A stretch of DNA of 64,000 nt. It comes from Microcaldota archaeon. Lineage in GTDB: Archaea > Micrarchaeota > Micrarchaeia > Anstonellales > Bilamarchaeaceae. The stretch lies in the NCBI GenBank assembly GCA_022627495.1, contig JAKEGJ010000022.1, positions 1-64,000 on the forward strand, in the 5' to 3' direction. Shown here piece by piece: positions 1-64,000 of this stretch. Numbering within the stretch: the first letter of the stretch is position 1; every line of letters starts with the position of its first letter. The position numbers were made by a program, and so were the translations under genes. The notes beneath the pieces are model-generated. The model saw nothing but the letters and a program-made list of their open reading frames with translations. It was not told where the DNA came from and did no database searches.

Positions 1-248
1 AGCTCCACCACAATGCCAAGGTTGTGATGGAATGCTCCGAGGTGGGCTGATATGAAATCTGATGCGAACCTTCGAGGTGTCACATTTATAAGGAATCACA
101 ACGCGGGGCGTTCCGGAGCACGCATCGGGCGGATGGGCAGGTTGGGCGCGCGGATAATGTTTATAAATATGACCGGATTAGTCCTGACTCGACCAGAAAT
201 CGGAAAATACAGTGAATGAGCGCGAAATAAGCAACAGAGGTGTATCCC

Positions 249-398
249 ATGCCGGCTTGTCCGCATTGCCACATATATAAGGGCCTTTGGTCTCCCCTGA
301 TGAGGGGCGAGAATGGGCAGTTCGTCTGCAAGATTAACTTGTCCCACAGGTTCACCAGGGATGGTGAGGGGAATTTCCACTCCATATCCGGCGGCTGA
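249..398 (+). CDS. putative 49-aa small protein with CPHC motif (MPACPHCHIYKGLWSPLMRGENGQFVCKINLSHRF...)
   Basis: Manual translation from ATG 249 to TGA 396-398; TATA-like TTTATAAATA upstream (~160-170); CxxC plus a later Cys. Below the size cutoff of the ORF track. Confidence 0.4.
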   Translation: MPACPHCHIYKGLWSPLMRGENGQFVCKINLSHRFTRDGEGNFHSISGG

Positions 399-474
399 TA
401 AGGATAGCGAAACATTTATATATAACAAAATACACAAATGGCATCACCAGCAGTAAATCCCCCAGCGTGATGTA

Positions 475-1872
475 ATGCGTACACCAGACAAAGCACTGAC
501 CGGAATCGCTCCCAAAGAGGAGCAGGCACCGGCCAGAAAACCGTTCGCAGGCAGGACGGCACTCATCAGCGGCCTAATCGATGCGCACAGGGAGGAGGCT
601 TCGGGCGTGGCTTCTTCGTTGTCCCCGGCGTTCCAGTTCGACCAGCAAAGCAGGGCATCGGCCCAGATAGTCCAGAGCAGGAGGATTTTCGAGGCAGTCC
701 TTGATATCGCGCAATCCAGGGCCGCCATAGGGAAGTTCAGGAGGGAGCTCCTCACCCATGCGCAATCAATCGCGGATAAGAGAAGGGATGCGCAGACCAA
801 GATAGGCGCGCCCGCCCCTTGCCCGGCCCGGCCCGGGAAGCCGGCCACCATGAAAGATGCGCTCGTCATGGCATTTGAGGACATGGGCCTGGATGCGAGG
901 ATAATCGCCGAGAAGGAATTGAACGGCAGGGCGCTGTTTTCGGCGGAAACCGGGGGGCAGACGTTCAAGGTGCCAATCAACAGCAGCGCCTTGGAATTGG
1001 ACGACCCCGTAGCCAAGGTGAAAGTTATCCTTTCTTTCGTCCTTGGCGTTAGTGAAGAGGAGAGAAGGAAACAGTCCATGGCGCAGAGGCGTTCCACTCG
1101 GCCCGCGGCGACGCCGCTTGGCATCGGCGAGCGGGAACTGGATGGCAGGATGGTCACTTACGACGGCCAGCTGGCAGACGGCAAGGCGGGCCAATGGCTT
1201 TTCACATACACGGCCAGGGGGCTTGAGACGACATTCAGCATCAGCAGCGAAGCGAGGGGCGCGGACCTCCTGGATGCGATTGATGAGAAAATCGACATGG
1301 CGCACAGGCAGTACGGCCAGCCTTACCCGGCAGCCGTGCTTGAATGGCGCGCGATGGGCCGGGCCGGAAAAAGGTACCTGGACGGCGTCACCGGAGACTT
1401 GCACGGAATCGCATGCACGCTCGATTATCTGGCGACATTCCCCGCAAGGATGCGGGAGCTCATACCGCAGGAGTATCGGGAGGGCTTTGACGCCCTTAAG
1501 AAACTCCCCCCGCCGCATGCAGCATTCCTGAAGGGACAGGAGATGGAGGAATTAAGAGGCGCCCTGGATTCCCTGGGCCACCCCATCCACGCGATTATCC
1601 TCGAATCATATGGAACTCAGGACGGAAAGCCCGGGCGGGTGGCTGTGGAGCAGGCGGAATCCCTCCTGAAATTAGCGCCATCTGATGCGTTGGAGGTATG
1701 CGACGGAGCAATCGACAACGTCGCAGAAGCATACTGCCTTGTAAGCCGGGAAAGCCGGACGGCGTTACAGGATGCGGCAGAAAACCGGAAAAACTACTAC
1801 AGGATGATATTCTCGGTACGCAAGGCGATAAACGAAGCCGTCGCGGACGGCAGCCTGGAAGTCGACAGCTGA
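475..1872 (+). CDS. hypothetical protein, 465 aa
   Basis: Long ORF with codon usage like neighbouring genes; no family recognised. Confidence 0.75.
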   Translation: MRTPDKALTGIAPKEEQAPARKPFAGRTALISGLIDAHREEASGVASSLSPAFQFDQQSRASAQIVQSRRIFEAVLDIAQSRAAIGKFRRELLTHAQSIADKRRDAQTKIGAPAPCPARPGKPATMKDALVMAFEDMGLDARIIAEKELNGRALFSAETGGQTFKVPINSSALELDDPVAKVKVILSFVLGVSEEERRKQSMAQRRSTRPAATPLGIGERELDGRMVTYDGQLADGKAGQWLFTYTARGLETTFSISSEARGADLLDAIDEKIDMAHRQYGQPYPAAVLEWRAMGRAGKRYLDGVTGDLHGIACTLDYLATFPARMRELIPQEYREGFDALKKLPPPHAAFLKGQEMEELRGALDSLGHPIHAIILESYGTQDGKPGRVAVEQAESLLKLAPSDALEVCDGAIDNVAEAYCLVSRESRTALQDAAENRKNYYRMIFSVRKAINEAVADGSLEVDS

Positions 1873-1909
1873 CCGCATAATTCTGCGCGCCCTGCGGGGG
1901 CGGGCACCG

Positions 1910-3421
1910 CTACGGCCCTGTTGCTTGGGACAGCCGGTATTTTTTCAATATGAGTTCGGCAGTAATCCGCCCGGATTCGTAGATTGTCGGGAGGCCGCTG
2001 CCCGGGTGGGTGCCTCCGCCGACAAGGTAGCAGTTTTCGAGCTCCTCGAACCTGTTGTGGGGCCTGAAGTAAAGCATCTGCGTCAGGTTATGCGCGAGGT
2101 TGAATGTCGCGCCCAGGAACACGCCGTGTCCCGACTCCCAGTCTGCCGGGGTTATCATGTGCTCGGCCTCGATGTGCTTTCGGATGTCCTTTATCGGAGT
2201 GCGCGCCTCCACCGCGTCGAGCACCCTATTCCTGAAAGCGTCCGCCTCTTTCTTCCAGTCGATGCCGCTTGTGTTGTTCGGCACCGGGACCAGGACATAA
2301 ATCGTGGACTTGCCCTTGGGCGCAAGAGTAGGGTCGGTGGCAGATGCGTTCTGGATGTAGAAGGAGAAGTCTTCGGACAGCCGCTTGCGGACTGAGATGT
2401 CGTCTATGTTGGCGCGGTAGTCCTCTGCGAGGAAGATGCTGTGGTGCGTGAAATCGTATTTTTTGTCAAGGCCCAAATACAGCATGAATGTGGAGCAGGA
2501 GTACCTTTTCTTCCTGAGGTTCGCCTCCGAGTATCTGCCAAGAGCTTTGGGCTCGACAAGATGCGTCATCGCGTGCGCGAAATCCGCGTTTATCACGACT
2601 TCATCGAAAAGGAGCTTCTCGCCGTTCTCCAGCTCGACGCCGCGCGCCGCCTTGCCCGCGAGAACAAGCCGTTTGATGGGGAAACCGAGCCGCAGCTTTC
2701 CGCCATGCTCTTCAAAGACCTTAGCCATGGCCTTGGAAATCATGTTCAGGCCGCCTTCGACATGGTAAATCCCGTATTCGTGCTCAACGTACGGGATCAT
2801 GGTGAACACGCCGGGGCATTCCCATGGCGACATGCCGAGGTATTTGGCCTGGAAGGTGAAGCAAAGGCGGAGCCTTTCGGCGCGGAAATAGTTGCCGAGG
2901 TTCTCATAAAGCGAATTGTTCGTGAACAGGTACGGAATGGCGGCGATGAATGTCGGCCTGACGAACGCGCTGAAATTCGAGTAGTCCTTCTGGAGGCACG
3001 GGGCGAGCATCTCCAGCCGTTTTTTTTCCTTGGAATAGAACCTCGCCAGACCGCCTTCCTCGCCCGGGAACGCCCGCGCAATCTCAGACCCCATTTTGGC
3101 TCGGTCGGTTGTGGGGAAGAATTCCGCACCGTCGTGGAAAACCAGGCGGTACATCGGCTCGAGGCGGGTGAATTTGAGGTAATCGTCGCTTTTCCTGCCT
3201 GAAAGGGCGAAGATTTCATCAAGTATGTACCGCATCATGAGGAAGGTAGGCCCGGTGTCGAACGTGAATCCGCCTTTATGGATTGGCGCATTGCGCCCGC
3301 CGACTTCGCCCTCTTTCTCAAACACCGTTACGTCGAATCCCCTGCTGGCAAGCAGCATTGCGCAGGAGAGGCCGCCCGGCCCCGCGCCCACAACCGCGAT
3401 TTTCCCACCGGCTTTTACCAT
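1910..3421 (-). CDS. crtI: phytoene desaturase / CrtI-family FAD oxidoreductase
   Basis: N-terminal Rossmann motif GKIAVVGAGPGGLSCAMLLASRGFDVTVFEKEGEVGGRN, FDTGPTFLMM, and C-terminal YLVGGGTHPGSGLPTIYESGR typical of CrtI. Confidence 0.9.
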   Translation of the reverse strand: MVKAGGKIAVVGAGPGGLSCAMLLASRGFDVTVFEKEGEVGGRNAPIHKGGFTFDTGPTFLMMRYILDEIFALSGRKSDDYLKFTRLEPMYRLVFHDGAEFFPTTDRAKMGSEIARAFPGEEGGLARFYSKEKKRLEMLAPCLQKDYSNFSAFVRPTFIAAIPYLFTNNSLYENLGNYFRAERLRLCFTFQAKYLGMSPWECPGVFTMIPYVEHEYGIYHVEGGLNMISKAMAKVFEEHGGKLRLGFPIKRLVLAGKAARGVELENGEKLLFDEVVINADFAHAMTHLVEPKALGRYSEANLRKKRYSCSTFMLYLGLDKKYDFTHHSIFLAEDYRANIDDISVRKRLSEDFSFYIQNASATDPTLAPKGKSTIYVLVPVPNNTSGIDWKKEADAFRNRVLDAVEARTPIKDIRKHIEAEHMITPADWESGHGVFLGATFNLAHNLTQMLYFRPHNRFEELENCYLVGGGTHPGSGLPTIYESGRITAELILKKYRLSQATGP

Positions 3422-3475
3422 GACATTCCATCTTCGGATGGGAATATATCCTTTTCCCCAGCCCCTGGCTGCGCG

Positions 3476-4327
3476 TCAGATGACGGGATAGGCTCCCAGG
3501 GCATATCCGCAGAACGCATAGGCGATCCACAGGAAGAGCGAGATGTTCATTGCAATGAACGCAGCCTTTGCGTTTTGCGGCGTGGGGCGGGCGAAAACGA
3601 AAACGCACGAAAGGAGGTAGACGGATATTACCAGGAACATGCTTTTCATCAGATCCCAAAGGAAAGGCAGGTTCATGGCCAGGATGAGGATTGCGAACAG
3701 CGCTGCGGCGCGCGGGCCGAAGCGGACCGCGAACGAGCTGATGCCGGATTTGGAATCCCCTTCCATGTCCATGATGGTGCCAATGGCATGCGCTGCGGAG
3801 AAGACCAGGGAGAACAGAAGCATCTGGGGATTCAGGAAGCCGGTGCTTCCCGAAAGGGAGTAGCCCATGGCGTAAGGGGCGTAGGTGTAGGCTGCGTTTG
3901 ACAGGGAGTCGATTATCGGCCTGGATTTGAGCCTTGCCGGAGGGGCGGAATACAGGTAGGGGAATGGAAGGAAGACCAGGACCACAAGCAGCTGGAGCGG
4001 GCTCTGCGATAAAAGCGAGCTGGCGAGCATGGTTGCCATCACCAGCACAGATACGGGGATTATCCAGCGGCGGTCCGCTTCTTCGACCTTTGCGCCCCAT
4101 ACCTCGCCCTTCCTGCGGCTGTTTGCCCTATCAGACGCGATGTCGTGCAGGTCGTTTATGCCGAAAACGTAGATTCCCATCGGGAATGCGAGGAGGAATG
4201 CCTGGAACAGCACCAGTGCGCCGACAGCCGAGCCGCCTGAGGCGACTCCGAAAATATATGCCGCAGGCGCGACGAGCCAGAATATGGGCCGGCTTATCTT
4301 GACCATGCGCAGGAGCTTTTCCAGCAT
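3476..4327 (-). CDS. UbiA-family prenyltransferase, lycopene elongase-like
   Basis: Polytopic membrane protein with NDLHDIASDRANSRRKGE (UbiA NDxxDxxxD motif) and a second DMEGDSKSG motif; adjacent to and co-oriented with crtI. Confidence 0.8.
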   Translation of the reverse strand: MLEKLLRMVKISRPIFWLVAPAAYIFGVASGGSAVGALVLFQAFLLAFPMGIYVFGINDLHDIASDRANSRRKGEVWGAKVEEADRRWIIPVSVLVMATMLASSLLSQSPLQLLVVLVFLPFPYLYSAPPARLKSRPIIDSLSNAAYTYAPYAMGYSLSGSTGFLNPQMLLFSLVFSAAHAIGTIMDMEGDSKSGISSFAVRFGPRAAALFAILILAMNLPFLWDLMKSMFLVISVYLLSCVFVFARPTPQNAKAAFIAMNISLFLWIAYAFCGYALGAYPVI

Positions 4328-4361
4328 AGGCAGGCTAAGGGCGGGCGGATTTAATAAAATG

Positions 4362-4405
4362 GAAGCCCCCGACGACCTTCAGGTGCGAAGCACCTGGAGG
4401 GATTT
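4362..4405. repeat. 44-bp direct repeat copy 1, hairpin-forming
   Basis: GAAGCCCCCGACGACCTTCAGGTGCGAAGCACCTGGAGGGATTT, identical to 4462-4505 at exactly 100-bp offset; contains the inverted repeat CAGGTG-CGAAG-CACCTG. Confidence 0.9.
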
Positions 4406-4461
4406 GCCCGCAGGCAAATAGGGGGCTTCGAACGATATCGAAGAATAGCTGTGGGGAGTGA

Positions 4462-4505
4462 GAAGCCCCCGACGACCTTCAGGTGCGAAGCACCTGGAGG
4501 GATTT
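4462..4505. repeat. 44-bp direct repeat copy 2, hairpin-forming
   Basis: Identical to 4362-4405; its GAAGCCCCCGACGA edge matches the tRNA-Thr 3' terminus at 4659-4670. Confidence 0.9.
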
Positions 4506-4658
4506 TTCGCGATGTCAAGGTCGACCGATAAATCGACGACTCGATTTATGGTCCATTGATCGTAACGACGATCAATCGGACGCATCGACCTTGAGCATGC
4601 TCGCGAACGGATTGCCGTTCGCGACAAGCGAAAAAGAGGGGGCTCGAATGAAGATGAG

Positions 4659-4818
4659 AGCCCCCGACGAGATTTGAACTCGTGACCTCGTCCTTACCAA
4701 GGACGCGCGCTACCGTTGCACTGCGCTTTCTATTTGGAACGCCCAAAATGCCGAAGGCATTTTCAACGGCTCGTTTTTGGGCGCTTTTTCCTAAAAAGCG
4801 CAACTGCGCTACAGGGGC
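4659..4818 (-). tRNA. tRNA-Thr(GGT) with apparent noncanonical intron in the D-arm
   Basis: Minus strand GCCCCTG-TA-GCGC... ...GGTAGCGC-G-CGTCC-TTGGTAA-GGACG-AGGTC-ACGAG-TTCAAAT-CTCGT-CGGGGGC-T. The acceptor pairs 7/7 counting one T-G wobble, and the anticodon arm and T arm pair perfectly; discriminator U. About 80-90 extra nt lie inside the D-arm. Confidence 0.85.
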
Positions 4819-4977
4819 TGGCGGATAAATCAGTTAGGGAAAATTAATGACGATTGGGTTTATATTATTGATTGACGCGGCCTCCGGCCACCGTTTGCCC
4901 GCCAGCAGATGGGCGAGGGGGCGCGGAACGATTCAACATTAATAAGCATGTCGCTTGTAAATGGAAGAGGGAGCCAT

Positions 4978-5763
4978 ATGGACGGGAATGACGAAATCAT
5001 TTTCACCGGAGCATACAGGGATTTTTCGCTGGGAATCCGCTTCGACCTCTCAGGCAGGAAGCCTGAGGAAGTGGCCGGAGCGCTCGCGTATATCAGCGCG
5101 AGCATCGAACCGCACGCGTTCCGGTTCTCCGGCATCGACACAAAGAAAATAGACGAATTCGCGAAGCCGGCCGGAAACGGGCTGGCGGCGGCTTATGGAT
5201 TCCTTGAGGCAAAAGGGCCGGGCGGGGTGAAGGATGCGCTCCTGAAAGCCGTCCCGGACGCGAACCTCCTGCCCGCGGCCGAGTCGTACTTCTTCAGCAG
5301 GCTTCTTTCCGGCGCAGGCGTTCCGTTCAAGGTAGCGCCAACCCAGGCGGCCAGGCCGGAGCAGGAGAAGATAGAGGATTTCATCGGATTCGTGGGAAAA
5401 TTCGGTCCATGGATAGCGATAAAGAAGCTCGGGCTCGAAAAGGTGCAGGATTACGAGGTTTCAGGCATACTCGCAGGCATCAACCATACCGTAGTGAACA
5501 AGGCGTTCGATTTCGCCGGCGTAAAGAAGGATGACGCGATTGTTGCATCCGCGGCCGGAGGAAAGCGCCGCTCGTACGGGAATGTCGCGCTTGTTTTGCG
5601 GGAAATCGAGCAGAAAATGGGCGGCGATTCGGGCGATGCGTATTTAGTATGCAAGGCGCTTGAGACAATAGGCTACAAGCCGTATGCGAGCCCGGAGATG
5701 CTAAGCGTTGCGCATCCGGATATCAAGCCCCCGAAAGTCAGGGGGAGGAAGCCGAAAGGCTGA
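4978..5763 (+). CDS. hypothetical protein
   Basis: ORF starting MDGNDEIIFTGAYRDFSLGIRF after a GGAAGAGGGAG ribosome-binding-like sequence; no family recognised. Confidence 0.7.
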   Translation: MDGNDEIIFTGAYRDFSLGIRFDLSGRKPEEVAGALAYISASIEPHAFRFSGIDTKKIDEFAKPAGNGLAAAYGFLEAKGPGGVKDALLKAVPDANLLPAAESYFFSRLLSGAGVPFKVAPTQAARPEQEKIEDFIGFVGKFGPWIAIKKLGLEKVQDYEVSGILAGINHTVVNKAFDFAGVKKDDAIVASAAGGKRRSYGNVALVLREIEQKMGGDSGDAYLVCKALETIGYKPYASPEMLSVAHPDIKPPKVRGRKPKG

Positions 5764-5774
5764 GAGGTGAAGAT

Positions 5775-6680
5775 ATGGGCAAAGGATCAGGACATGGGAA
5801 AATCATAATTTTCGGGGAGCATTTCGTCGTGCATGGGGCTCCGGCGATAGCGGCAGGAATATCCAATACCGCGAACGTCGAGGTCATCAAAGCAGCCAAA
5901 AACAGCATCGTGACGAAGCAGCGCGTCATCCCGGATCTGAGCATCGCCGCGATAGCGAACGTGCTCTCTGCGATGAACATCAAGGAGAGCTACGAGGTGC
6001 GCCTCACCGGCGATTTGCCGACCGAAGGCGGCCTCGGCTCGTCCGCCGCGTTCTGCGTAGGCCTGGTCCGCGCGCTCGCCGACGAGAAGAAACTGCACCT
6101 GACACCCGAGCAGGTGAACAGGTTCGCATACGAAGGGGAGAAAACGTTCCATGGAAACCCAAGCGGAATCGACAATTACATCGCAACCCACCGGGGCGTG
6201 CTCGAATTCACGCGGGGCAGGACTCCGCTGGAGAACAAGTTCGTGCCACTTGAATTGGAGCGCCCGCTCGATTTTGTCGTGTCCCTCACCGGGAAGATAG
6301 GCTCGACGCCGAAAATGATCGAGAATGTCCGCAAGTTCAAGGAAGCCGACCCGGAGGAGTTCGGCCAGCTCATGGACGAGTACTTCAAGATTGCGACTGA
6401 GGGCGCGAAGTTCATCAGCAAGGGGAAACTGGATGAGATAGGCAGCCTGATGAACGCGAACCAGAGCCTGCTCTCCGAGCTTGGCGTATCGGACGAGCGC
6501 AATGACGCGGTCGTGGAAACCGCCATGAAGGAGGGCGCGTACGGCGCAAAGCTGACAGGCGGCGGGGGAGGCGGCTCGTGCATAGCGCTGGCAAAAGACA
6601 AGGCGCACGCGGAGAAGTTGGCGCAGGCCCTCACCAAGGCGGGTTACGCGTCATTTTCGACCGTAATCGACAGGAAATAA
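5775..6680 (+). CDS. mvk: mevalonate kinase (GHMP family)
   Basis: GHGKIIIFGEHFVVHGAPAIAAGI, PTEGGLGSSAAFCVG, AKLTGGGGGGSCIAL: the GHMP motifs 1-3. Confidence 0.93.
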   Translation: MGKGSGHGKIIIFGEHFVVHGAPAIAAGISNTANVEVIKAAKNSIVTKQRVIPDLSIAAIANVLSAMNIKESYEVRLTGDLPTEGGLGSSAAFCVGLVRALADEKKLHLTPEQVNRFAYEGEKTFHGNPSGIDNYIATHRGVLEFTRGRTPLENKFVPLELERPLDFVVSLTGKIGSTPKMIENVRKFKEADPEEFGQLMDEYFKIATEGAKFISKGKLDEIGSLMNANQSLLSELGVSDERNDAVVETAMKEGAYGAKLTGGGGGGSCIALAKDKAHAEKLAQALTKAGYASFSTVIDRK

Positions 6681-7377
6681 CAGCGTCTTTGGTTTTTCCT
6701 TCCGTTTTCCGTTTTGCCGTCTTCAATCCCACGCGCCAGCAGAATCCCTTAATCGGGCAGATGGGACAATGGGGCTTCCTCGGCAGGCACACAGTCTGCC
6801 CGAAAGCCACGAAATCGCGATTCAAGGTGCGGAGATATCGAGGCGGGATGGAGCGGGTGAGAGAGCGCTCTGTCTCTTCGGGCTTTTTCGTCCGGACGAT
6901 TCCGAGGCGGTTGCTTATCCGATGGACATGCACGTCGACGCCTACGACGCTCTTTCCGAATGCTCGCGCGAGCACGATGTTTGCCGTCTTTCGCCCGACG
7001 CCGGGAAGCGCTAGCAGGCCTTCGAGCGTATCAGGAACATGCCCGGCCCCAACGATAATCCTGCTGGCTTTTGAAAGATGCTTCGCTTTTGTCCTGTAGA
7101 AGCCGACGCCGTAGAGCAGCCTTTCGAGCTTTTTTGGCGAAAGGGCCATGACCTCGGATGGCGTTTTGGCCTTCTTGATTAGCCGCTCCACGGCATTCAG
7201 GGTGGCCTCGTCCCGGGTGCGCGCGGAAAGCATGGTGAAGACCAGAATATGGAAGGGCGATTCTTTCGTGGCGTTTTCGGCACGGTAGACGGCAGCATCC
7301 CTCCTTTTCGCCTCGCTTTGCATGCGCCGGATAATCCAGCCCAGCTTCCCGATGGCGGCCGTATTCACATTGCGCAT
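6631..7377 (-). CDS. nth: endonuclease III (HhH-GPD, Fe-S cluster)
   Basis: LPGVGRKTANIVLARAF...VDVHVHRISNRLGI and Cys cluster CLPRKPHCPICPIKGFC. Start placed at MRNVNTAAIGKLGW (7377), not the longer ORF start. Confidence 0.9.
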   Translation of the reverse strand: MRNVNTAAIGKLGWIIRRMQSEAKRRDAAVYRAENATKESPFHILVFTMLSARTRDEATLNAVERLIKKAKTPSEVMALSPKKLERLLYGVGFYRTKAKHLSKASRIIVGAGHVPDTLEGLLALPGVGRKTANIVLARAFGKSVVGVDVHVHRISNRLGIVRTKKPEETERSLTRSIPPRYLRTLNRDFVAFGQTVCLPRKPHCPICPIKGFCWRVGLKTAKRKTEGKTKDAVISCRLRSKMTRNPPW

Positions 7378-7435
7378 GGATACATCGGCCCGGGCGAGAT
7401 TTAAAAACCGCGCCGCAGTTCGATTAAGCGGGGAT

Positions 7436-8494
7436 ATGATGCGTTCGAACGTTCTGGTTCTTGGATTGGCATTCTGCATGATGGCTTCCAATTTTGCGTT
7501 TGCCGGGACCTGCCCGGCAGGCTCAGCGGACTGCTTTCTGTGCGGCGGGGTTGATGGGATACCATGCACCACGAATTGCACGGGCGCGTACCGGGAAGGG
7601 GTGGGCAACGTGGCCTGCGAATGCCCGCAGGGCCAGGAATGCAGGTGCTACTGCCCCTACAAGCAGCAGCTTAGCGCGGATGAGCGGTCCAGATGCGAGG
7701 TCGACCCCGCCTGCATGTCTGATTACCTCCCGCAGATGCAGGGGGCAATCGGGTACACGACCAAGACCGCGGGCAGCGTCATGATATTGCGTTTCGGCGC
7801 GGCTTCGGCTACGGCTGTCGAAGAGTATACCGTCATCTACGAGGGGGATACCCTGGAGATTCCTGAGGGCGGCAGCGTTTTCGTGGTCTTTCCGGGCAAC
7901 AACATCCGCGGCTTCTTCGGCGAGGGCGAGGTGACGGTGGCCAGGGAGGGGCCGGATAAGCCGCTGGCCCTGGATAGCGCCGGGGACTTCATCGCGCTTT
8001 TATCAGCGATACGCGACGAGGTCAGGGACAACGCAGGATGCAAGGGCGCAGTGACCGTAACAGGCGCAGGCCGCCTGCCCCAGGAGGATGCGCAGGTCGC
8101 AGCTGGAAGGGAGCATAGGATGGATTATTGCATGGAATCGGAAGTCATAATCGAGAAAAACGGGGGCAGCCAGACCGTCAAGGTCATTGAAGGCAGGGTG
8201 GCGGCAACAAACGACGAAGGAAAATCCGTGACGCTCCGGACTGGCGAGCAGTTCACATCATCAGCGGATGATTTCAATGCGGCGGGCGTAAAGCCGTTCG
8301 ACTATTCCGGCTTGGATTTGGGTTTCGCAGACGGATACGGTTCAATCGAATGCATTGGGAACTGCCCGGCCGGTAAGATGCAGACGCCGTTTCCCGGATG
8401 CTCCTGCATAGAAGAGAGAGCGGGGGGCGGATGCGGCTCCGCGTTCATCCTGCCGCTCATCCTTTGTGCCGTTCTCGCACTCAGGCGCAACTGA
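7436..8494 (+). CDS. secreted FecR-like protein with Cys-rich N-terminus and MYXO-CTERM-like C-terminal anchor
   Basis: Signal peptide MMRSNVLVLGLAFCMMASNFAFA; two FecR-like blocks (VKVIEGRVAATNDEGKSVTLRTGEQF); C-terminus GGGCGSAFILPLILCAVLALRRN. Confidence 0.7.
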   Translation: MMRSNVLVLGLAFCMMASNFAFAGTCPAGSADCFLCGGVDGIPCTTNCTGAYREGVGNVACECPQGQECRCYCPYKQQLSADERSRCEVDPACMSDYLPQMQGAIGYTTKTAGSVMILRFGAASATAVEEYTVIYEGDTLEIPEGGSVFVVFPGNNIRGFFGEGEVTVAREGPDKPLALDSAGDFIALLSAIRDEVRDNAGCKGAVTVTGAGRLPQEDAQVAAGREHRMDYCMESEVIIEKNGGSQTVKVIEGRVAATNDEGKSVTLRTGEQFTSSADDFNAAGVKPFDYSGLDLGFADGYGSIECIGNCPAGKMQTPFPGCSCIEERAGGGCGSAFILPLILCAVLALRRN

Positions 8495-8511
8495 GCCTGC
8501 GGGGGGCGGGT

Positions 8512-9276
8512 TCACTTCTTCAATTCATTTATCTGCGTGCAAGGAGCGGGTTTGCCCAAAAAGAGCGATTCCAGGCGCTCGGGGCAGTTGCCGTTGACTA
8601 TGTAGGACACGGTATCGAGCCCAAGCAGCTCTTCCAGCTTCCCCTTCATCCCGCCGGTCACATCGTTTTCCGTGAGTTTAAGGTGCTTTGATATTTCTTG
8701 CAGGTTCTGGCGCGTGATAAGCGGGATGACCGCCCCATTATCGCCAATCACCCCGTCCACGTCAGTCGCCAGGACAATCATGTCCGCCCCCTTGCCAAGG
8801 TATGCAACAATCTGGTCGCCCGAGCAGGGGTAGCCGCCGAGTGCGGAATCCGGCGCCATGTCGCCGAAAAGGACGGGCAGGTAGCCGCTCTGGAGGTAGT
8901 CGTTCACGATTTTCGTATCGAAGCGGGCGATGCGCTTGTCTTTAAGCGACAGGACCATCGCCGGCGGTATGGATACTGCCGGAGCGCCGTTTGCTATCAA
9001 TGCGCCAACCAGCATGGATGAAAGCTCGCAGCATGCGGCATGCGTGTCGGCGTAGCCGAGCTTCTGGGCGGTGTTCTTCACCCCGTTCTCCAGGCCGTGC
9101 TTTATGACGACCGCATGGCCGAACGAGCCCGCCCCGTGCACGAGGATAAGGTCGCGGGCGCCCCTTTTCCATATGCCTGCGACGCATCTCGCCAGCTTTT
9201 CGATGCTCTCCGGCTTCGCTTTGCGGTAGCCGGACTTGTCTGTGATGACGCTACCGCCCAATTTGAGTATCTTCAT
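8512..9276 (-). CDS. ipk: isopentenyl phosphate kinase (amino acid kinase family)
   Basis: MKILKLGGSVITDKSGYRKAKPESI, LILVHGAGSFGHAVVIKHGL, DVTGGMKGKLEELL. Start set at 9276. Confidence 0.92.
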   Translation of the reverse strand: MKILKLGGSVITDKSGYRKAKPESIEKLARCVAGIWKRGARDLILVHGAGSFGHAVVIKHGLENGVKNTAQKLGYADTHAACCELSSMLVGALIANGAPAVSIPPAMVLSLKDKRIARFDTKIVNDYLQSGYLPVLFGDMAPDSALGGYPCSGDQIVAYLGKGADMIVLATDVDGVIGDNGAVIPLITRQNLQEISKHLKLTENDVTGGMKGKLEELLGLDTVSYIVNGNCPERLESLFLGKPAPCTQINELKK

Positions 9277-9328
9277 GGAATTCCTTGGACCGGAAGCGAA
9301 TAAAAACGTTCGGAGGATAGGGAATACC

Positions 9329-9865
9329 ATGCGGATTCTCGTCGCAATCACAGGAGCCTCAGGGCTGGAATACGCCCGCAGGCTAATCGCGGTCCTTAAA
9401 GGCATGAAGGAAGTGGAAACGAGCGTCGTGGTCAGCTCCGGCGCAAAGGAAGTGGCGAAGGCCGAAGGCGGCTCTTTGCCCAAAGCCGATTATGGGGAAT
9501 CCGATTTCTCCTGCCCCTTCGCCTCCGGTTCGAACCCGCCTGATGCCATGGTCGTGATACCGTGCTCCCTGAAAAGCCTTGGCGAGATATCGAACGGCGT
9601 GGGAAACAGCCTGATAAACCGCGCGGCCGAAGTCTGCCTGAAAGAGAGGAAGACGCTCGTCCTCGTCGTGCGTGAGACGCCGTATTCGCTAATCACGATA
9701 AAGAACATGGAGGCGGTGACGCTCGCCGGGGCGGTCGTCCTGCCCGCATCGCCGGGCTTCTACGGCAGGCCCGAATCGGTCGATGACCTGGTGGATTTCA
9801 TCGTTGCGAGGGTGCTTGACCAGATTGCGGTTCCGCACGGAATTGGCAGGAGGTGGAAGGCATGA
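9329..9865 (+). CDS. ubiX: UbiX-family flavin prenyltransferase
   Basis: MRILVAITGASGLEYARRL, SSGAKEVAKAE, MVVIPCSLKSLGEISNGVGNSLINRAAEVCLKERKTLVLVVRETP. Confidence 0.93.
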   Translation: MRILVAITGASGLEYARRLIAVLKGMKEVETSVVVSSGAKEVAKAEGGSLPKADYGESDFSCPFASGSNPPDAMVVIPCSLKSLGEISNGVGNSLINRAAEVCLKERKTLVLVVRETPYSLITIKNMEAVTLAGAVVLPASPGFYGRPESVDDLVDFIVARVLDQIAVPHGIGRRWKA

Positions 9866-11178
9866 AGAAAGCGACAAGGACGTTCCGCGAATTCGTCGAT
9901 AAGCTGGGCGGGGATAAGAAGCTTTGGATTGCGAAAAAGCCCGTCAGCCGGCATCTCGACCTTGCAGGCCTGATGCACGCCCTTGACGGGACGCCGGTAC
10001 AAGTCCCGGAAGTTTTGGGTTCCGCGTTTCCGGCAGTCGGAAACGTATTCTCGACACGCGAACTGGTTTGCGATTATCTGGGCATCAAAAAGGAAGGGCT
10101 CGTGCCCGCACTTGTGAAGGCGATAAGCAACCCCACAAAACCCGAAACCATGCAAAACCCGAAGGAAGCGCCCGTGCTTGAAAACAGCGTCGATTCCGTT
10201 GACCTGGGCTGCCTTCCGATACCCGTCCATGCTGAAAAGGACGGGGGGCCGTACCTCTCTTCTGCCATCATTGTCGCAAAGGACAGGGAATTGGGCCAGA
10301 ACATATCCTTCCATCGGATGATGGTGATTGGGAAGGACAGGGTGGCGGTGAGGATACTGAACCGGCACCTGCAGGCGTTCCTCGACCGCGCAGGCGGCGA
10401 GATGGACGTGGCAGTAATCGTCGGGGCGCCCATCAATGTCCTGCTTGCCGCGGCGACATCAATCCGTCTCGGGCAGGACGAACTGGAGATAGCCAATTCC
10501 ATCCAGCCGCTCCGGACAACCAGGCTCGGAAACGGCATTGAAATCCCCGCGGACTGCGAATTCGCTTTCGAAGCGAGAATCACGAAAGAGATGCATGACG
10601 AGGGGCCTTTCATCGACCTCACGGAGACATACGACGTCGTGCGGAAGCAGCAGGTCATGAAGCTCACGAAGATGCATCATCGGAGCGGCGCGATGTGGCA
10701 TGTGCTCCTTCCCGGAGGCCTGGAGCATAAAGTGCTGATGGGCATGCCGCGCGAGCCGACCATCTTCAGCGAGGTGAGCAAGGTCTGCGAATGCAGGCGC
10801 GTGAACCTCACGCCGGGCGGATGCTCATGGCTCCATGCGGTCGTGTCGATACGGAAGAAGGGCGAGGACGACGGGAAGAAGGCGATTGAAGCGGCTTTCG
10901 CGGGGCACAAGTCCCTGAAGCACGTCGTCATCGTGGATGACGATATAGATGTCGACAATCCGGCCGAGGTCGAATGGGCGATGGCGACTCGCGTTCAGGC
11001 GGACAAGGACCTTATCATCAAGACAAAGCAGAAGGGCTCCTCGCTCGACCCGAGCGCCGACCCGTACACGTACGACACCGCGAAGATGGGCATAGACGCG
11101 ACGAAGCCGCTGGTGGCGCATGGCAAGAACTTCGCAAAGGCGGCATGGAAAAGGGTGGATCCGGCGGATTTCTCCTAG
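9853..11178 (+). CDS. ubiD: UbiD-family decarboxylase (anhydromevalonate phosphate decarboxylase candidate)
   Basis: UbiD-family sequence throughout (GGPYLSSAIIVAKDRELGQNISFHRMMVIGKDRVAVRI...); start overlaps the ubiX end. Confidence 0.9.
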   Translation: MEGMKKATRTFREFVDKLGGDKKLWIAKKPVSRHLDLAGLMHALDGTPVQVPEVLGSAFPAVGNVFSTRELVCDYLGIKKEGLVPALVKAISNPTKPETMQNPKEAPVLENSVDSVDLGCLPIPVHAEKDGGPYLSSAIIVAKDRELGQNISFHRMMVIGKDRVAVRILNRHLQAFLDRAGGEMDVAVIVGAPINVLLAAATSIRLGQDELEIANSIQPLRTTRLGNGIEIPADCEFAFEARITKEMHDEGPFIDLTETYDVVRKQQVMKLTKMHHRSGAMWHVLLPGGLEHKVLMGMPREPTIFSEVSKVCECRRVNLTPGGCSWLHAVVSIRKKGEDDGKKAIEAAFAGHKSLKHVVIVDDDIDVDNPAEVEWAMATRVQADKDLIIKTKQKGSSLDPSADPYTYDTAKMGIDATKPLVAHGKNFAKAAWKRVDPADFS

Positions 11179-11209
11179 CCGGACCGCACCTGATTGGATT
11201 CCTGGTCAC

Positions 11210-13732
11210 TCATTTGGACTGCCTGAACATCTCCCGGAGGATGGAGAGGTAGTTCTGGTCGATGTCCGCAAGCTGCTTTTTGAGCTGCTCGCCGAAGACA
11301 TTCGTTATCTTCGCCCTGAACCTGTGCCTGCCGATGTCATCGACAGCGAGGTCGATGCGCGTGTAACCGCGGGTGCCGGCTTTTAGCGCGGCCTGGTCGA
11401 CAAACGGAATGGCCGGTGCGATGCTCGGAGCGCTTAGGAAAATCCCCGCGAGGTCTTTCCCGAAGACAGGCGTGTGGTAATGCCCCTCCACGTAAAGGAA
11501 GCCGGGGCGCTTCTGCTCGATGCGGTGGTCCATCAGGCCGGTTATCTTGTCCCGCGAGCCCTTGCCCTTGTGTATGCCGAAAACCGGGATGCCCTGGACC
11601 GTCACTTCGCCCGAACCGAGCCATCCGCCCGAGAAGATGTGGATGTGCGGGTTGTTGTCCTCGAAGCCGCCGAGCAGGCGGATGTCCTTGGCAAGGTGCG
11701 TAGCCTCGTCGAAGTTCTCGTTCTTCTGCGACTGGTTGTAGTGGTTTCCCGAAACAAGGATGACGTCCCCGCCCCGATTCACTATGTCCACGGCATGGCG
11801 CAGGAGGGGGTGGAGCAGGTTGACCTGCTGCTCGACCTGGGTGACCGGATGGGTGAAGTTCTGGCGCTGGAGGTATTCCATGCGCGCCTTCATCTTCTCC
11901 TCCGCACTCAGGCCGGAGCGCGCATCCACGCGCTTCATGAACTCCTTCTGGTCGATGTAGTTGCGCGCCACGTATTCGTTGAGCTTCGAGCCCAATGCGC
12001 CCTCAACCATGTCGCCGCCGAGGACGAGTATGTCCGGCAGGCCGCGCTCATTCGAGTCCCGGATGCACGCTTCCAGCAGCTCGTAATTGCTGAAGTCGTC
12101 CAGCGGGTTTCCCGCCCCGATGTGCGTGTCCGAGAACACCTCGACCTTGACCGCCTTGCAGGCGTGGAGGGGCCTTGACGGCGCAAGCGCGTCTATTATC
12201 GTGCGCTTGTCCGCCCCGTTCTCCACCTCCAGCCTGATGCGCTCGGCGAGCTGGATTGGCGTCAGCTCTGAAGGGAGCTTCGAGAGGATGTAGCAGCGCT
12301 CGAGCTCTTTTTGGGATTCGTCGTCGCCTTTTGCGCCCTTGCCGGCCTTGCGGAGGAACGCGTCCACGCCGCCCCGGAGCCTCCGTTTCAAATGCTCGTT
12401 CTCGCGGTTGTAGACCTCCTGCGCGCCCTTCTTGAGCTCCTGGTGCCCTATCAGATCGAAGCTGAAGCTGCCGTCTGCATTCGCGGTCATCACGGTGATG
12501 CCGGAATCAAAATGATAGCGGTCAACCGAATCAGTCTGCGGGAGCCTGATGCCCTTGTTCCACGCGTCGGATATCAGTTTCGGGTCCGCGAACGAGCCCT
12601 GCTGGAAAATCACGGACACGCCGTCCTTTCCGAACTCCTTGGGCCCGGACCAGCATTTCGTCCCGGGGTGGTGGGAAAAGAGCAGCATGTCAAGCGGCGG
12701 CATCAGCCGGTACAGCTCGTTCTTGTTCTGCATGTATTCCTTGAGCGCCAGTTCGGTCTTCTTCGCGCTGCTCGATGCGGCGGACAGGTTGTGGCCGAGG
12801 CCGAGCGCCATGCCGTTCACGTTGAAGACGCTTAAGCGGGAGTCGAGTATCTCCAGCCTGTTTGCGCCTTCGAAGATGTCGTGCAGGAGGTCGTAATACT
12901 CCTTCCTCACTTCCTCGTCGAGAAGGCGGTTCTCCTCGGGCGTGATGCGCTCGGTCTTGGTCCGCTTCACGGCGCCCATCTGCCCGGCCTCATCGCGCAG
13001 GATGGCGAGCTGCCTTTCCTTGGCGGCCATCTTCCTGCGCACCTTGTCGGACTCCTTCGAGAGCTTTTTGGCGGTGCGCGCGCACGCCTGGTAGTCGCGC
13101 TCACGCTTGGCAGATTCCTTTTTATCGGCGACTTTCCCGTCTGAAAATTCCTGGGCCATCGTAGAGATGCGGCCCTCCACCACCTTCTGCGAATGCGTGA
13201 TGGCGGCAAGTCGCGATTTAAGGGATTCGCGGGCCAGTTCCAGCGACTCTATTTTCTGCGCCGTAGCCTTGGCGTTCTTCATCTGCGCGATTTTCGCGTC
13301 TTTGAGGGATTTCATGTTCTCCACGTCCTCCTCGCCAAGGACATAGGCCACGCGGCTGCTTCCGTTTAGGGGAGCTAGCAGCCGCTTCAGGTGCGGGCGC
13401 ACCACGACCGCAGCGTCCTCTATCGTGTTGACGCCGGGTGCCAGGAACCTCATCCGGTCCTGGTTTCTCCGGCTGATGTGTATCGGGACGCTGGGGAGGA
13501 TGCCGCCGTTTATGACGAGCAAATCCGGAGGTGCGCCCTTTTGCGCCATCCCTTCGAGCACCTTCACCGTGCCCAGCAGGTTGTGCATGCTGAATGCGCG
13601 CGTCCCGCCGTGGAACTCGCCTATCACCACGATGCTCGTCTCCTTCGTCAGCCTCTCGGCGAGCGGCTCTATGCCCTTGAATTTCATCTTCCGAGTCAGG
13701 TCGACTTTCTCGAAAACCTCATGCGCCTTCAT
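11210..13732 (-). CDS. two-headed metallophosphoesterase-like protein with central coiled coil, 840 aa
   Basis: C-terminal FSDTHIGAGNP...LVLGGDMVEG...LVSGNHYNQ...VEGHYHTPVF calcineurin-type motifs. N-terminal degenerate equivalent IGEFHGG...LLVINGGIL...VLGEEDVENM. Charged coiled coil between them. Confidence 0.8.
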   Translation of the reverse strand: MKAHEVFEKVDLTRKMKFKGIEPLAERLTKETSIVVIGEFHGGTRAFSMHNLLGTVKVLEGMAQKGAPPDLLVINGGILPSVPIHISRRNQDRMRFLAPGVNTIEDAAVVVRPHLKRLLAPLNGSSRVAYVLGEEDVENMKSLKDAKIAQMKNAKATAQKIESLELARESLKSRLAAITHSQKVVEGRISTMAQEFSDGKVADKKESAKRERDYQACARTAKKLSKESDKVRRKMAAKERQLAILRDEAGQMGAVKRTKTERITPEENRLLDEEVRKEYYDLLHDIFEGANRLEILDSRLSVFNVNGMALGLGHNLSAASSSAKKTELALKEYMQNKNELYRLMPPLDMLLFSHHPGTKCWSGPKEFGKDGVSVIFQQGSFADPKLISDAWNKGIRLPQTDSVDRYHFDSGITVMTANADGSFSFDLIGHQELKKGAQEVYNRENEHLKRRLRGGVDAFLRKAGKGAKGDDESQKELERCYILSKLPSELTPIQLAERIRLEVENGADKRTIIDALAPSRPLHACKAVKVEVFSDTHIGAGNPLDDFSNYELLEACIRDSNERGLPDILVLGGDMVEGALGSKLNEYVARNYIDQKEFMKRVDARSGLSAEEKMKARMEYLQRQNFTHPVTQVEQQVNLLHPLLRHAVDIVNRGGDVILVSGNHYNQSQKNENFDEATHLAKDIRLLGGFEDNNPHIHIFSGGWLGSGEVTVQGIPVFGIHKGKGSRDKITGLMDHRIEQKRPGFLYVEGHYHTPVFGKDLAGIFLSAPSIAPAIPFVDQAALKAGTRGYTRIDLAVDDIGRHRFRAKITNVFGEQLKKQLADIDQNYLSILREMFRQSK

Positions 13733-13860
13733 GCTTCACACCCCCTTTCCCGCCCCATATCCGTCCAAAGAACGCGAATGCCGCGCAAATCCGCCCCAAT
13801 CCGGAACCGGAAGACGGCCGCGTGAGCATGCGCAGGCCGTCCCGGTCCGGTAGAGGTGGT

Positions 13861-14658
13861 TCATGCGACAAAACGAACATCTTGAGCGCCTTCCCCGGCC
13901 CACTGCCCGGACACTTCATGGCGGTCCAGGCCATAGGCCGCCCTTATCCTTTTCTGCACCAGCCGGGCGCCCTGACGGAACGTGCCGATTGGGTCGTCCT
14001 TCATCGAATCAAGGGCGCTCTCTATCGCTGCGACGCTGATGAATGGCATGCGGGGCCAGTAGATTTCGAGCAGGGCTGACAGCCCTATCATCCTGGCGGC
14101 CGGCAGCCTGCTCCGCAGCAATACCGTAATATACGGAAGGGCGTCATTGCCCATCCGCAGGATGATGTCCTGGGAAATCAGGGATGTGGGAGAACGCACA
14201 CCGTCCTTGGTGAAGGTGAAAAGCACCGGAGTCAGCTTCTCCATGGCGTATTCCTTCCTCCCCTTCCCTATGGTCATCCAGTCCATGTTGTGGAGCACGA
14301 AAAGCGCCCTTTTGAACGCCGGCGCGTGCTGGTCCTTGAGCAGGTCGGCAAGCTGCCGCACTGACCTGCTCCCGGCTTTTATCAGCGCGCACGATGCGGT
14401 AACCGCGGTCTTGACATCCCCGTTTTTCAGTTTCTCTATCTGCGCCGCGATTGATTCGCGCTGTGCCTGGCCCGGGCCGTTTCGTGCAACTGATGCGGCG
14501 CCCGGCCCCGGCGGCACGAGAACGAAGCCGCAGCCGATTTGAGTTGTCAGCCCGGCCTTCCTTCCGCAAGCCCCCTCATCATCCCGCCATCTTTCCTTCA
14601 CTCCGCCTGATTTAGCCTTCTGTTCCATACGGTTCACCCCCCGCCAAGGGAGAGACAT
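13861..14658 (-). CDS. hypothetical alpha-helical (HEAT-like) protein
   Basis: ORF with repeated helical segments (LADLLKDQHAPAFKRALFVLHNMDWMTIG...); low-similarity call. Confidence 0.55.
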   Translation of the reverse strand: MSLPWRGVNRMEQKAKSGGVKERWRDDEGACGRKAGLTTQIGCGFVLVPPGPGAASVARNGPGQAQRESIAAQIEKLKNGDVKTAVTASCALIKAGSRSVRQLADLLKDQHAPAFKRALFVLHNMDWMTIGKGRKEYAMEKLTPVLFTFTKDGVRSPTSLISQDIILRMGNDALPYITVLLRSRLPAARMIGLSALLEIYWPRMPFISVAAIESALDSMKDDPIGTFRQGARLVQKRIRAAYGLDRHEVSGQWAGEGAQDVRFVA

Positions 14659-15259
14659 CGGCCTTAGCGGCCGTCAAGTGGGAGGATGCTGGTCCAGGGT
14701 TTTTGCCAAGGACCTTCAGATTGATTGGCAGCCTCCTGCCAGCTATCCTGCTAGAAAATTCGAATGTGAGCCTGCGCCCCACGGCGGGGGGCGCGAGGAT
14801 GGGACCGCGTCCGGAAGAGGAATCCGGGCTGGAAAAAGTGAAAATCGTTTCAATCCACGGCTCTTTCCGGGAGACCGGCATAAGCTTTATCACCGCCTTT
14901 CCTCCCGCACGGTACGGAGGATTGCGGGCTAATAAAACCTGTTGCGCAAATTTCCGTTTTTCTGCAAAAAAAAAGGGCGCAGCCGGCTGGAAACCTGGAA
15001 GCAAAAAACAGCACGGGGAGGACCGCGGCAAAGGCGTCCGGCATGGATGGCGATATTCGGAAGTGGATAGGGAATCAAAAAGGCATGCGGAGGCTCAAGC
15101 ATGGTGGGAGGTTGTATGTATGCCTTCCGCCTCCACAGCCTTGATCCACGCTTATTGAATTCCCTGCTACTCCTACGGGCGCAGCCCTATAATAAATCTT
15201 GGGGGGCAATTTGCCACAAAACACGAGAATTTATATGTCATCTTGCGCATAAATCAAAC

Positions 15260-16231
15260 ATGGATGCCGTCGACCTCGAGCTCCTCTATCATCTCGACAT
15301 CGACTCCCGGAAGCCCATCAAGCGCATCGCCGCCCGGATAGGCGAGCACAGCGAGAAAATCAATTACCGCCTGAACCGGCTGATCCGGGAGGGCGTCATC
15401 AAGCGCTGCTATGCCGAAGTGAATCCCTGGAAGGTCGGCTATTCCTCATTCAAGGTGTACCTGCAGTTCCAGAGCGTCGACAAGCAGAAAATAGACGAGA
15501 TGTTCGCTTACCTATGCAACGAGTGCAACGTGAGCTGGGCAGTATCCTGCCTCGGCCGCTGGGACATGATAATCGAGGTCCTGGCCAAGGACAGGCACGA
15601 GTTCTACGCCATATACTCGCGCTTCCACAAGAGGTTTTCCGAGCGCATCCTCTGCAAGGAGATAGGCGTCACGCTCGAGATGACATTCCTCAACAAGAAG
15701 TGGCTGTGCCCGGAAAGGCCTGCCGTTAGCATATCCGCAATGACAGGCACCCCGGAGAGGCTGACGGATGAGAAGGACCTCGCAATCCTCCGACGCCTCA
15801 CAAAGAACTGCAGGGAGCCGGTGAAATCGATGGCCGCCGGGCTGGGGCTGCCTCCGACCACAGTCTCGCAGAGGATACGCAACATGTCCAAAAAAAGCGT
15901 CATCCCCGCGTTCCGCACAGACCTGGACCTCGACAAGTTCGGGAGGGTGTATTGCAAATCCTTTGTTTACCTATCCGGGGCGGGGGAGGATGAGATAGCG
16001 AAGATGCTCGAACACTGCATCCACCACCCCGATGTGACTTTCCTCACCCGCTGCATAGCGGCGTGGGATTTCGAGATTGAAGCGCATTCGCCATCATTCA
16101 GCGACTTCACCGCGATGATGAACGACCTGCGGGACCGCTTCCCCCGCGTCGTGCGGAATTTCGAGGCGGTCGTAATCAGCAGGGAAACGAGCATGTTTTC
16201 GGTTTTACGGTTCTCGGAACGTCGAACATAA
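15260..16231 (+). CDS. double Lrp/AsnC-like transcriptional regulator (HTH-RAM-HTH-RAM), paralog A
   Basis: DLELLYHLDIDSRKPIKRIAARIGEHSEKINYRLNRLIREGVIKRCY and a second HTH at DEKDLAILRRLTKNCREPVKSMAAGLGLPPTTVSQRIRNMSKKSVI; TATA-like AATTTATATG upstream. Confidence 0.85.
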   Translation: MDAVDLELLYHLDIDSRKPIKRIAARIGEHSEKINYRLNRLIREGVIKRCYAEVNPWKVGYSSFKVYLQFQSVDKQKIDEMFAYLCNECNVSWAVSCLGRWDMIIEVLAKDRHEFYAIYSRFHKRFSERILCKEIGVTLEMTFLNKKWLCPERPAVSISAMTGTPERLTDEKDLAILRRLTKNCREPVKSMAAGLGLPPTTVSQRIRNMSKKSVIPAFRTDLDLDKFGRVYCKSFVYLSGAGEDEIAKMLEHCIHHPDVTFLTRCIAAWDFEIEAHSPSFSDFTAMMNDLRDRFPRVVRNFEAVVISRETSMFSVLRFSERRT

Positions 16232-16264
16232 AAGTATATATATAACGTCAGTGCAATAATATGC

Positions 16265-17266
16265 ATGGAAGAAGCGGATTTGAAGCTTCTTTATTTGCTA
16301 GACCTGAACAGCCGCACCCCTGTCGGAAAACTCGCGGCATTATCCGGAATGAGCGCCGAGAAGTGCGGCGCGAGGCTTTCTGCCCTTATCGACAAGGGCG
16401 TGGTAAGGCGCTGCTACCCCGAAATCGACCGCTCGAAGCTGGGCTATTACGTCTTCAAGCTCTATTTCCAGTTCCAGAACGTGAACCCGCAGATGCTGGA
16501 GGAGATTTTCGGGTACCTCTCGGCATACCCGAACGCGGGATGGGTGGTCTCATGCAGCGGGCGCTGGGACATGATCATGGCGGTCTGGACGAAGAACATC
16601 GATGAGTTCAGCCAGACCTACGAGAGCATCCTCTCCAAATGCAACAAGTTCATACTGGGGAAGGTGGTCTCCATCACGGTCGAGTTCTTCCTTTCAAACA
16701 AGAAATGGCTCTGGGACGAGGGGCAGGAGTCGGATGTCGTGCGAGTAGGCTGCGTGCCGTCGTGCATAACGGATGACGAGGATTTCCGGGTGCTGCGCTT
16801 CCTGGGGGGGAACGGGAGGGCGCCCATTGCCACCATCGCAGACGGCCTCAGGATGGAGCCGGCCGACGTAGAGCGCAGGATAAAGGATATGCAGAAGAAG
16901 GGAGTCATCCTCTCGTTCCGGACCGACCTGGACCTTGCGGCCCTTGGAAGGACCTTCTGCAAGTCGTTCGTGTACCTCACGCGCTGCTCGCGCGAGGAGG
17001 AGGAGAAGCTCCTGCAGTACTGCTTCAGGCATCCCGAGATATCGGCAATCATCCGCTGCGTCGGCCCATGGGACTTGGAGATAGAGGCGCACTGCAAATC
17101 GTTCCAGCATTTCACCGAGCTGATGAACGACATGAGGAACAGGTATCCCGAAGTTGTCCGCAACTTCGAGGCGGTCGTCATAACCAAGGAAACCGGCATG
17201 ATGTTCACGCCCCGCGACAAGCAGGCTCCGCGCATCAGCGCCCCCCTGAAGGAGCCTGGCGCATGA
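16265..17266 (+). CDS. double Lrp/AsnC-like transcriptional regulator, paralog B
   Basis: Same four-module architecture as the upstream gene (RWDMI, SNKKWLW, FRTDLDLAALGRTFCKSFVYL shared); own TATA-like AGTATATATATAAC. Confidence 0.85.
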   Translation: MEEADLKLLYLLDLNSRTPVGKLAALSGMSAEKCGARLSALIDKGVVRRCYPEIDRSKLGYYVFKLYFQFQNVNPQMLEEIFGYLSAYPNAGWVVSCSGRWDMIMAVWTKNIDEFSQTYESILSKCNKFILGKVVSITVEFFLSNKKWLWDEGQESDVVRVGCVPSCITDDEDFRVLRFLGGNGRAPIATIADGLRMEPADVERRIKDMQKKGVILSFRTDLDLAALGRTFCKSFVYLTRCSREEEEKLLQYCFRHPEISAIIRCVGPWDLEIEAHCKSFQHFTELMNDMRNRYPEVVRNFEAVVITKETGMMFTPRDKQAPRISAPLKEPGA

Positions 17267-17372
17267 TTAGGCGGGCTTGGCGCGGGCCAGTCAATGCTGG
17301 TTGCATACTAATTACACATTTAAATACTTTTCGACACATAAAGTATAATGGATTGTTTCGCGCGGGTGTCGA

Positions 17373-17615
17373 TTGGATATGAAAAAGCATTCCGGCATTG
17401 TGCTTGAGATAGGCATATTGGTTCTGCTGTTCGGGATTCTTCTCATGGGCACCGTAGGTGCCGCATCCGGCATGATAAGCGGCTCCCCGCTGGCATTTGC
17501 AGGCGCGTATGCCTCGGGCATAGCACAGGGCGCAAGCGACATCTCTTTCGCAGTCATATTGATTGGAGCCGCATTCCTCGGGCTCGGCCTTTTCATGCGC
17601 ACCGGAAGCGACTGA
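17373..17615 (+). CDS. small membrane protein, 80 aa
   Basis: Two hydrophobic segments; preceded by AT-rich promoter-like sequence. Confidence 0.55.
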   Translation: MDMKKHSGIVLEIGILVLLFGILLMGTVGAASGMISGSPLAFAGAYASGIAQGASDISFAVILIGAAFLGLGLFMRTGSD

Positions 17616-17656
17616 GCGTTTCTTTTAATAGTTTGGATGCCACTAGTTAGTCTGGA

Positions 17657-18853
17657 TTGGCAGGTGTTTTTGTGGCATCGGTTAAACTCACGATTGAAGA
17701 GCAGAGGATGTTCGACGGAGAAGCCGGCGAGGCCGCGCGCGAGTCGATGGAAATCCTGGTCGCACTAGGCCGGATTTACGGCGCGCAAAGGATGGTCCCG
17801 GTGACAAGCGTCCAGGTATCGGGCGTGTCGTACAAGACAATCGGGGAGGCCGGCCTCGGGTATTTGAAAGGCCTTGCCCAAAAAGGCGCGAAGGCGCGCG
17901 TGCCAGCCTTCCTCAATCCCGCGGGCATGGACATCGCGCAGTGGAAGGAGATGAGGGTGCCCGAGGATTTCGCCAGAAAGCAGATTGAGGTGCTGGACGC
18001 CTATGCGTCGATGGGCATCTCCAAGACCTGCACCTGCGCCCCGTATTTCATCGGCATAAGGCCGAAACGCGGCGAGCATATCGCATGGGCGGAGTCGAGC
18101 GCCGTGGCGTTTGCGAACTCCGTGCTTGGCGCAAGGACGAACCGGGAAGGCGGGCCGTCCGCGCTCGCGGCCGCGATTTGCGGCGTGACGCCGTATTACG
18201 GCCTCCACATCGAAAAGAACCGCGTCGCGAGCCTGGTCGTGGACGTGAAATGCGGGCTTCGGACAATCGCGGACTTCGGCGCCCTCGGCTCGCTGGTCGG
18301 GAAGCTCGCCAAAAACCGCAATCCGGCGTTCCACGGGATAAAGAAGGCCGGGGAGCCCGGGCTGAAGGTGCTTGGGGCATCGATGGCAGCAACAGGCTCG
18401 GTGCCGGTATTCTTCGTGGAGGGCATAACCCCGGAATACGCGATTGCGGACAAGCCGGAGATAATCGCGATAACCGATAAGGATTTGGAAGCGGAGCGGA
18501 AGGCGATTGACAGCGGCCTGAAGCCCAGCCTGGTCACAATCGGGTGCCCGCACGCATCGCTCGAAGAGATTAAAGAGGTCGCAGGGCTCGTCGCGAAACG
18601 GAAGCCCACGTGCGAGTTCTGGGTATGCACTTCGCGCAAGCTGAAGGAGGACGCTGACCGGCTTGGGTACAGCGGCGCCATTTCAGCCGCCGGGGGGCGC
18701 GTCGTGGCGGATACGTGCATGGTCGTGTGCCCCCTCGAGGAGATGGGTTATGTTGTGACCGGAACGAACTCCGGGAAGGCGGCGGCGTATCTGCCCAACC
18801 TGTGCAAGCAGAAGGTCGCATTCGGCGATTTGGAGGACATCCTGTACCGGTGA
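17657..18853 (+). CDS. aconitase X catalytic (large) subunit, phosphomevalonate dehydratase candidate
   Basis: AcnX-like sequence VKLTIEEQRMFDGEAGEAARESMEILVALGRIYGAQRMVPVTSVQVSGVSYKTIGEAGL...KTCTCAPY...AWAESSAVAFANSVLGARTNREGGPSAL; paired with the small subunit. Start may be TTG 17657 or GTG 17672. Confidence 0.9.
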   Translation: MAGVFVASVKLTIEEQRMFDGEAGEAARESMEILVALGRIYGAQRMVPVTSVQVSGVSYKTIGEAGLGYLKGLAQKGAKARVPAFLNPAGMDIAQWKEMRVPEDFARKQIEVLDAYASMGISKTCTCAPYFIGIRPKRGEHIAWAESSAVAFANSVLGARTNREGGPSALAAAICGVTPYYGLHIEKNRVASLVVDVKCGLRTIADFGALGSLVGKLAKNRNPAFHGIKKAGEPGLKVLGASMAATGSVPVFFVEGITPEYAIADKPEIIAITDKDLEAERKAIDSGLKPSLVTIGCPHASLEEIKEVAGLVAKRKPTCEFWVCTSRKLKEDADRLGYSGAISAAGGRVVADTCMVVCPLEEMGYVVTGTNSGKAAAYLPNLCKQKVAFGDLEDILYR

Positions 18854-18858
18854 TTGTT

Positions 18859-19299
18859 ATGGCGGACGAAAAAACAGCGATTATCGGGGCGAGGCCGATA
18901 TCCAGAGGGAAGGCATCCGGAGAGGCCCTGGTTTCACGCGCCCCCATCGGGTTCCTGGGCGGGGTGGACCCGAAAACCGGAACCGTGATGGAGAAGGGGC
19001 ATCCGCTCGAAGGGAAGAACATTTCGGGGCGGGTTCTTGTGTTCCCGAACGGGAAGGGAAGCACGGTCGGCTCCTACGTCATGCTCCAGCTGGCAAAAAA
19101 CAAGAAGGCCCCGGCGGCGGTGATAAACATCGGCGCGGAGCCGATAATAGCAGTCGGCGCCATTATCTCGCGGATACCGATGGTCGACAACCCGGAAAAA
19201 GACGTGTTTTCAATGCTCCGCGACGGCGACCTGGTCGAGGTCGATGGAAGCGCGGGGAAAATCAGGATTTTAAGCCAGGGGACAGAAAGAAAAAAATAA
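18859..19299 (+). CDS. aconitase X swivel (small) subunit, DUF126-like
   Basis: MADEKTAIIGARPISRGKASGEALVSRAPIGFLGGVDPKTG...RVLVFPNGKGSTVGSYVMLQL; directly follows the large subunit. Confidence 0.9.
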   Translation: MADEKTAIIGARPISRGKASGEALVSRAPIGFLGGVDPKTGTVMEKGHPLEGKNISGRVLVFPNGKGSTVGSYVMLQLAKNKKAPAAVINIGAEPIIAVGAIISRIPMVDNPEKDVFSMLRDGDLVEVDGSAGKIRILSQGTERKK

Positions 19300-19334
19300 A
19301 AAGGAAAAGAATCTGACGGATTGATGGGCGGGGT

Positions 19335-19556
19335 TCAGATTTCGCGCCAGCTCGACTTTCCATGCCTGCGCGAGTACCATCTCATAACGCGGTCAATATC
19401 CCAGTCTGTCTTAAGTATCCAGCCGTACATCTTGGTCACCGTATCGCCGATTGCTCGGTTGCTCCTATTTCTTGCGCGGGCAGGTTGCCCGCATTTTGCA
19501 CGGGCTTGAGAATAAGCTCCGTTATTGCATGGGGAATATGCAAAGGAAAATAGCAT
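19335..19556 (-). CDS. hypothetical 73-aa protein
   Basis: Minus-strand ORF in a gap between genes with TATA-like sequence near its start; weak support. Confidence 0.3.
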   Translation of the reverse strand: MLFSFAYSPCNNGAYSQARAKCGQPARARNRSNRAIGDTVTKMYGWILKTDWDIDRVMRWYSRRHGKSSWREI

Positions 19557-19672
19557 TTATATAGCTTTGTATAGACCGACGTGAAAAAAGCTGGAAAAAG
19601 GCAGGCGTTTCCCGCGCTTCGACGTGGAAAATGCGTACGGGAAAACGGAAAAAAGGTGAAAAGGCACAGAAT

Positions 19673-20770
19673 TCAGCTGATGCTGCCTTCGACGCAGCGG
19701 CCGGAGGCGCTGTTGCAGATGTAGTCGTCGCCGCAATCGATGTCGTCGTAAGTGGCTTCGTTCCCGTAGCAGAAGTATTCCCGTATCTGGTAGTCGCTCA
19801 GGCAGTCATCCTCGTAGTCGCCCGACTCGTCTGTCGTGATGCCATGCCGGTAGATGTTGTCTCCGCCATCGGTTTCTGAGCAGTCGCCTTTGATGCAGTG
19901 GTCGTTGTAGCACCATGTGCCGCTCGGGCAGGCCTCCTCGCTGACTGTGGCCGTGCCGTTTTCCTGGCACACCCACTCCGTCACCATCCCGTCGTCAATG
20001 CACTCGTCCGTGTGCTCCCCGACTGTCAGGTATCCCTTGAGGACCGTCACAGTCCCGCGTTTCGTTGTATCGTTCCCGGCGTCGGTATCCGTGCAGGTCA
20101 TCTGCAGCCAGTTGCACTGGCCGTCCGTGCAGCCGTAGCCCGATGGGCACTGGTTGTTGATGGATTCAAGCGCGTTGTCCTTGCAGTAGTACAGCTTGAT
20201 TGTGCGGTAGTCCACGCAGGAGTCGGTGTACTCCATGCCGTTGTATGTCGTCGTCTCCCTGGCATAGACGTCGTTTTCTGCCGGCCCGGTGCAGCCGGAT
20301 GGCGCAGGCGGAGTTGTGTTCTCCGGGGGCCGGGGAACGCAGCGCCCGGCTTCGCATGTCCGATTCTCCCCGCATGAGACCGACGCCATCTGCATGGCGT
20401 TGTCCAGGCAGGTGTATTCGACGAGTTGCGTCGCGTCGAGGCAGTAGTCCTGGCGGCTCTCGTTGCCTTTGGAAACCGTGCCTGCGGTTGCAATGTCCAA
20501 TCCGCCGTCGCTGTCGGAGCAGTTCGGTTCCGGGGGTTTTGCGCACTCGCCCTGATATTCGATGGACACGCCCGCAAGCTCTGCTTCGCAATCCGTCGCG
20601 TAGGTGATGCCGTCCGCGCCGCACACCGGACCGTTGCAGGCCTGTACGGGCGGGGTGTTGTTGGACTGGTTCGTCATATTCGGAACCGTCTGGTTCCCCG
20701 CGCCCGGCTGGCCGGCGCATCCCAAAACCAACAGCCCTGCCGCAAGCAGGAGTACTAGCATGCCCCTCAT
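19673..20770 (-). CDS. Cys-rich lipoprotein with Kazal-like domain and tandem ~60-aa disulfide repeats
   Basis: Lipobox LLVLGCAGQ; ACNGPVCGADGITYATDCEAELAGVSIEYQGEC matches the Kazal pattern; repeats of C(S/T)D(S/T)D.G.....GT......D.C.......E..C.... Confidence 0.8.
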   Translation of the reverse strand: MRGMLVLLLAAGLLVLGCAGQPGAGNQTVPNMTNQSNNTPPVQACNGPVCGADGITYATDCEAELAGVSIEYQGECAKPPEPNCSDSDGGLDIATAGTVSKGNESRQDYCLDATQLVEYTCLDNAMQMASVSCGENRTCEAGRCVPRPPENTTPPAPSGCTGPAENDVYARETTTYNGMEYTDSCVDYRTIKLYYCKDNALESINNQCPSGYGCTDGQCNWLQMTCTDTDAGNDTTKRGTVTVLKGYLTVGEHTDECIDDGMVTEWVCQENGTATVSEEACPSGTWCYNDHCIKGDCSETDGGDNIYRHGITTDESGDYEDDCLSDYQIREYFCYGNEATYDDIDCGDDYICNSASGRCVEGSIS

Positions 20771-20835
20771 GCAAGGTAAAAGGAGGGCAAATTTCTAAAT
20801 GGTTGCGGGCAGGTGCCAAAAGGGTAGCTGGCAAG

Positions 20836-21624
20836 TCAGCCGCTTGAATCTGCACGGCCTTCCCCGCCCTTTGGCGCGGCGTGCATCTCATCGAATCCGG
20901 TCCGCAGGCGTTTTTCCTTATACGCCCATTCGAGGAGGATTTTGAGGTTCGTGATGTCCGCGGCGTTGTAGCGGACAAGCTTGTCGAGCACTGCCGGCTC
21001 CTTCCTCCGCAGGTATCTTTGCCAGAGAAGCACGGCGTCGTAGCCGTTCATCCCCTTCAAATCATCCTCCCGCTCCATGCCGAATTGCTGCTCGATCCTT
21101 TTCAGCCCGCCCCGGACATCCAGCGAAGCGAGCAGGAAGCGCAAGTCCACATGCAGAGGCGGGAGGCGGATGCCGGGGTAGCTTTTCCGGATGAATGGCA
21201 GGTCGAACATCGAGCCGTTGAAGGTTACGACCATGTCGAACGCCGCGATATCGCGCCGGAAATCGTCCAGGTTTTTTCCATGGACGTAGCTGTGAACCTT
21301 CTTCCCGTCATAGAGCCCGACTACGGTCATGTAATCAGTGGCAGGCGCAAGCCCGGTCGTCTCGATGTCTACGTAGGCGACCTTCGGGAAACTGGGGAAC
21401 GCGCGCCAGGCCTCTCCGCGCGGAAGCGCCTTGGAGAAATAATCCGCATCCGATGATTGAAGGGCGTATTTCGAACTGGCGATTTTGCCGCAGAGGGCGG
21501 TGTGGAACCGGGACGCGCCGAAGCGGTCGAGGAAATCGTCCCAGCATGAGATGCCGCTCTCCCAGAGCCTCCGCTCGCGGCGGGGGCCGTAGTCCGGGAG
21601 ATGGATGAACGAATTCTCAAGCAT
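20836..21624 (-). CDS. RNase H-like (YprB/DEDD exonuclease-type) protein
   Basis: VAYVDIETTGLAPATDYMTVVGLYDG, DMVVTFNGSMFDLPFIRKSYPG, YNAADITNLKILLEWA: DEDD-type exonuclease motifs. Start set at MLENSFIHLP. Confidence 0.8.
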   Translation of the reverse strand: MLENSFIHLPDYGPRRERRLWESGISCWDDFLDRFGASRFHTALCGKIASSKYALQSSDADYFSKALPRGEAWRAFPSFPKVAYVDIETTGLAPATDYMTVVGLYDGKKVHSYVHGKNLDDFRRDIAAFDMVVTFNGSMFDLPFIRKSYPGIRLPPLHVDLRFLLASLDVRGGLKRIEQQFGMEREDDLKGMNGYDAVLLWQRYLRRKEPAVLDKLVRYNAADITNLKILLEWAYKEKRLRTGFDEMHAAPKGGEGRADSSG

Positions 21625-21907
21625 GGATGATGTTTCACCGTGATATGTTTTAATCTTATCTTCAAATCCTTCCGTTTGTTGCGACAGGTTACCGGCAGTT
21701 TCCATGCCGGTTTTGCCACAACCGCCGGAAATTTTCAAGAAATCCCGCCGCGCCACAAAAAAAAGCACAGAAATGATTATAAACATTAGATAGGGATGCG
21801 CATACATGAGGCGGGGGCAGGTGCGCACTCGAAGGCACATTTCCCGCCGGAGTTGATAAGATGGTGAACAACGTAAGACCAAGGAACATAACACCCTTCG
21901 GGTAAAA

Positions 21908-21971
21908 CCAATTTTCGAGCGCTCGCTATCCGCGGGCTAAAGCCCGCGGTATTTATCGCTCGCGCTCTTTA
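21908..21971 (-). repeat. nested palindrome downstream of the IS200-like pseudogene (probable IS right end)
   Basis: Minus strand GAGCGCGAGCGATAAATACCGCGGGCTTTAGCCCGCGGATAGCGAGCGCTC; CCGCGGGC-TTTA-GCCCGCGG hairpin within a longer imperfect stem. Confidence 0.6.
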
Positions 21972-22421
21972 GGAAAAGAACGTGGTTAGCTGCATCTGGC
22001 CGGCTTCTGGATTTATCAGCCGCTCATGGTGGACGTCCTGAGCGCCGATGTATCGTTTGATGACAGCATCAGTCATAGGACCGACAGTCCCGTAGTACTT
22101 GAACCGACTCCAGAAGCTTCCTCTAGGATACCTTTTACACAGCCCTGATCAGGCATCGAAAATCCGTTTTGCTGAGACTCCTTTTAGCAATTGTACGGCG
22201 TAGGAAACAGACAACTTGGCAGGGATGTGCACCATCAGATGCACATGATCCAGCTGGAATTCAAGCTCTTCAATCTTTATCCCGTATTTCTGCTCAACTT
22301 CACGGAATGCATCCGTGCATATTCTCGTTGTATGCTCGTTCCGGAATACTTTATACCTGCATTTCGATGCAAAAACCAGGTGATACAAATTCCTTCTTAA
22401 ATCCTGAGTTCCACTAGACAT
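21969..22421 (-). pseudogene. tnpA: IS200/IS605-family TnpA (Y1 HUH transposase) with in-frame TGA
   Basis: MSSGTQDLRRNLYHLVFASKCRYKVFR...LDHVHLMVHIP...AKRIFDA*SGLCKRYPRGSFWSRFKYYGTVGPMTDAVIKRYI. The frame stays open on both sides of a single TGA at 22149-22151. Confidence 0.85.
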
Positions 22422-22479
22422 CTGCAACAGCTCCGGCAGCGGACCTTTCCTGAAGGTTTGTGTGCCGCCCCTCTGGGGC

Positions 22480-22596
22480 GGCGCGCCCGCTGCCAAGGCT
22501 ATTTCTGACGATAAGAATTAGAACTTTGAAGAAAAAGTATGGGCCGATTCACCTGCTCGGCTGAAGCCGGCAGTACTCTCGGCCGTTTTTTTCAAT
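22480..22596 (+). ncRNA. candidate structured RNA / intergenic repeat, copy 1
   Basis: Near-identical to 36191-36364 apart from an apical insertion. GGGCCGA...TCTCGGCC outer stem, CTGC.CGGCT/AGCCG.GCAG inner stem, then TTTTTTT. Confidence 0.55.
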
Positions 22597-23659
22597 GGGT
22601 ATGACAAGGGGGAACTTTTTGAGGACCGCGGGCATGGGCGCTGCTGCACTGGGTGCGGCGACGATGGGCATGAGCGGAGTCGCAAGGGCGGGCAATGCGT
22701 ATGCCTATGGCCTATTGATTAGTGAAACATTGAAGACAGTGAAAAAGCGCGGAAAATTGCTAGTCGGAATTGGCAATATATACCAGTATTACCCGACAGG
22801 ATACCCGCCGTACTTTTACAAGGACGCAAACGGGCAATGGATTGGATTTGAACCGGATTTGGGCAGGTGCATCGCTACGGCGGTCATGGGAAGCAAGGAC
22901 AGTGTGGAAATCGTCGGCTCCCAGCTCTGGGACACGCGGTTCACCGACTTGGCAAATGGGATGTTCGATGTGCTGTTTGCCCAGGCGACCTGGACATTGG
23001 CCAGAGACCTGAATTTTAACGATGATTTCGGCCCGGTTTATGAAGTGACTCCGGTCACGTTCTGGGTGAGAAACGCCAATCCGGCCAGCTGGAGCACGTT
23101 AAGGTGGGCAGCGCCTTCAGGCACAACCGGCGCGGACTACGCGTATACCCTGGGCGGCGGGGTTGCACCGATGCTTTTAAATGCTACGGATGCCGCATAT
23201 GCGTATATGGAAGGAGGCGTGGATGCGTTCATCACGGATGAAGTAGACACGCTGGCGTTCCTGGAGATAATGGGCGGATCAACGGAAGCACAAAATTATC
23301 AGACGTACAAAACGGACCCGCTCGCTATAGTGGTAAGGGAAAACGACTCCAAGTGGCATGAAATAGTCAACTGGGTGGGGTATGCGCTTATCCAGGCAGC
23401 CGCATGGGGTTGGACGCAGGGCAACATAGAATCAATCAAGAACAATCCGGCAATGCTGAACGATTCCCAAAAAAGATTCCTGGGATTGAGCGGCGAGGTC
23501 AGTTTCATGACTTCACTCGGATTGAACCAGGACTGGGCGTACCAGGTGATTAAGCAGAACGGAAACTACCTCGAACTCCGGGCTAAATGGGGGCTTTCGA
23601 CCACGGGCCCGAATACGCCTGAAGGCCTGGGCGGAGTTCTGTTCACCCCGGTCTGGTAG
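22595..23659 (+). CDS. Tat-exported family 3 (amino-acid type) solute-binding protein
   Basis: TRGNFLRTAGMGAAALGAATMG Tat-like signal; KTVKKRGKLLVGIGNIYQYYPTGYPPYFYKDANGQWIGFEPDLGRCIATAV...WDTRFTDLANGMFDVLFAQATWT. Confidence 0.8.
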   Translation: MGMTRGNFLRTAGMGAAALGAATMGMSGVARAGNAYAYGLLISETLKTVKKRGKLLVGIGNIYQYYPTGYPPYFYKDANGQWIGFEPDLGRCIATAVMGSKDSVEIVGSQLWDTRFTDLANGMFDVLFAQATWTLARDLNFNDDFGPVYEVTPVTFWVRNANPASWSTLRWAAPSGTTGADYAYTLGGGVAPMLLNATDAAYAYMEGGVDAFITDEVDTLAFLEIMGGSTEAQNYQTYKTDPLAIVVRENDSKWHEIVNWVGYALIQAAAWGWTQGNIESIKNNPAMLNDSQKRFLGLSGEVSFMTSLGLNQDWAYQVIKQNGNYLELRAKWGLSTTGPNTPEGLGGVLFTPVW

Positions 23660-23997
23660 CGAAATCTTTTTTTTTTCATTTTTCTTTATTTTTCTATCCT
23701 TTTTTTTCGTCCGCTCCAAACAGTTCCGCCTCCGGAACATACGTATTAACCAGGGTTAATCGTAACTGAGTGTATTTAGGGGCTATGAGCTCATGAAGAT
23801 ACTGCCAGAGGCAGATGCTGCCAGCCCGCTGGGGCAGAAGTCGCAGAAATAACACTGATCCATAGGCATGCTATTGTATTGAAAATAGGTTAATAAAATT
23901 AAGGTAAAATTTTTAACCTTTTATTATAAGACGTGCAACTGGTCTAATTTAAAAAAAATACACAGCATTAATAAAGGTTATTAATTTAACCTATATT

Positions 23998-25371
23998 ATG
24001 AAATTCTATGACCGGACAAAGGAGCTCGCAGGGCTCCTGGATGCCATTTCGCGAAGGCCCGGACTCATCCTCATAAGAGGGAGGAGAAGGGTCGGGAAGA
24101 CCGCGCTCATCCTCGAAGCGCTGAAAAAAACAGGCGGTGCGTACCTTTATGTCCACAGGAAGAAGAACGCGGCTGGGCTGCTGTCCGAATTCGAGGGCAT
24201 CCTCAGGCAGGAGTACAATCTGCCCGAGTATGTGAAAATCGACAAATGGAGCACGCTGTATGAAATCATCTTCTCCCATGGGGGCGTTGTCGTCATGGAT
24301 GAGTTCCAGAGGCTGCTGGACGTGGACCCTTTGGCGATAACCCATCTGCAGGACCACTGGGACAGGAAGGGCCAACATTCCGGCACCTCGCTGATACTGA
24401 GCGGGTCGAACGTGGGCATGATAAAAAAAATCATCCTGGAGACCGGCGCCCCGCTCTTTAAAAGGTCGCAGGCGGACCTTTTCCTCAAGCCATTCTCGTT
24501 TTCGGATGTGAGGGCGGTGCTGGAAGGCATCGGCGTGAAGGGCGTCGAGGAGCAGGTGAGAATTTTCGCGATAGCCGGCGGAATCCCGTATTATTACGCG
24601 CTTTTGCAGGGGAGGAAGGTAGCATCCTGGAAGGATGCCCTGGAAATCCTCCTCTTCAATCCATTCAGCCCCCTCAAATGCGAGGTGCGGGACACGATGA
24701 TGGAGAGCTTCGGCAAAGAGCACCCCAATTACTATGCCATAATCAGCGCCATCGCGATGGGAAAATCAACGAAGAAAGAGATATCTGACGCGTCCGGCAT
24801 CGGCCTGAACGGCATATCAACGTACCTGTACGACCTTGAGGACCTGGTCGATATCATCAGGTACGAGGTGCCGGTGACGGAAACTCGGCCCAAGTCAAAA
24901 AGGGGCGTGTTCAGGATAAGCGACAACTTCTTCAGGTTCTGGTTCCACTTCATCTACCGCAATATCAGCTACTTCGAGGAAGAGGAGTATGGCCGCCTCC
25001 TCTCCATCATCTCGGAGGGCTTCGACTCCCAGGTGGGATTCGCCTTCGAGCAGGTCTGCGGGGAGTTTATGGCGAAAATGAATCGGAAGGGCAGGCTTCC
25101 AGAGAATTTCTCAAAAATCGGGCGCTGGTGGTCAAGGAAAGGCGACGAGATAGACATAGTCCTGGTGGGCGATGACAGCGTCTTGCTTGTCGAGTGCAAA
25201 TGGGACTCCGAGGCGGATGGCGGCGCCATACTGCAGTCCCTCCGCCAGAAGGAGCGGCTCGTGGAGCATGGAAAAAAGAATGTCTATTATGCTGTCATCG
25301 CGAGGGGCTTTAGGTCGAAGACAGAGGATGCGCTTTGCTTCGACATGGGAGATATCGAGAAGGCACTATGA
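23998..25371 (+). CDS. archaeal AAA ATPase (ATPase domain plus DUF234-type C-terminus)
   Basis: FYDRTKELAGLLDAISRRPGLILIRGRRRVGKTALI (Walker A), VVVMDEFQRLLDVD (Walker B), FRISDNFFRFWFHFIYRN...DEIDIVLVGDDSVLLVECKW nuclease-like tail. Confidence 0.9.
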   Translation: MKFYDRTKELAGLLDAISRRPGLILIRGRRRVGKTALILEALKKTGGAYLYVHRKKNAAGLLSEFEGILRQEYNLPEYVKIDKWSTLYEIIFSHGGVVVMDEFQRLLDVDPLAITHLQDHWDRKGQHSGTSLILSGSNVGMIKKIILETGAPLFKRSQADLFLKPFSFSDVRAVLEGIGVKGVEEQVRIFAIAGGIPYYYALLQGRKVASWKDALEILLFNPFSPLKCEVRDTMMESFGKEHPNYYAIISAIAMGKSTKKEISDASGIGLNGISTYLYDLEDLVDIIRYEVPVTETRPKSKRGVFRISDNFFRFWFHFIYRNISYFEEEEYGRLLSIISEGFDSQVGFAFEQVCGEFMAKMNRKGRLPENFSKIGRWWSRKGDEIDIVLVGDDSVLLVECKWDSEADGGAILQSLRQKERLVEHGKKNVYYAVIARGFRSKTEDALCFDMGDIEKAL

Positions 25372-25532
25372 ATATGCATTTTGTCAAACCGATTTTACAA
25401 AATATATGCATTACGTAAAGTTGACTTTACAAAATGCTGTCGTTTGCACACCAGGCTTCCGGCCCCTTGTTTTGCACTTCCTCCCCCGCCCCGGACATAC
25501 TTATTAATTTAACCAGCCAATCCTCATCAGGT

Positions 25533-26567
25533 ATGCTTATGGATTATGACCTTTTGAAAAAACTGTCAGAGGCGGACGGCGTAAGCTCGCAGGAGGGCGA
25601 AGTGGCTGCAATAATGGCGGATGGCTTCCGAAAAAGCGGGCTCAAGACGGAGATTGATAATTTCGGGAACGTCCTAGGATACAAATCCGTGGGCAAGAAC
25701 CCCCTGATTCTCGGGGCGCACATGGACGAAATCGGGCTCATGGTCAAGCACATAGATGAGAAGGGCTTCCTCAGGTTCATCAAGATTGGCGGCATCGACG
25801 ACCGCACGCTTGTCAACCAGCAGGTTGTCATCCGTACCAGGAAGGGCCTGGTGCCCGGCGTGATAGGGAGCAAGCCGCCGCACATCATGAAGGACGAGGA
25901 GCGCAAAAGCGTCGTCAGCCACGCGAGCATGTTCATCGATATAGGCGCGGAAAGCGCCAAGGACGCCCGCGCGGCAGGAATCGAGATAGGCAACGCGGTC
26001 TCGTTCCCGACCAGGTTCTTCAGGATGGGCAAAAAGCTTTTGTGCGGAAAAGCGCTCGACAACCGCATCGGCTGCTATATCCTCATGAAGCTGGCCGAAG
26101 GGCTCCCCGACAACGTGATACTGATGGGCACGTCCCAGGAGGAGGTCTCTACATTCGGCAAGGGCGCTATGACCGCGAGCTACCGCCTGGAGCCGAGGGC
26201 GTTCATAGCCGTGGACACGTCCGTCGCCGGGGACCACCCGGAACTGAAGCCGGACGATGCGCCGCTGGCTCTTGGCAAGGGGCCGTGCATAGCGCTTGTG
26301 GAAGCCGGCGCAAGGGGCAATGTCGCGGACCGTAAACTCGCCCAGGGCATCTTCCAGGCCGCAAAGTCGGCCAAGGTGCCGGTGCAAATCGAGGTCTTTG
26401 ACGGAGGCGCGACCGATGCGTCGTCAGTACACAACCTGCGGGGCGGAATCCCCTCGATAGCGATAGGCGTCGCCACCAGGTACATCCACTCCACCGTGGG
26501 CGTGGCGCATCAGGCGGATGTCGAATACAGCATCAGGCTGCTGCGCGCCGCCATAGCCAGCTTATAG
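25533..26567 (+). CDS. M42 family aminopeptidase
   Basis: ILGAHMDEIGLMVKHIDEKGFLRF, KALDNRIGCYILMKL, GTSQEEVSTFGKGAM, VGVAHQADVEYSIRLL. Confidence 0.92.
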   Translation: MLMDYDLLKKLSEADGVSSQEGEVAAIMADGFRKSGLKTEIDNFGNVLGYKSVGKNPLILGAHMDEIGLMVKHIDEKGFLRFIKIGGIDDRTLVNQQVVIRTRKGLVPGVIGSKPPHIMKDEERKSVVSHASMFIDIGAESAKDARAAGIEIGNAVSFPTRFFRMGKKLLCGKALDNRIGCYILMKLAEGLPDNVILMGTSQEEVSTFGKGAMTASYRLEPRAFIAVDTSVAGDHPELKPDDAPLALGKGPCIALVEAGARGNVADRKLAQGIFQAAKSAKVPVQIEVFDGGATDASSVHNLRGGIPSIAIGVATRYIHSTVGVAHQADVEYSIRLLRAAIASL

Positions 26568-26613
26568 CGGCATGCCAGGCAGCACGGTTCGAATGAAGCG
26601 CTTGGTGGGGGGA

Positions 26614-27675
26614 TTAGTAGGGCGAAAGCTCGCGGATGCGGTTGTCCCTGTCGGTGAAGACGCGGGATGCGTCGTAATCCATCGGGTAGATTGCACCCTC
26701 GTTGCGTTCTTTAAAAGCCCGCGAATCCGCATCCGTAGCTATCAGCACGATGTTGAACAGCTCCCCCTCCTTGCAAAGCGGCAGCACAAACACGCTTGCG
26801 AATGCCGAACGCCATGTATCGTATGCGTATTGGAGGTAGCCCGTGCGTTCAAGCCGCGCTATGATGTTTATCGCGCATACCCCGCCCTTTCCCATTGCCG
26901 ATTTCATCTCGCGGGCGAATTCGACGGTTGCCAGGTGCGGGATGGGCGAGATGCCCGCAAAGGCGTCCATCACCGCGATATCGTATTTTTTCTTGGACTT
27001 ATGAACGAATTCGCGGGCGTCGCACATGTGAAGGGCGGTCCTGCTGTCAACTTTCAGGGAGAAGAAGCGCCTGCCCAAATCCACCGCCTCGGCATCAATA
27101 TCCACCCCGTCGACATGAATCTTCGGGAACTCGTGCTTTAGGATTTCGACCATCGTCCCCCCTGCGACTCCCAGGACAAGCCCCCGGCGGGGGGATTTCA
27201 GCATCCCGAAGGAGCGCATGATGAGCGGGGGGTAGAGAAGCGCGGGGGAGCCGTCGCGGAATTCGGCGCTTGAGAGCACCCCGTCCAGGAAAAGGCAGCG
27301 GGCATCCCGCCCGTCAATTTCGGAATCGAATACGGCCGCAAACGACGCTTCGGTCATGCCGGAATAGACCAGGGTGCCCCATTTGAGCCCGAATTCGGCA
27401 AGCACGGCGGCTTTGATTTGCGGGACGAAATTCCGGACGGCCCGCCCGGTTTCACTATCATTGCGCAGGCTCATGCGCGAAAGCCCGGCCCAGTTATAAG
27501 ACGGATAGCCGTCCTTCAGGCCACCCGGCGCGCTCCTTGCGAGCATTCTAAGGTTCTGAAGGTGGGCGCGGACGTCGCCGGAACAAGAAGGCCGGCTCCC
27601 CTGCGTCATTAGGCGCTCGATATCCTGGACGAGCCGGTACATCCGGACGATATGCTCGAGATGATTGCGTTCCAT
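26614..27675 (-). CDS. spermidine synthase-like Rossmann methyltransferase-fold protein
   Basis: GLVLGVAGGTMVEILKHEFPKIHVDGVDIDAEAVDLGRRFFSL...YDIAVMDAFAGISPIPHLATVEFAREM. Confidence 0.75.
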   Translation of the reverse strand: MERNHLEHIVRMYRLVQDIERLMTQGSRPSCSGDVRAHLQNLRMLARSAPGGLKDGYPSYNWAGLSRMSLRNDSETGRAVRNFVPQIKAAVLAEFGLKWGTLVYSGMTEASFAAVFDSEIDGRDARCLFLDGVLSSAEFRDGSPALLYPPLIMRSFGMLKSPRRGLVLGVAGGTMVEILKHEFPKIHVDGVDIDAEAVDLGRRFFSLKVDSRTALHMCDAREFVHKSKKKYDIAVMDAFAGISPIPHLATVEFAREMKSAMGKGGVCAINIIARLERTGYLQYAYDTWRSAFASVFVLPLCKEGELFNIVLIATDADSRAFKERNEGAIYPMDYDASRVFTDRDNRIRELSPY

Positions 27676-27747
27676 CTTATCCCGCCTTTGGATAGGATGA
27701 TGCGTATTCCTGCTCAGCTTTTAATCCCTCCCCGTCGATATCACACC

Positions 27748-28515
27748 ATGGGAAGCGGATACGGGCAGCGGCACCCCAAGGATCATTGGACGTTCCTCCG
27801 GAACATGATACACGGGGCGGACGTCATCGTCGAGGTGCTCGACGCGCGGGACATAGAAGGGACGCGCCTGCAAATCGCGGAGAGGTGGACGGGCTCGAAA
27901 AGGCTTCTTGTCGTCGCAAACAAGGCGGACCTGCTCCATGAGGGCGCCGCCCGGCAAAGGCTCCAGAACAAAGGGATATACCTCAGCGCGAAAGAGGGCG
28001 GCGCGGCGGGAAGGAACCTGCTTATGCGCTCGATACTTGGCCGCACGGGCCAGAGGCCCCTCAAGGCGATATTCATCGGTTATCCGAATGTGGGAAAAAG
28101 CTCGCTGATAAACCTTCTCGTCGGCAGGCAGGCCGTGAAGGTGTCGCCTGTAGCCGGGACTACAAAGGACATCCAGTGGATTAGGGTGAACGATGAATTG
28201 ATGGTGAGCGACTACCGCGGCATGTTCCCGAAAAGCGAGAAGAAGGAAAGCCTCGTCCGCAAGGGCGCGGTCAAGCTGGGCTCTGAGCAGGAAAAGTACG
28301 CCTTCGAATTCGCCGGGCGGGCGCTCATATCCCGTGCGCTGCGCCGATGGCTTGAAAAGAGGTATGATGTCGATTTGGACGGAGCGGCCGGGCCGGAAGA
28401 GGTCATCCGGCGCATAGCAGTGCGCAGGGGCTGGCTCCTAAAAGGCGGCGAACCAAATATGGGCGAGGCGGCGAGGCACCTCCTCCGCGCCATGATGGAA
28501 GCCCCCGAGATATGA
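27748..28515 (+). CDS. circularly permuted GTPase (YlqF/YawG-like)
   Basis: G4 VVANKADLL precedes G1 IGYPNVGKSSLINLL and G2/G3 VSPVAGTTKDIQWI: permuted order. Confidence 0.88.
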   Translation: MGSGYGQRHPKDHWTFLRNMIHGADVIVEVLDARDIEGTRLQIAERWTGSKRLLVVANKADLLHEGAARQRLQNKGIYLSAKEGGAAGRNLLMRSILGRTGQRPLKAIFIGYPNVGKSSLINLLVGRQAVKVSPVAGTTKDIQWIRVNDELMVSDYRGMFPKSEKKESLVRKGAVKLGSEQEKYAFEFAGRALISRALRRWLEKRYDVDLDGAAGPEEVIRRIAVRRGWLLKGGEPNMGEAARHLLRAMMEAPEI

Positions 28516-28594
28516 CAAGCGCTTTTCTTATGTGTTTTTTCTTATCGACATTTAGTGTTATATTTATATATTTTATGGTAGATAAGCGATATGC

Positions 28595-29449
28595 ATGAGC
28601 GCTAGTATCGAGAGGGGCCCGGGGCCAGCACCGCCATCCAGGGATGGAAAGGGTTTGACAGCATCAGGAAAACGGCCCGGCATTCTAGTCGTGGACGATG
28701 AGCCGGTAATCGCAAAGGCAATCGCCCGCATTCTCGCCGCAGCCGGATATTCCGTGCAGACTGCGGAAAACGGCGTGGAAGCGCTGGAGAGGTTCAAATC
28801 TGGCGGAATAGGCCTGATCTTAAGCGATTACAACATGCCCCTGATGAACGGCCTGGAGCTCCTTGCGCAGATTAAGTCCATCGCGCCCTCAGTCCCGGTG
28901 ATAACGCATGCGGCGGGATTAGACGAAGGCCAGCAGGCCGGGTTGCGGGAGAACGGGATTTTCAGGATACTTGACAAGCCTGCACCCAGGGATGAGATAG
29001 TATCGGCAGTGGAATGCGCGCTCCGGTCGCCCTTTGCGGGCCAGGAGCCCCTTGCAGATAATATCGCCATACCTGCAGAATCGCTAATCCGCGTTCTTTA
29101 TGTAGATGACAACATGGACACGCGGGATTCCATGGCGGACATATTCGGACTGTCGGGTTTTGGCATAATGACCGCGGCCTGCGGTGAAGATGCGCTGGCC
29201 GCTTATTCGTTGGAGAAGCCGGATGTGGTCGTCAGCGATTTCCACATGCCACCGGGAATGAACGGCCTCGAGCTGCTTCGGGCGCTCCGTACAAAAGACC
29301 CATGCGCAGCGGTAATCATCGTAAGCGGGGATGCAAGCGACGATGAGCGGAAAGCGCTCCTGGACGCCGGCGCGTACGCAGTGCTCCAGAAGCCCGTCGA
29401 ATTCTCAGCGCTCTCATGCGCAGTGAAAAAAGCGCTCGCGAAAGAGTAG
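28595..29449 (+). CDS. response regulator with two receiver domains, no output domain
   Basis: REC1 ILVVDDEPVIAKAIARIL...LILSDYNMPLMNGLELL; REC2 VLYVDDNMDTRDSMADIF...VVVSDFHMPPGMNGLELLRAL...VLQKPVE. Confidence 0.88.
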   Translation: MSASIERGPGPAPPSRDGKGLTASGKRPGILVVDDEPVIAKAIARILAAAGYSVQTAENGVEALERFKSGGIGLILSDYNMPLMNGLELLAQIKSIAPSVPVITHAAGLDEGQQAGLRENGIFRILDKPAPRDEIVSAVECALRSPFAGQEPLADNIAIPAESLIRVLYVDDNMDTRDSMADIFGLSGFGIMTAACGEDALAAYSLEKPDVVVSDFHMPPGMNGLELLRALRTKDPCAAVIIVSGDASDDERKALLDAGAYAVLQKPVEFSALSCAVKKALAKE

Positions 29450-29479
29450 TTTAATAACCGCGGCCCGCTAATCGCATGC

Positions 29480-29863
29480 ATGCTCTCATACCGGAAAGGC
29501 TCGCGTGCAGAGCGAGAACTGATTGACCACTTCTCAACCAAAGGCTTTTGCGTGATACGGGCCGCCGGAAGCGGCGTGAATTCGCTTAGCCCGGACATAC
29601 TGGTTTTCAGGAGGGGCGTGCAGTTCGGCATCGAGGCCAAGGCGCATGAGAAGCAGAACCTCAACATCGACCGCGAGCAGTTCGACAACCTGAAAAGATG
29701 GGAAGGCATAAGCGGCATCAACTGCTACATAGGATGGAGGCGGAACCGCGAGCCGTGGTACTTTTTGCCCCTGTCGATTTTCCGGGAGAGCGAAAAATCC
29801 TATGGAATAAACTGGGAGAACGCGCAGGCGCTCGGGAAGAAGCTCGAAGAGATGGACCGCTGA
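29480..29863 (+). CDS. hjc: Holliday junction resolvase Hjc
   Basis: YRKGSRAERELIDHFSTKGFCVIRAAGSG...SPDILVFRRGVQFGIEAKAHEKQNLNIDREQFDNL. Confidence 0.9.
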   Translation: MLSYRKGSRAERELIDHFSTKGFCVIRAAGSGVNSLSPDILVFRRGVQFGIEAKAHEKQNLNIDREQFDNLKRWEGISGINCYIGWRRNREPWYFLPLSIFRESEKSYGINWENAQALGKKLEEMDR

Positions 29864-29928
29864 ACGCAGAGGGGCCGGCCGCGCCACCCACGCCAGATTT
29901 ATTAGATTTTGCCCTGCATCCTTGGCTT

Positions 29929-30045
29929 ATGATATACGGCCTTGGGCTTGGCGAAGTGCTTGTAATCGTCGTGGTCGCAGTCATAATAGCACTCGCTGTT
30001 GGGATAAAGCTGGGCAGGAAGATGCCGAAGGAAGGGCGCGAATAG
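29929..30045 (+). CDS. minimal TatA-like protein, 38 aa
   Basis: MIYGLGLGEVLVIVVVAVIIALAVGIKLGRKMPKEGRE: TatA-like GLGxGE plus one TM helix, very short amphipathic tail. Confidence 0.5.
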   Translation: MIYGLGLGEVLVIVVVAVIIALAVGIKLGRKMPKEGRE

Positions 30046-30130
30046 CCGGGTTCTCCGGGTAATGCGGCTGGAATGCGCGCCGCCGACGCAGATAAAAACA
30101 CATTTAAACTCTAGCAAACACTATATCCCC

Positions 30131-33100
30131 ATGGACAAGCGGGGCAAGGGCCTGTCTTACGCATCACTGATATTGCCGGGAAACGCCCTTCGGGACCGGG
30201 AACGGCTTGCGATGCCGCAGGTCCGGGGCGCTTGCGCGGTGTTCCTGGACATCTCAGGCTACACGCCGTTTGCCGAATCCATAATCAAGGCCCACGGAGA
30301 GAGGGGAATCGGCGCCATCGTGGACGCCCTGGAGGGGATGTTCGGGCCAATATCCGAAATCGCCCTCAGGCACGGCGGGAACGTCATCGCCATCGAGGGG
30401 GACGCGATGCTGATCAGTTTCGGTGGCGTGCGGGATGCCCTCGGTTTCTGCGGCGAGGCGCACCCCTGCAGGAAGAAGACGCTGAAGGCGCTTGGGAACG
30501 TTTTTCCGCTCCAAATCGACATAGGGCTTGCCGAGGGCCGGCTTTACGAGTTCATAGCGCAGGACGGGGACAGGCGCGCTTACCTCTCATGCGGAAGCGC
30601 ACTCCGGGAGGCGGCTGGCCACGAGAAGCACTCGAAAAACGGGAGCGTGTCGACCAACCTCGCCCGCGAACCCGACGGGAAGAGCAGGCACTCGCAGATA
30701 CGCGGGGAGGATTTGCATGCGAAATACCTTGCCGGAAGGGGAGGATTGCTAAAAAGGCTCTTCAGGAGGGAAGGCATGGCCGCCCCTGCGCCAGATGAGG
30801 AATACGCGAAATCCTTCCTTCCCCAGTCCCTGCATGAGGCGCAGCAGTGCAGGCTGCTTTCGCCGGTCGCAATCTTCTCTGATTTCCCATTCATGAGGAT
30901 GGCCTTTTCCAGGCTCAGCCCCAATGACGGCTCCGCGCCCGATGCGGCCCTCGCGCACGACGCTTTGACCGATTTTTTCGCATGCGCGCGGAACATTTTC
31001 GAGGTGCAGGCGGACGGGTTCATCGGCAAACTCAAAGACGAGAATTCCCTTATCCTTATCGGCGCCCCGAGGTCCTGCGATGATGCGAGGGTGAGGGCGT
31101 TCGAAGCCGTCGCCAAGATGCACGAAACCCATGACCGCCTCTGCAGGAAATACGGGTTTCCCGCCCTCCCGGCGGTGACCGGGATGCACAAGGGCGAGGC
31201 GCTCTGCGGCCCGATTCTCGGAAGGTATGACGCCATCGGGGAGACCATCAATCTCGCTTCCAGGATAAAATCCAGCGTGCAGAAGCACGGGCACGGTGAA
31301 GGGCGCAGGAGGATAAGGTTCAGCCGGGAGATGCTCGATGAGAGGGTGTCGCGGATGATTCGCGGCTATGAAATCGGGCGCGAGAGGCTTGCCGGGATAG
31401 AGGAGACGAAGACGCTTTTCTTTGATTTCGCAACGGCGATAGGGAAGGGGGAGAGGGAGGAGTTCGTACTGCATTCAAAAGAGCTTGAAAAGATTTGCCG
31501 GATGGTACGGGAGCGGGACGGGATTGCGCTGAACGTCATTGGCGAGGCGGGCTCAGGGCGCGACAGGCTCCTCTCGCTTGTCGCCGAGGAATTCGCAGGC
31601 GAATGCCACGAGCTCCGCTGCTCGCCGCTTTTCAAAAAGGACCCCTACCGGGCGCTCCTTGAACTTATGAAGAAGGTCGGGGGGTTCTATTCCGACGGGG
31701 AACTTTTCAATTGGGCCGGGGAGGGCGATTTTCCGGCCATGCTCGCGCGCTTCCAATCCAGGCTCGTCGAAAGCCCCGCGATATACATCATAAACAACGG
31801 CGACAATATCGACAGGGAGAGCGCGGCGTTCTTCGCGGCGATAGGCCAGGATTTCGCCAAAAACCGATGCAGCGCGATATACTCGGGCAGCTCGAGGCTG
31901 TTTCCAGACGGGGAGGATTTCGAAGTCAATGGCCTCCTGCAGGAGGAAGCACATGTGTTCGCCCGCCAGCTCGCCAAGAAGCACCACCCGGGCGCCAGGC
32001 TGCCGGATGCCATACTGGGAGAGGTGTTTGCGAAATCCGGCGGCAGCCCGCAATTCATTTCAGAGCTGGTCAAGGCCATGGAAGACGACGGGCTCGGCAG
32101 GCTCCGCTTCCGCAGAAGGATGCCTGAGGGCCTTCGGGACATCATGCTAAGCAACCTGCATGTCGGCCTGAGCCCCGCCCTCTATGAGGCGCTGGAAACG
32201 TATTCGCTGATGCATTCGACCGCAGTGATGGCGCCCCTGGTGGATGGGGATGCGCGCGAAAATTTGGACATCCTGCGGGATAAGGGATTTCTCGGAGCGG
32301 ATTACGAGTTCGTAAACGCCATGCTCCAGGGCGCCCTCTCGGACTCCATGGACCCGCGCAAGAAAGAGAGGATATCGCTCCGGCTCGCCGAAGCGGCCGA
32401 GGCCGCAGGCATGAAAAACGGCATCGCGATTTTCGAGTACTACAGGAACGCGGAACGCACGCCGGAAAACCGCGCCAAAGCGCTCATGCATGCCGAAAGG
32501 CACGTCAACTCGGTCTCCTTTTTCTACCTGATAAGGAACGAGTTCTTCGACGACGCGATTATGCTTGCGGATTTGAGCGACCAGGGGCAGATGAGGATTT
32601 GCGGCAACATGCTTCATCGGAAGGCGTATTTGATTTCCAAGCTCGGCAACGACCGGAAGACGATTGAGAAGAACCTGGAGCTTCTTGAGAAGGCCTTTGA
32701 ATACCTGGCGGGAAGCGGCGAGGGCTACAAGATACTCACGCAGATGGGAGCCGCCACGTGCCGGCTGGGCAGGCTGGAAATCGAAGAAGGCAACATGGCG
32801 GGCGGCGACAGAAGGCTTGGGGAGGGGAAGCGCCTTTTCGAAAGGGCCAGGGAGGAGGCCCTCAAGGCGGGCAGGGTGGACGCGTATCTGGCCATTAGCA
32901 ACAGTTTTTCAGGCAACCTGACCATCTACTGCAAGGAGCCGAGGGCCGCCCTTGAACTGCTTGAGGAAACCGGCGCCATGCTCGGCACCCTTGCGCCGCT
33001 CCCAAAGACCCCCCAGAACCAGGCGTTTCTGGCGATGCTGGACAAGATGCACGCCGAGGCCGCCAAGGAGCTTGGGATGTACGATGTCGCGCTTGACAAG

Positions 33101-33361
33101 CTTGCGGACGCGCTTGCGAAATCAGAGGAAGCGGGCTATTCGCAGGGCGTGCTGTATTGCCGGGCGACCGAGGCGCAGGTCTACCTCCGGATGGGCGAAT
33201 TGGATGATGCGGAAAGGCTCGCCGGATACTGCATGGATTTCATGAGGGACAACAATCTCGAGGACGCGGAAGTGAAAAAAGACATGGATGCCGTCCTTGA
33301 GGATGTTGAGACGCTCCGCAAAAACGACCGGACCGGCGTATCATGGCCGAACGCTAGATGA
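30131..33361 (+). CDS. tandem class III nucleotide cyclase - P-loop ATPase - TPR-like protein (soluble adenylyl cyclase-like architecture)
   Basis: C1: AVFLDISGYTPFAESIIKAHGERG...GGNVIAIEGDAMLISFGG. C2: AIFSDFPFM...GEALCGPILGRYDAIGETINLASRIKSS. ATPase: LNVIGEAGSGRDRLLSLVAEEF. Helical repeat C-terminus. Confidence 0.82.
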   Translation: MDKRGKGLSYASLILPGNALRDRERLAMPQVRGACAVFLDISGYTPFAESIIKAHGERGIGAIVDALEGMFGPISEIALRHGGNVIAIEGDAMLISFGGVRDALGFCGEAHPCRKKTLKALGNVFPLQIDIGLAEGRLYEFIAQDGDRRAYLSCGSALREAAGHEKHSKNGSVSTNLAREPDGKSRHSQIRGEDLHAKYLAGRGGLLKRLFRREGMAAPAPDEEYAKSFLPQSLHEAQQCRLLSPVAIFSDFPFMRMAFSRLSPNDGSAPDAALAHDALTDFFACARNIFEVQADGFIGKLKDENSLILIGAPRSCDDARVRAFEAVAKMHETHDRLCRKYGFPALPAVTGMHKGEALCGPILGRYDAIGETINLASRIKSSVQKHGHGEGRRRIRFSREMLDERVSRMIRGYEIGRERLAGIEETKTLFFDFATAIGKGEREEFVLHSKELEKICRMVRERDGIALNVIGEAGSGRDRLLSLVAEEFAGECHELRCSPLFKKDPYRALLELMKKVGGFYSDGELFNWAGEGDFPAMLARFQSRLVESPAIYIINNGDNIDRESAAFFAAIGQDFAKNRCSAIYSGSSRLFPDGEDFEVNGLLQEEAHVFARQLAKKHHPGARLPDAILGEVFAKSGGSPQFISELVKAMEDDGLGRLRFRRRMPEGLRDIMLSNLHVGLSPALYEALETYSLMHSTAVMAPLVDGDARENLDILRDKGFLGADYEFVNAMLQGALSDSMDPRKKERISLRLAEAAEAAGMKNGIAIFEYYRNAERTPENRAKALMHAERHVNSVSFFYLIRNEFFDDAIMLADLSDQGQMRICGNMLHRKAYLISKLGNDRKTIEKNLELLEKAFEYLAGSGEGYKILTQMGAATCRLGRLEIEEGNMAGGDRRLGEGKRLFERAREEALKAGRVDAYLAISNSFSGNLTIYCKEPRAALELLEETGAMLGTLAPLPKTPQNQAFLAMLDKMHAEAAKELGMYDVALDKLADALAKSEEAGYSQGVLYCRATEAQVYLRMGELDDAERLAGYCMDFMRDNNLEDAEVKKDMDAVLEDVETLRKNDRTGVSWPNAR

Positions 33362-34391
33362 CGTCCGGCCCGCCTTCCCCGCCGCTGAATAGGAACGAGA
33401 GGCCCCCGTAGAGCTCGTCGACCTGCGCAAGGAGCGAATCCGAGGGCCCGACTGCCAGGTATCGGCCGTTTATTGCCGAATTCTGCCCGTAATCCACAAT
33501 CTTGGGTTCTGGAACGGGAACGGGATTGGAGCCGGATGCCACGCTTCCCTTGCCCAGATTGGCGATAGTGTTCGACGCCCCCGGAAGAATCAGGAGGTTA
33601 ACGGCCTGGAAGGGCGAAAACCGGTTGCCGGCCAGGATGTTGGAGCCGCCTGACACTATCACGCCTGCAATCGAAGAGGGGCTGGAAAACGAGTTTCCGC
33701 TTAAGGAAGTGAGGTTCCCGTCCAGGAACACCGGACAGGCGGTCCCGGAGAAATCCGATGAGACGATGTGCCCGGACGACATGCCCTGCGCGAAAATGCC
33801 CACCTTCGTGTTGCGGGCGAACGAGTTGGCCACCCGGAGCGCACCGCTGAGGCGCACGATGAAGCCGTATGCCGGATCTGGCACGGGGACGGGATTGGAC
33901 CCAGATGATACCAAATCGACATCGTTGAATAGGCCCGCGACCGATGCGAGCGACTGGCCCCTAAGCTCGAGGTTTTTCAGGGCAAGCGAACAGCCGCCGT
34001 AGGAGTGGAACGCGATGTAGCCGCCCACGATTGCCGAGCCGTTGCCCGCGAATTCCACATCCCGCGTGATTTCCACCACGCCCGCTGGCGGAAGGCTGAA
34101 ATCCGAAGCCGCACCAGCCCTCGTCTTTCGCATGAGATGTATGCTTGGCTGGGCATAGCCGGATACTGCGTACTGGAGGTTCTGGAGGTCTGAGGCAGGG
34201 TCGCCCGTCGGATAAACATCAAGATGATTGTCATACGGCACGATGTCCGGGTTCGGCATGGTGTCCGGCGGGCTGATGACATCTGGTTCGCCGGTTGCGC
34301 TTGCAGCTCCGGCGACGGCTGCTGCGGTCAGTCCTGCAGTCCTCAAAAATTCCTTCCGCGTCATATGTCCGGTTCCTGATGGTTTTGCCAT
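33354..34391 (-). CDS. Tat-exported parallel beta-helix-like surface protein
   Basis: MTRKEFLRTAGLTAAAVAGAAS signal; repetitive SGNSFSS/AGNRFS/GNGSAIVGGYIAFHSYGG beta-helix-like strands; repeated SGSNPVPVPxP. Confidence 0.65.
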   Translation of the reverse strand: MAKPSGTGHMTRKEFLRTAGLTAAAVAGAASATGEPDVISPPDTMPNPDIVPYDNHLDVYPTGDPASDLQNLQYAVSGYAQPSIHLMRKTRAGAASDFSLPPAGVVEITRDVEFAGNGSAIVGGYIAFHSYGGCSLALKNLELRGQSLASVAGLFNDVDLVSSGSNPVPVPDPAYGFIVRLSGALRVANSFARNTKVGIFAQGMSSGHIVSSDFSGTACPVFLDGNLTSLSGNSFSSPSSIAGVIVSGGSNILAGNRFSPFQAVNLLILPGASNTIANLGKGSVASGSNPVPVPEPKIVDYGQNSAINGRYLAVGPSDSLLAQVDELYGGLSFLFSGGEGGPDVI

Positions 34392-34555
34392 GAATATCCC
34401 CTATGACTATTGCGGGATACTTCGGCAAAGCTTTTATGCGATTCGTTCACTGCGCCGGTAGGATTGGGGGGTTTTCTCCGGTGGAAGAGAAAAAGGGACT
34501 CTGCCGCTTCGACGGCGGCTTGAACTTCCGGAAGCCGAAGGAGCCTTGCAAAACG

Positions 34556-34616
34556 TCGCGCCCGAAACCCAAAACCCGAAACACAAAACCCAAAACTCGA
34601 AACCCAAAACTCAATA
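34556..34616. repeat. C/A-rich degenerate microsatellite
   Basis: CGCGCCCGAAACCCAAAACCCGAAACACAAAACCCAAAACTCGAAACCCAAAACTCAATA: ~7-bp units of AAAACCC/GAAACCC. Confidence 0.8.
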
Positions 34617-36065
34617 TGCGATAGTGGCTACCCTCATGCCATTCACCCAGCCGGGCATCCGATTCTTCCAGATTCTGGTCGTGGCGCCCCAGAACTCGGC
34701 CGCGCTGGTTTTAAGCTGGTCCAGGAAGCCGCTTTTCCATGCGGCGCGCCAGTCTAGCATGAACATCCCGCTGTAAGGCCCGCTGCTCATTATGCGCTGG
34801 TTGCTCCCGTTCATAACCGTGACCGGCGCATGATGGCCCCATGATGATTTCAGGCTCCGGGAATCGCGCGGCCTGCCGACGGGCCTGCCATCGTGCATCC
34901 GAAGCTGCCGCTTCACATACGCCTTGGTCTTCCCGCCCGCAAGGTACTCCGCGGCGCATTCGGCGCCGGCGATGAACGGCCCGGATATCCTCTCCCAGAC
35001 CGCTTCCTTGCGCCCGGCTTCCATCGATGCATCCGCTTTGCCAAGGAGCTCCCTGAGGCGCCCAGGCTCCGACCGGACGACATCCCCGTATTTCAGCGCG
35101 AAATCAATCGAATCTATTATCGTGTGGAGCACCCCGGCATACGCGCTCATGTACTTTTCAGGAGGAGCATAGCATGCTACAATGCCTGAATCTATCACCC
35201 CTATGCCGGCGGAGCCGTTGTTGCCCAGGATGAAAAGGTTCCGCGAATGCATGTCCTGGATGCCCATGCTCCTGAATGTCTCGAATGCGTATCCGAGCCG
35301 GAATGCGAAGCCATCCAGATTCTCCATGACCATCCCGGACAGTTCCGGGTTCCGGGCAAAGGCCCGTACGGACGAGGCCAGCCCCTCCGATGATTCGGAG
35401 GCGATGTCCTCAAGGATGCCATAGACCATCATTTCCCCGCGCGGGTGCCTGAAGCTGACGTTTTGTATCTTCGGCATTGCGATGCCCGCATTGGCGAGCA
35501 ATCTGGATGCGAGCGCCTCTGCCTCCACGGATGCCTCCTTGAAGTATACCGCCGGAAGATGCTCCCGTCCGGTGAATGTCGCGCGATAGACCGGCGTTGC
35601 GGCGAAAAGCCGCTCGACTGAAATCCCCGATGCACCATCCAAACCAGCCATCCTGCCGATATTGGGCACCAGGCCGCCGAATGCCGCGATGGCGAAGAGG
35701 GAATCGCTGTGGATGGGCTCTTTGATTCCCAGCCTTGCGCAGTTCTCCGGGCCTACGGCTGCAAGCGAGATGCCCAAGTCCTTATAGGCGGCCTGCCTGC
35801 CGCTCATTCGGGCGTGCCCGATTATGGACCGCGCCGACCAGCGGCGGGCAAACTCCCCCGGTCCGGCCTCGGCCAGCGTCGATGCGGCCCCGTCTTCGTA
35901 CGCCCTGGCCAGGGATTTCCCGGCTTTCCGGATATCCAGCATCTCGTCTATGAGGGGCTTCGTCAGGGCGTTCGCCGGGATGCCAAGCCTTTTATGGAGC
36001 TGGCGTTCGGAGTACCAGCTAAATGTTGCCATTAACTTACTTTTGTGTATAATGTATTTAAACAT
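34611..36065 (-). CDS. putative kinase-like-fold protein, 484 aa
   Basis: MGIQDMHSRNLFILGNNGSAGIGVIDSG resembles an APH/kinase catalytic loop (HxDxxxxN-like) and DFG-like motif; upstream AVYFKEASVEAEALASRLLANAGI could supply K/E. Tentative. Confidence 0.4.
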   Translation of the reverse strand: MFKYIIHKSKLMATFSWYSERQLHKRLGIPANALTKPLIDEMLDIRKAGKSLARAYEDGAASTLAEAGPGEFARRWSARSIIGHARMSGRQAAYKDLGISLAAVGPENCARLGIKEPIHSDSLFAIAAFGGLVPNIGRMAGLDGASGISVERLFAATPVYRATFTGREHLPAVYFKEASVEAEALASRLLANAGIAMPKIQNVSFRHPRGEMMVYGILEDIASESSEGLASSVRAFARNPELSGMVMENLDGFAFRLGYAFETFRSMGIQDMHSRNLFILGNNGSAGIGVIDSGIVACYAPPEKYMSAYAGVLHTIIDSIDFALKYGDVVRSEPGRLRELLGKADASMEAGRKEAVWERISGPFIAGAECAAEYLAGGKTKAYVKRQLRMHDGRPVGRPRDSRSLKSSWGHHAPVTVMNGSNQRIMSSGPYSGMFMLDWRAAWKSGFLDQLKTSAAEFWGATTRIWKNRMPGWVNGMRVATIAY

Positions 36066-36190
36066 ACTTATTTTTGCTTAGATTACCACTTATAGCCGCC
36101 TGCCTCCGTCCGGGATTCTTTTTGGGCGGTTTTGTGCGAATCTTCATTCACTATCTTCAAACAGCTTGGCGGCATCCTGGGAAGGGAAGG

Positions 36191-36364
36191 GGCGCGCCCG
36201 CTGCCAAGGCTATTTCTTACGATAGGAATTAGAACTTTGAAGAAAAGGTATGGGCCGATTCAACTGCTCGGCTGCGCGAGGGAACGACGCATCGTTCCCT
36301 GCGCCCATTGAACGGCATGCCGTTCATCAGGGAAGCCGGCAGTACTCTCGGCCGTTTTTTCAAT
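36191..36364 (+). ncRNA. candidate structured RNA / intergenic repeat, copy 2 with apical hairpin insertion
   Basis: Same as 22480-22596 plus inserted GGGAACGA-CGCA-TCGTTCCC and TGAACGGCATGCCGTTCA hairpins; ends with a T-run. Confidence 0.55.
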
Positions 36365-36409
36365 AAAAACAGAAAAGGAAAAAGGAGGAAAAGAAAAGAA
36401 AGGGCGGGT

Positions 36410-38410
36410 TTATTTGCGCGGCCATGACAACCCAAAGCCCCGGGGGTCTTTCTTTGGGATTCTTGCGGCGTAGGTTCCCTGGAGAGTCTTTGACTGGGAA
36501 ATCTTATCCCTTACGACCTGGCCGATGCCTGGGCTGGTCACCGTATTGGCCGGCATTCCGGTAATCCGGTTGTTGGTGCCTTCGTTGAGTACTTCGTGGA
36601 AAGCTCCTCCAGGCGGGTATTTGTTCGGGCCGAACACGTTGTTTGAGGTCTGCGCCCCAAGATACACCGTCGCAACGCCCGAGGAGAGCGACTTGAAGTC
36701 GTTGTAGAGGAAATTGTTCCCCGATGCGGTGTCAGGCACATCCCAAAAATTGCCCATGAACACGCCGAAATCCGCGTTTCCGGTAAAGGTGTTGTTCTGC
36801 ACAGTGGCGTTTTTCAGGCAGTTGGACGGAATGCCATCGAAGAATATGTCCTGTGCGAATATCCCGGCCATCATCCCATGGATAAGGTCGATGCTACCGG
36901 AATTATCCATATTGACCGAGTTTCCGCTGATTGTGATGGCCGCCCCGGGATGCTGATAGGGGCCCGTAAACAATTCAATCTCGTTTCCAATACCGTTCAC
37001 GCATGAGAAGCCCCCGACCCTTGCGGTGCATGTGTTGTTCTCTATAGTAACAACACCGTCCCCGGTCCATCCAACATCCCCACTTATGAATGCGATGTCT
37101 GCGGTAACTTGATTGTTCCTGATCTCGGCACCCGATGCACCACCCGCGAGTATACCCATAGAACCCAGGTGTGAACTGGCGATGTCAAGGGTATTGTTTT
37201 CGGCAATGAGGTAAGGTCCGGCCGGCGCTTGATATGGCGGCCCGGTCATGGAAGAGGTAACCGCAATTCCGGCCATGAAATTCCATCCGGTGTTATAAGG
37301 ATCGCTTGGGTCAAGGCTGTTCAGTGCGTTGATATAACAGTTCCTTACGACAACCTTCCCGTAGTCGTTTTCAAAAAGCATAGTCATGTTTACATCGCCG
37401 CCGGCGAAGCTGGGCATCGCGCCGATCACCCGGACATTCTCGACTTCGACGTATTCCAAAACATGAGGTGTCCAGCTCGAGATATCGAATCCCGAATATG
37501 AAAGCAGGCTGGGGTATGTGCTGTCCTCCAGAATGAGGTTCTTGAACGTGAACCTGCTCACAAAATCATGCCAGAGTTGGACTCCGGACCCAAAGGCATA
37601 GAAAGCATGCCACCAATTGGCGACAAAACAGGCCGCCCCGTGGTTGATTCTTGTCAGCGGGTTCCCGCCTGCGTCCACCTCGCCGGTTATGTTGCAGTCG
37701 TTGCATAGAAAAACCCCGAAACCAGGGGCCATGTCAAACGCCCAGTACCAACCGCTTCCGAATTCGAATGGAGTTCCGGTATTTTTAAGAAGGACTGTTC
37801 CGGGCTCTGTCCCGTTTTTCTGGACGTTGTTTACAGCCCATTCGACGTTCATGGCATCCAGGGTCCTGTGCCTGGAATCCCATTCAGTCGGATTTTCCGG
37901 CGTTCCCGGATTTGTTTCCGAGAGGGGCAGGACTGTGCCGGTCTCAGGGTTGTACGATGCCTCGTCAAAAGTGGATATCCGCGGGTCCTGAACGCGTCCT
38001 GCCTCCAAAAGGGTTTGCCTTGTATCGGTTCCTACTGGATATACTTCGATATAGTCCGGGCTTATGACATGGATATGTGTTGGATCCGGGTTCGGAGTGA
38101 CCGGTCCCATGGCCGGAGGGACCTGCGCCCTCGCCGTTCCGCCAAGGCCCATCCCGGTGGCTGCGACGGCTCCTGCGGTGACGCCGGCCATTTTCAGGAA
38201 GTCGGCCCTCGTCATGCCGCTCGCTTTCAGGCAGTCGGCCACGTGCCTTTTCCATGCTTCCTGCGAAGACTCGGCTCCGGGCCGCGCCTGCGCCCTGACT
38301 GCCGATTGGCTGGGCATCCCCCTGCACGGACACGGATTCTGCGCGCCCGAGACTGCGGACTGATTGAACCTTGCATTTCCCCTGCTTGATGACCTTGCCG
38401 GTTTTGCCAT
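36410..38410 (-). CDS. Tat-exported right-handed parallel beta-helix surface protein, 666 aa
   Basis: GMTRADFLKMAGVTAGAVAATGMGLGGTARA signal; repeated NNTL/NNQV/NNTC/GNSV/NNTF rungs typical of beta-helix proteins. Confidence 0.75.
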   Translation of the reverse strand: MAKPARSSSRGNARFNQSAVSGAQNPCPCRGMPSQSAVRAQARPGAESSQEAWKRHVADCLKASGMTRADFLKMAGVTAGAVAATGMGLGGTARAQVPPAMGPVTPNPDPTHIHVISPDYIEVYPVGTDTRQTLLEAGRVQDPRISTFDEASYNPETGTVLPLSETNPGTPENPTEWDSRHRTLDAMNVEWAVNNVQKNGTEPGTVLLKNTGTPFEFGSGWYWAFDMAPGFGVFLCNDCNITGEVDAGGNPLTRINHGAACFVANWWHAFYAFGSGVQLWHDFVSRFTFKNLILEDSTYPSLLSYSGFDISSWTPHVLEYVEVENVRVIGAMPSFAGGDVNMTMLFENDYGKVVVRNCYINALNSLDPSDPYNTGWNFMAGIAVTSSMTGPPYQAPAGPYLIAENNTLDIASSHLGSMGILAGGASGAEIRNNQVTADIAFISGDVGWTGDGVVTIENNTCTARVGGFSCVNGIGNEIELFTGPYQHPGAAITISGNSVNMDNSGSIDLIHGMMAGIFAQDIFFDGIPSNCLKNATVQNNTFTGNADFGVFMGNFWDVPDTASGNNFLYNDFKSLSSGVATVYLGAQTSNNVFGPNKYPPGGAFHEVLNEGTNNRITGMPANTVTSPGIGQVVRDKISQSKTLQGTYAARIPKKDPRGFGLSWPRK

Positions 38411-38619
38411 AATTTCACCTTGGATGGGAGCAGCTGATAACTACCCGCCTGATTTGAAGAAACATCTGAAGTTTATAAAGATATTATATGCGTTTTCCAT
38501 AAATCCCCCACGATAAGCATTGCGTGTGGTGAAATCATGGAACATTTGCAGAACCGCCACGACCATATACGGCCCTTGGCATATCTGGCCCGCTGCACAC
38601 GAAACACTATTAATTACGG

Positions 38620-40137
38620 ATGATTAAGCCAGTCATGAAGGGGATGATGGTACTTGTTCTGGGGGTTTTTGCCGCAGCGCTGTTTCTATCCGGCATCTCG
38701 CATGCAGAGACGACATGGTCGCGGAGCGGCTGCGACATCACGATAACGATAAAGATGGCATTTGCAGGCGCGAACGCCAGCTTCGCGGCCGCGGCCGAGA
38801 ATGAGACCGAGGGCTTCTGGAACGGGCCGCGGGGATTCCGGACTACCGGCGAATGCAAGTGCACGGTCGAGGTGAAGCTCGAGACCACGCTTGTCGCGGA
38901 CTGCAAGAACAATGCGCCGGCAGGATACCACTGCATCACGGTGACGAAGTTCTTCAAGCCGGACGGCACATATGACGACCCCCCGAGAAACCAGACCAAC
39001 ATCACGGGCGCCGAGATATACGTCGCCTATGTGAACGGGGTTGCGAGGGGAAACGGCTCGAACTCCCAGGGCGGATGGTTTTCGGATTTGACAAGCAGGC
39101 CGGTGAACAGCGCGAACCCGGCCGGGCCGCATTATATGGATTTTGCCCATGAGGCAGGCCACCTGATGGGCCTGGGGCACAACAACAACACGAGCAGCAT
39201 CATGAACAACACGCTTGTGACGGAGCCGTCCCAGGATGACATAGACGGCATAGTTGAGAACATCTGCGGCAAGGGGGCATGCCCGGATTCGTGCTGCTGC
39301 GGAAACGGCATCGTGGAGAAAAACAAGAGCGAGAACTGCGACCCGCGCGCTGCCCCGAACGGATGCGCGCAGGGCGCGTCCTGCTGCCCGGTCTGCTGCA
39401 ACTGCTACAAGCCGCTGTGCGTCCCCTCGCAGGGGGAGTTCCCCGACAGCGCCTCTTGCCAAAGCGCATGCGGCCCGGGATTCGGATGCTACATGAATTA
39501 CAAAACAGGGTGCTGGAATTGCGTGAAGCAGGAGGCCGTGGTAACAGGCTCCTGCCTGGATGGCACGAAAATCAGGGGCAACCTTGCATGCGACCATCTG
39601 GGGGACGAGCTCGCCGAAGATGACCTAAAGGCGTATTACGAAAGCCTTTCTTCGATACCGGTTCTGGGCGGCCTGTTCGCAACCGAGCGCATCAATATCG
39701 CCACGAAGGAGGGGGACGCCGGCCACATAATCACGAAAGACGGGCAGATTGTCGGGTATGGCATGAGCCTCCTGGACGACCCGAGCGTGAAGGTGAGCAC
39801 GGACAGGGAGACCATCGGCCTCCTTGAGAAGGGCGAAATCAGCATACAGCAGGCGATATCCGCCGGAAGGATAGCCATCGACGGCGGGGATTTCTTCAGC
39901 GGCATGCGGCTGGGGCTGTACCACCTGATGTTCGACGTCTACAACCTGCTGAGTCCCGAGGAGGCGTATGCGCCTTTGGAGGCGCCTGCCGGACCGGCTT
40001 GCGGGGCGGATTATACCGGGAGAATGGAGGAAATCTTCGCAGATGGCGGTGCGCCTTCGGAACCGGCGGGATACGGACCGGTGCCGGATGCACCTATCCA
40101 AGAACCTCTTTCATCCTATCAATCCGGTAATTGGTGA
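38620..40137 (+). CDS. secreted metzincin-type zinc metalloprotease with Cys-rich region
   Basis: Signal peptide; DFAHEAGHLMGLGHNNNTSSIMNN (HExxHxxGxxH plus Met-turn); DSCCCGNGIVEKNKSENCDP...SCCPVCCNCYKPLC. Confidence 0.8.
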   Translation: MIKPVMKGMMVLVLGVFAAALFLSGISHAETTWSRSGCDITITIKMAFAGANASFAAAAENETEGFWNGPRGFRTTGECKCTVEVKLETTLVADCKNNAPAGYHCITVTKFFKPDGTYDDPPRNQTNITGAEIYVAYVNGVARGNGSNSQGGWFSDLTSRPVNSANPAGPHYMDFAHEAGHLMGLGHNNNTSSIMNNTLVTEPSQDDIDGIVENICGKGACPDSCCCGNGIVEKNKSENCDPRAAPNGCAQGASCCPVCCNCYKPLCVPSQGEFPDSASCQSACGPGFGCYMNYKTGCWNCVKQEAVVTGSCLDGTKIRGNLACDHLGDELAEDDLKAYYESLSSIPVLGGLFATERINIATKEGDAGHIITKDGQIVGYGMSLLDDPSVKVSTDRETIGLLEKGEISIQQAISAGRIAIDGGDFFSGMRLGLYHLMFDVYNLLSPEEAYAPLEAPAGPACGADYTGRMEEIFADGGAPSEPAGYGPVPDAPIQEPLSSYQSGNW

Positions 40138-41068
40138 TGGGGACACATTTTTCTAGCGGCGTCGGGCCGTACCTGCGGTGCAGGAGCGAGCCCGCATAGG
40201 CAATCATGGCTCCGTTGTCGCGGTTGAATTCGTCAGGCGCCACGCCGAATTTCACCCCGTCTTCGGCGCACATCTTTCGCAGCATCTCCTGGAGCCTGCG
40301 GTTCTGGGCAACCCCGCCGCATACAACCAGGCTTTTCTTGCGCGTCAGATACAGCGCGCGCTCTGCGACTTCGCAGGTCATCGCAAATGACGTTTCCATC
40401 AGCGAGTAGGCGACGTCGCGGTGCGGGTGCGTGCGCGCTGCCTTCTCCGCAGCGGTCAGCAGGCCCGAAAATACGAGGTTCATGCCTTTTACGGAATACG
40501 GGAGCGGGAGGTATTTCCCTCCTTCTGCGAGCTTGGAAAGCGCACCGCCGTGCGCCTGCTCCATTTTTATTGCGCGGGCGAAACTGTCGAACATGTTGCC
40601 GATGCCGATATCCAGCGTCTCGCCCAGCACGCGGTAATGATTTTCGGCATCTTCGAGGAGTATCTGGCTGTTGCCGCCTGAGAGGTAAAGCGCGAGCGGG
40701 TTCTCCATGTTGCAGAGATGCTCGCTGATTTTCACATGCGCATAGCAGTGGTTGACACCCACTAGCGGCTTGCCATGGCGCAGCGCGAGATATTTCGCGC
40801 CCGCGATTCCGACCGAAAGAGGCGCCCCAATCCCGGGCCCCTGCGAAAACGCTATCAGGCCGATATCCCTAATCGCAAGGCCCGCGTCTCCAAGGCTTTG
40901 TGAAAGCACGCGGGCGAAGCATTCGGCATGGTGGTCTGCCATCTTCCGTGGTATCAGCCCTTCGCTGCCTCCGGAATATGTGTCGATGACGTTTGAAAGC
41001 CGCTCACCGCCATCCATCACGCCGATGGAAAGCGTGTGGGCCGTGCATTCGATTCCGAGGGCCTTCAT
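40094..41068 (-). CDS. kae1: KEOPS complex subunit Kae1 / tRNA t6A synthase
   Basis: [66 protein letters not shown]. No fused Bud32 domain. Confidence 0.93.
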   Translation of the reverse strand: MKALGIECTAHTLSIGVMDGGERLSNVIDTYSGGSEGLIPRKMADHHAECFARVLSQSLGDAGLAIRDIGLIAFSQGPGIGAPLSVGIAGAKYLALRHGKPLVGVNHCYAHVKISEHLCNMENPLALYLSGGNSQILLEDAENHYRVLGETLDIGIGNMFDSFARAIKMEQAHGGALSKLAEGGKYLPLPYSVKGMNLVFSGLLTAAEKAARTHPHRDVAYSLMETSFAMTCEVAERALYLTRKKSLVVCGGVAQNRRLQEMLRKMCAEDGVKFGVAPDEFNRDNGAMIAYAGSLLHRRYGPTPLEKCVPITNYRIDRMKEVLG

Positions 41069-41697
41069 GAAAACAGCCTCATGAACGTTATCGAAATTGC
41101 GTTGTATACCATGTGCGCGATGATGCACGGCGTCACGCTTTTCGTGAGCTTGAATGATGCTGCGAGCACGATGCCTATCACGAACGCGCCGAGCACCTCC
41201 ACCGTCGAACCGTAGGCAAAATGCATCAGGCCGAAAAATGCCGCGGAAAGGAGGATTCCGTACCGCTGCGCGAGGAAGCCCCGGAAGAACAGCTCTTCGG
41301 TGACTGGCGCGCCGACGACGGCGAATACGAGGAGCAGGGCGGGAAGGGAGTTTATCTTGTCATCGACCTTCTGCTGGTCGTTGAAGCCTAGCAGGATTGC
41401 GAATATGCCAAGCGCAAACAGCACTAGGAAAATCGCGCTGAGGGTCATGAACCCGTAGAATATGCCGTTCCTAAGCCGGCCCGGGACGCCGATGGATTCG
41501 AAGGTCGTGCGCCAGTCCTTCTTCCAGAGGAAGAACATCGAAAGCGACAGCAGGCACATGTGGATGGCCCCGGAGCCTGCGTAGGTGCCGAAATCAACCA
41601 CCGGCTGGCAGAGTCCTATTCCGGAATTCTGGCAGGCTAGGACTGCTAAAAAGGAGAATATGGAAAAAATCGAAAGAGCGAGAAAAAAGGTTTTCAT
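41065..41697 (-). CDS. CPBP-family intramembrane metalloprotease
   Basis: [35 protein letters not shown]...IIAHMVYN. Confidence 0.88.
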
Positions 41698-41879
41698 TTT
41701 TTCTCGAAGTAGCCGCATTTGCCGCACGAGCGCCTGTCCTTGTGCTCGGCCAGCCTGACGCCGGCGCCGCACCGGGGGCAGGATTTCCCCGGCTTGTAGC
41801 CCTTCGGCTTCGGGGCCGCCTTCTTCTTCGCTGCCGCCTGGGCCGCTGGTTTTTTCTTGTCTTCAGCCATGGTAATCAC
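41694..41879 (-). CDS. rps27ae: ribosomal protein S27ae
   Basis: [30 protein letters not shown] zinc ribbon. Confidence 0.9.
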
Positions 41880-42208
41880 TCTTTCTTCTTCTTAGGCGGT
41901 GGAGCGGCCTTCTTTTTCTTCTCCGGTTTCGGCATGAGGCCTTCCCTGACCTTGATGAATACAGGCTCGGTGGCCATCATCTTCTCCTTCGCCGAATAAG
42001 CGTGCACGATGACTTTCACCGCCTTGCGCCCGAACGAACTAGACACCTTGCGGAGCACTACGAGTTCTGGGTTCGCGGCGATTTTCTGGCAAACCGCATC
42101 CTTTATCTCGGCCCGTTTCGGCGTCGCGCCGTCGAAAATGACTTCCGCCGCGACCTCCTTCCTTTCAAGGAGGCGGTTTTCCGTGGTGCTTATGAGATTG
42201 ACGTTCAT
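41876..42208 (-). CDS. rps24e: ribosomal protein S24e
   Basis: [30 protein letters not shown]...[22 protein letters not shown]. Confidence 0.92.
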
Positions 42209-42600
42209 TTGACCCTCTCCATCTTCTTCCTTCCCATGGCCTCAAGCAGCTCGGCTTCCTTGCCGGGAGCTGCCGCGCTCAGGAGTTCGGCCGGCACTTC
42301 GAGGTCGTACACCTCGTTGGTCTGCTGGTCCATGACCTGGGCGTTGGTGCCCGAGACTGAAAGTATCATGACATTCTTGCGCTCGATTATCGGGGATTCC
42401 ACATCCGCATCTCCGGGCGAGAGCAGCGTCTTCTTCTGCCCGTCGAATATGCCGATTGCAGTTATCCTCATCTTGGCTGCACCATGCTTTCCGGGCTTCG
42501 AGCTTTCTATCTCGACCACCCTGCATGGGATGTCGTCTACGAGGACGTATTTCCCCACTCTGAGTTCCTTGGCTACCGCGAAAACTTTCTCTACCATCAA
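42205..42600 (-). CDS. eif5a: translation initiation factor aIF5A
   Basis: GKYVLVDDIPCRVVEIESSKPGKHGAAKMRITAIGIFDGQKKTL with hypusine-site PGKHGAAK. Confidence 0.93.
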   Translation of the reverse strand: MMVEKVFAVAKELRVGKYVLVDDIPCRVVEIESSKPGKHGAAKMRITAIGIFDGQKKTLLSPGDADVESPIIERKNVMILSVSGTNAQVMDQQTNEVYDLEVPAELLSAAAPGKEAELLEAMGRKKMERVK

Positions 42601-42660
42601 TACACCTGGCGATAATGAGAACTATAGGTTATAAATCGTTAAGGTTTTTAAACCTGAATT

Positions 42661-43389
42661 ATGGTCCTAATCGACTCGCACACGCACCTTTATGACATGA
42701 AGAAGGGCTACGCATTGCCGCCAGACATCTACCCGGTCGTTGTGGGGTATTCGCACGGCTCGAACCGGAAGGCGGTGGAGACCGCACGGGCGGGAGGATA
42801 CCCGTTCGTTCTTGGAATCGCCCCCCAGACTACTATCAAGGAGGGGACGGAGCGGCTGGACGAATGGGTGGAATTCATCCGCGCAAGCCGGCCGAACGCG
42901 ATAGGCGAGGTGGGGCTCGACTACAAGTGGGCGCAGACGATGGAACAGGTGGAAGGCGAAAAGCGCGTCTTCGCCAGGATGGTTTCTCTTGCGCGCGAGA
43001 TGGACCTCCCCCTCGTCATCCATTCCCGGGACAATCCAAACGACAACGGCCTCCCGAAGGATGCGGTGGAGGACATCCTCGGCATGGTCGGCGGAATGCG
43101 TTTCCTCATGCATTTCTATTCCGGCACTGAGGAGCAGGCGCAAAGGGTGGTCGGCATGGGGGGCTACATATCCATGGCGCACATGCGCTCGAAGGAAAGG
43201 AGGAAAGTAATTAATACTGTGCCGCTGGATAGACTGCTCATCGAGAGCGATTCGCCGTACATCGGCAGGACGCCGGAGAGCGTCCGCGAGGCTGCGGCGT
43301 ATATCGCGGAAGTGAAGGGCCTCGAAACGGGCCAGGTCGCGGATGCGACGGCGCAAAATGCCATGCGGTTCTTCAATTTCAGGCTGTGA
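42661..43389 (+). CDS. TatD-family metal-dependent hydrolase
   Basis: LIDSHTHLYDM, AIGEVGLDYKWA, LPLVIHSRDN, LIESDSPYI. Confidence 0.88.
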   Translation: MVLIDSHTHLYDMKKGYALPPDIYPVVVGYSHGSNRKAVETARAGGYPFVLGIAPQTTIKEGTERLDEWVEFIRASRPNAIGEVGLDYKWAQTMEQVEGEKRVFARMVSLAREMDLPLVIHSRDNPNDNGLPKDAVEDILGMVGGMRFLMHFYSGTEEQAQRVVGMGGYISMAHMRSKERRKVINTVPLDRLLIESDSPYIGRTPESVREAAAYIAEVKGLETGQVADATAQNAMRFFNFRL

Positions 43390-43396
43390 GCCTTGT

Positions 43397-43897
43397 ATGT
43401 TCGACCTGGGCGGATTGTTCGGCAGGAAAGAAAGCGCGAAGGCAGCCAAGGCAAGGCCCGACATCGCCCTCCTCGTGGACGGCCCCAACATCCTCCGCAA
43501 GGCGTTCAGCGTTGACATGCTCGAGATAAAGAAGGAGCTGGGCAAGTACGGCAATATCAGGGTCGCAAGGATATACCTGGACCAGTACGCCTCGGACAAG
43601 CTGATTGAGGCGATGGTGAACCAGGGCTTCGAGACCGAAGTGACGACGGGCGACGTGGATGTCACGATGGCCATCGAGGCGATGGAATACGTCCTTGACC
43701 CGGAAATCGACACGATAGCCCTGATGACGAGGGACACCGACTACCGCCCGGTCCTCGTGAAGGCGAAGGCGAGGGGAAAGAAGACGATAATCATCGCGAC
43801 AGACGTCGCTTTCAGCGCCGCGCTGCGCAACACCGCGGACCGTGTAATAATATTCAAGGGCCCGGGGCGGATAGAGACCATCGTGAACAGCGATTGA
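43397..43897 (+). CDS. NYN-domain (LabA-like) protein
   Basis: IALLVDGPNILRKAF...KGDVDVTMAIEAMEY-like VTTGDVDVTMAIEAM...ALMTRDTDYRPVLVKAKARGKKTII. Confidence 0.85.
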   Translation: MFDLGGLFGRKESAKAAKARPDIALLVDGPNILRKAFSVDMLEIKKELGKYGNIRVARIYLDQYASDKLIEAMVNQGFETEVTTGDVDVTMAIEAMEYVLDPEIDTIALMTRDTDYRPVLVKAKARGKKTIIIATDVAFSAALRNTADRVIIFKGPGRIETIVNSD

Positions 43898-43954
43898 CTT
43901 ATAAATCCTATCATGAATGGATTAGAAAACTTTATTTTTTAATGAGGTGAAATT

Positions 43955-44179
43955 ATGCCAGAGAGAAGACCGTTTGACGTGCTGAACAGCTCCCTTAACA
44001 ACACCGTAATCATCGGTATGAAGGGCGGCGCAGAATTCAGGGGAGTTATGGTTGCCTACGACGTGCACATGAACATCGTCCTTGAGAAGGCCGAGCAGCT
44101 AGTGAACGGCGAGGTCAAGAGGGGCGTCGGCACCGTGCTGTTGCGCGGCGATTCCGTCACGTTCATCTCACCGGCCTGA
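43955..44179 (+). CDS. Sm-like (LSm) RNA-binding protein
   Basis: RPFDVLNSSLNNTVIIGMKGGAEFRGVMVAYDVHMNIVLEKAEQ...GTVLLRGDSVTFISP: Sm1/Sm2 motifs. Confidence 0.92.
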   Translation: MPERRPFDVLNSSLNNTVIIGMKGGAEFRGVMVAYDVHMNIVLEKAEQLVNGEVKRGVGTVLLRGDSVTFISPA

Positions 44180-44277
44180 TGTTTTATATTTATTATTTTT
44201 CCGTATTCTTCCGAGTTATAGGTCAAACCGGCTGATGTTTGATCAAACTTTGACCGGAGATTCTCTTGGTAAAGTTT

Positions 44278-44349
44278 GGGCTCGTAGCTCAGCAGCAGAG
44301 CGCTCCCTTGGCATGGGAGAGGCCGGGGGTGCGAGTCCCCCCGAGTCCA
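44278..44349 (+). tRNA. tRNA-Ala(GGC)
   Basis: GGGCTCGTAGCTCAGCAGCAGAGCGCTCCCTTGGCATGGGAGAGGCCGGGGGTGCGAGTCCCCCCGAGTCCA: complete cloverleaf, G3:U70 identity pair, anticodon GGC. Confidence 0.95.
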
Positions 44350-44585
44350 TAATCCGTATGTCTAGTTTTCCAGTTCCTGAGTTTAGACTCAGGGATTATG
44401 GACGAAAAGTGAACGAGCGGAGCGATGTTCACGACGAGTCCAATTTCCCGTTGTGTCCAGTTTCCAGTCTTGAGGTTCGCCTCGCGGAAATTGGACTGTT
44501 TTGACCCGTAGGTCAAAGACGAGTCCATTTCTCATAGGTCTAGTGTTCCGCGTCCTGAGTTTAGCCGCAGGCATAATTGGAATTT
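44342..44585 (+). repeat. three diverged ~62-nt stem-loop units starting at the tRNA-Ala 3' end
   Basis: Units at 44342-44403, 44435-44497 and ~44520-44585 all begin CGAGTCCA. 11-bp terminal stems GTCCATAATCC/GGATTATGGAC and GTCCAATTTCC/GGAAATTGGAC differ compensatorily; unit 3 is degenerate. Confidence 0.75.
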
Positions 44586-44608
44586 TAAAAAAAAGGACTT
44601 GTGAAGCT

Positions 44609-45277
44609 TCAGGGAAGCTCCACCTTGATTGACGCATTCGAGTTCGCTGCACCTGCCGTAATCGGGCGAATCGTTATCATCCGGTTATCGGCTGGCACCG
44701 GTATGACTGTGTCGGAACCGACCGCGCAGGCCTTCCCGGTTGCTACGGGCGAGCCATTGCAGGAGATGTCGAATATTGCATAAATGCCGCTTGTGCCCTT
44801 GAAATCGAAGCGGTAGCCCCCGACGAAGAGCGGGGTGCCCGTGCTGATAATGCCGCTGAAAGACTCGGCGGATGCCGTCGGGCAGGATTTGACCGCGTCG
44901 GGTTTCGAATCCGGTTTAAATGAGTCTGGCTTGGCAGAATCCGGCTTGACAGCATCGGACTTGGAACCGTCCGGCTTGGAGGTGTCTTGGACGGAAATAT
45001 CCTTCGCAAGGAAATCCTGCGCCTTCAGGTCGCCCCGCAGCGAATCCGCTGGGTTTGTGTCCCGCCCCTTTGAATCCGGCATGCGCTCTGAACGCGAGAT
45101 ATCATGGCGGCCGTCCTTGCGCGAGGCATCGATGCCCGGAAGGCCCTTTGATTCGTAGGTGCATCCGGAGAGGGATACCGTTCCAAGAAGAACTGCCATG
45201 GCGGCGAAGCCGGAACGGCTGTTCGCAATCTTCCCATTATCCGGATTGGTTGGTTTCAGTTTGCTCATCGGGTTCAA
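44609..45277 (-). CDS. lipoprotein with Asp/Ser/Lys/Pro-repeat linker
   Basis: Lipobox VSLSGCTYE; linker DTSKPDGSKSDAVKPDSAKPDSFKPDSKPDAVK; C-terminal compact domain. Confidence 0.75.
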   Translation of the reverse strand: MNPMSKLKPTNPDNGKIANSRSGFAAMAVLLGTVSLSGCTYESKGLPGIDASRKDGRHDISRSERMPDSKGRDTNPADSLRGDLKAQDFLAKDISVQDTSKPDGSKSDAVKPDSAKPDSFKPDSKPDAVKSCPTASAESFSGIISTGTPLFVGGYRFDFKGTSGIYAIFDISCNGSPVATGKACAVGSDTVIPVPADNRMITIRPITAGAANSNASIKVELP

Positions 45278-46170
45278 CTCCCGCAGGGCTTCTGTGCCTG
45301 CCCGCTGATTTCAATCTCCGCCCATTTGGCTCCGAATGTGTAGCCCGCGGCCACTTTGTTGACAGTGAGAAGATAATGTTTCCCCCCAACAACCATCTCG
45401 ACAGACGAACCCTCGGCTATCTTGTCCTTCTTGATGATGTTGTTGTTCGCATCGATTACGGAAATAATCGCGGAGTTCAAGGCTCCCGTGGACTCGATAT
45501 CGTCAAGCCGGAATTTCAGGTTATCGACAAGGATGCTCTCGCCCTGGTTTAATACCCCCATGACGGCCGGGCACCAGTACAGTGTGGCATCTTCGCACGG
45601 CGATTTCACGGTGAAGTTCGCCCATTTGGCGCCGAAAGTCATGCCGAATGCGGCTTCAGTAACCTGCACATCGAGCGCCTGGCCGCCCAGGGTGAATAAC
45701 TTTGCAGAGCCCTCTTCGATTTTCGATTTCGTGAGGATGTTGCCGCAGTCGTCCAGGAGCGATACCACCGCATAATTCTTGTTGTCAAGGACCTGGCCGT
45801 CGTCGAGAAGCAACCGGTAGGAGCCCCCGCCGGCCGGAGCCGGGATTGTCAGGGATTCGCCCTGGTTGAGGACGCCGGCGACAAGCACCTTGTCCGAGCA
45901 CTCCGGCAGCCTTGCCTTGCCCACGCAGGCATCCGCCTTCAGCACATCCGCGACGAGCGAATCAGGCTTTCCCGAATCCGTCCGTGACATCGAATCAGCC
46001 TTCGCGCCGCCATCCGGCCCGGTGTAATAATAATTGTTTATCGTGTCGCCGCATCCGCCCATCAGGCTTCCTGCGAGCAATGCCGCTCCGAGCACAAGGC
46101 GCCTGCGAACATTCCCTGATGCGCCTGCCGAATCCGCCCTGTCCGCTTTGCTTCTAAGTCCGTTATTCAT
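45274..46170 (-). CDS. lipoprotein with two tandem ~90-aa beta domains
   Basis: Lipobox LMGGCGD; linker GKPDSLVADVLKADA; two repeats sharing VLNQGES...I.EGS....LGG..(Y/L).V.V....GxTFGAKWAxxxx. Start at 46170. Confidence 0.78.
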   Translation of the reverse strand: MNNGLRSKADRADSAGASGNVRRRLVLGAALLAGSLMGGCGDTINNYYYTGPDGGAKADSMSRTDSGKPDSLVADVLKADACVGKARLPECSDKVLVAGVLNQGESLTIPAPAGGGSYRLLLDDGQVLDNKNYAVVSLLDDCGNILTKSKIEEGSAKLFTLGGQALDVQVTEAAFGMTFGAKWANFTVKSPCEDATLYWCPAVMGVLNQGESILVDNLKFRLDDIESTGALNSAIISVIDANNNIIKKDKIAEGSSVEMVVGGKHYLLTVNKVAAGYTFGAKWAEIEISGQAQKPCGS

Positions 46171-46237
46171 AGGTATTCCCACCAATAAGAACATGTTGAT
46201 GCATCGATAACAACATAGCACGTATATAAAGAATGTC

Positions 46238-46255
46238 GTCCCCCCGCGGGGGGAC
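46238..46255. promoter_or_regulatory. perfect 18-bp palindrome, operator candidate between divergent genes
   Basis: GTCCCCCCGCGGGGGGAC equals its own reverse complement; lies between TATA-like TTTATATACG (minus gene) and CATTTAAACC (plus TrmB gene). Confidence 0.5.
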
Positions 46256-46297
46256 AAAATCGAAACACATTTAAACCAGCACCGTTCATGCCCATGC

Positions 46298-47062
46298 ATG
46301 GAAGCCAAGACGCTGGAGCGGATAGGGCTCACGAAAGGCGAGATAAGGGCGTATCTTGCATTGCTGAAGGCAGGCTCAGGGCCTGCTGGCGAGATAGCCA
46401 GGAATTCGGGCGTTTCCAGGTCGAAAGTATACCTGATTCTGGACCGGCTCGAGAAGAAGGGCATGGCATCGCACGTGGACAAGCGCGGCGTGCGCCATTT
46501 CCAGGCTGTCGAGCCTTCGAAGATAAGCGATTACCTTAAGGAGAAGAAGGACGAGCTGGAGGATATCCAGGCGGAATTCCAGCGGTTGCTGCCGCAACTG
46601 GAGGCATTCCACAAGGCGCAGGGGACCGCACAGAACATCACGGTGTACCAGGGCTACAAGGGGCTGAAGGCATCGCACGAGCACCTGTACCTGAAGATGA
46701 AAAGGGGCGAATGGTACTATGTCATCGGCGCGCCCGGCGGCGGCGTCTGGAGCCAGCTCGACCGCTTCTGGCTGCTCGACCACAAGAAAAGGGCCGCAGC
46801 AGGTATCGGCTGCAAAATCCTCTTCAACGCGGACGTCGAGGAGAAGATAGTCATGCACCGGAACAGCCAGCCGCTTTGCGAGGCGAGGTACATGCCGATA
46901 GGGATGGTGACTCCGGCCGAAATCGAGATTTACAAGGACACCACGCTCATCATCACGATATCCACCGAGCCGATTTCAATCGAGATTGTGAGCCAGGAGA
47001 TTGCGGACTCGTTCCGCGTATACTTCGACCAGTTCTGGAAGCGCGCCAAGCCGGCAAGGTAG
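46298..47062 (+). CDS. TrmB-family transcriptional regulator
   Basis: MEAKTLERIGLTKGEIRAYLALLKAGSGPAGEIARNSGVSRSKVYLILDRLEKKGM HTH plus TrmB-like C-terminal domain. Confidence 0.9.
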   Translation: MEAKTLERIGLTKGEIRAYLALLKAGSGPAGEIARNSGVSRSKVYLILDRLEKKGMASHVDKRGVRHFQAVEPSKISDYLKEKKDELEDIQAEFQRLLPQLEAFHKAQGTAQNITVYQGYKGLKASHEHLYLKMKRGEWYYVIGAPGGGVWSQLDRFWLLDHKKRAAAGIGCKILFNADVEEKIVMHRNSQPLCEARYMPIGMVTPAEIEIYKDTTLIITISTEPISIEIVSQEIADSFRVYFDQFWKRAKPAR

Positions 47063-47110
47063 CGCAACGCCGCCCATGGCCCGGAACATTCGCGCCCCCA
47101 CCCCCACAGG

Positions 47111-48076
47111 TCATCCGGCTTTCCGGTATGCCACGTAGATGTCCGCTTCGAGCATCTTCCCGTCCTTGAAGAAATGGTGGACGAAATACAGGTTGCCGGC
47201 ATTGTCCAGCGTTGGCTCGCCGGCGAACCGGGAGATGATGAGTTCGGGCTCCGACCACGTGCCGTTGGTTTTGGATGACCGGAAAAGGGCGGGAGAGCCC
47301 TGGTAGAACCTCGTGAACCAGAGCTCGCTTCGGTTTTGGGAGACGAACGGCCAGCCTTCGTCGTCCGCGCTGTTGACCGCCCCGATATTAACGGGCTCCT
47401 GCCATTTCCCGCCGATATTCTGCGAGGACCAGATGTCGAGGCCGCCCCTCCCACCGTTCCGGGAAGAATGGAAATACAGCTCCTGGCCGTCGCTTGCGAT
47501 GTGCAGTTCACCGACTTCGTATTCCGCTTTGAAATCCGCGTCCTTCCAGCCCCGCCATTTCCCGCCAGCATATTCCGCAGTGAACCAGTGGATGCCGGAA
47601 TATCCTTCTCGCGCGGAACAGAACCACATCCTATCGCCCTGGACGAATTCGCACCCGTCCAGTGAAAGCCTGCCCGCATCCTGCAGAACAACTCTCGATG
47701 GCTCGCCCCATTTCCCGCCCGATTTGCGGGATGCCCAGATGCCAGTGACATTGTCCAGAAGCTGCTTCTCGGCTGGAATCCCGGGGTCTGGGGTGAAGAA
47801 GAAATAAAGCGTGTTCCCATCAGGGGTGACAAAGGGCGAATCCTCGGCGCCAGCGGTATTCACCGGAGCGCCGATGGGGATTGGCGCGTCCCACTCGCCG
47901 GAGTGCAGTATGGGCGGGTAGATGTCCGAGGCGGGAGTAATCTTTATTGCGTCGGCAGGAATAGATGCCCCGCGGGAAGGCGGAGCCGCGCTCTGCTGCT
48001 CCTGGGCGGTGGTGCTTGTGCACCCGAAAGCCAGCATGAGAATCGACAGGGCAAGGAGCGAAAACGGCGCATTCAT
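47111..48076 (-). CDS. PD40-type beta-propeller lipoprotein
   Basis: Lipobox LMLAFGCTST; repeated blades DSPFVTPDGNTLYFFF, DGQELYFHSSRNGGRGGLDIWSS, EGWPFVSQNRSELWFTR. Confidence 0.8.
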   Translation of the reverse strand: MNAPFSLLALSILMLAFGCTSTTAQEQQSAAPPSRGASIPADAIKITPASDIYPPILHSGEWDAPIPIGAPVNTAGAEDSPFVTPDGNTLYFFFTPDPGIPAEKQLLDNVTGIWASRKSGGKWGEPSRVVLQDAGRLSLDGCEFVQGDRMWFCSAREGYSGIHWFTAEYAGGKWRGWKDADFKAEYEVGELHIASDGQELYFHSSRNGGRGGLDIWSSQNIGGKWQEPVNIGAVNSADDEGWPFVSQNRSELWFTRFYQGSPALFRSSKTNGTWSEPELIISRFAGEPTLDNAGNLYFVHHFFKDGKMLEADIYVAYRKAG

Positions 48077-48131
48077 GAATGTGGAACGCGCGCCCAATGT
48101 TTAAGTAGGATTATGCCGGAGCCAAACGGGC

Positions 48132-49049
48132 CTACTTGTCCGTTTCGGTGCAGCAGCGGAAGCCGATTGAGTAGTCGTTCTGCTGGGGCCCGTGGACCAT
48201 CGTCCAGTAAAAGCACCCGTTGCCGTTCTGGCTGGATGTGCCGTAGAAGCCGCCTACGAAGATGCCGTTTCCCGGCACGACCCGGAAGCCGTTGTTCACC
48301 GCAGGGCCGATCCTGGGCCTGCTGCCGGCAAGTCGGGCGTCGACCGGCGTGCTCACCCATTCCTGGAGGTTGCCCACCATGTCGTATGCGCCGAAACTGC
48401 TCGCGCAGCCGGAATATTCCCCAGTCTTCGCCAGGTATCCCTTTATCATGTTCGTCTCCGGGGCGTCCACCATGTGCTTTCCCCAGTCCTTGCCGAAGAG
48501 GCGGGAGATGACGTGCTCCTTGTGGGTGTTGCACACGTCCTTCCTCCATACATTCCCGTAGGGATAGGTGAACAGCTGGACGCCCTGGCAGGCGCTCATC
48601 CATTCGCCCAGCGTGCAGAGGCGCTTGCCTGCGTTGAAGCATGCGTCCTCGGCCTGCTTGCGGCTGACCGATGACTGCGGGCGCACGCCCGGAGCGGATT
48701 TGGCGGTGTACCGGCCGAACTTCGCAGGCGGGACCGAAGAGGGATGGGTGGCCTCCTTGCCCCCCACATTCTCCGACAGGTGCGCCTCGAAGCGGTCTAT
48801 GCAGTATTCGTGGTTCTGGTCCGCCGCCCGCACCATCCAGAGCGGGCACCCGATGATATAGCCGGTCTTGTAAGCTGAATCCGCCCTGGGCGGGGGCTGG
48901 TACTGCGGAGCCGGGGCTTCCACCGCCGGAGGCGGCTCCCTGCGGTCGCACTTGCATGAAAGGGCAGGCCCTGAAGCTAGGAGAGGCATCGCCGCGAAGA
49001 TTGCGGCATTCCGGAGGCTGGCCGGTTTCCTGCTTGCTGGGGCGAACAT
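48132..49049 (-). CDS. formylglycine-generating-enzyme-like (FGE-sulfatase domain) secreted protein
   Basis: CIDRFEAHLSENV...VSRKQAEDACFNAGKRLCTLGEWMSACQG...YDMVGNLQEWVSTP...GFRCCT. Confidence 0.82.
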   Translation of the reverse strand: MFAPASRKPASLRNAAIFAAMPLLASGPALSCKCDRREPPPAVEAPAPQYQPPPRADSAYKTGYIIGCPLWMVRAADQNHEYCIDRFEAHLSENVGGKEATHPSSVPPAKFGRYTAKSAPGVRPQSSVSRKQAEDACFNAGKRLCTLGEWMSACQGVQLFTYPYGNVWRKDVCNTHKEHVISRLFGKDWGKHMVDAPETNMIKGYLAKTGEYSGCASSFGAYDMVGNLQEWVSTPVDARLAGSRPRIGPAVNNGFRVVPGNGIFVGGFYGTSSQNGNGCFYWTMVHGPQQNDYSIGFRCCTETDK

Positions 49050-49161
49050 GATTATGTGTATTGGCGTAGAAGTGTTTAAAAATGAACATATAAGGTGCAC
49101 GGGCGGAGCATCCAGAAACGCTTTTTAACCTGCCCTGAGATTGTTTCGCCGGTAGTAATCA

Positions 49162-52100
49162 ATGGTATTCATCTCGCGCCTTAAACTAAGGAATTTCAAG
49201 TCCTTCAAGGCGGCCGACGTACAGCTTTCCAAGACATTCATCTGCTTTGCTGGCCCCAATGGCAGCGGCAAGTCCAACCTCTGCGACGCGATACGCTTCG
49301 CCATGGGCGAGACTTCCCTGCGTTCCCTGCGCGCGAAGAAGGTGCGCGACCTGATATTCAGCGGCTCAAAAAGCGCCGAAGTCACGCTGATTTTCGAGGA
49401 CGATGGCGGGGGCAGGGGGACCGGCTACGAGATAAAGAGGGCCATCCGGGAGGACGGCAAGATACGCTACAGGCTTAACGGCAAGCGCACCACGCGCAGC
49501 ACCATACATGAGACGCTCCGCAGGCACAACCTGGATGAGAGCGGGCGCAACACGATAGCCCAGGGGGAAGTGCAGCGCATCATCAGCATGAACGGGAAGG
49601 AGCGGCGCGCGATAATAGACAGCGTGGCGGGAATCGCGGAGTTCGAGGCGAAGAAGAAGGAGGCGATGGGGGAGCTGCAGACCGTCGACGACCGGATACG
49701 GGAAGCGCGCGTCGTGCTGGGCGAACGGAAGGTGTTTCTGGACGAACTGGGGCGGGAAAAAGACGTCGCGCTGAAATACATCGATGCGAAGAAGACGCTC
49801 ACGAACGCAAAGGGCACGATCCTCAAGGCCGAGGTGGAGAAACTGGAGAAGGACCTTTCCGAAGCGCTCCGCAACGAGGAGAAGCTCCTTGCGGTTAAAA
49901 GCGCCAGGGATTCGGAGATGGCTGGAATCGAGGCGAAAATCAGCGAGGTCGATTCCAGGCGGGCCAAGACAAGCGAGATGATTGCGGCGAAGCAGAAGAC
50001 CAATGCGCTTATCCGCAGGCTCGAGGAGCTCAAGGCATCCGTGGGCTCGAAAAAGCAGCTTATCGAGGACAAGGAAGGGGCCCTGATAACCATCAGGAAG
50101 GAGCGGAAGGCGCTTGCGGAGGAGATGGCTGCGGACAAGGAAGCGGTCGCGGCGCTCGGGAAGGAGATAGAATACCTCCGGGCCGAGCTGGCGAAGGCTG
50201 AATCGGCCCTTGCCGCCGCCGGGGGCGCCCCGCAAGACGAGGTTGCGGCGGGAATCCGGAAAGAGCTTGGGGAGCGCGAGGACGACCTGCGCAGCGCGAA
50301 GGAGAGGCTGGTGCTCCTCGCATCCGAGATGGAGGCCAAGGGGGAGCTGATTGCGGCCAAGAAGGAGGAGGAGCGCAGCATAACCCCGAAGGAAAGCGAA
50401 GGCGCGGAAGCGCCGGACGATGCGGCGGCATTGAAGAGGGAGATAGAGCGGCTCGCCCGGGAAATCGACCGCTCGTTCTCCAGGACGAAGGAGATAAACG
50501 CCCAGATGGCCGACCTGGACCGGGACATGCTGGAACTGAAGGAAAAGGCGTCGATATTCAAGGTGAGGGCGTCGCCGCAACTGGCGAATCCCGCACTCAG
50601 CTTCATCAGCGAAATCATGAAGGAGAGGGGGGCGGGCATATACGGCACGGTCGCGGACCTGGTTTCGTTCGACGCCGAATATGCCAGCGCGGTCGAGGCC
50701 GCGGGGGGCGCCCGGCTCCTGTACGTGGTCGTCGACTGCGTAGATACCGCCACGCAGGTGATAGACAAGCTCAAGAAGGCCAAGGCCGGGCGCGCCACGT
50801 TCATCCCGCTCGATTCGATACGCACCCCCCAGCCGGCCAGGGCGGGGGGCTTCGCTTCGGTGATAGAGGCCGTCACGTTCAGGGAGGAGGTCCGCAGGGC
50901 CGTGGAATACGTCTTCGCTGACACGCTCCTCGTGGAGACCGTCTCGGATGCCAAGCGGCTCGGAATAGGGACCGGCAGGATGGTCACCAAGGACGGCGAG
51001 ATATTCGAGCGCTCAGGAATAGTCAGCGGGGGCCGCAGCCAGAGCGGAGTCCTCGGCGCCAACGCGCTCCGGAAGATAGAGAACGAACTGGAAGGCGTCA
51101 AGTCGACGAAGGAGTCCATGATGCAGGAGCTCTATTCCATCCGCGAAGGCGAATCGCGCCTGCGCGGCGAGAAGGCCCAGCTCGAAATCCGGCTGAAAAC
51201 GCTCGAGATGCAGCAGCGAATCGGCGAGGAGAGGAGGAAGGAGCAGGAGCAGACGCTGCGGCGCAAGGAGCAGCTTGCGCGCGAGATTGAGGCGCTTTCC
51301 GCATCGCTTGCAGAAAGAAGCGCCGAGAAGGAGAGGCTGGCCGCCCTCCTGGGGGGCAAGGAGCGCGAGGCCGAGCACTACCGCAGGAAGCTCGAGGCCG
51401 CCGAGGCAGAATTCAGGACGCATGCCGAGGAGAGCAGCAGGAAGAAGGCGGACCTAAGCGCAGCGGCCTCATCGCTGAAGGCAAAGATGGAAGGCAGGCA
51501 GAGCGAGATTAACCTCCATAACCGCACATCCGCCCAGAGGGAGGAGAGGGCGAGGAAGCTGGCCCAGGACGAGAAGGAGGCGCAGGCGAAGGTGGCCGAG
51601 GTCACGAGGCAGATAAAGGACGACGAAGCCGAGCTCGCCCAGACCGAGGAGAAAATCAGCTCCGTCAGCAAGGAGATCGAAGGCCTGTTCGAGGAGATGA
51701 AGGCGTACGAGAACGACTTGCAGGAATTGGGCCGCAAGAGGGGCTTGATAAGGCTGGATTTGGACAAGAATGCGAAGGACATGAACCTGCTTACTGTGAA
51801 AAAAGCAACGGCATCGACGAGGCTCGAGGACATCCGGGCGGAATTCAGCGCGTATTCGGGCGCGGAGTTCATCGAAGCACCGAAAGACGAGCTGAACAGG
51901 ATGGTCGCCGAATCTGAGACCATGCTGGCCAGCCTCGGGAACGTCAACATGGCCGCCATAGAGATGTTTGACCGGAGGAAGGCGGAGATAGACGAGGTGG
52001 AAGGGAAAATCGGGAAGCTGGACACCGAGCGCGAAGCGATACTGGGGATGATAAGCGAGATAGACGAGCACAAGAAGGACGCCTTCTTCGAGACGTACAA

Positions 52101-52542
52101 CGCTGTCAGCGACAATTTCAGCAAGCTGTTCAAGCACATCTCGGTAGGCCAGGGGCATTTGGCCCTCAGCGACGCGGCGGACCCCTTCGAAAGCGGCCTC
52201 TTCATCAAGCTCCGCAGGAACAACCAGGAGCACGCCCTGGACGCGCTCTCAGGAGGCGAGAAGACGCTCGTCGCCCTGATGTTCATATTCGCCCTGCAGT
52301 TGTTCAAGCCCGCGCCGTTCTACATTCTCGACGAGGTGGACGCCGCGCTTGACAAGCCGAACAGCAAGAACCTCGCCGACCTCGTCGCCAGCCTCGGCGC
52401 GGACAGCCAGTTCATAATAGTGACGCACAACGACACCGTGATGTCGAATTCCGACTCGGTGATCGGCGTGACCAAGGCCGATGGCACGTCCAAGCTTGTT
52501 GGCATAAAGCTCAAGCAGGCCGTGGCCCAGGCCCAGACTTAA
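49162..52542 (+). CDS. smc: chromosome segregation protein SMC
   Basis: Walker A AGPNGSGKSNLCDAIRFAMG; hinge-region GIYGTVADLVSFDAEYASAVEAAGGARL; LSGGEKTLVALMFIFALQLFKPAPFYILDEVDAALD. Confidence 0.96.
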   Translation: MVFISRLKLRNFKSFKAADVQLSKTFICFAGPNGSGKSNLCDAIRFAMGETSLRSLRAKKVRDLIFSGSKSAEVTLIFEDDGGGRGTGYEIKRAIREDGKIRYRLNGKRTTRSTIHETLRRHNLDESGRNTIAQGEVQRIISMNGKERRAIIDSVAGIAEFEAKKKEAMGELQTVDDRIREARVVLGERKVFLDELGREKDVALKYIDAKKTLTNAKGTILKAEVEKLEKDLSEALRNEEKLLAVKSARDSEMAGIEAKISEVDSRRAKTSEMIAAKQKTNALIRRLEELKASVGSKKQLIEDKEGALITIRKERKALAEEMAADKEAVAALGKEIEYLRAELAKAESALAAAGGAPQDEVAAGIRKELGEREDDLRSAKERLVLLASEMEAKGELIAAKKEEERSITPKESEGAEAPDDAAALKREIERLAREIDRSFSRTKEINAQMADLDRDMLELKEKASIFKVRASPQLANPALSFISEIMKERGAGIYGTVADLVSFDAEYASAVEAAGGARLLYVVVDCVDTATQVIDKLKKAKAGRATFIPLDSIRTPQPARAGGFASVIEAVTFREEVRRAVEYVFADTLLVETVSDAKRLGIGTGRMVTKDGEIFERSGIVSGGRSQSGVLGANALRKIENELEGVKSTKESMMQELYSIREGESRLRGEKAQLEIRLKTLEMQQRIGEERRKEQEQTLRRKEQLAREIEALSASLAERSAEKERLAALLGGKEREAEHYRRKLEAAEAEFRTHAEESSRKKADLSAAASSLKAKMEGRQSEINLHNRTSAQREERARKLAQDEKEAQAKVAEVTRQIKDDEAELAQTEEKISSVSKEIEGLFEEMKAYENDLQELGRKRGLIRLDLDKNAKDMNLLTVKKATASTRLEDIRAEFSAYSGAEFIEAPKDELNRMVAESETMLASLGNVNMAAIEMFDRRKAEIDEVEGKIGKLDTEREAILGMISEIDEHKKDAFFETYNAVSDNFSKLFKHISVGQGHLALSDAADPFESGLFIKLRRNNQEHALDALSGGEKTLVALMFIFALQLFKPAPFYILDEVDAALDKPNSKNLADLVASLGADSQFIIVTHNDTVMSNSDSVIGVTKADGTSKLVGIKLKQAVAQAQT

Positions 52543-52551
52543 GGAGATGGT

Positions 52552-53088
52552 TTGATGAAATCAATGAAACGAGCGTTGTTCGTAGGAAGGTTCCAGCCGT
52601 TCCACCACGGCCATTACTATGCGATAAAGAAGCTGCTGAAGAAGTTCAACGAGGTAGTGGTCGTGATAGGCAGCTCGGAAGACTCGTACAGCCCCGAGAA
52701 CCCCTTCACCTGCGGAGAGCGCATAGAGATGATGAGGGCCTGCTTCACGAAAGGCGAGCTCGGGAGGATGATCATCGTGCCGGTGCCGGACGTGAACGAC
52801 AACCGCGTCTGGGTGGAGCATGTCTTCATGCACATACCGAACATAGACGCGGTTTATTCCAACAACCAGCTGGTGAAGATGCTCTTTTCCAAGCACGGCA
52901 TCCTGGTCAGCACGATAGACTTCTATGACCGCGGCCCCAAGGAGGGCTCGAACATCCGCAGGATGATGGCCGACGGCGACCGGGGATGGACGAAGCACGT
53001 GCCGCCCAAGGCCGTCTTGTGCCTGGACGCTTTCGAAGCCGAGCCCAGGATAAAGAAGATTGTCAGGATGGGAGCAAGACACGTCTGA
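52552..53088 (+). CDS. nicotinamide-nucleotide adenylyltransferase
   Basis: ALFVGRFQPFHHGHYYAIKKLLKKFNEVVVVIGSSEDSYSPENPFTCGERIEMM. Confidence 0.9.
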   Translation: MMKSMKRALFVGRFQPFHHGHYYAIKKLLKKFNEVVVVIGSSEDSYSPENPFTCGERIEMMRACFTKGELGRMIIVPVPDVNDNRVWVEHVFMHIPNIDAVYSNNQLVKMLFSKHGILVSTIDFYDRGPKEGSNIRRMMADGDRGWTKHVPPKAVLCLDAFEAEPRIKKIVRMGARHV

Positions 53089-54193
53089 TGCTGATTATCC
53101 GATCGCCGAGTGCAAGTGCGCTCACATTCAGCTTCAGCGTGCTGTTTATTTCGTATTCGTCGGCCCCCTCGGCCTGCAGTGGTTCGAACGCGCCGAAATC
53201 GTAGGGCGAATCCGACAGGGACAGCGTGTAGAGGTAGCGGACCGAGTCCGGGGCGATGTCCAGTTCCGGCGTCCGGTTCGTGACGATTACGAGCGTCGAT
53301 GCGGGCAGCGTGTAAGGGGTATCGGCGAAGTTGGCCCAAAGCTCTGTCACGTTGTCGAAATAGGGCGCGACCTGAGCGCTGCCGGAATCGATATATGTGA
53401 TATAGGAAAACTGCTTCTTCACCATGATTTGGCCGACTGTCAGCTGGGGGCTGAATATGATGGAGTCCACTTTCTGGTACTGTGCTTCCCCATATTCGCT
53501 CACGTTGCCCAAGCGGTTGCGCTCGGCCCACGGGACGGAGTATTTGTAGGATGTCCCGTCCAGCGAAACAACCTTCGCATCCAGGAGCGCCTCTATCGCC
53601 TGGAGCGTGAAGCTGGCTGACGAATAGTCTATGATGGCCTTGTCCCGCAGGACCACGTCCATTGAGACTGTGACCGCGCTGTCGGCATCCAGCAAGGGCT
53701 CCGTCACCACCCTCACAACACCGCTTGGCATGGAGGTCGTTATTTTGCCCGAAACGGTGTCGACGATGATGTCCTCGCTCACCGCGACGTTCGCGATGGC
53801 ATACCCCGTGACGTTCATGCCGCGGAGCCATGTGGCTATGGGATAGACGTCATCGCGCGTCTCCGTGGTGACATAATACGAGTTCTCCTGCTTCTGGATA
53901 TCGCGCACTCCGTCGTGCAGCCGCAGCGAGTCGATTACGGCCTGGCTTGTGTCGAGGGGCAGGAGGAGCATCGGGTCGTACGTCCGGATGGTGCCGTTGA
54001 ATACCGCGCTTCCGGATACGTTCTGGCCGGACGGCGTTGCGGGGCCCGGGCCGGAATTGTAGCTTCCCCACTGGAACGGCTCGAGCATGAACATGAGTAT
54101 CGCGAGGACCGCGGCGCCACCTACCCAGTACTTCTTGTCTATGCCCAGGAACAGGCCTTCCTTCGCTTTTTCCTTAACCTTGACATTGGCCAT
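53063..54193 (-). CDS. hypothetical single-pass membrane protein, 376 aa
   Basis: One N-terminal TM segment (WVGGAAVLAILMFMLEPF) and a long extracytoplasmic domain; overlaps the convergent NMNAT end by 26 bp. Confidence 0.7.
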   Translation of the reverse strand: MANVKVKEKAKEGLFLGIDKKYWVGGAAVLAILMFMLEPFQWGSYNSGPGPATPSGQNVSGSAVFNGTIRTYDPMLLLPLDTSQAVIDSLRLHDGVRDIQKQENSYYVTTETRDDVYPIATWLRGMNVTGYAIANVAVSEDIIVDTVSGKITTSMPSGVVRVVTEPLLDADSAVTVSMDVVLRDKAIIDYSSASFTLQAIEALLDAKVVSLDGTSYKYSVPWAERNRLGNVSEYGEAQYQKVDSIIFSPQLTVGQIMVKKQFSYITYIDSGSAQVAPYFDNVTELWANFADTPYTLPASTLVIVTNRTPELDIAPDSVRYLYTLSLSDSPYDFGAFEPLQAEGADEYEINSTLKLNVSALALGDRIISIRRVLLPS

Positions 54194-54279
54194 GGGATAT
54201 GCCTCTCCAAAGAATGATGAATGAACTGGTGACTAATTGCGCATAAAACTTAAAAAGCAGGAAGTCCGTTTGTCTATCC

Positions 54280-55059
54280 ATGTGCGAGCTTTGCCAGAAA
54301 GCCAGGGACAGCGGCAAATACGGGAGCTTCATCGCAGGCATGCTCAAGGAGGACAGGGCACGGATGGAGTACTCGAAGGAGATGGCGAAGACGCTCGGGC
54401 CCGTGGCCAGGAGCGCGTACAGCTCCATGAACTGGCCGGTGAAACTGGTCTATCCGATGTTCGAGGCGCGCGCGGCGTATGCGGTCCCGAACAACTATTT
54501 CCAGAACATTGTGATGGACGGGGAGCGCCTCGGCAACGGGTTCGCCCACGGCGCCATGCGCTCGGCCTTCTTCGCCGGCGGCAAGCTTGTCATCCTTTCG
54601 AAGTCCGTGAATTTCCATGACGCGAAGGAATTCTTCACGTCTTACCTGCTCCTGCACCTGGAGAGAGGGGAGTACCAGCAGGCGGTCGGGGCCGGGGAAA
54701 TCAGGATTACCGCGGATTTGGAGAAGCCCATGATGAACCTCGTCTCGGGCAAGGTGGAAAAGAAGCGCATCGCCTTCACGTTCATCCACCAGTCCGTCGA
54801 TGGCAGGATAGTGTCGAAGGAGCAGGCGGCGACTTCGGCCAGGTTCAAAAACGTTTATGCGAGATACGGAGGGGCGTCGATGAAATCCGCCTCCATGGAC
54901 ATGGAAGGGTATGCGATTACCGTGCCGCATTTTTCCCCGCACCCGTACCTGCTGCAGCTTCACTCGGAATTCGGGTACGAGACCAACAAGGAGTTCCAGC
55001 TCCATGCGGCGGACTATTTCAGGGCGCACCTCGGCCAGCCGGGCGTGGCGGGCGTTTGA
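54280..55059 (+). CDS. hypothetical protein, 259 aa
   Basis: ORF with typical codon usage, MCELCQKARDSGKYGSFIAG; no family recognised. Confidence 0.65.
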   Translation: MCELCQKARDSGKYGSFIAGMLKEDRARMEYSKEMAKTLGPVARSAYSSMNWPVKLVYPMFEARAAYAVPNNYFQNIVMDGERLGNGFAHGAMRSAFFAGGKLVILSKSVNFHDAKEFFTSYLLLHLERGEYQQAVGAGEIRITADLEKPMMNLVSGKVEKKRIAFTFIHQSVDGRIVSKEQAATSARFKNVYARYGGASMKSASMDMEGYAITVPHFSPHPYLLQLHSEFGYETNKEFQLHAADYFRAHLGQPGVAGV

Positions 55060-55158
55060 CCGCACATGAGCACATGTGTTATTATTCGCGGTCAGAAATG
55101 ACATTTTTTAAAACCAACGCTGGAATTCCTGTCCATAGAGCATACGGTCTGGCAGGGG

Positions 55159-55713
55159 TTGCTTGATATGAAGCAAAGAACGGCGATAACATCGGCGCAT
55201 GAAAGACCGGCGAGGGCGGCATTTGCCATTCTCGCCGCGGGTATGGCGATTTCAGCCTGCGACTTGATTGATGGCGGGCCGTCCGGCATGAGGGGGCGCT
55301 CCCCAAGGATTGCAGAATCCGCGGCAAGTGGCGCTTCGTCTCCTAAATCAGCAGCATCGGCGCAAAAGAACGCTGATGCCGGAAATGCGGCGAGCGCGGC
55401 AAGCAAAGGGGCGCAGTCGAAATTGCCGCAAACAGCCAGGGAGCGGCTTCTGTCAGCAGCGACTTCCAGGGTGTGGGAGATACGCGAGCGCATAAATGCG
55501 AGCCCGGAGCAGGATTTGCATATCACCGTGACGCTTTCCGTCGGCGCGGGCGGGCATCCGGTTTCGGTCATGGGCGCTACGGCCAGCACCGGCAGGGGCG
55601 GGGCATCGCGCGATGTCGCGGACATCCTCGCCTTGGACATGAGCGGCCTAACGATGCCAGGGGCGGGCGCGAAACGCACAACCACGGAATCCGTAATCAT
55701 CAAGGGCGAATGA
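55159..55713 (+). CDS. hypothetical lipoprotein-like protein
   Basis: AAGMAISACDLIDGG lipobox-like; Ala/Ser-rich linker; small C-terminal domain. Confidence 0.5.
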   Translation: MLDMKQRTAITSAHERPARAAFAILAAGMAISACDLIDGGPSGMRGRSPRIAESAASGASSPKSAASAQKNADAGNAASAASKGAQSKLPQTARERLLSAATSRVWEIRERINASPEQDLHITVTLSVGAGGHPVSVMGATASTGRGGASRDVADILALDMSGLTMPGAGAKRTTTESVIIKGE

Positions 55714-55749
55714 TGCGCAAGATGCGCGGAAAGCCCCTGCAGATGCGCT

Positions 55750-56871
55750 TCAGTTGCTTTGAAGCTTCTTCTTCTTGCGCTCGAAAAGCGGCACGTAAAT
55801 CAGGAGGATTGCGCCCTGGATGATGAGGGCCGTGCGGATGTCGCTGTATGCGATTATCAGGAAGCCGAATAGCGTGCCGGAGAGGCGGCCCAGATTCAGC
55901 ATGTATTCCCGGCCGACCATCGTATTCGCCAGGGATTTGGAATTGTCGACAGCGAGGGCGAGGGGCAGCGGGAAGAAGATGCGGCTGAAGAAGTTCACGA
56001 GGCCGAATCCTACGAAGAACAGCGACAGGGTCGGGGCGAAGCCGGCGAAGATAGCGGAGACGCCGAAACAGGCGGCGACCGGGAGCAGGAATGAGCGGCG
56101 CTTCTTGAGCCGGTCCGAGAGTTTCGCCGTGATGAGCGTGGCGACGACGGCGAATATCGTCACGAGCGAAGTAAAAATGCCGAATTCCTCTGGCCTGCTC
56201 ACATAGAGGAGAAGCATCGTGGGGAGGCTGACCGACACGATGACCGCCGCTCCGAAGCCTTCCATGAATATCAGGCTGCGCAGGCCGGTGATGGATTTCA
56301 TCGCAGAATCGAAATCATAGCGGTATTCCCTGTTGCCGACTAAAAGCGCCGCGGCCGCGAAAGCCATCGCGAACGATGCTATGGCAAGCAGGTACAATGT
56401 CTGGAAGCCGAGCGTCGCAGCCAGGATGCCGGCGAATGCAGGCGTGACTAGCGAGATGACCGGGCCGACAGAGTAATAGATGGCGCCCAAAGTTGCGTGG
56501 TTATCCTTGCGGAACTCGTAGAACAGGATGTTGAACGGAGCCCAGAAGAGGACGTGCGTCGTGCCCAATAAGAGGCGGAAGGCGGCGGCCGTCCATTCGC
56601 CCTGGAATGTGTACAGCAGCGATACAGAGACTGCGGCCATGCAGATGCCGGCGAGCATGAAATCCCTGGCCCGGAAGCGCCGGAAAACCGGGACCATCAA
56701 TAACGCGGCGACAAACCAGAATGCGTCCGCGAGATAGATTTCCTGCAAGGGCATCCCGATGCTGTAGAAGTAGACCTCGAAAAGCGACCCTGCGAGCGCC
56801 CCGCCAATCGTCCAGAGCGAGTAGACGATAATCAGCCTGATGAAAGGATTGCCGTTCCCGGTGTTGGCCAT
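55750..56871 (-). CDS. MFS-type transporter
   Basis: ~12 hydrophobic segments with DRLKKRRSFLLPVAACFG; start at MANTGNGNPF. Confidence 0.82.
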   Translation of the reverse strand: MANTGNGNPFIRLIIVYSLWTIGGALAGSLFEVYFYSIGMPLQEIYLADAFWFVAALLMVPVFRRFRARDFMLAGICMAAVSVSLLYTFQGEWTAAAFRLLLGTTHVLFWAPFNILFYEFRKDNHATLGAIYYSVGPVISLVTPAFAGILAATLGFQTLYLLAIASFAMAFAAAALLVGNREYRYDFDSAMKSITGLRSLIFMEGFGAAVIVSVSLPTMLLLYVSRPEEFGIFTSLVTIFAVVATLITAKLSDRLKKRRSFLLPVAACFGVSAIFAGFAPTLSLFFVGFGLVNFFSRIFFPLPLALAVDNSKSLANTMVGREYMLNLGRLSGTLFGFLIIAYSDIRTALIIQGAILLIYVPLFERKKKKLQSN

Positions 56872-56893
56872 ATGGAAGCCTTTGTGGCGGGGA

Positions 56894-57790
56894 TCACACG
56901 CTTTTTCCTGCCTTGCCTGCATAGAAGGAGTATCCGAGCAGCTTGTAGGCGAGCTTTGCGGCGAAGAACTCCGACTGCACCGAACCGGGGATTGGGAGGA
57001 GCTCGACGATATCGAACCCCACGATTTTCTTCTCCCTTGCGACCGAGCGCAGGAGTTCCAGCGCCTGCGCCCACTTCACGCCCCCAGGTTCAGGCGTGCC
57101 GACGCCGGGGCAGTCCGAAGGGTCGAAGCCGTCGAGGTCGATGCTGACATAGACAGCGTCGGTCAATTGCGACACGATTTTCTCCGCATCAAAATCCGCG
57201 CCCCAGTGGATGTATTCCCCGAGTTTCGCCTTCTGGATGTAATCGACTTCCTCGCGGCAGACGCTGCGGATGCCGACCTGCGAGGCGATTTTCACATGGT
57301 CCCGGATGCGCCTCATCGCGCATGCGTGGTTGAATCTCGTGCCCTCGTATTCGTCGCGCAAATCCGCATGCGCATCAATCTGGAGGACTGAAAGCTCCCC
57401 GTGCCTTTTTGCGAGCGCGGAAACGACGCCGACGCTCACCGAGTGCTCGCCGCCGAAGAGGATTGGGAACTTGCCTTTTTTGATGACGCCATCCGCCATC
57501 TCCTCGACGCGCCTGATTGTTTGTTCGGCCGAGCCCATGTCCGGCTCCATCTCCGCAAGCGTGTGGATGCCCAGTTTTTCCGCGACGTCCAAATCAAGCT
57601 CGCGGTCGTAGAACTCGACCTGCCGGCTTGCGGTGATTATCGCGTGCGGCCCGTACCTGGTCCCTGCCATGAAGGACGTCGTCCCGTCGTACGGGACGGG
57701 CAACACTGCGACCCTGCTCTCTTCCATCGGGCACTGGTAGCCCATGAACGCGTATGGCGCCCGGATGTGCGTGAATACCATGTCAGTCAT
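56894..57790 (-). CDS. speB: agmatinase / ureohydrolase
   Basis: LFGGEHSVSVG, VLQIDAHADLRDEYEG, VYVSIDLDGFDPSDCPGVGTPEPGG. Confidence 0.92.
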   Translation of the reverse strand: MTDMVFTHIRAPYAFMGYQCPMEESRVAVLPVPYDGTTSFMAGTRYGPHAIITASRQVEFYDRELDLDVAEKLGIHTLAEMEPDMGSAEQTIRRVEEMADGVIKKGKFPILFGGEHSVSVGVVSALAKRHGELSVLQIDAHADLRDEYEGTRFNHACAMRRIRDHVKIASQVGIRSVCREEVDYIQKAKLGEYIHWGADFDAEKIVSQLTDAVYVSIDLDGFDPSDCPGVGTPEPGGVKWAQALELLRSVAREKKIVGFDIVELLPIPGSVQSEFFAAKLAYKLLGYSFYAGKAGKSV

Positions 57791-58742
57791 CTTGTCCGGT
57801 CAGCTTTTTTAGCCTATCCAGGGACTGCTGCGGCGTCTCTATCGTGTTCAAGAGATAGACCGGGGCGCGGGCGAAGAGCTCCGTGAAGAACGCCTTGCGT
57901 TGTGCCATGCGCGATTTGCTCCGGATGAGCTGGTGCGGGTTGCAGAAATCGTTTTTCAGCATGAATGAGAGCGCATCGGCCTTCGAGAGCTTTTGCGCCG
58001 GGGGGAGGGACTTGTCCCGTGTAAGGAGGACGGTGGCGGCAAGTTCTGATTCGGTCCGTATGCGGTCTGCGCCCAGCAAACGGCGCACGTCCACAATCGA
58101 GCGGTCCTGCAAATCCTTCCGCATCCCCTTTAGCTTCGCCTGGTATTGCGGCCAGCTTTTCCCAAGGTCGCCGCGGATGTAAGAGTTTTTTTCCGAGGAA
58201 TAGACGAGCGTGTCGTTTTTCGCGAGGCGCACGAAGAACCAGTCGTCGGTGAGGAAATTGCTGTGCGGGTCCAGAAGGAGGCCGTATGTGAGGGTGGTCT
58301 TTCCGCTTCCGGATGGCCCGATTATTGCCGCGCCCCGGCCCTTATGGTCAATGAAAGAGCCGTGCACCGAGTAGCGGCGGTGCTCGGACGTGAAGTCCTC
58401 CATGAAGTCCGCAACAAGGGCGAGCGCGATGGATTTCACCCAGCCGTAGTAGCCGCAGCCTTCTATGATTGCCGTCTTCGAGAGCGGCTCATACCGCACG
58501 CGGAGCTTCTTCCCTTTTACGGCGAACAGCCTCGCATGCGGGCGTATCCAGTCCGGCATCAAATCGAAATTGTCCTCCCACATGTCCTTGAACTCGTGGC
58601 TGTCGGTGAAGAATTTCACGCACGTGCCGTGGATGACGGCCTTGCGCTCGAAGAGGCTGGAGGTGTAGAGCCTGGCCATCAGCATGTCCTTCTCCTTCTG
58701 GGAGATAAGTTCGACCTTGTACTGCATGCAGGTGAATCTCAT
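57783..58742 (-). CDS. HPr kinase-like P-loop protein
   Basis: HGSFIDHKGRGAAIIGPSGSGKTTLTYGLLLDPHSNFLTDDWFFVRL. Confidence 0.7.
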   Translation of the reverse strand: MRFTCMQYKVELISQKEKDMLMARLYTSSLFERKAVIHGTCVKFFTDSHEFKDMWEDNFDLMPDWIRPHARLFAVKGKKLRVRYEPLSKTAIIEGCGYYGWVKSIALALVADFMEDFTSEHRRYSVHGSFIDHKGRGAAIIGPSGSGKTTLTYGLLLDPHSNFLTDDWFFVRLAKNDTLVYSSEKNSYIRGDLGKSWPQYQAKLKGMRKDLQDRSIVDVRRLLGADRIRTESELAATVLLTRDKSLPPAQKLSKADALSFMLKNDFCNPHQLIRSKSRMAQRKAFFTELFARAPVYLLNTIETPQQSLDRLKKLTGQDD

Positions 58743-58774
58743 AGGTCGTTATAAATTTTATCGGAGATGTCTAT

Positions 58775-59718
58775 GCATGGGCGGGAGGAGGATGCGCGGG
58801 CCTGCGGACGGCGATGGACCGAGGCAGACCGGCAAAGAGCCGCTTCTTGAACTGTTTTCAATCCGCCCGCAGGAAATCTCGGTTCCCGGATTATTCGGAG
58901 TGGTTGATGCCTTCGGCAAGGAAAAGAGCAAACAGCGCAACTTACTCGCGCAGGCAGAGAGGTCGATTGAGGCGATTTACCAAAATTTCTCCCCGGCCGG
59001 GCGCGCCAGCTTCTTCGCGATGTTATATGACAGGTTCTCGGAAAGCTACGACCAGCACATGCACGAAACCGGCCATTTCCGGGCAATCCGCAGATGCATG
59101 CAATACGCGATGCCATACCTGCGGACGCCGATACTCGACCTGACCGCAGGGACGGGCGAGCCCCTCATGTACGCGCTCGAATTCATGGAAAGCTCCAGGG
59201 GATTGCGCGGCAGCGCGCTGGATTTGCTTGTCCCCAAGACGAAGCTGATTGAGACGGACCTGAGCCATCTGGCAATCGCGAATGAGATTTCCACCATGAT
59301 GCTCGCCAAGGCCCGCTTGAAGCACTCGGATGGGCAGGTGGGTTTCACATCGTTCAACGCCTGCGAACTGCCTGATGCATATAGGCGAAGGTTCAACACC
59401 GTCATCTCAGCTCAGACGTTCCATTTGATTTCGGACGAGGACAAGACAAAGCTCGTTCGCTCGATGCGCGAGGCGCTCGCCCCCGGGGGCGTGGCGGTGG
59501 TGCTGGAGGAGGACCCGTTCAGGATAACGCAGAGCATCTACATCGAATCGCTGAGCTTGTTTTTGAGAGCAGTAGTTAATCCAATAAAATATCAAGAAAA
59601 GTTATGGGTCTATTTTACCAACGACGGCTTCATCCGGCTCGATGACTCCGCAACAGCCCCAATCGACTCCGAGCACGCCATGCGCGTGCACATCTTCCAG
59701 CAGGTTGCACAGGCCTAA
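58775..59718 (+). CDS. SAM-dependent methyltransferase
   Basis: YLRTPILDLTAGTGEPLMYALEF...FNTVISAQTFHLISDEDKTKLVRSMREALAPGGVAVVLEED. Confidence 0.8.
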
Positions 59719-59872
59719 ATCCATTCGAAATCCCGGATTCCGCACCAACAGAATGAGGTGCTGGAAGATGAATCGAACGCACAATGTAAAGGTTCGTCTT
59801 CGGTGCCATATCGATGGCGGCCCCTAAGGCCACGATGGCCAGGCATGTCTGGGGATACCGGCGGGATCGCCC

Positions 59873-60376
59873 TCACCGGCCGGGCCTTGCAATAGGCCCG
59901 AAATCCAGCTCCTCCTTCAGCGGATTGTACTCGTGCGGCTGCTTATAATAATCCACAATCAGGTGCGTCGTGGTCTTCGCCACGACTTTCGTGGCCTGGA
60001 TTCTCCGCATCAGTTCGGCCAGGTGCTTCTCGTCTTTCACCCGCGCAATCACAAGGACGTCGTGCTCGCCGCTGATTAGTATGAACGACACGATTTCCGG
60101 GAATTTTGCCGCAGGCCGGAGCGCGTCCTCCCACGGTTTTTCCATATTCACCCGCAGGAACATCAGGACCTGCATCATCTTGTCGACTTTCGGGAAATCC
60201 ACCACTGCCTGGTACTTCACGATGACGCCCGCGGCCTCGAGCTTTTTCAGCCTCTGGAGGAGCGTGTTCGGGTGAATCCTCAGCTTCCTCGAAAGCTCCT
60301 TCGACATTATCTTGGAGTTCTCAACAAGCGCCGCCAGGATTTTCTTGTCTGTCAGGTCTAGTTTCTCCATACCCAC
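59873..60376 (-). CDS. Lrp/AsnC-family transcriptional regulator
   Basis: KLDLTDKKILAALVENSKIMSKELSRKLRIHPNTLLQRLKKLEAAGVIVKYQAVVD. Confidence 0.9.
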   Translation of the reverse strand: MGMEKLDLTDKKILAALVENSKIMSKELSRKLRIHPNTLLQRLKKLEAAGVIVKYQAVVDFPKVDKMMQVLMFLRVNMEKPWEDALRPAAKFPEIVSFILISGEHDVLVIARVKDEKHLAELMRRIQATKVVAKTTTHLIVDYYKQPHEYNPLKEELDFGPIARPGR

Positions 60377-60457
60377 ACCTCTTTGATTTTAGTGGGTAGA
60401 AATATATATAAAATCGTCTGGCAGTGTGGTTTTTCACACAAAAATCAAAATTCACTG

Positions 60458-60607
60458 TTAAGGGGCATGAAATGCATCCTTCACGATTTCTGGCGAGCAG
60501 GACTTGTGCGCCTTGCAATAGCTCTCGCATTCGAAGGCGATGCGCGCGTCGCGGTAGCCGTGGCCGCACAAATCGCATACGTGCGCCATCTTCATGCCTA
60601 CGTTCAT
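60458..60607 (-). CDS. small CxxC/Cys-rich protein, 49 aa
   Basis: Manual translation MNVGMKMAHVCDLCGHGYRDARIAFECESYCKAHKSCSPEIVKDAFHAP*; resembles widespread small archaeal zinc-binding proteins. Missed by the ORF track size cutoff. Confidence 0.65.
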   Translation of the reverse strand: MNVGMKMAHVCDLCGHGYRDARIAFECESYCKAHKSCSPEIVKDAFHAP

Positions 60608-60682
60608 TATCCAGACCAAAAACGCACCCCAGGGTTATCATCCCACTAAACACTTTTTAAATTCAGGGAGGGATACTAGCGC

Positions 60683-61522
60683 ATGTTCCTCAAGGAGCTA
60701 ATCAAGCTCACGCGCTTCGAGCATGCCATCATGCTCGCGTTCGCTGTTTTAATCGCCGAGACAGTGGTCCTCGGCGCGTTCCCTCCGCTTACGCTAATCA
60801 TCGCGCTCTCGCTTCTCGTTCCGGTTTTCAGCGAGATGGGCTCGTTCGCCCTCAACGATTATCTTGACATTGAAACAGACCGGCAAAACGGGAAGACGGA
60901 GCGGCCGCTTGTCCGGGGGACGATAAGCCCGCGCTTCGCGTTCTGGTTTTCAATGGCCTGCCTGGCGGTGTCCGTCGTCCTGGCGCTCTTCATCAACACC
61001 GCCGCGCTCATAATCGCCCTGATATTCAACGCGCTCGCGATTGCATACAACTGGAAGCTCAAGGACCTGCCCCTGGTCGGCAACAGCTACATCGCGCTCA
61101 CCATGGCAATACCGTTCCTGTTCGGGAATTTTGCCGTATCGGGCGAGCTTTCGCCGGTAGCGCTCATCCTTGCGCTTCTGGGTTTCGTGGCCGGGCTGGC
61201 GAGGGAGATAATCAAGTCCGCGCAGGACATGGAAGGGGACATGAAGGCGAGGGGCTCGAAAACCCTCCCGGTGATAATCGGCCGGGGACCAGCAGTCGTT
61301 TTGGCGGCCATATTGTACATATCCTTCCTGCCCCTTAGCGCCCTCCCGTTCTTTTTTGGGCTCGGGTTCGGGGTTCTTCCCGGAGCCATGATTGTTGCGG
61401 CTGACGCCATAGTCGTCCTTATTGCCCTCAAGGCGGCCAGGGGGGATTATCGGTTTGCCAGAAACGCCAGCCTTGTCGCTTTTTCCCTGGGGATGCTCGG
61501 AATCATGGCTGCAGCGCTCTAG
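60683..61522 (+). CDS. UbiA-family prenyltransferase, digeranylgeranylglyceryl phosphate synthase candidate
   Basis: FALNDYLDIETDRQNGKTERPLVRGTIS and REIIKSAQDMEGDMKARGSKTLPVIIG, the archaeal DGGGPS motifs. Confidence 0.88.
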   Translation: MFLKELIKLTRFEHAIMLAFAVLIAETVVLGAFPPLTLIIALSLLVPVFSEMGSFALNDYLDIETDRQNGKTERPLVRGTISPRFAFWFSMACLAVSVVLALFINTAALIIALIFNALAIAYNWKLKDLPLVGNSYIALTMAIPFLFGNFAVSGELSPVALILALLGFVAGLAREIIKSAQDMEGDMKARGSKTLPVIIGRGPAVVLAAILYISFLPLSALPFFFGLGFGVLPGAMIVAADAIVVLIALKAARGDYRFARNASLVAFSLGMLGIMAAAL

Positions 61523-61642
61523 ATGTCGTTGATTGCAGTCTTTAACGGATATTAAGTTCGGCAAATGTCGAAATTTCGCCAGTTGGATTTAAAAACAAGG
61601 TGAAGGTTACCCGAAGCACCCATAGCAAAAGGTGATTGAAAA

Positions 61643-62029
61643 ATGGCAAACAAACAGATGAACTACGGGCAGATTGCATTCCTGGGAGGACTTGCAATTG
61701 CGATTATAGTGGGCGTGCTTTCGAGCTTCGTCCCCGCGAACCTCATGCCGATTATGATGGCGGTGCTGTTCGTGCTGGGCCTTGCGGTAGGCTTGCTCAA
61801 CATCAGCGACAAGGAGGTAGGCTCTTTCCTGCTCGCTACGGTGGCGCTCCTGCTTGCAGCGACATCCTGGAACGTATCTCTCGTGCAGAGCCTCGGCCTT
61901 CTGGGCGAGCTGGGAACCACGCTTGCAGGGATGGTCGCAGGGTTCACGAGCGCATTGATAGCGTTCATATCGCCCGCCGCGTTCATCGTGGCGATACTGG
62001 CGGTATACAAGATAGCCCAGCCGGACTGA
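61643..62029 (+). CDS. small membrane protein, 128 aa
   Basis: Four hydrophobic segments, with upstream GGTG ribosome-binding-like sequence. Confidence 0.65.
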   Translation: MANKQMNYGQIAFLGGLAIAIIVGVLSSFVPANLMPIMMAVLFVLGLAVGLLNISDKEVGSFLLATVALLLAATSWNVSLVQSLGLLGELGTTLAGMVAGFTSALIAFISPAAFIVAILAVYKIAQPD

Positions 62030-62153
62030 ATCCGGCTTAATCTTTTTTTCATTCTTTCCATTTTATCCGCGCGTCGCACGCCCGCCGGACGCCGTTACTG
62101 GTAACATTATAAACCTTCTCTTCCGTTATTATTACGCTCTTTAGTAGGTTATA

Positions 62154-62221
62154 GTTCCCCACGTCACGCGACGTGCGGGGGCGAGCCGACTTGTGACGGC
62201 GCCGAAATAAGGCGACGGAAC
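62154..62221 (+). promoter_or_regulatory. structured 5' leader upstream of the L18e-L13-S9-RpoN operon
   Basis: GTTCC...GGAAC closing stem around hairpins CCCC-ACGTC-ACGC-GACGT-GCGGGG, GCCG-ACTTGTGA-CGGC and GCC-GAAATAA-GGC; TATA-like TTATAAAC ~45 bp upstream. Confidence 0.5.
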
Positions 62222-62231
62222 ACGTCTAAGG

Positions 62232-62588
62232 GTGGCGAATATGAAAAAAACGAAGGACAACCAGGTGCTTCTCTCCCTCATCGAGGGATTGATGAGAAGC
62301 GAGAAGCCGATTTGGAGGAAGGTGGCATACGAGCTTTCCAGGCCCAGGAGGCAGAAGGTGGAGGTCAACCTCAGCAAGCTAGACGAGTTCGCTGCGGAAG
62401 ACGCGACCATACTCGTGCCGGGCAAGGTGCTCGGGGCAGGCGCGCTCGGGAAGAAGGTCACCGTTGCGGCTTTCTCGTTCAGCGGGAAGGCCAGGCAGCT
62501 CATTGGGGCTGCGGGAGGCAGGGCGCTCACGATAGAGAACCTCCAGAAGGCGAACCCGGACGGCAGGGGCGTCGTAATACTGAAGTGA
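62232..62588 (+). CDS. rpl18e: ribosomal protein L18e
   Basis: ILVPGKVLGAGALGKKVTVAAFSFSGKARQLIGAAGGRALTIENL; conserved archaeal gene order. Confidence 0.93.
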   Translation: MANMKKTKDNQVLLSLIEGLMRSEKPIWRKVAYELSRPRRQKVEVNLSKLDEFAAEDATILVPGKVLGAGALGKKVTVAAFSFSGKARQLIGAAGGRALTIENLQKANPDGRGVVILK

Positions 62589-63010
62589 TGCTTATGCAGG
62601 TCATTGACGGAACGGACAAGATTTTCGGAAGGCTGGCAAGCAGGGTGGCGAAGAAGCTCGTCACCGGGGAGGAGGTGCACCTCATCAATGCCGAGAAGCT
62701 GATAATTGTCGGCAACCCGGCGGAGATTTGCCAGAGGTACCTCACGAAGAGGGGTCTGCGCCACAAAGGCACCCCGGAGAGGTCGCCTGTCTGGCCCAGG
62801 ATACCGCACATGCTCGTCAAGAAGATGATTAAGGGGATGCTCCCCCACGAGAATTCGAGGGGCCGCGAAGCGCTCAAAAGGCTCCGCGTGTACACGGGCA
62901 ACCCGAAGAAGCTCGAGGCGGCGGCCAAAATCGAGGGCGCTGATTTCGACGGGATATCCAAGCATGTCACGATACAGGAGCTCTGCAAGAGCATAGGTTA
63001 CTCAGGTTGA
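62588..63010 (+). CDS. rpl13: ribosomal protein L13
   Basis: VIDGTDKIFGRLASRVAKKL...EKLIIVGNPAEICQRY...VKKMIKGMLPHENSRGREALKRLRVY. Confidence 0.93.
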   Translation: MLMQVIDGTDKIFGRLASRVAKKLVTGEEVHLINAEKLIIVGNPAEICQRYLTKRGLRHKGTPERSPVWPRIPHMLVKKMIKGMLPHENSRGREALKRLRVYTGNPKKLEAAAKIEGADFDGISKHVTIQELCKSIGYSG

Positions 63011-63014
63011 TATT

Positions 63015-63653
63015 ATGGTCAAGGAAGAAAAAGCCGAGGAAGAGAAGAAAAAGAAGGCGAAGCCGAAGGCCGCCAAGCCGAAAGAGGAGGCCAAGGACGA
63101 TGCGCCCAAGGCGGCAGAAACGCATGCCCCGAAAGCCGAGGCGCATTCGCCGAAGCAGCCCCCGGAGGGGCCGGCCGAACCCAGGCCAGAGGCAAAGGCG
63201 GAGAAGCCTGAGCCGAAGGCCAAGAGGAAGAGGGCCGGCGCCAAGAAAGCGGCGACAAGGGCGTTCGTGGCAAGGGGCAAGCGGAAGGAAAGCGTCGCCA
63301 GGGCCACGATAACCGAGGGCAAGGGCGTTGTCAGGGTGAACAGCCAGAATATCGAGTCCCTCAGCAACTCCTATGTCAGGGATATCATCAGGGAGCCGCT
63401 CCGGTATGTCGGGCCCGAGGCTAACGCCGTGGACATTTCGGTGAACGTGAACGGCGGCGGCGCGATGGGCCAGGCGCAGGCAGCAAGGACCGCGATAGCA
63501 AACGCGCTCTCGCTTTATTTCGACAAGATGAACCTGCGCGAGAAGTTCATCGAGATAGACCGCACGCTGGTAATAGAAGACACGAGGCGCGTGGAATCGA
63601 AGAAGTTCCGCGGCCCGAAAGCAAGGGCAAGGTTCCAGAAATCATATCGTTGA
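63015..63653 (+). CDS. rps9: ribosomal protein S9 with ~85-aa Lys/Ala/Pro/Glu N-terminal extension
   Basis: FVARGKRKESVARATITEGKGVVRVNSQNIESL...GGGAMGQAQAARTAIANAL...KKFRGPKARARFQKSYR. Confidence 0.93.
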   Translation: MVKEEKAEEEKKKKAKPKAAKPKEEAKDDAPKAAETHAPKAEAHSPKQPPEGPAEPRPEAKAEKPEPKAKRKRAGAKKAATRAFVARGKRKESVARATITEGKGVVRVNSQNIESLSNSYVRDIIREPLRYVGPEANAVDISVNVNGGGAMGQAQAARTAIANALSLYFDKMNLREKFIEIDRTLVIEDTRRVESKKFRGPKARARFQKSYR

Positions 63654-63707
63654 TTTTTTTCTTTTTTTATCAATTTAACGCAATCATGATTGTCGAGGGT
63701 GATCTGG

Positions 63708-63902
63708 TTGGAATTCCCGGTAAGATGCTTCACGTGCGGCTCGGTCATCGGGCACATGTACGAGCAGTACAAGAGCATGTCGAAGGACAAGAAGGCGGAT
63801 GTGTGCCTCGATGAGTTGGGTGTCGAGCGCATATGCTGCAGGAGAATGTTCATATCCCACGTGGATATCGTCCAGAATGTGCTTAGATACCCAAGGGTTT
63901 GA
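63708..63902 (+). CDS. rpoN: DNA-directed RNA polymerase subunit N
   Basis: EFPVRCFTCGSVIGHMYEQYKSM...LDELGVERICCRRMFISHVDIVQNVLRYPRV; probable TTG start at 63708. Confidence 0.92.
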   Translation: MEFPVRCFTCGSVIGHMYEQYKSMSKDKKADVCLDELGVERICCRRMFISHVDIVQNVLRYPRV

Positions 63903-64000
63903 TTTCGTCAATTGTCCATGAATTGAAACAACCCTTTTAAAACATTTTGATGCAGATACATATGATAGCCTGGGATGTCGGGTGGGTAAGTTTTGCCTAT

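Follow-up and report, generated by a model that had tools for sequence, protein, structure and literature searches.

The window, by which we mean the whole 64,000-nucleotide stretch analyzed here, belongs to a 1.45-Mb MAG of an uncultured archaeon (29 contigs; G000 below) and holds two tRNA genes, tRNA-Ala(GGC) and tRNA-Thr(GGT), each directly followed by an array built on copies of the 3' end of the tRNA itself (Table 1). Behind tRNA-Ala(GGC), the 8-nt sequence CGAGTCCA occurs three times. Its first copy is the 3' strand of the tRNA plus the discriminator and supplies X, the 5' arm of the unit 1 hairpin; the other two stand at the starts of units 2 and 3. The hairpins are 59 nt long and the units are spaced 93 and 85 nt apart, the array being made up of two complete units and a decayed third unit that starts with an extra copy of X. 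A covariance model built from 18 training units picks exactly these three places at tRNA-Ala in the window, and the array region is more stable than each of 200 shuffled sequences (fold z = -4.67). The only Rfam matches in the window are to the tRNAs, the units being without a match above the gathering score. A preliminary description of the stretch had given the coordinates, the three CGAGTCCA starts, both perfect 11-bp stems and the spacer hairpins as we find them, and had called for the region to be folded. Of its three units of ~62 nt, the three homologous starts stand, but the hairpins are shorter and the third unit lacks most of its closing stem.

The second array (~4665-4421, minus strand) lies directly downstream of tRNA-Thr(GGT) and follows the same plan as the tRNA-Ala array. 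Rfam matches only part of this tRNA because the gene bears an intron. The perfect short palindromes of the window cluster around tRNA-Thr.

Table 1. Features of the window, numbered from its first nucleotide
Feature	Position	Strand	Basis
tRNA-Thr(GGT), intron-bearing	4667-4722	-	Rfam RF00005, 40.8 bits; anticodon loop by inspection
Hairpin GGGGGCTC...GAGCCCCC: 5' arm, tRNA-Thr 3' end; 3' arm, its exact complement; different body	4638-4665	-	sequence
Second copy of tRNA-Thr 3' end (GGGGGCTTC) with its own complement GAAGCCCCC	4421-4470	-	sequence
Y1 (IS200/IS605-like) transposase gene, one in-frame stop	22038-22385	-
Two perfect 8-bp hairpins flanking the Y1 transposase gene (palindromes)	21930-21949, 22464-22482
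tRNA-Ala(GGC), intronless	44278-44349	+	ARAGORN (44277-44350); Rfam RF00005, 62.1 bits
First copy of CGAGTCCA, last 8 nt of tRNA-Ala(GGC)	44342-44349	+
Unit 1 hairpin: X GTCCATAATCC, 37-nt body, X' GGATTATGGAC; perfect 11-bp stem, 44345-44355 with 44393-44403	44345-44403	+	covariance model, 58.1 bits
Spacer hairpin 1: GTGAAC (44409-44414) and GTTCAC (44427-44432), flanked by GAAAA and GA	44404-44434	+	sequence, folding
X2, first extra copy of the tRNA 3' terminus, CGAGTCCA	44435-44442	+	sequence
Unit 2 hairpin: GTCCAATTTCC, 37-nt body, GGAAATTGGAC; perfect 11-bp stem, 44438-44448 with 44486-44496	44438-44496	+	covariance model, 71.5 bits
Spacer hairpin 2: TTTGACC (44500-44506) and GGTCAAA (44511-44517)	44497-44519	+	sequence, folding
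Unit 3: begins with CGAGTCCA (44520), closing stem degenerate	44520-44581	+	covariance model, 32.9 bits for 44524-44581

The earlier suggestion that the outer stem could compete with folding of the acceptor stem holds in silico. In the predicted minimum free energy structure of pre-tRNA-Ala with unit 1 and X2, X1 (the X of unit 1) pairs with its complement X1' and the 5' strand of the acceptor pairs with X2 (-77.3 kcal/mol), whereas the same precursor with a normal acceptor stem reaches -66.8 kcal/mol, i.e., 10.5 kcal/mol worse. Because the precursor folds that much better with X1 locked by X1', a cost is predicted: either X2 would rescue tRNA-Ala folding, or the RNA would be cut before X' is made.

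A repeat family at the 3' ends of structured RNA genes

A BLAST search within the same genome returned copies on four further contigs; all of them immediately follow tRNA genes, which often contain introns. Eighteen units taken from nine RNA loci of four genomes can be aligned with almost no gaps as X(11) + ATTTGTTTCCAGTTTCCAGTCTTGAGTTTTGCCTCA(n) + X'(11), and the covariance model trained on them (the units were partly found by their stems, and its E-values are rough) finds 18 copies in this genome and matches in 20 of 118 relatives, 11 genomes within the genus plus other genera of the family, for a family total of ~95 units. Named Kae1 matches are to the DeMMO3 'archaeon', 'Candidatus Micrarchaeota' and 'Candidatus ainarchaeum' MAGs. 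Sorted by upstream neighbor, the 95 units stand directly behind a T-arm (39), another unit (26), SRP RNA (5) or something else (25); read by eye, nearly all of these last 25 belong to tRNAs with a T-loop intron or follow a decayed unit, and three have no assigned host. Alignment and covariance model agree that the units are homologous, structured and tied to tRNA ends, and the model search proposed in the preliminary description turns up copies behind many other tRNA genes here and in relatives, in keeping with its option of a hairpin element that targets tRNA 3' ends. Random decay of the stems, or an alignment no better than shuffled sequence, was looked for and did not occur.

The array had also been presented as a matter of tRNA-Ala, or of tRNA only, and this had to be given up when the same unit appeared at SRP RNA 3' ends. 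Rfam confirmed SRP RNA hosts at four loci (L082, L089, L093 and L112); run on 20 other unit-bearing loci, it gave tRNA and SRP matches and none to the units. Since SRP RNA carries units, what defines the site is not the tRNA itself but the 3' end of a structured RNA gene. In this genome, the RNase P RNA (L141) follows the same plan with an unrelated body, in the order CCCCTCACTTGA ... TCAAGTGGGG ... hairpin ... repeat of the RNA 3' end; no unit was found at 5S rRNA. This RNase P RNA gene (G000:C21:16191-16519, minus strand) also contains internal GTTTCCAGTTTCC-type inserts and has a ~150-bp tandem repeat behind its 3' end.

In other genera of the order, a complement spanning the junction was found in only 1 of 25 testable tRNA loci (7 nt, L170), by a test that demands a reverse complement exactly across the tRNA/trailer junction, misses introns and collapsed units, catches only 4 of 20 tRNA loci in G000 and serves only as a contrast with those genera. 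Unit-rich genomes tend to yield few tRNAs under a plain tRNA model (5 in G001, 6 in G004, 8 in G013 and 16 in G000, with 35 in the unit-free G003), but G015 has two tRNAs and no unit. One to three introns are seen in tRNA genes at L002 (G000:C20), L008 (C15), L009 (C23), L010 (C25) and L036, with palindromes like CCTTTTAGGAAAAGG; the T-loop intron of the tRNA-Ala on C20 fits a bulge-helix-bulge (TGCG-AGT / CGCA-GAT). The heptamer-like core word of the unit body, GTTYCCRGTTTCC, occurs 31 times in this genome against once for its backward control, partly away from RNA genes (e.g., G000:C3:81129-81380 and C14:3660-3693).

A stem arm matched to its host

Each unit runs in the order X, conserved 37-nt body, X' (the exact complement of X), spacer hairpin and a fresh ~6-base copy of the RNA end. 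The outer stem is formed by the last 4-6 nt of the host RNA together with ~6 nt of trailer and, in tRNA and SRP precursors, extends across the point of 3' cleavage. The final four bases of X' complement the unit's own X in 69 of 95 units, compared to 2% against units with a different X. In the tRNA-Ala array X' reads GGAC where the tRNA's own 5' strand is GGGC (G3.U70), so that X' complements the 3' strand, and opposite G67 the X' of the tRNA-Thr array has C, the tRNA 5' strand U; these two cases, G3.U70 and U6.G67, rule out that X' was copied from the 5' side of the acceptor. X2 is located 23-38 nt past X' in most units and matches the host over ~6 nt up to the discriminator at ~0.9-0.99 identity, with ~0.5 on either side, a plateau somewhat inflated because X2 positions were partly chosen by this match, and position -2, inside the chosen interval, reaches only 0.65. 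Among 15 cases in which a unit's own X (X1) is not identical to X2, X' fits X1 in 14. Pairing of X' with X2 as the main maintained structure is rejected, since X' tracks X1.

The inverted arms vary with host and unit yet remain complementary, and no constant terminal inverted repeat runs across copies. A feature like a target-site duplication is present, the last ~6 nt of the host RNA being found again after each unit. Identity of the unit with a K-turn, an H/ACA RNA or a C/D box was considered by eye, with no consistent match.

Several other repeats were seen at RNA genes. At L015 and L027, tRNAs with the 3' end GGTCGCA are followed by longer repeated pieces (14-18 nt of T-arm and acceptor), and ahead of each piece stands its reverse complement (GGGAATTG...CAATTCCC). 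The 5' flanks of tRNAs in this genome (L013, L014, L019, L021, L022 and L026) hold arrays of the tRNA's own first 7-15 nt, and behind several of these copies come a hairpin and then the exact complement (in L026, for instance, GCTGGGGTCG-hairpin-CCCCAGC recurs ahead of the tRNA); these 5' copy arrays mirror those on the 3' side. Tandem repeats starting CCCCTGCA, with no complementary arm, lie behind the 3' end of tRNA-Leu(TAG) in a distant Micrarchaeota MAG (L049, ~2000-2250).

Covariation and turnover of the units

The outer stem is 94.9% paired, with double changes at 9 of 11 pairs, in a set partly chosen by its stems. Across nine hand-picked pairs of orthologous units, not all independent and with bodies that differ by roughly 20-35%, 77 stem pairs are unchanged, 16 have changed on both sides and still pair, two have changed on one side and four are broken; the last comparison is cross-host and the His pair is misaligned, which accounts for all four broken pairs. 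Slow compensatory evolution normally passes through G-U intermediates. In the unit stems, G-T makes up 2.7% of standard pairs; the figure for 40 acceptor stems from this group is 8.2%. Template switching can replace both arms in a single event, and published work shows that it creates and maintains RNA stems (PMC8794818). Joint arm changes and scarce G-U fit templated copying better than slow compensatory selection. Because template switching changes both arms at once and G-U intermediates are few, covariation is not by itself proof of function; the preliminary description had taken compensatory change to imply selection for structure, a step that falls away when template switching suffices for an excess of double over single changes with G-U rare.

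G-T outnumbers A-C mismatches by 27 to 8 in all units and by 16 to 3 in the high-scoring set, a modest excess that hints at constraint at the RNA level on the transcribed strand but could also come from transcription-linked C-to-T mutation or deamination, or from the model's own pair scores. Whole units slightly prefer folding of the sense strand, less so than shuffled controls, and the comparison of sense with antisense is thus not decisive.

Relatives differ at the locus where an LSm gene is followed by tRNA-Ala. DeMMO3_13 carries three units that differ in order and sequence, STA_33 shows a collapsed one (GTCCATAATCAATGGAC, then the spacer hairpin, then CAAGTCCA), and no unit is present in STA_81. 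This empty orthologous site shows gain or loss of units; differences between the arrays of relatives could reflect loss or recombination among units.

Origin of the arrays

The explanation that we find best, with belief and doubt about evenly balanced, is that the array belongs to a family, specific to this lineage, of short palindromic (double-hairpin) elements that propagate and occupy the mature 3' ends of genes for structured RNAs. It is seen directly that the body is homologous across hosts, that the units lie at RNA 3' ends with a complement matched to the host and a direct copy of its end, that units have been gained or lost at orthologous loci, and that both arms change jointly. Because the body is common to tRNA and SRP genes and to several genera, it must spread or be selected. 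An insertion would leave, in order, the host 3' end, the element (TTTTCC-body-GGAAAA), a ~5-nt complement of the host end, the spacer hairpin and a second ~6-nt copy of the host end, behind which the next unit could insert, giving rise to arrays. The complementary arm would arise, and stay perfect, because the adjacent strand serves as its template (through fold-back or template switching in DNA synthesis) rather than through slow compensatory substitution, and the body would move between RNA genes as a mobile sequence. The cell probably tolerates the element, as all that follows the discriminator base would be cut off in RNA processing. Against a propagating family supplied with its arms in this way, template switching alone leaves the shared, near-constant-length 37-nt body unexplained, and transfer or selection is needed. 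We propose only tentatively, and with more doubt than belief, that the units represent a new class of element, one that goes into the mature ends of structured RNAs (those of tRNA, SRP RNA and perhaps RNase P RNA) and writes the complement of its target into itself, probably by fold-back copying primed or templated at the 3' end of the RNA gene, which would give the host-specific arm. A search for reverse transcriptases (RVT_1) found none in G000 or G009, the genomes with most copies, and a search for Y1 transposases found one in G000, with an in-frame stop, and none in G009 or G004. A reverse transcriptase or Y1 transposase as the common driver was rejected, since their presence does not track the arrays.

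A propagating palindromic family has several close likenesses elsewhere. Double-hairpin elements and palindromic repeats in the mitochondria of fungi, algae and sponges are small, non-coding, built of two adjacent hairpins, dispersed, of high turnover and presumed mobile. The archaeal units share each of these traits, but their copies all lie at the mature 3' ends of structured RNAs with one arm rewritten to match, and we know of no mitochondrial palindromic family with a host-matched arm. Like prokaryotic MITEs, the units are short and non-coding, with terminal inverted repeats and target duplication; unlike in MITEs, the terminal repeats match the target rather than fixed ends of an element, and a parent transposase was not found among the RVT_1 and Y1 families searched. 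The perfect stems, made or repaired in one event with arms that change together, are like the template-switch hairpins of Monttinen and Loytynoja (2022, PMC8794818), which lie inside RNA genes, whereas the units share a conserved body at many loci and form arrays behind genes. A literature search of open-access papers found no report of such arrays.

The main rival to a mobile element, and one that we consider unlikely, is a hairpin that functions as RNA where the 3' end is processed. Such a host-beneficial device would use the X/X' hairpin over the mature 3' end of the precursor to control its exposure or cutting, with the array as redundancy and a downstream X able to replace X1. The stem does span the 3' cleavage site in both tRNA and SRP RNA precursors, the predicted pre-tRNA-Ala fold pairs X1 with X1' and the acceptor with X2, the body is conserved between genera, G-T exceeds A-C, and at the SRP locus the stem and spacer hairpin are identical in G000 and G009 despite a different body. 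However, one orthologous tRNA-Ala lacks the unit, as do many congeners by this model, and the device would thus be dispensable; spacer hairpins fold equally well on either strand (46 vs 43), G-U intermediates are few, and 5S rRNA has no unit. A 37-nt body of constant length, common to different RNAs and genera, is what makes a pure mutational by-product rather improbable, as does its absence from most sampled tRNA genes in the order's other genera. By that account, replication template switching at structured, heavily transcribed RNA genes would repeatedly make X' and an extra X, with neither mobility nor function. It could draw on the recurrence of the X-X'-hairpin-X2 plan around unrelated bodies at tRNA-Thr and RNase P RNA, on the several tRNA 5' flanks in which 5'-end copies are followed by their exact complement, and on the joint changes of the arms.

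Two further explanations invoke elements already known at archaeal tRNA genes. We regard as very improbable an intron-like insertion in which everything from X1 to the spacer would be removed from the RNA and X2 would complete the acceptor stem, as in the predicted fold with X2 in the acceptor and the unit as two extra arms. Introns of the bulge-helix-bulge type are present in these genomes, and their transposition is reported in Thermoproteales (Fujishima 2010, cited in PMC3293823). The units resemble them as several short insertions at tRNA genes with sequence homologous across tRNAs. Unlike those introns, the units follow the discriminator base without interrupting the mature RNA and also occur behind SRP RNA. 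Inspected by eye, their borders form a continuous 11-bp helix with no bulge-helix-bulge (3-nt bulge, 4 bp, 3-nt bulge), and the copies that follow X1 have often degenerated ahead of their final ~6 nt, which marks X1, right after the T-stem, as the authentic end. Least probable of all, in our judgment, are residual attachment sites of plasmids or viruses integrated at tRNA 3' ends, an option of the preliminary description that leaves X' unexplained. Partial repetition of the tRNA 3'-terminal sequence downstream of the gene is the classic footprint of archaeal integrases (PMC3293823, PMC9897764), but here the repeats are only ~6 nt long, lie ~90 nt apart in tandem arrays with a complementary arm and a homologous body, and occur at SRP RNA too. 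Between copies there is nothing longer than a hairpin, and neither an integrated element nor an integrase was found.

Implications

These arrays provide a clear case in which textbook covariation evidence likely misleads: covariation is perfect, yet the pattern indicates copying as much as selection, because the arms change jointly, pass through few G-U pairs and match the neighboring gene. Should the target serve as template for the arms, this would be a new mode of insertion specific to the ends of RNA genes. For annotation, arrays and introns probably help account for the seemingly incomplete tRNA sets of such genomes. Since unit-rich genomes tend to yield the fewest tRNAs in plain models, propagation of such elements, if true, would bear on how tRNA genes in DPANN archaea get broken up and on how tRNA maturation continues in such cells.
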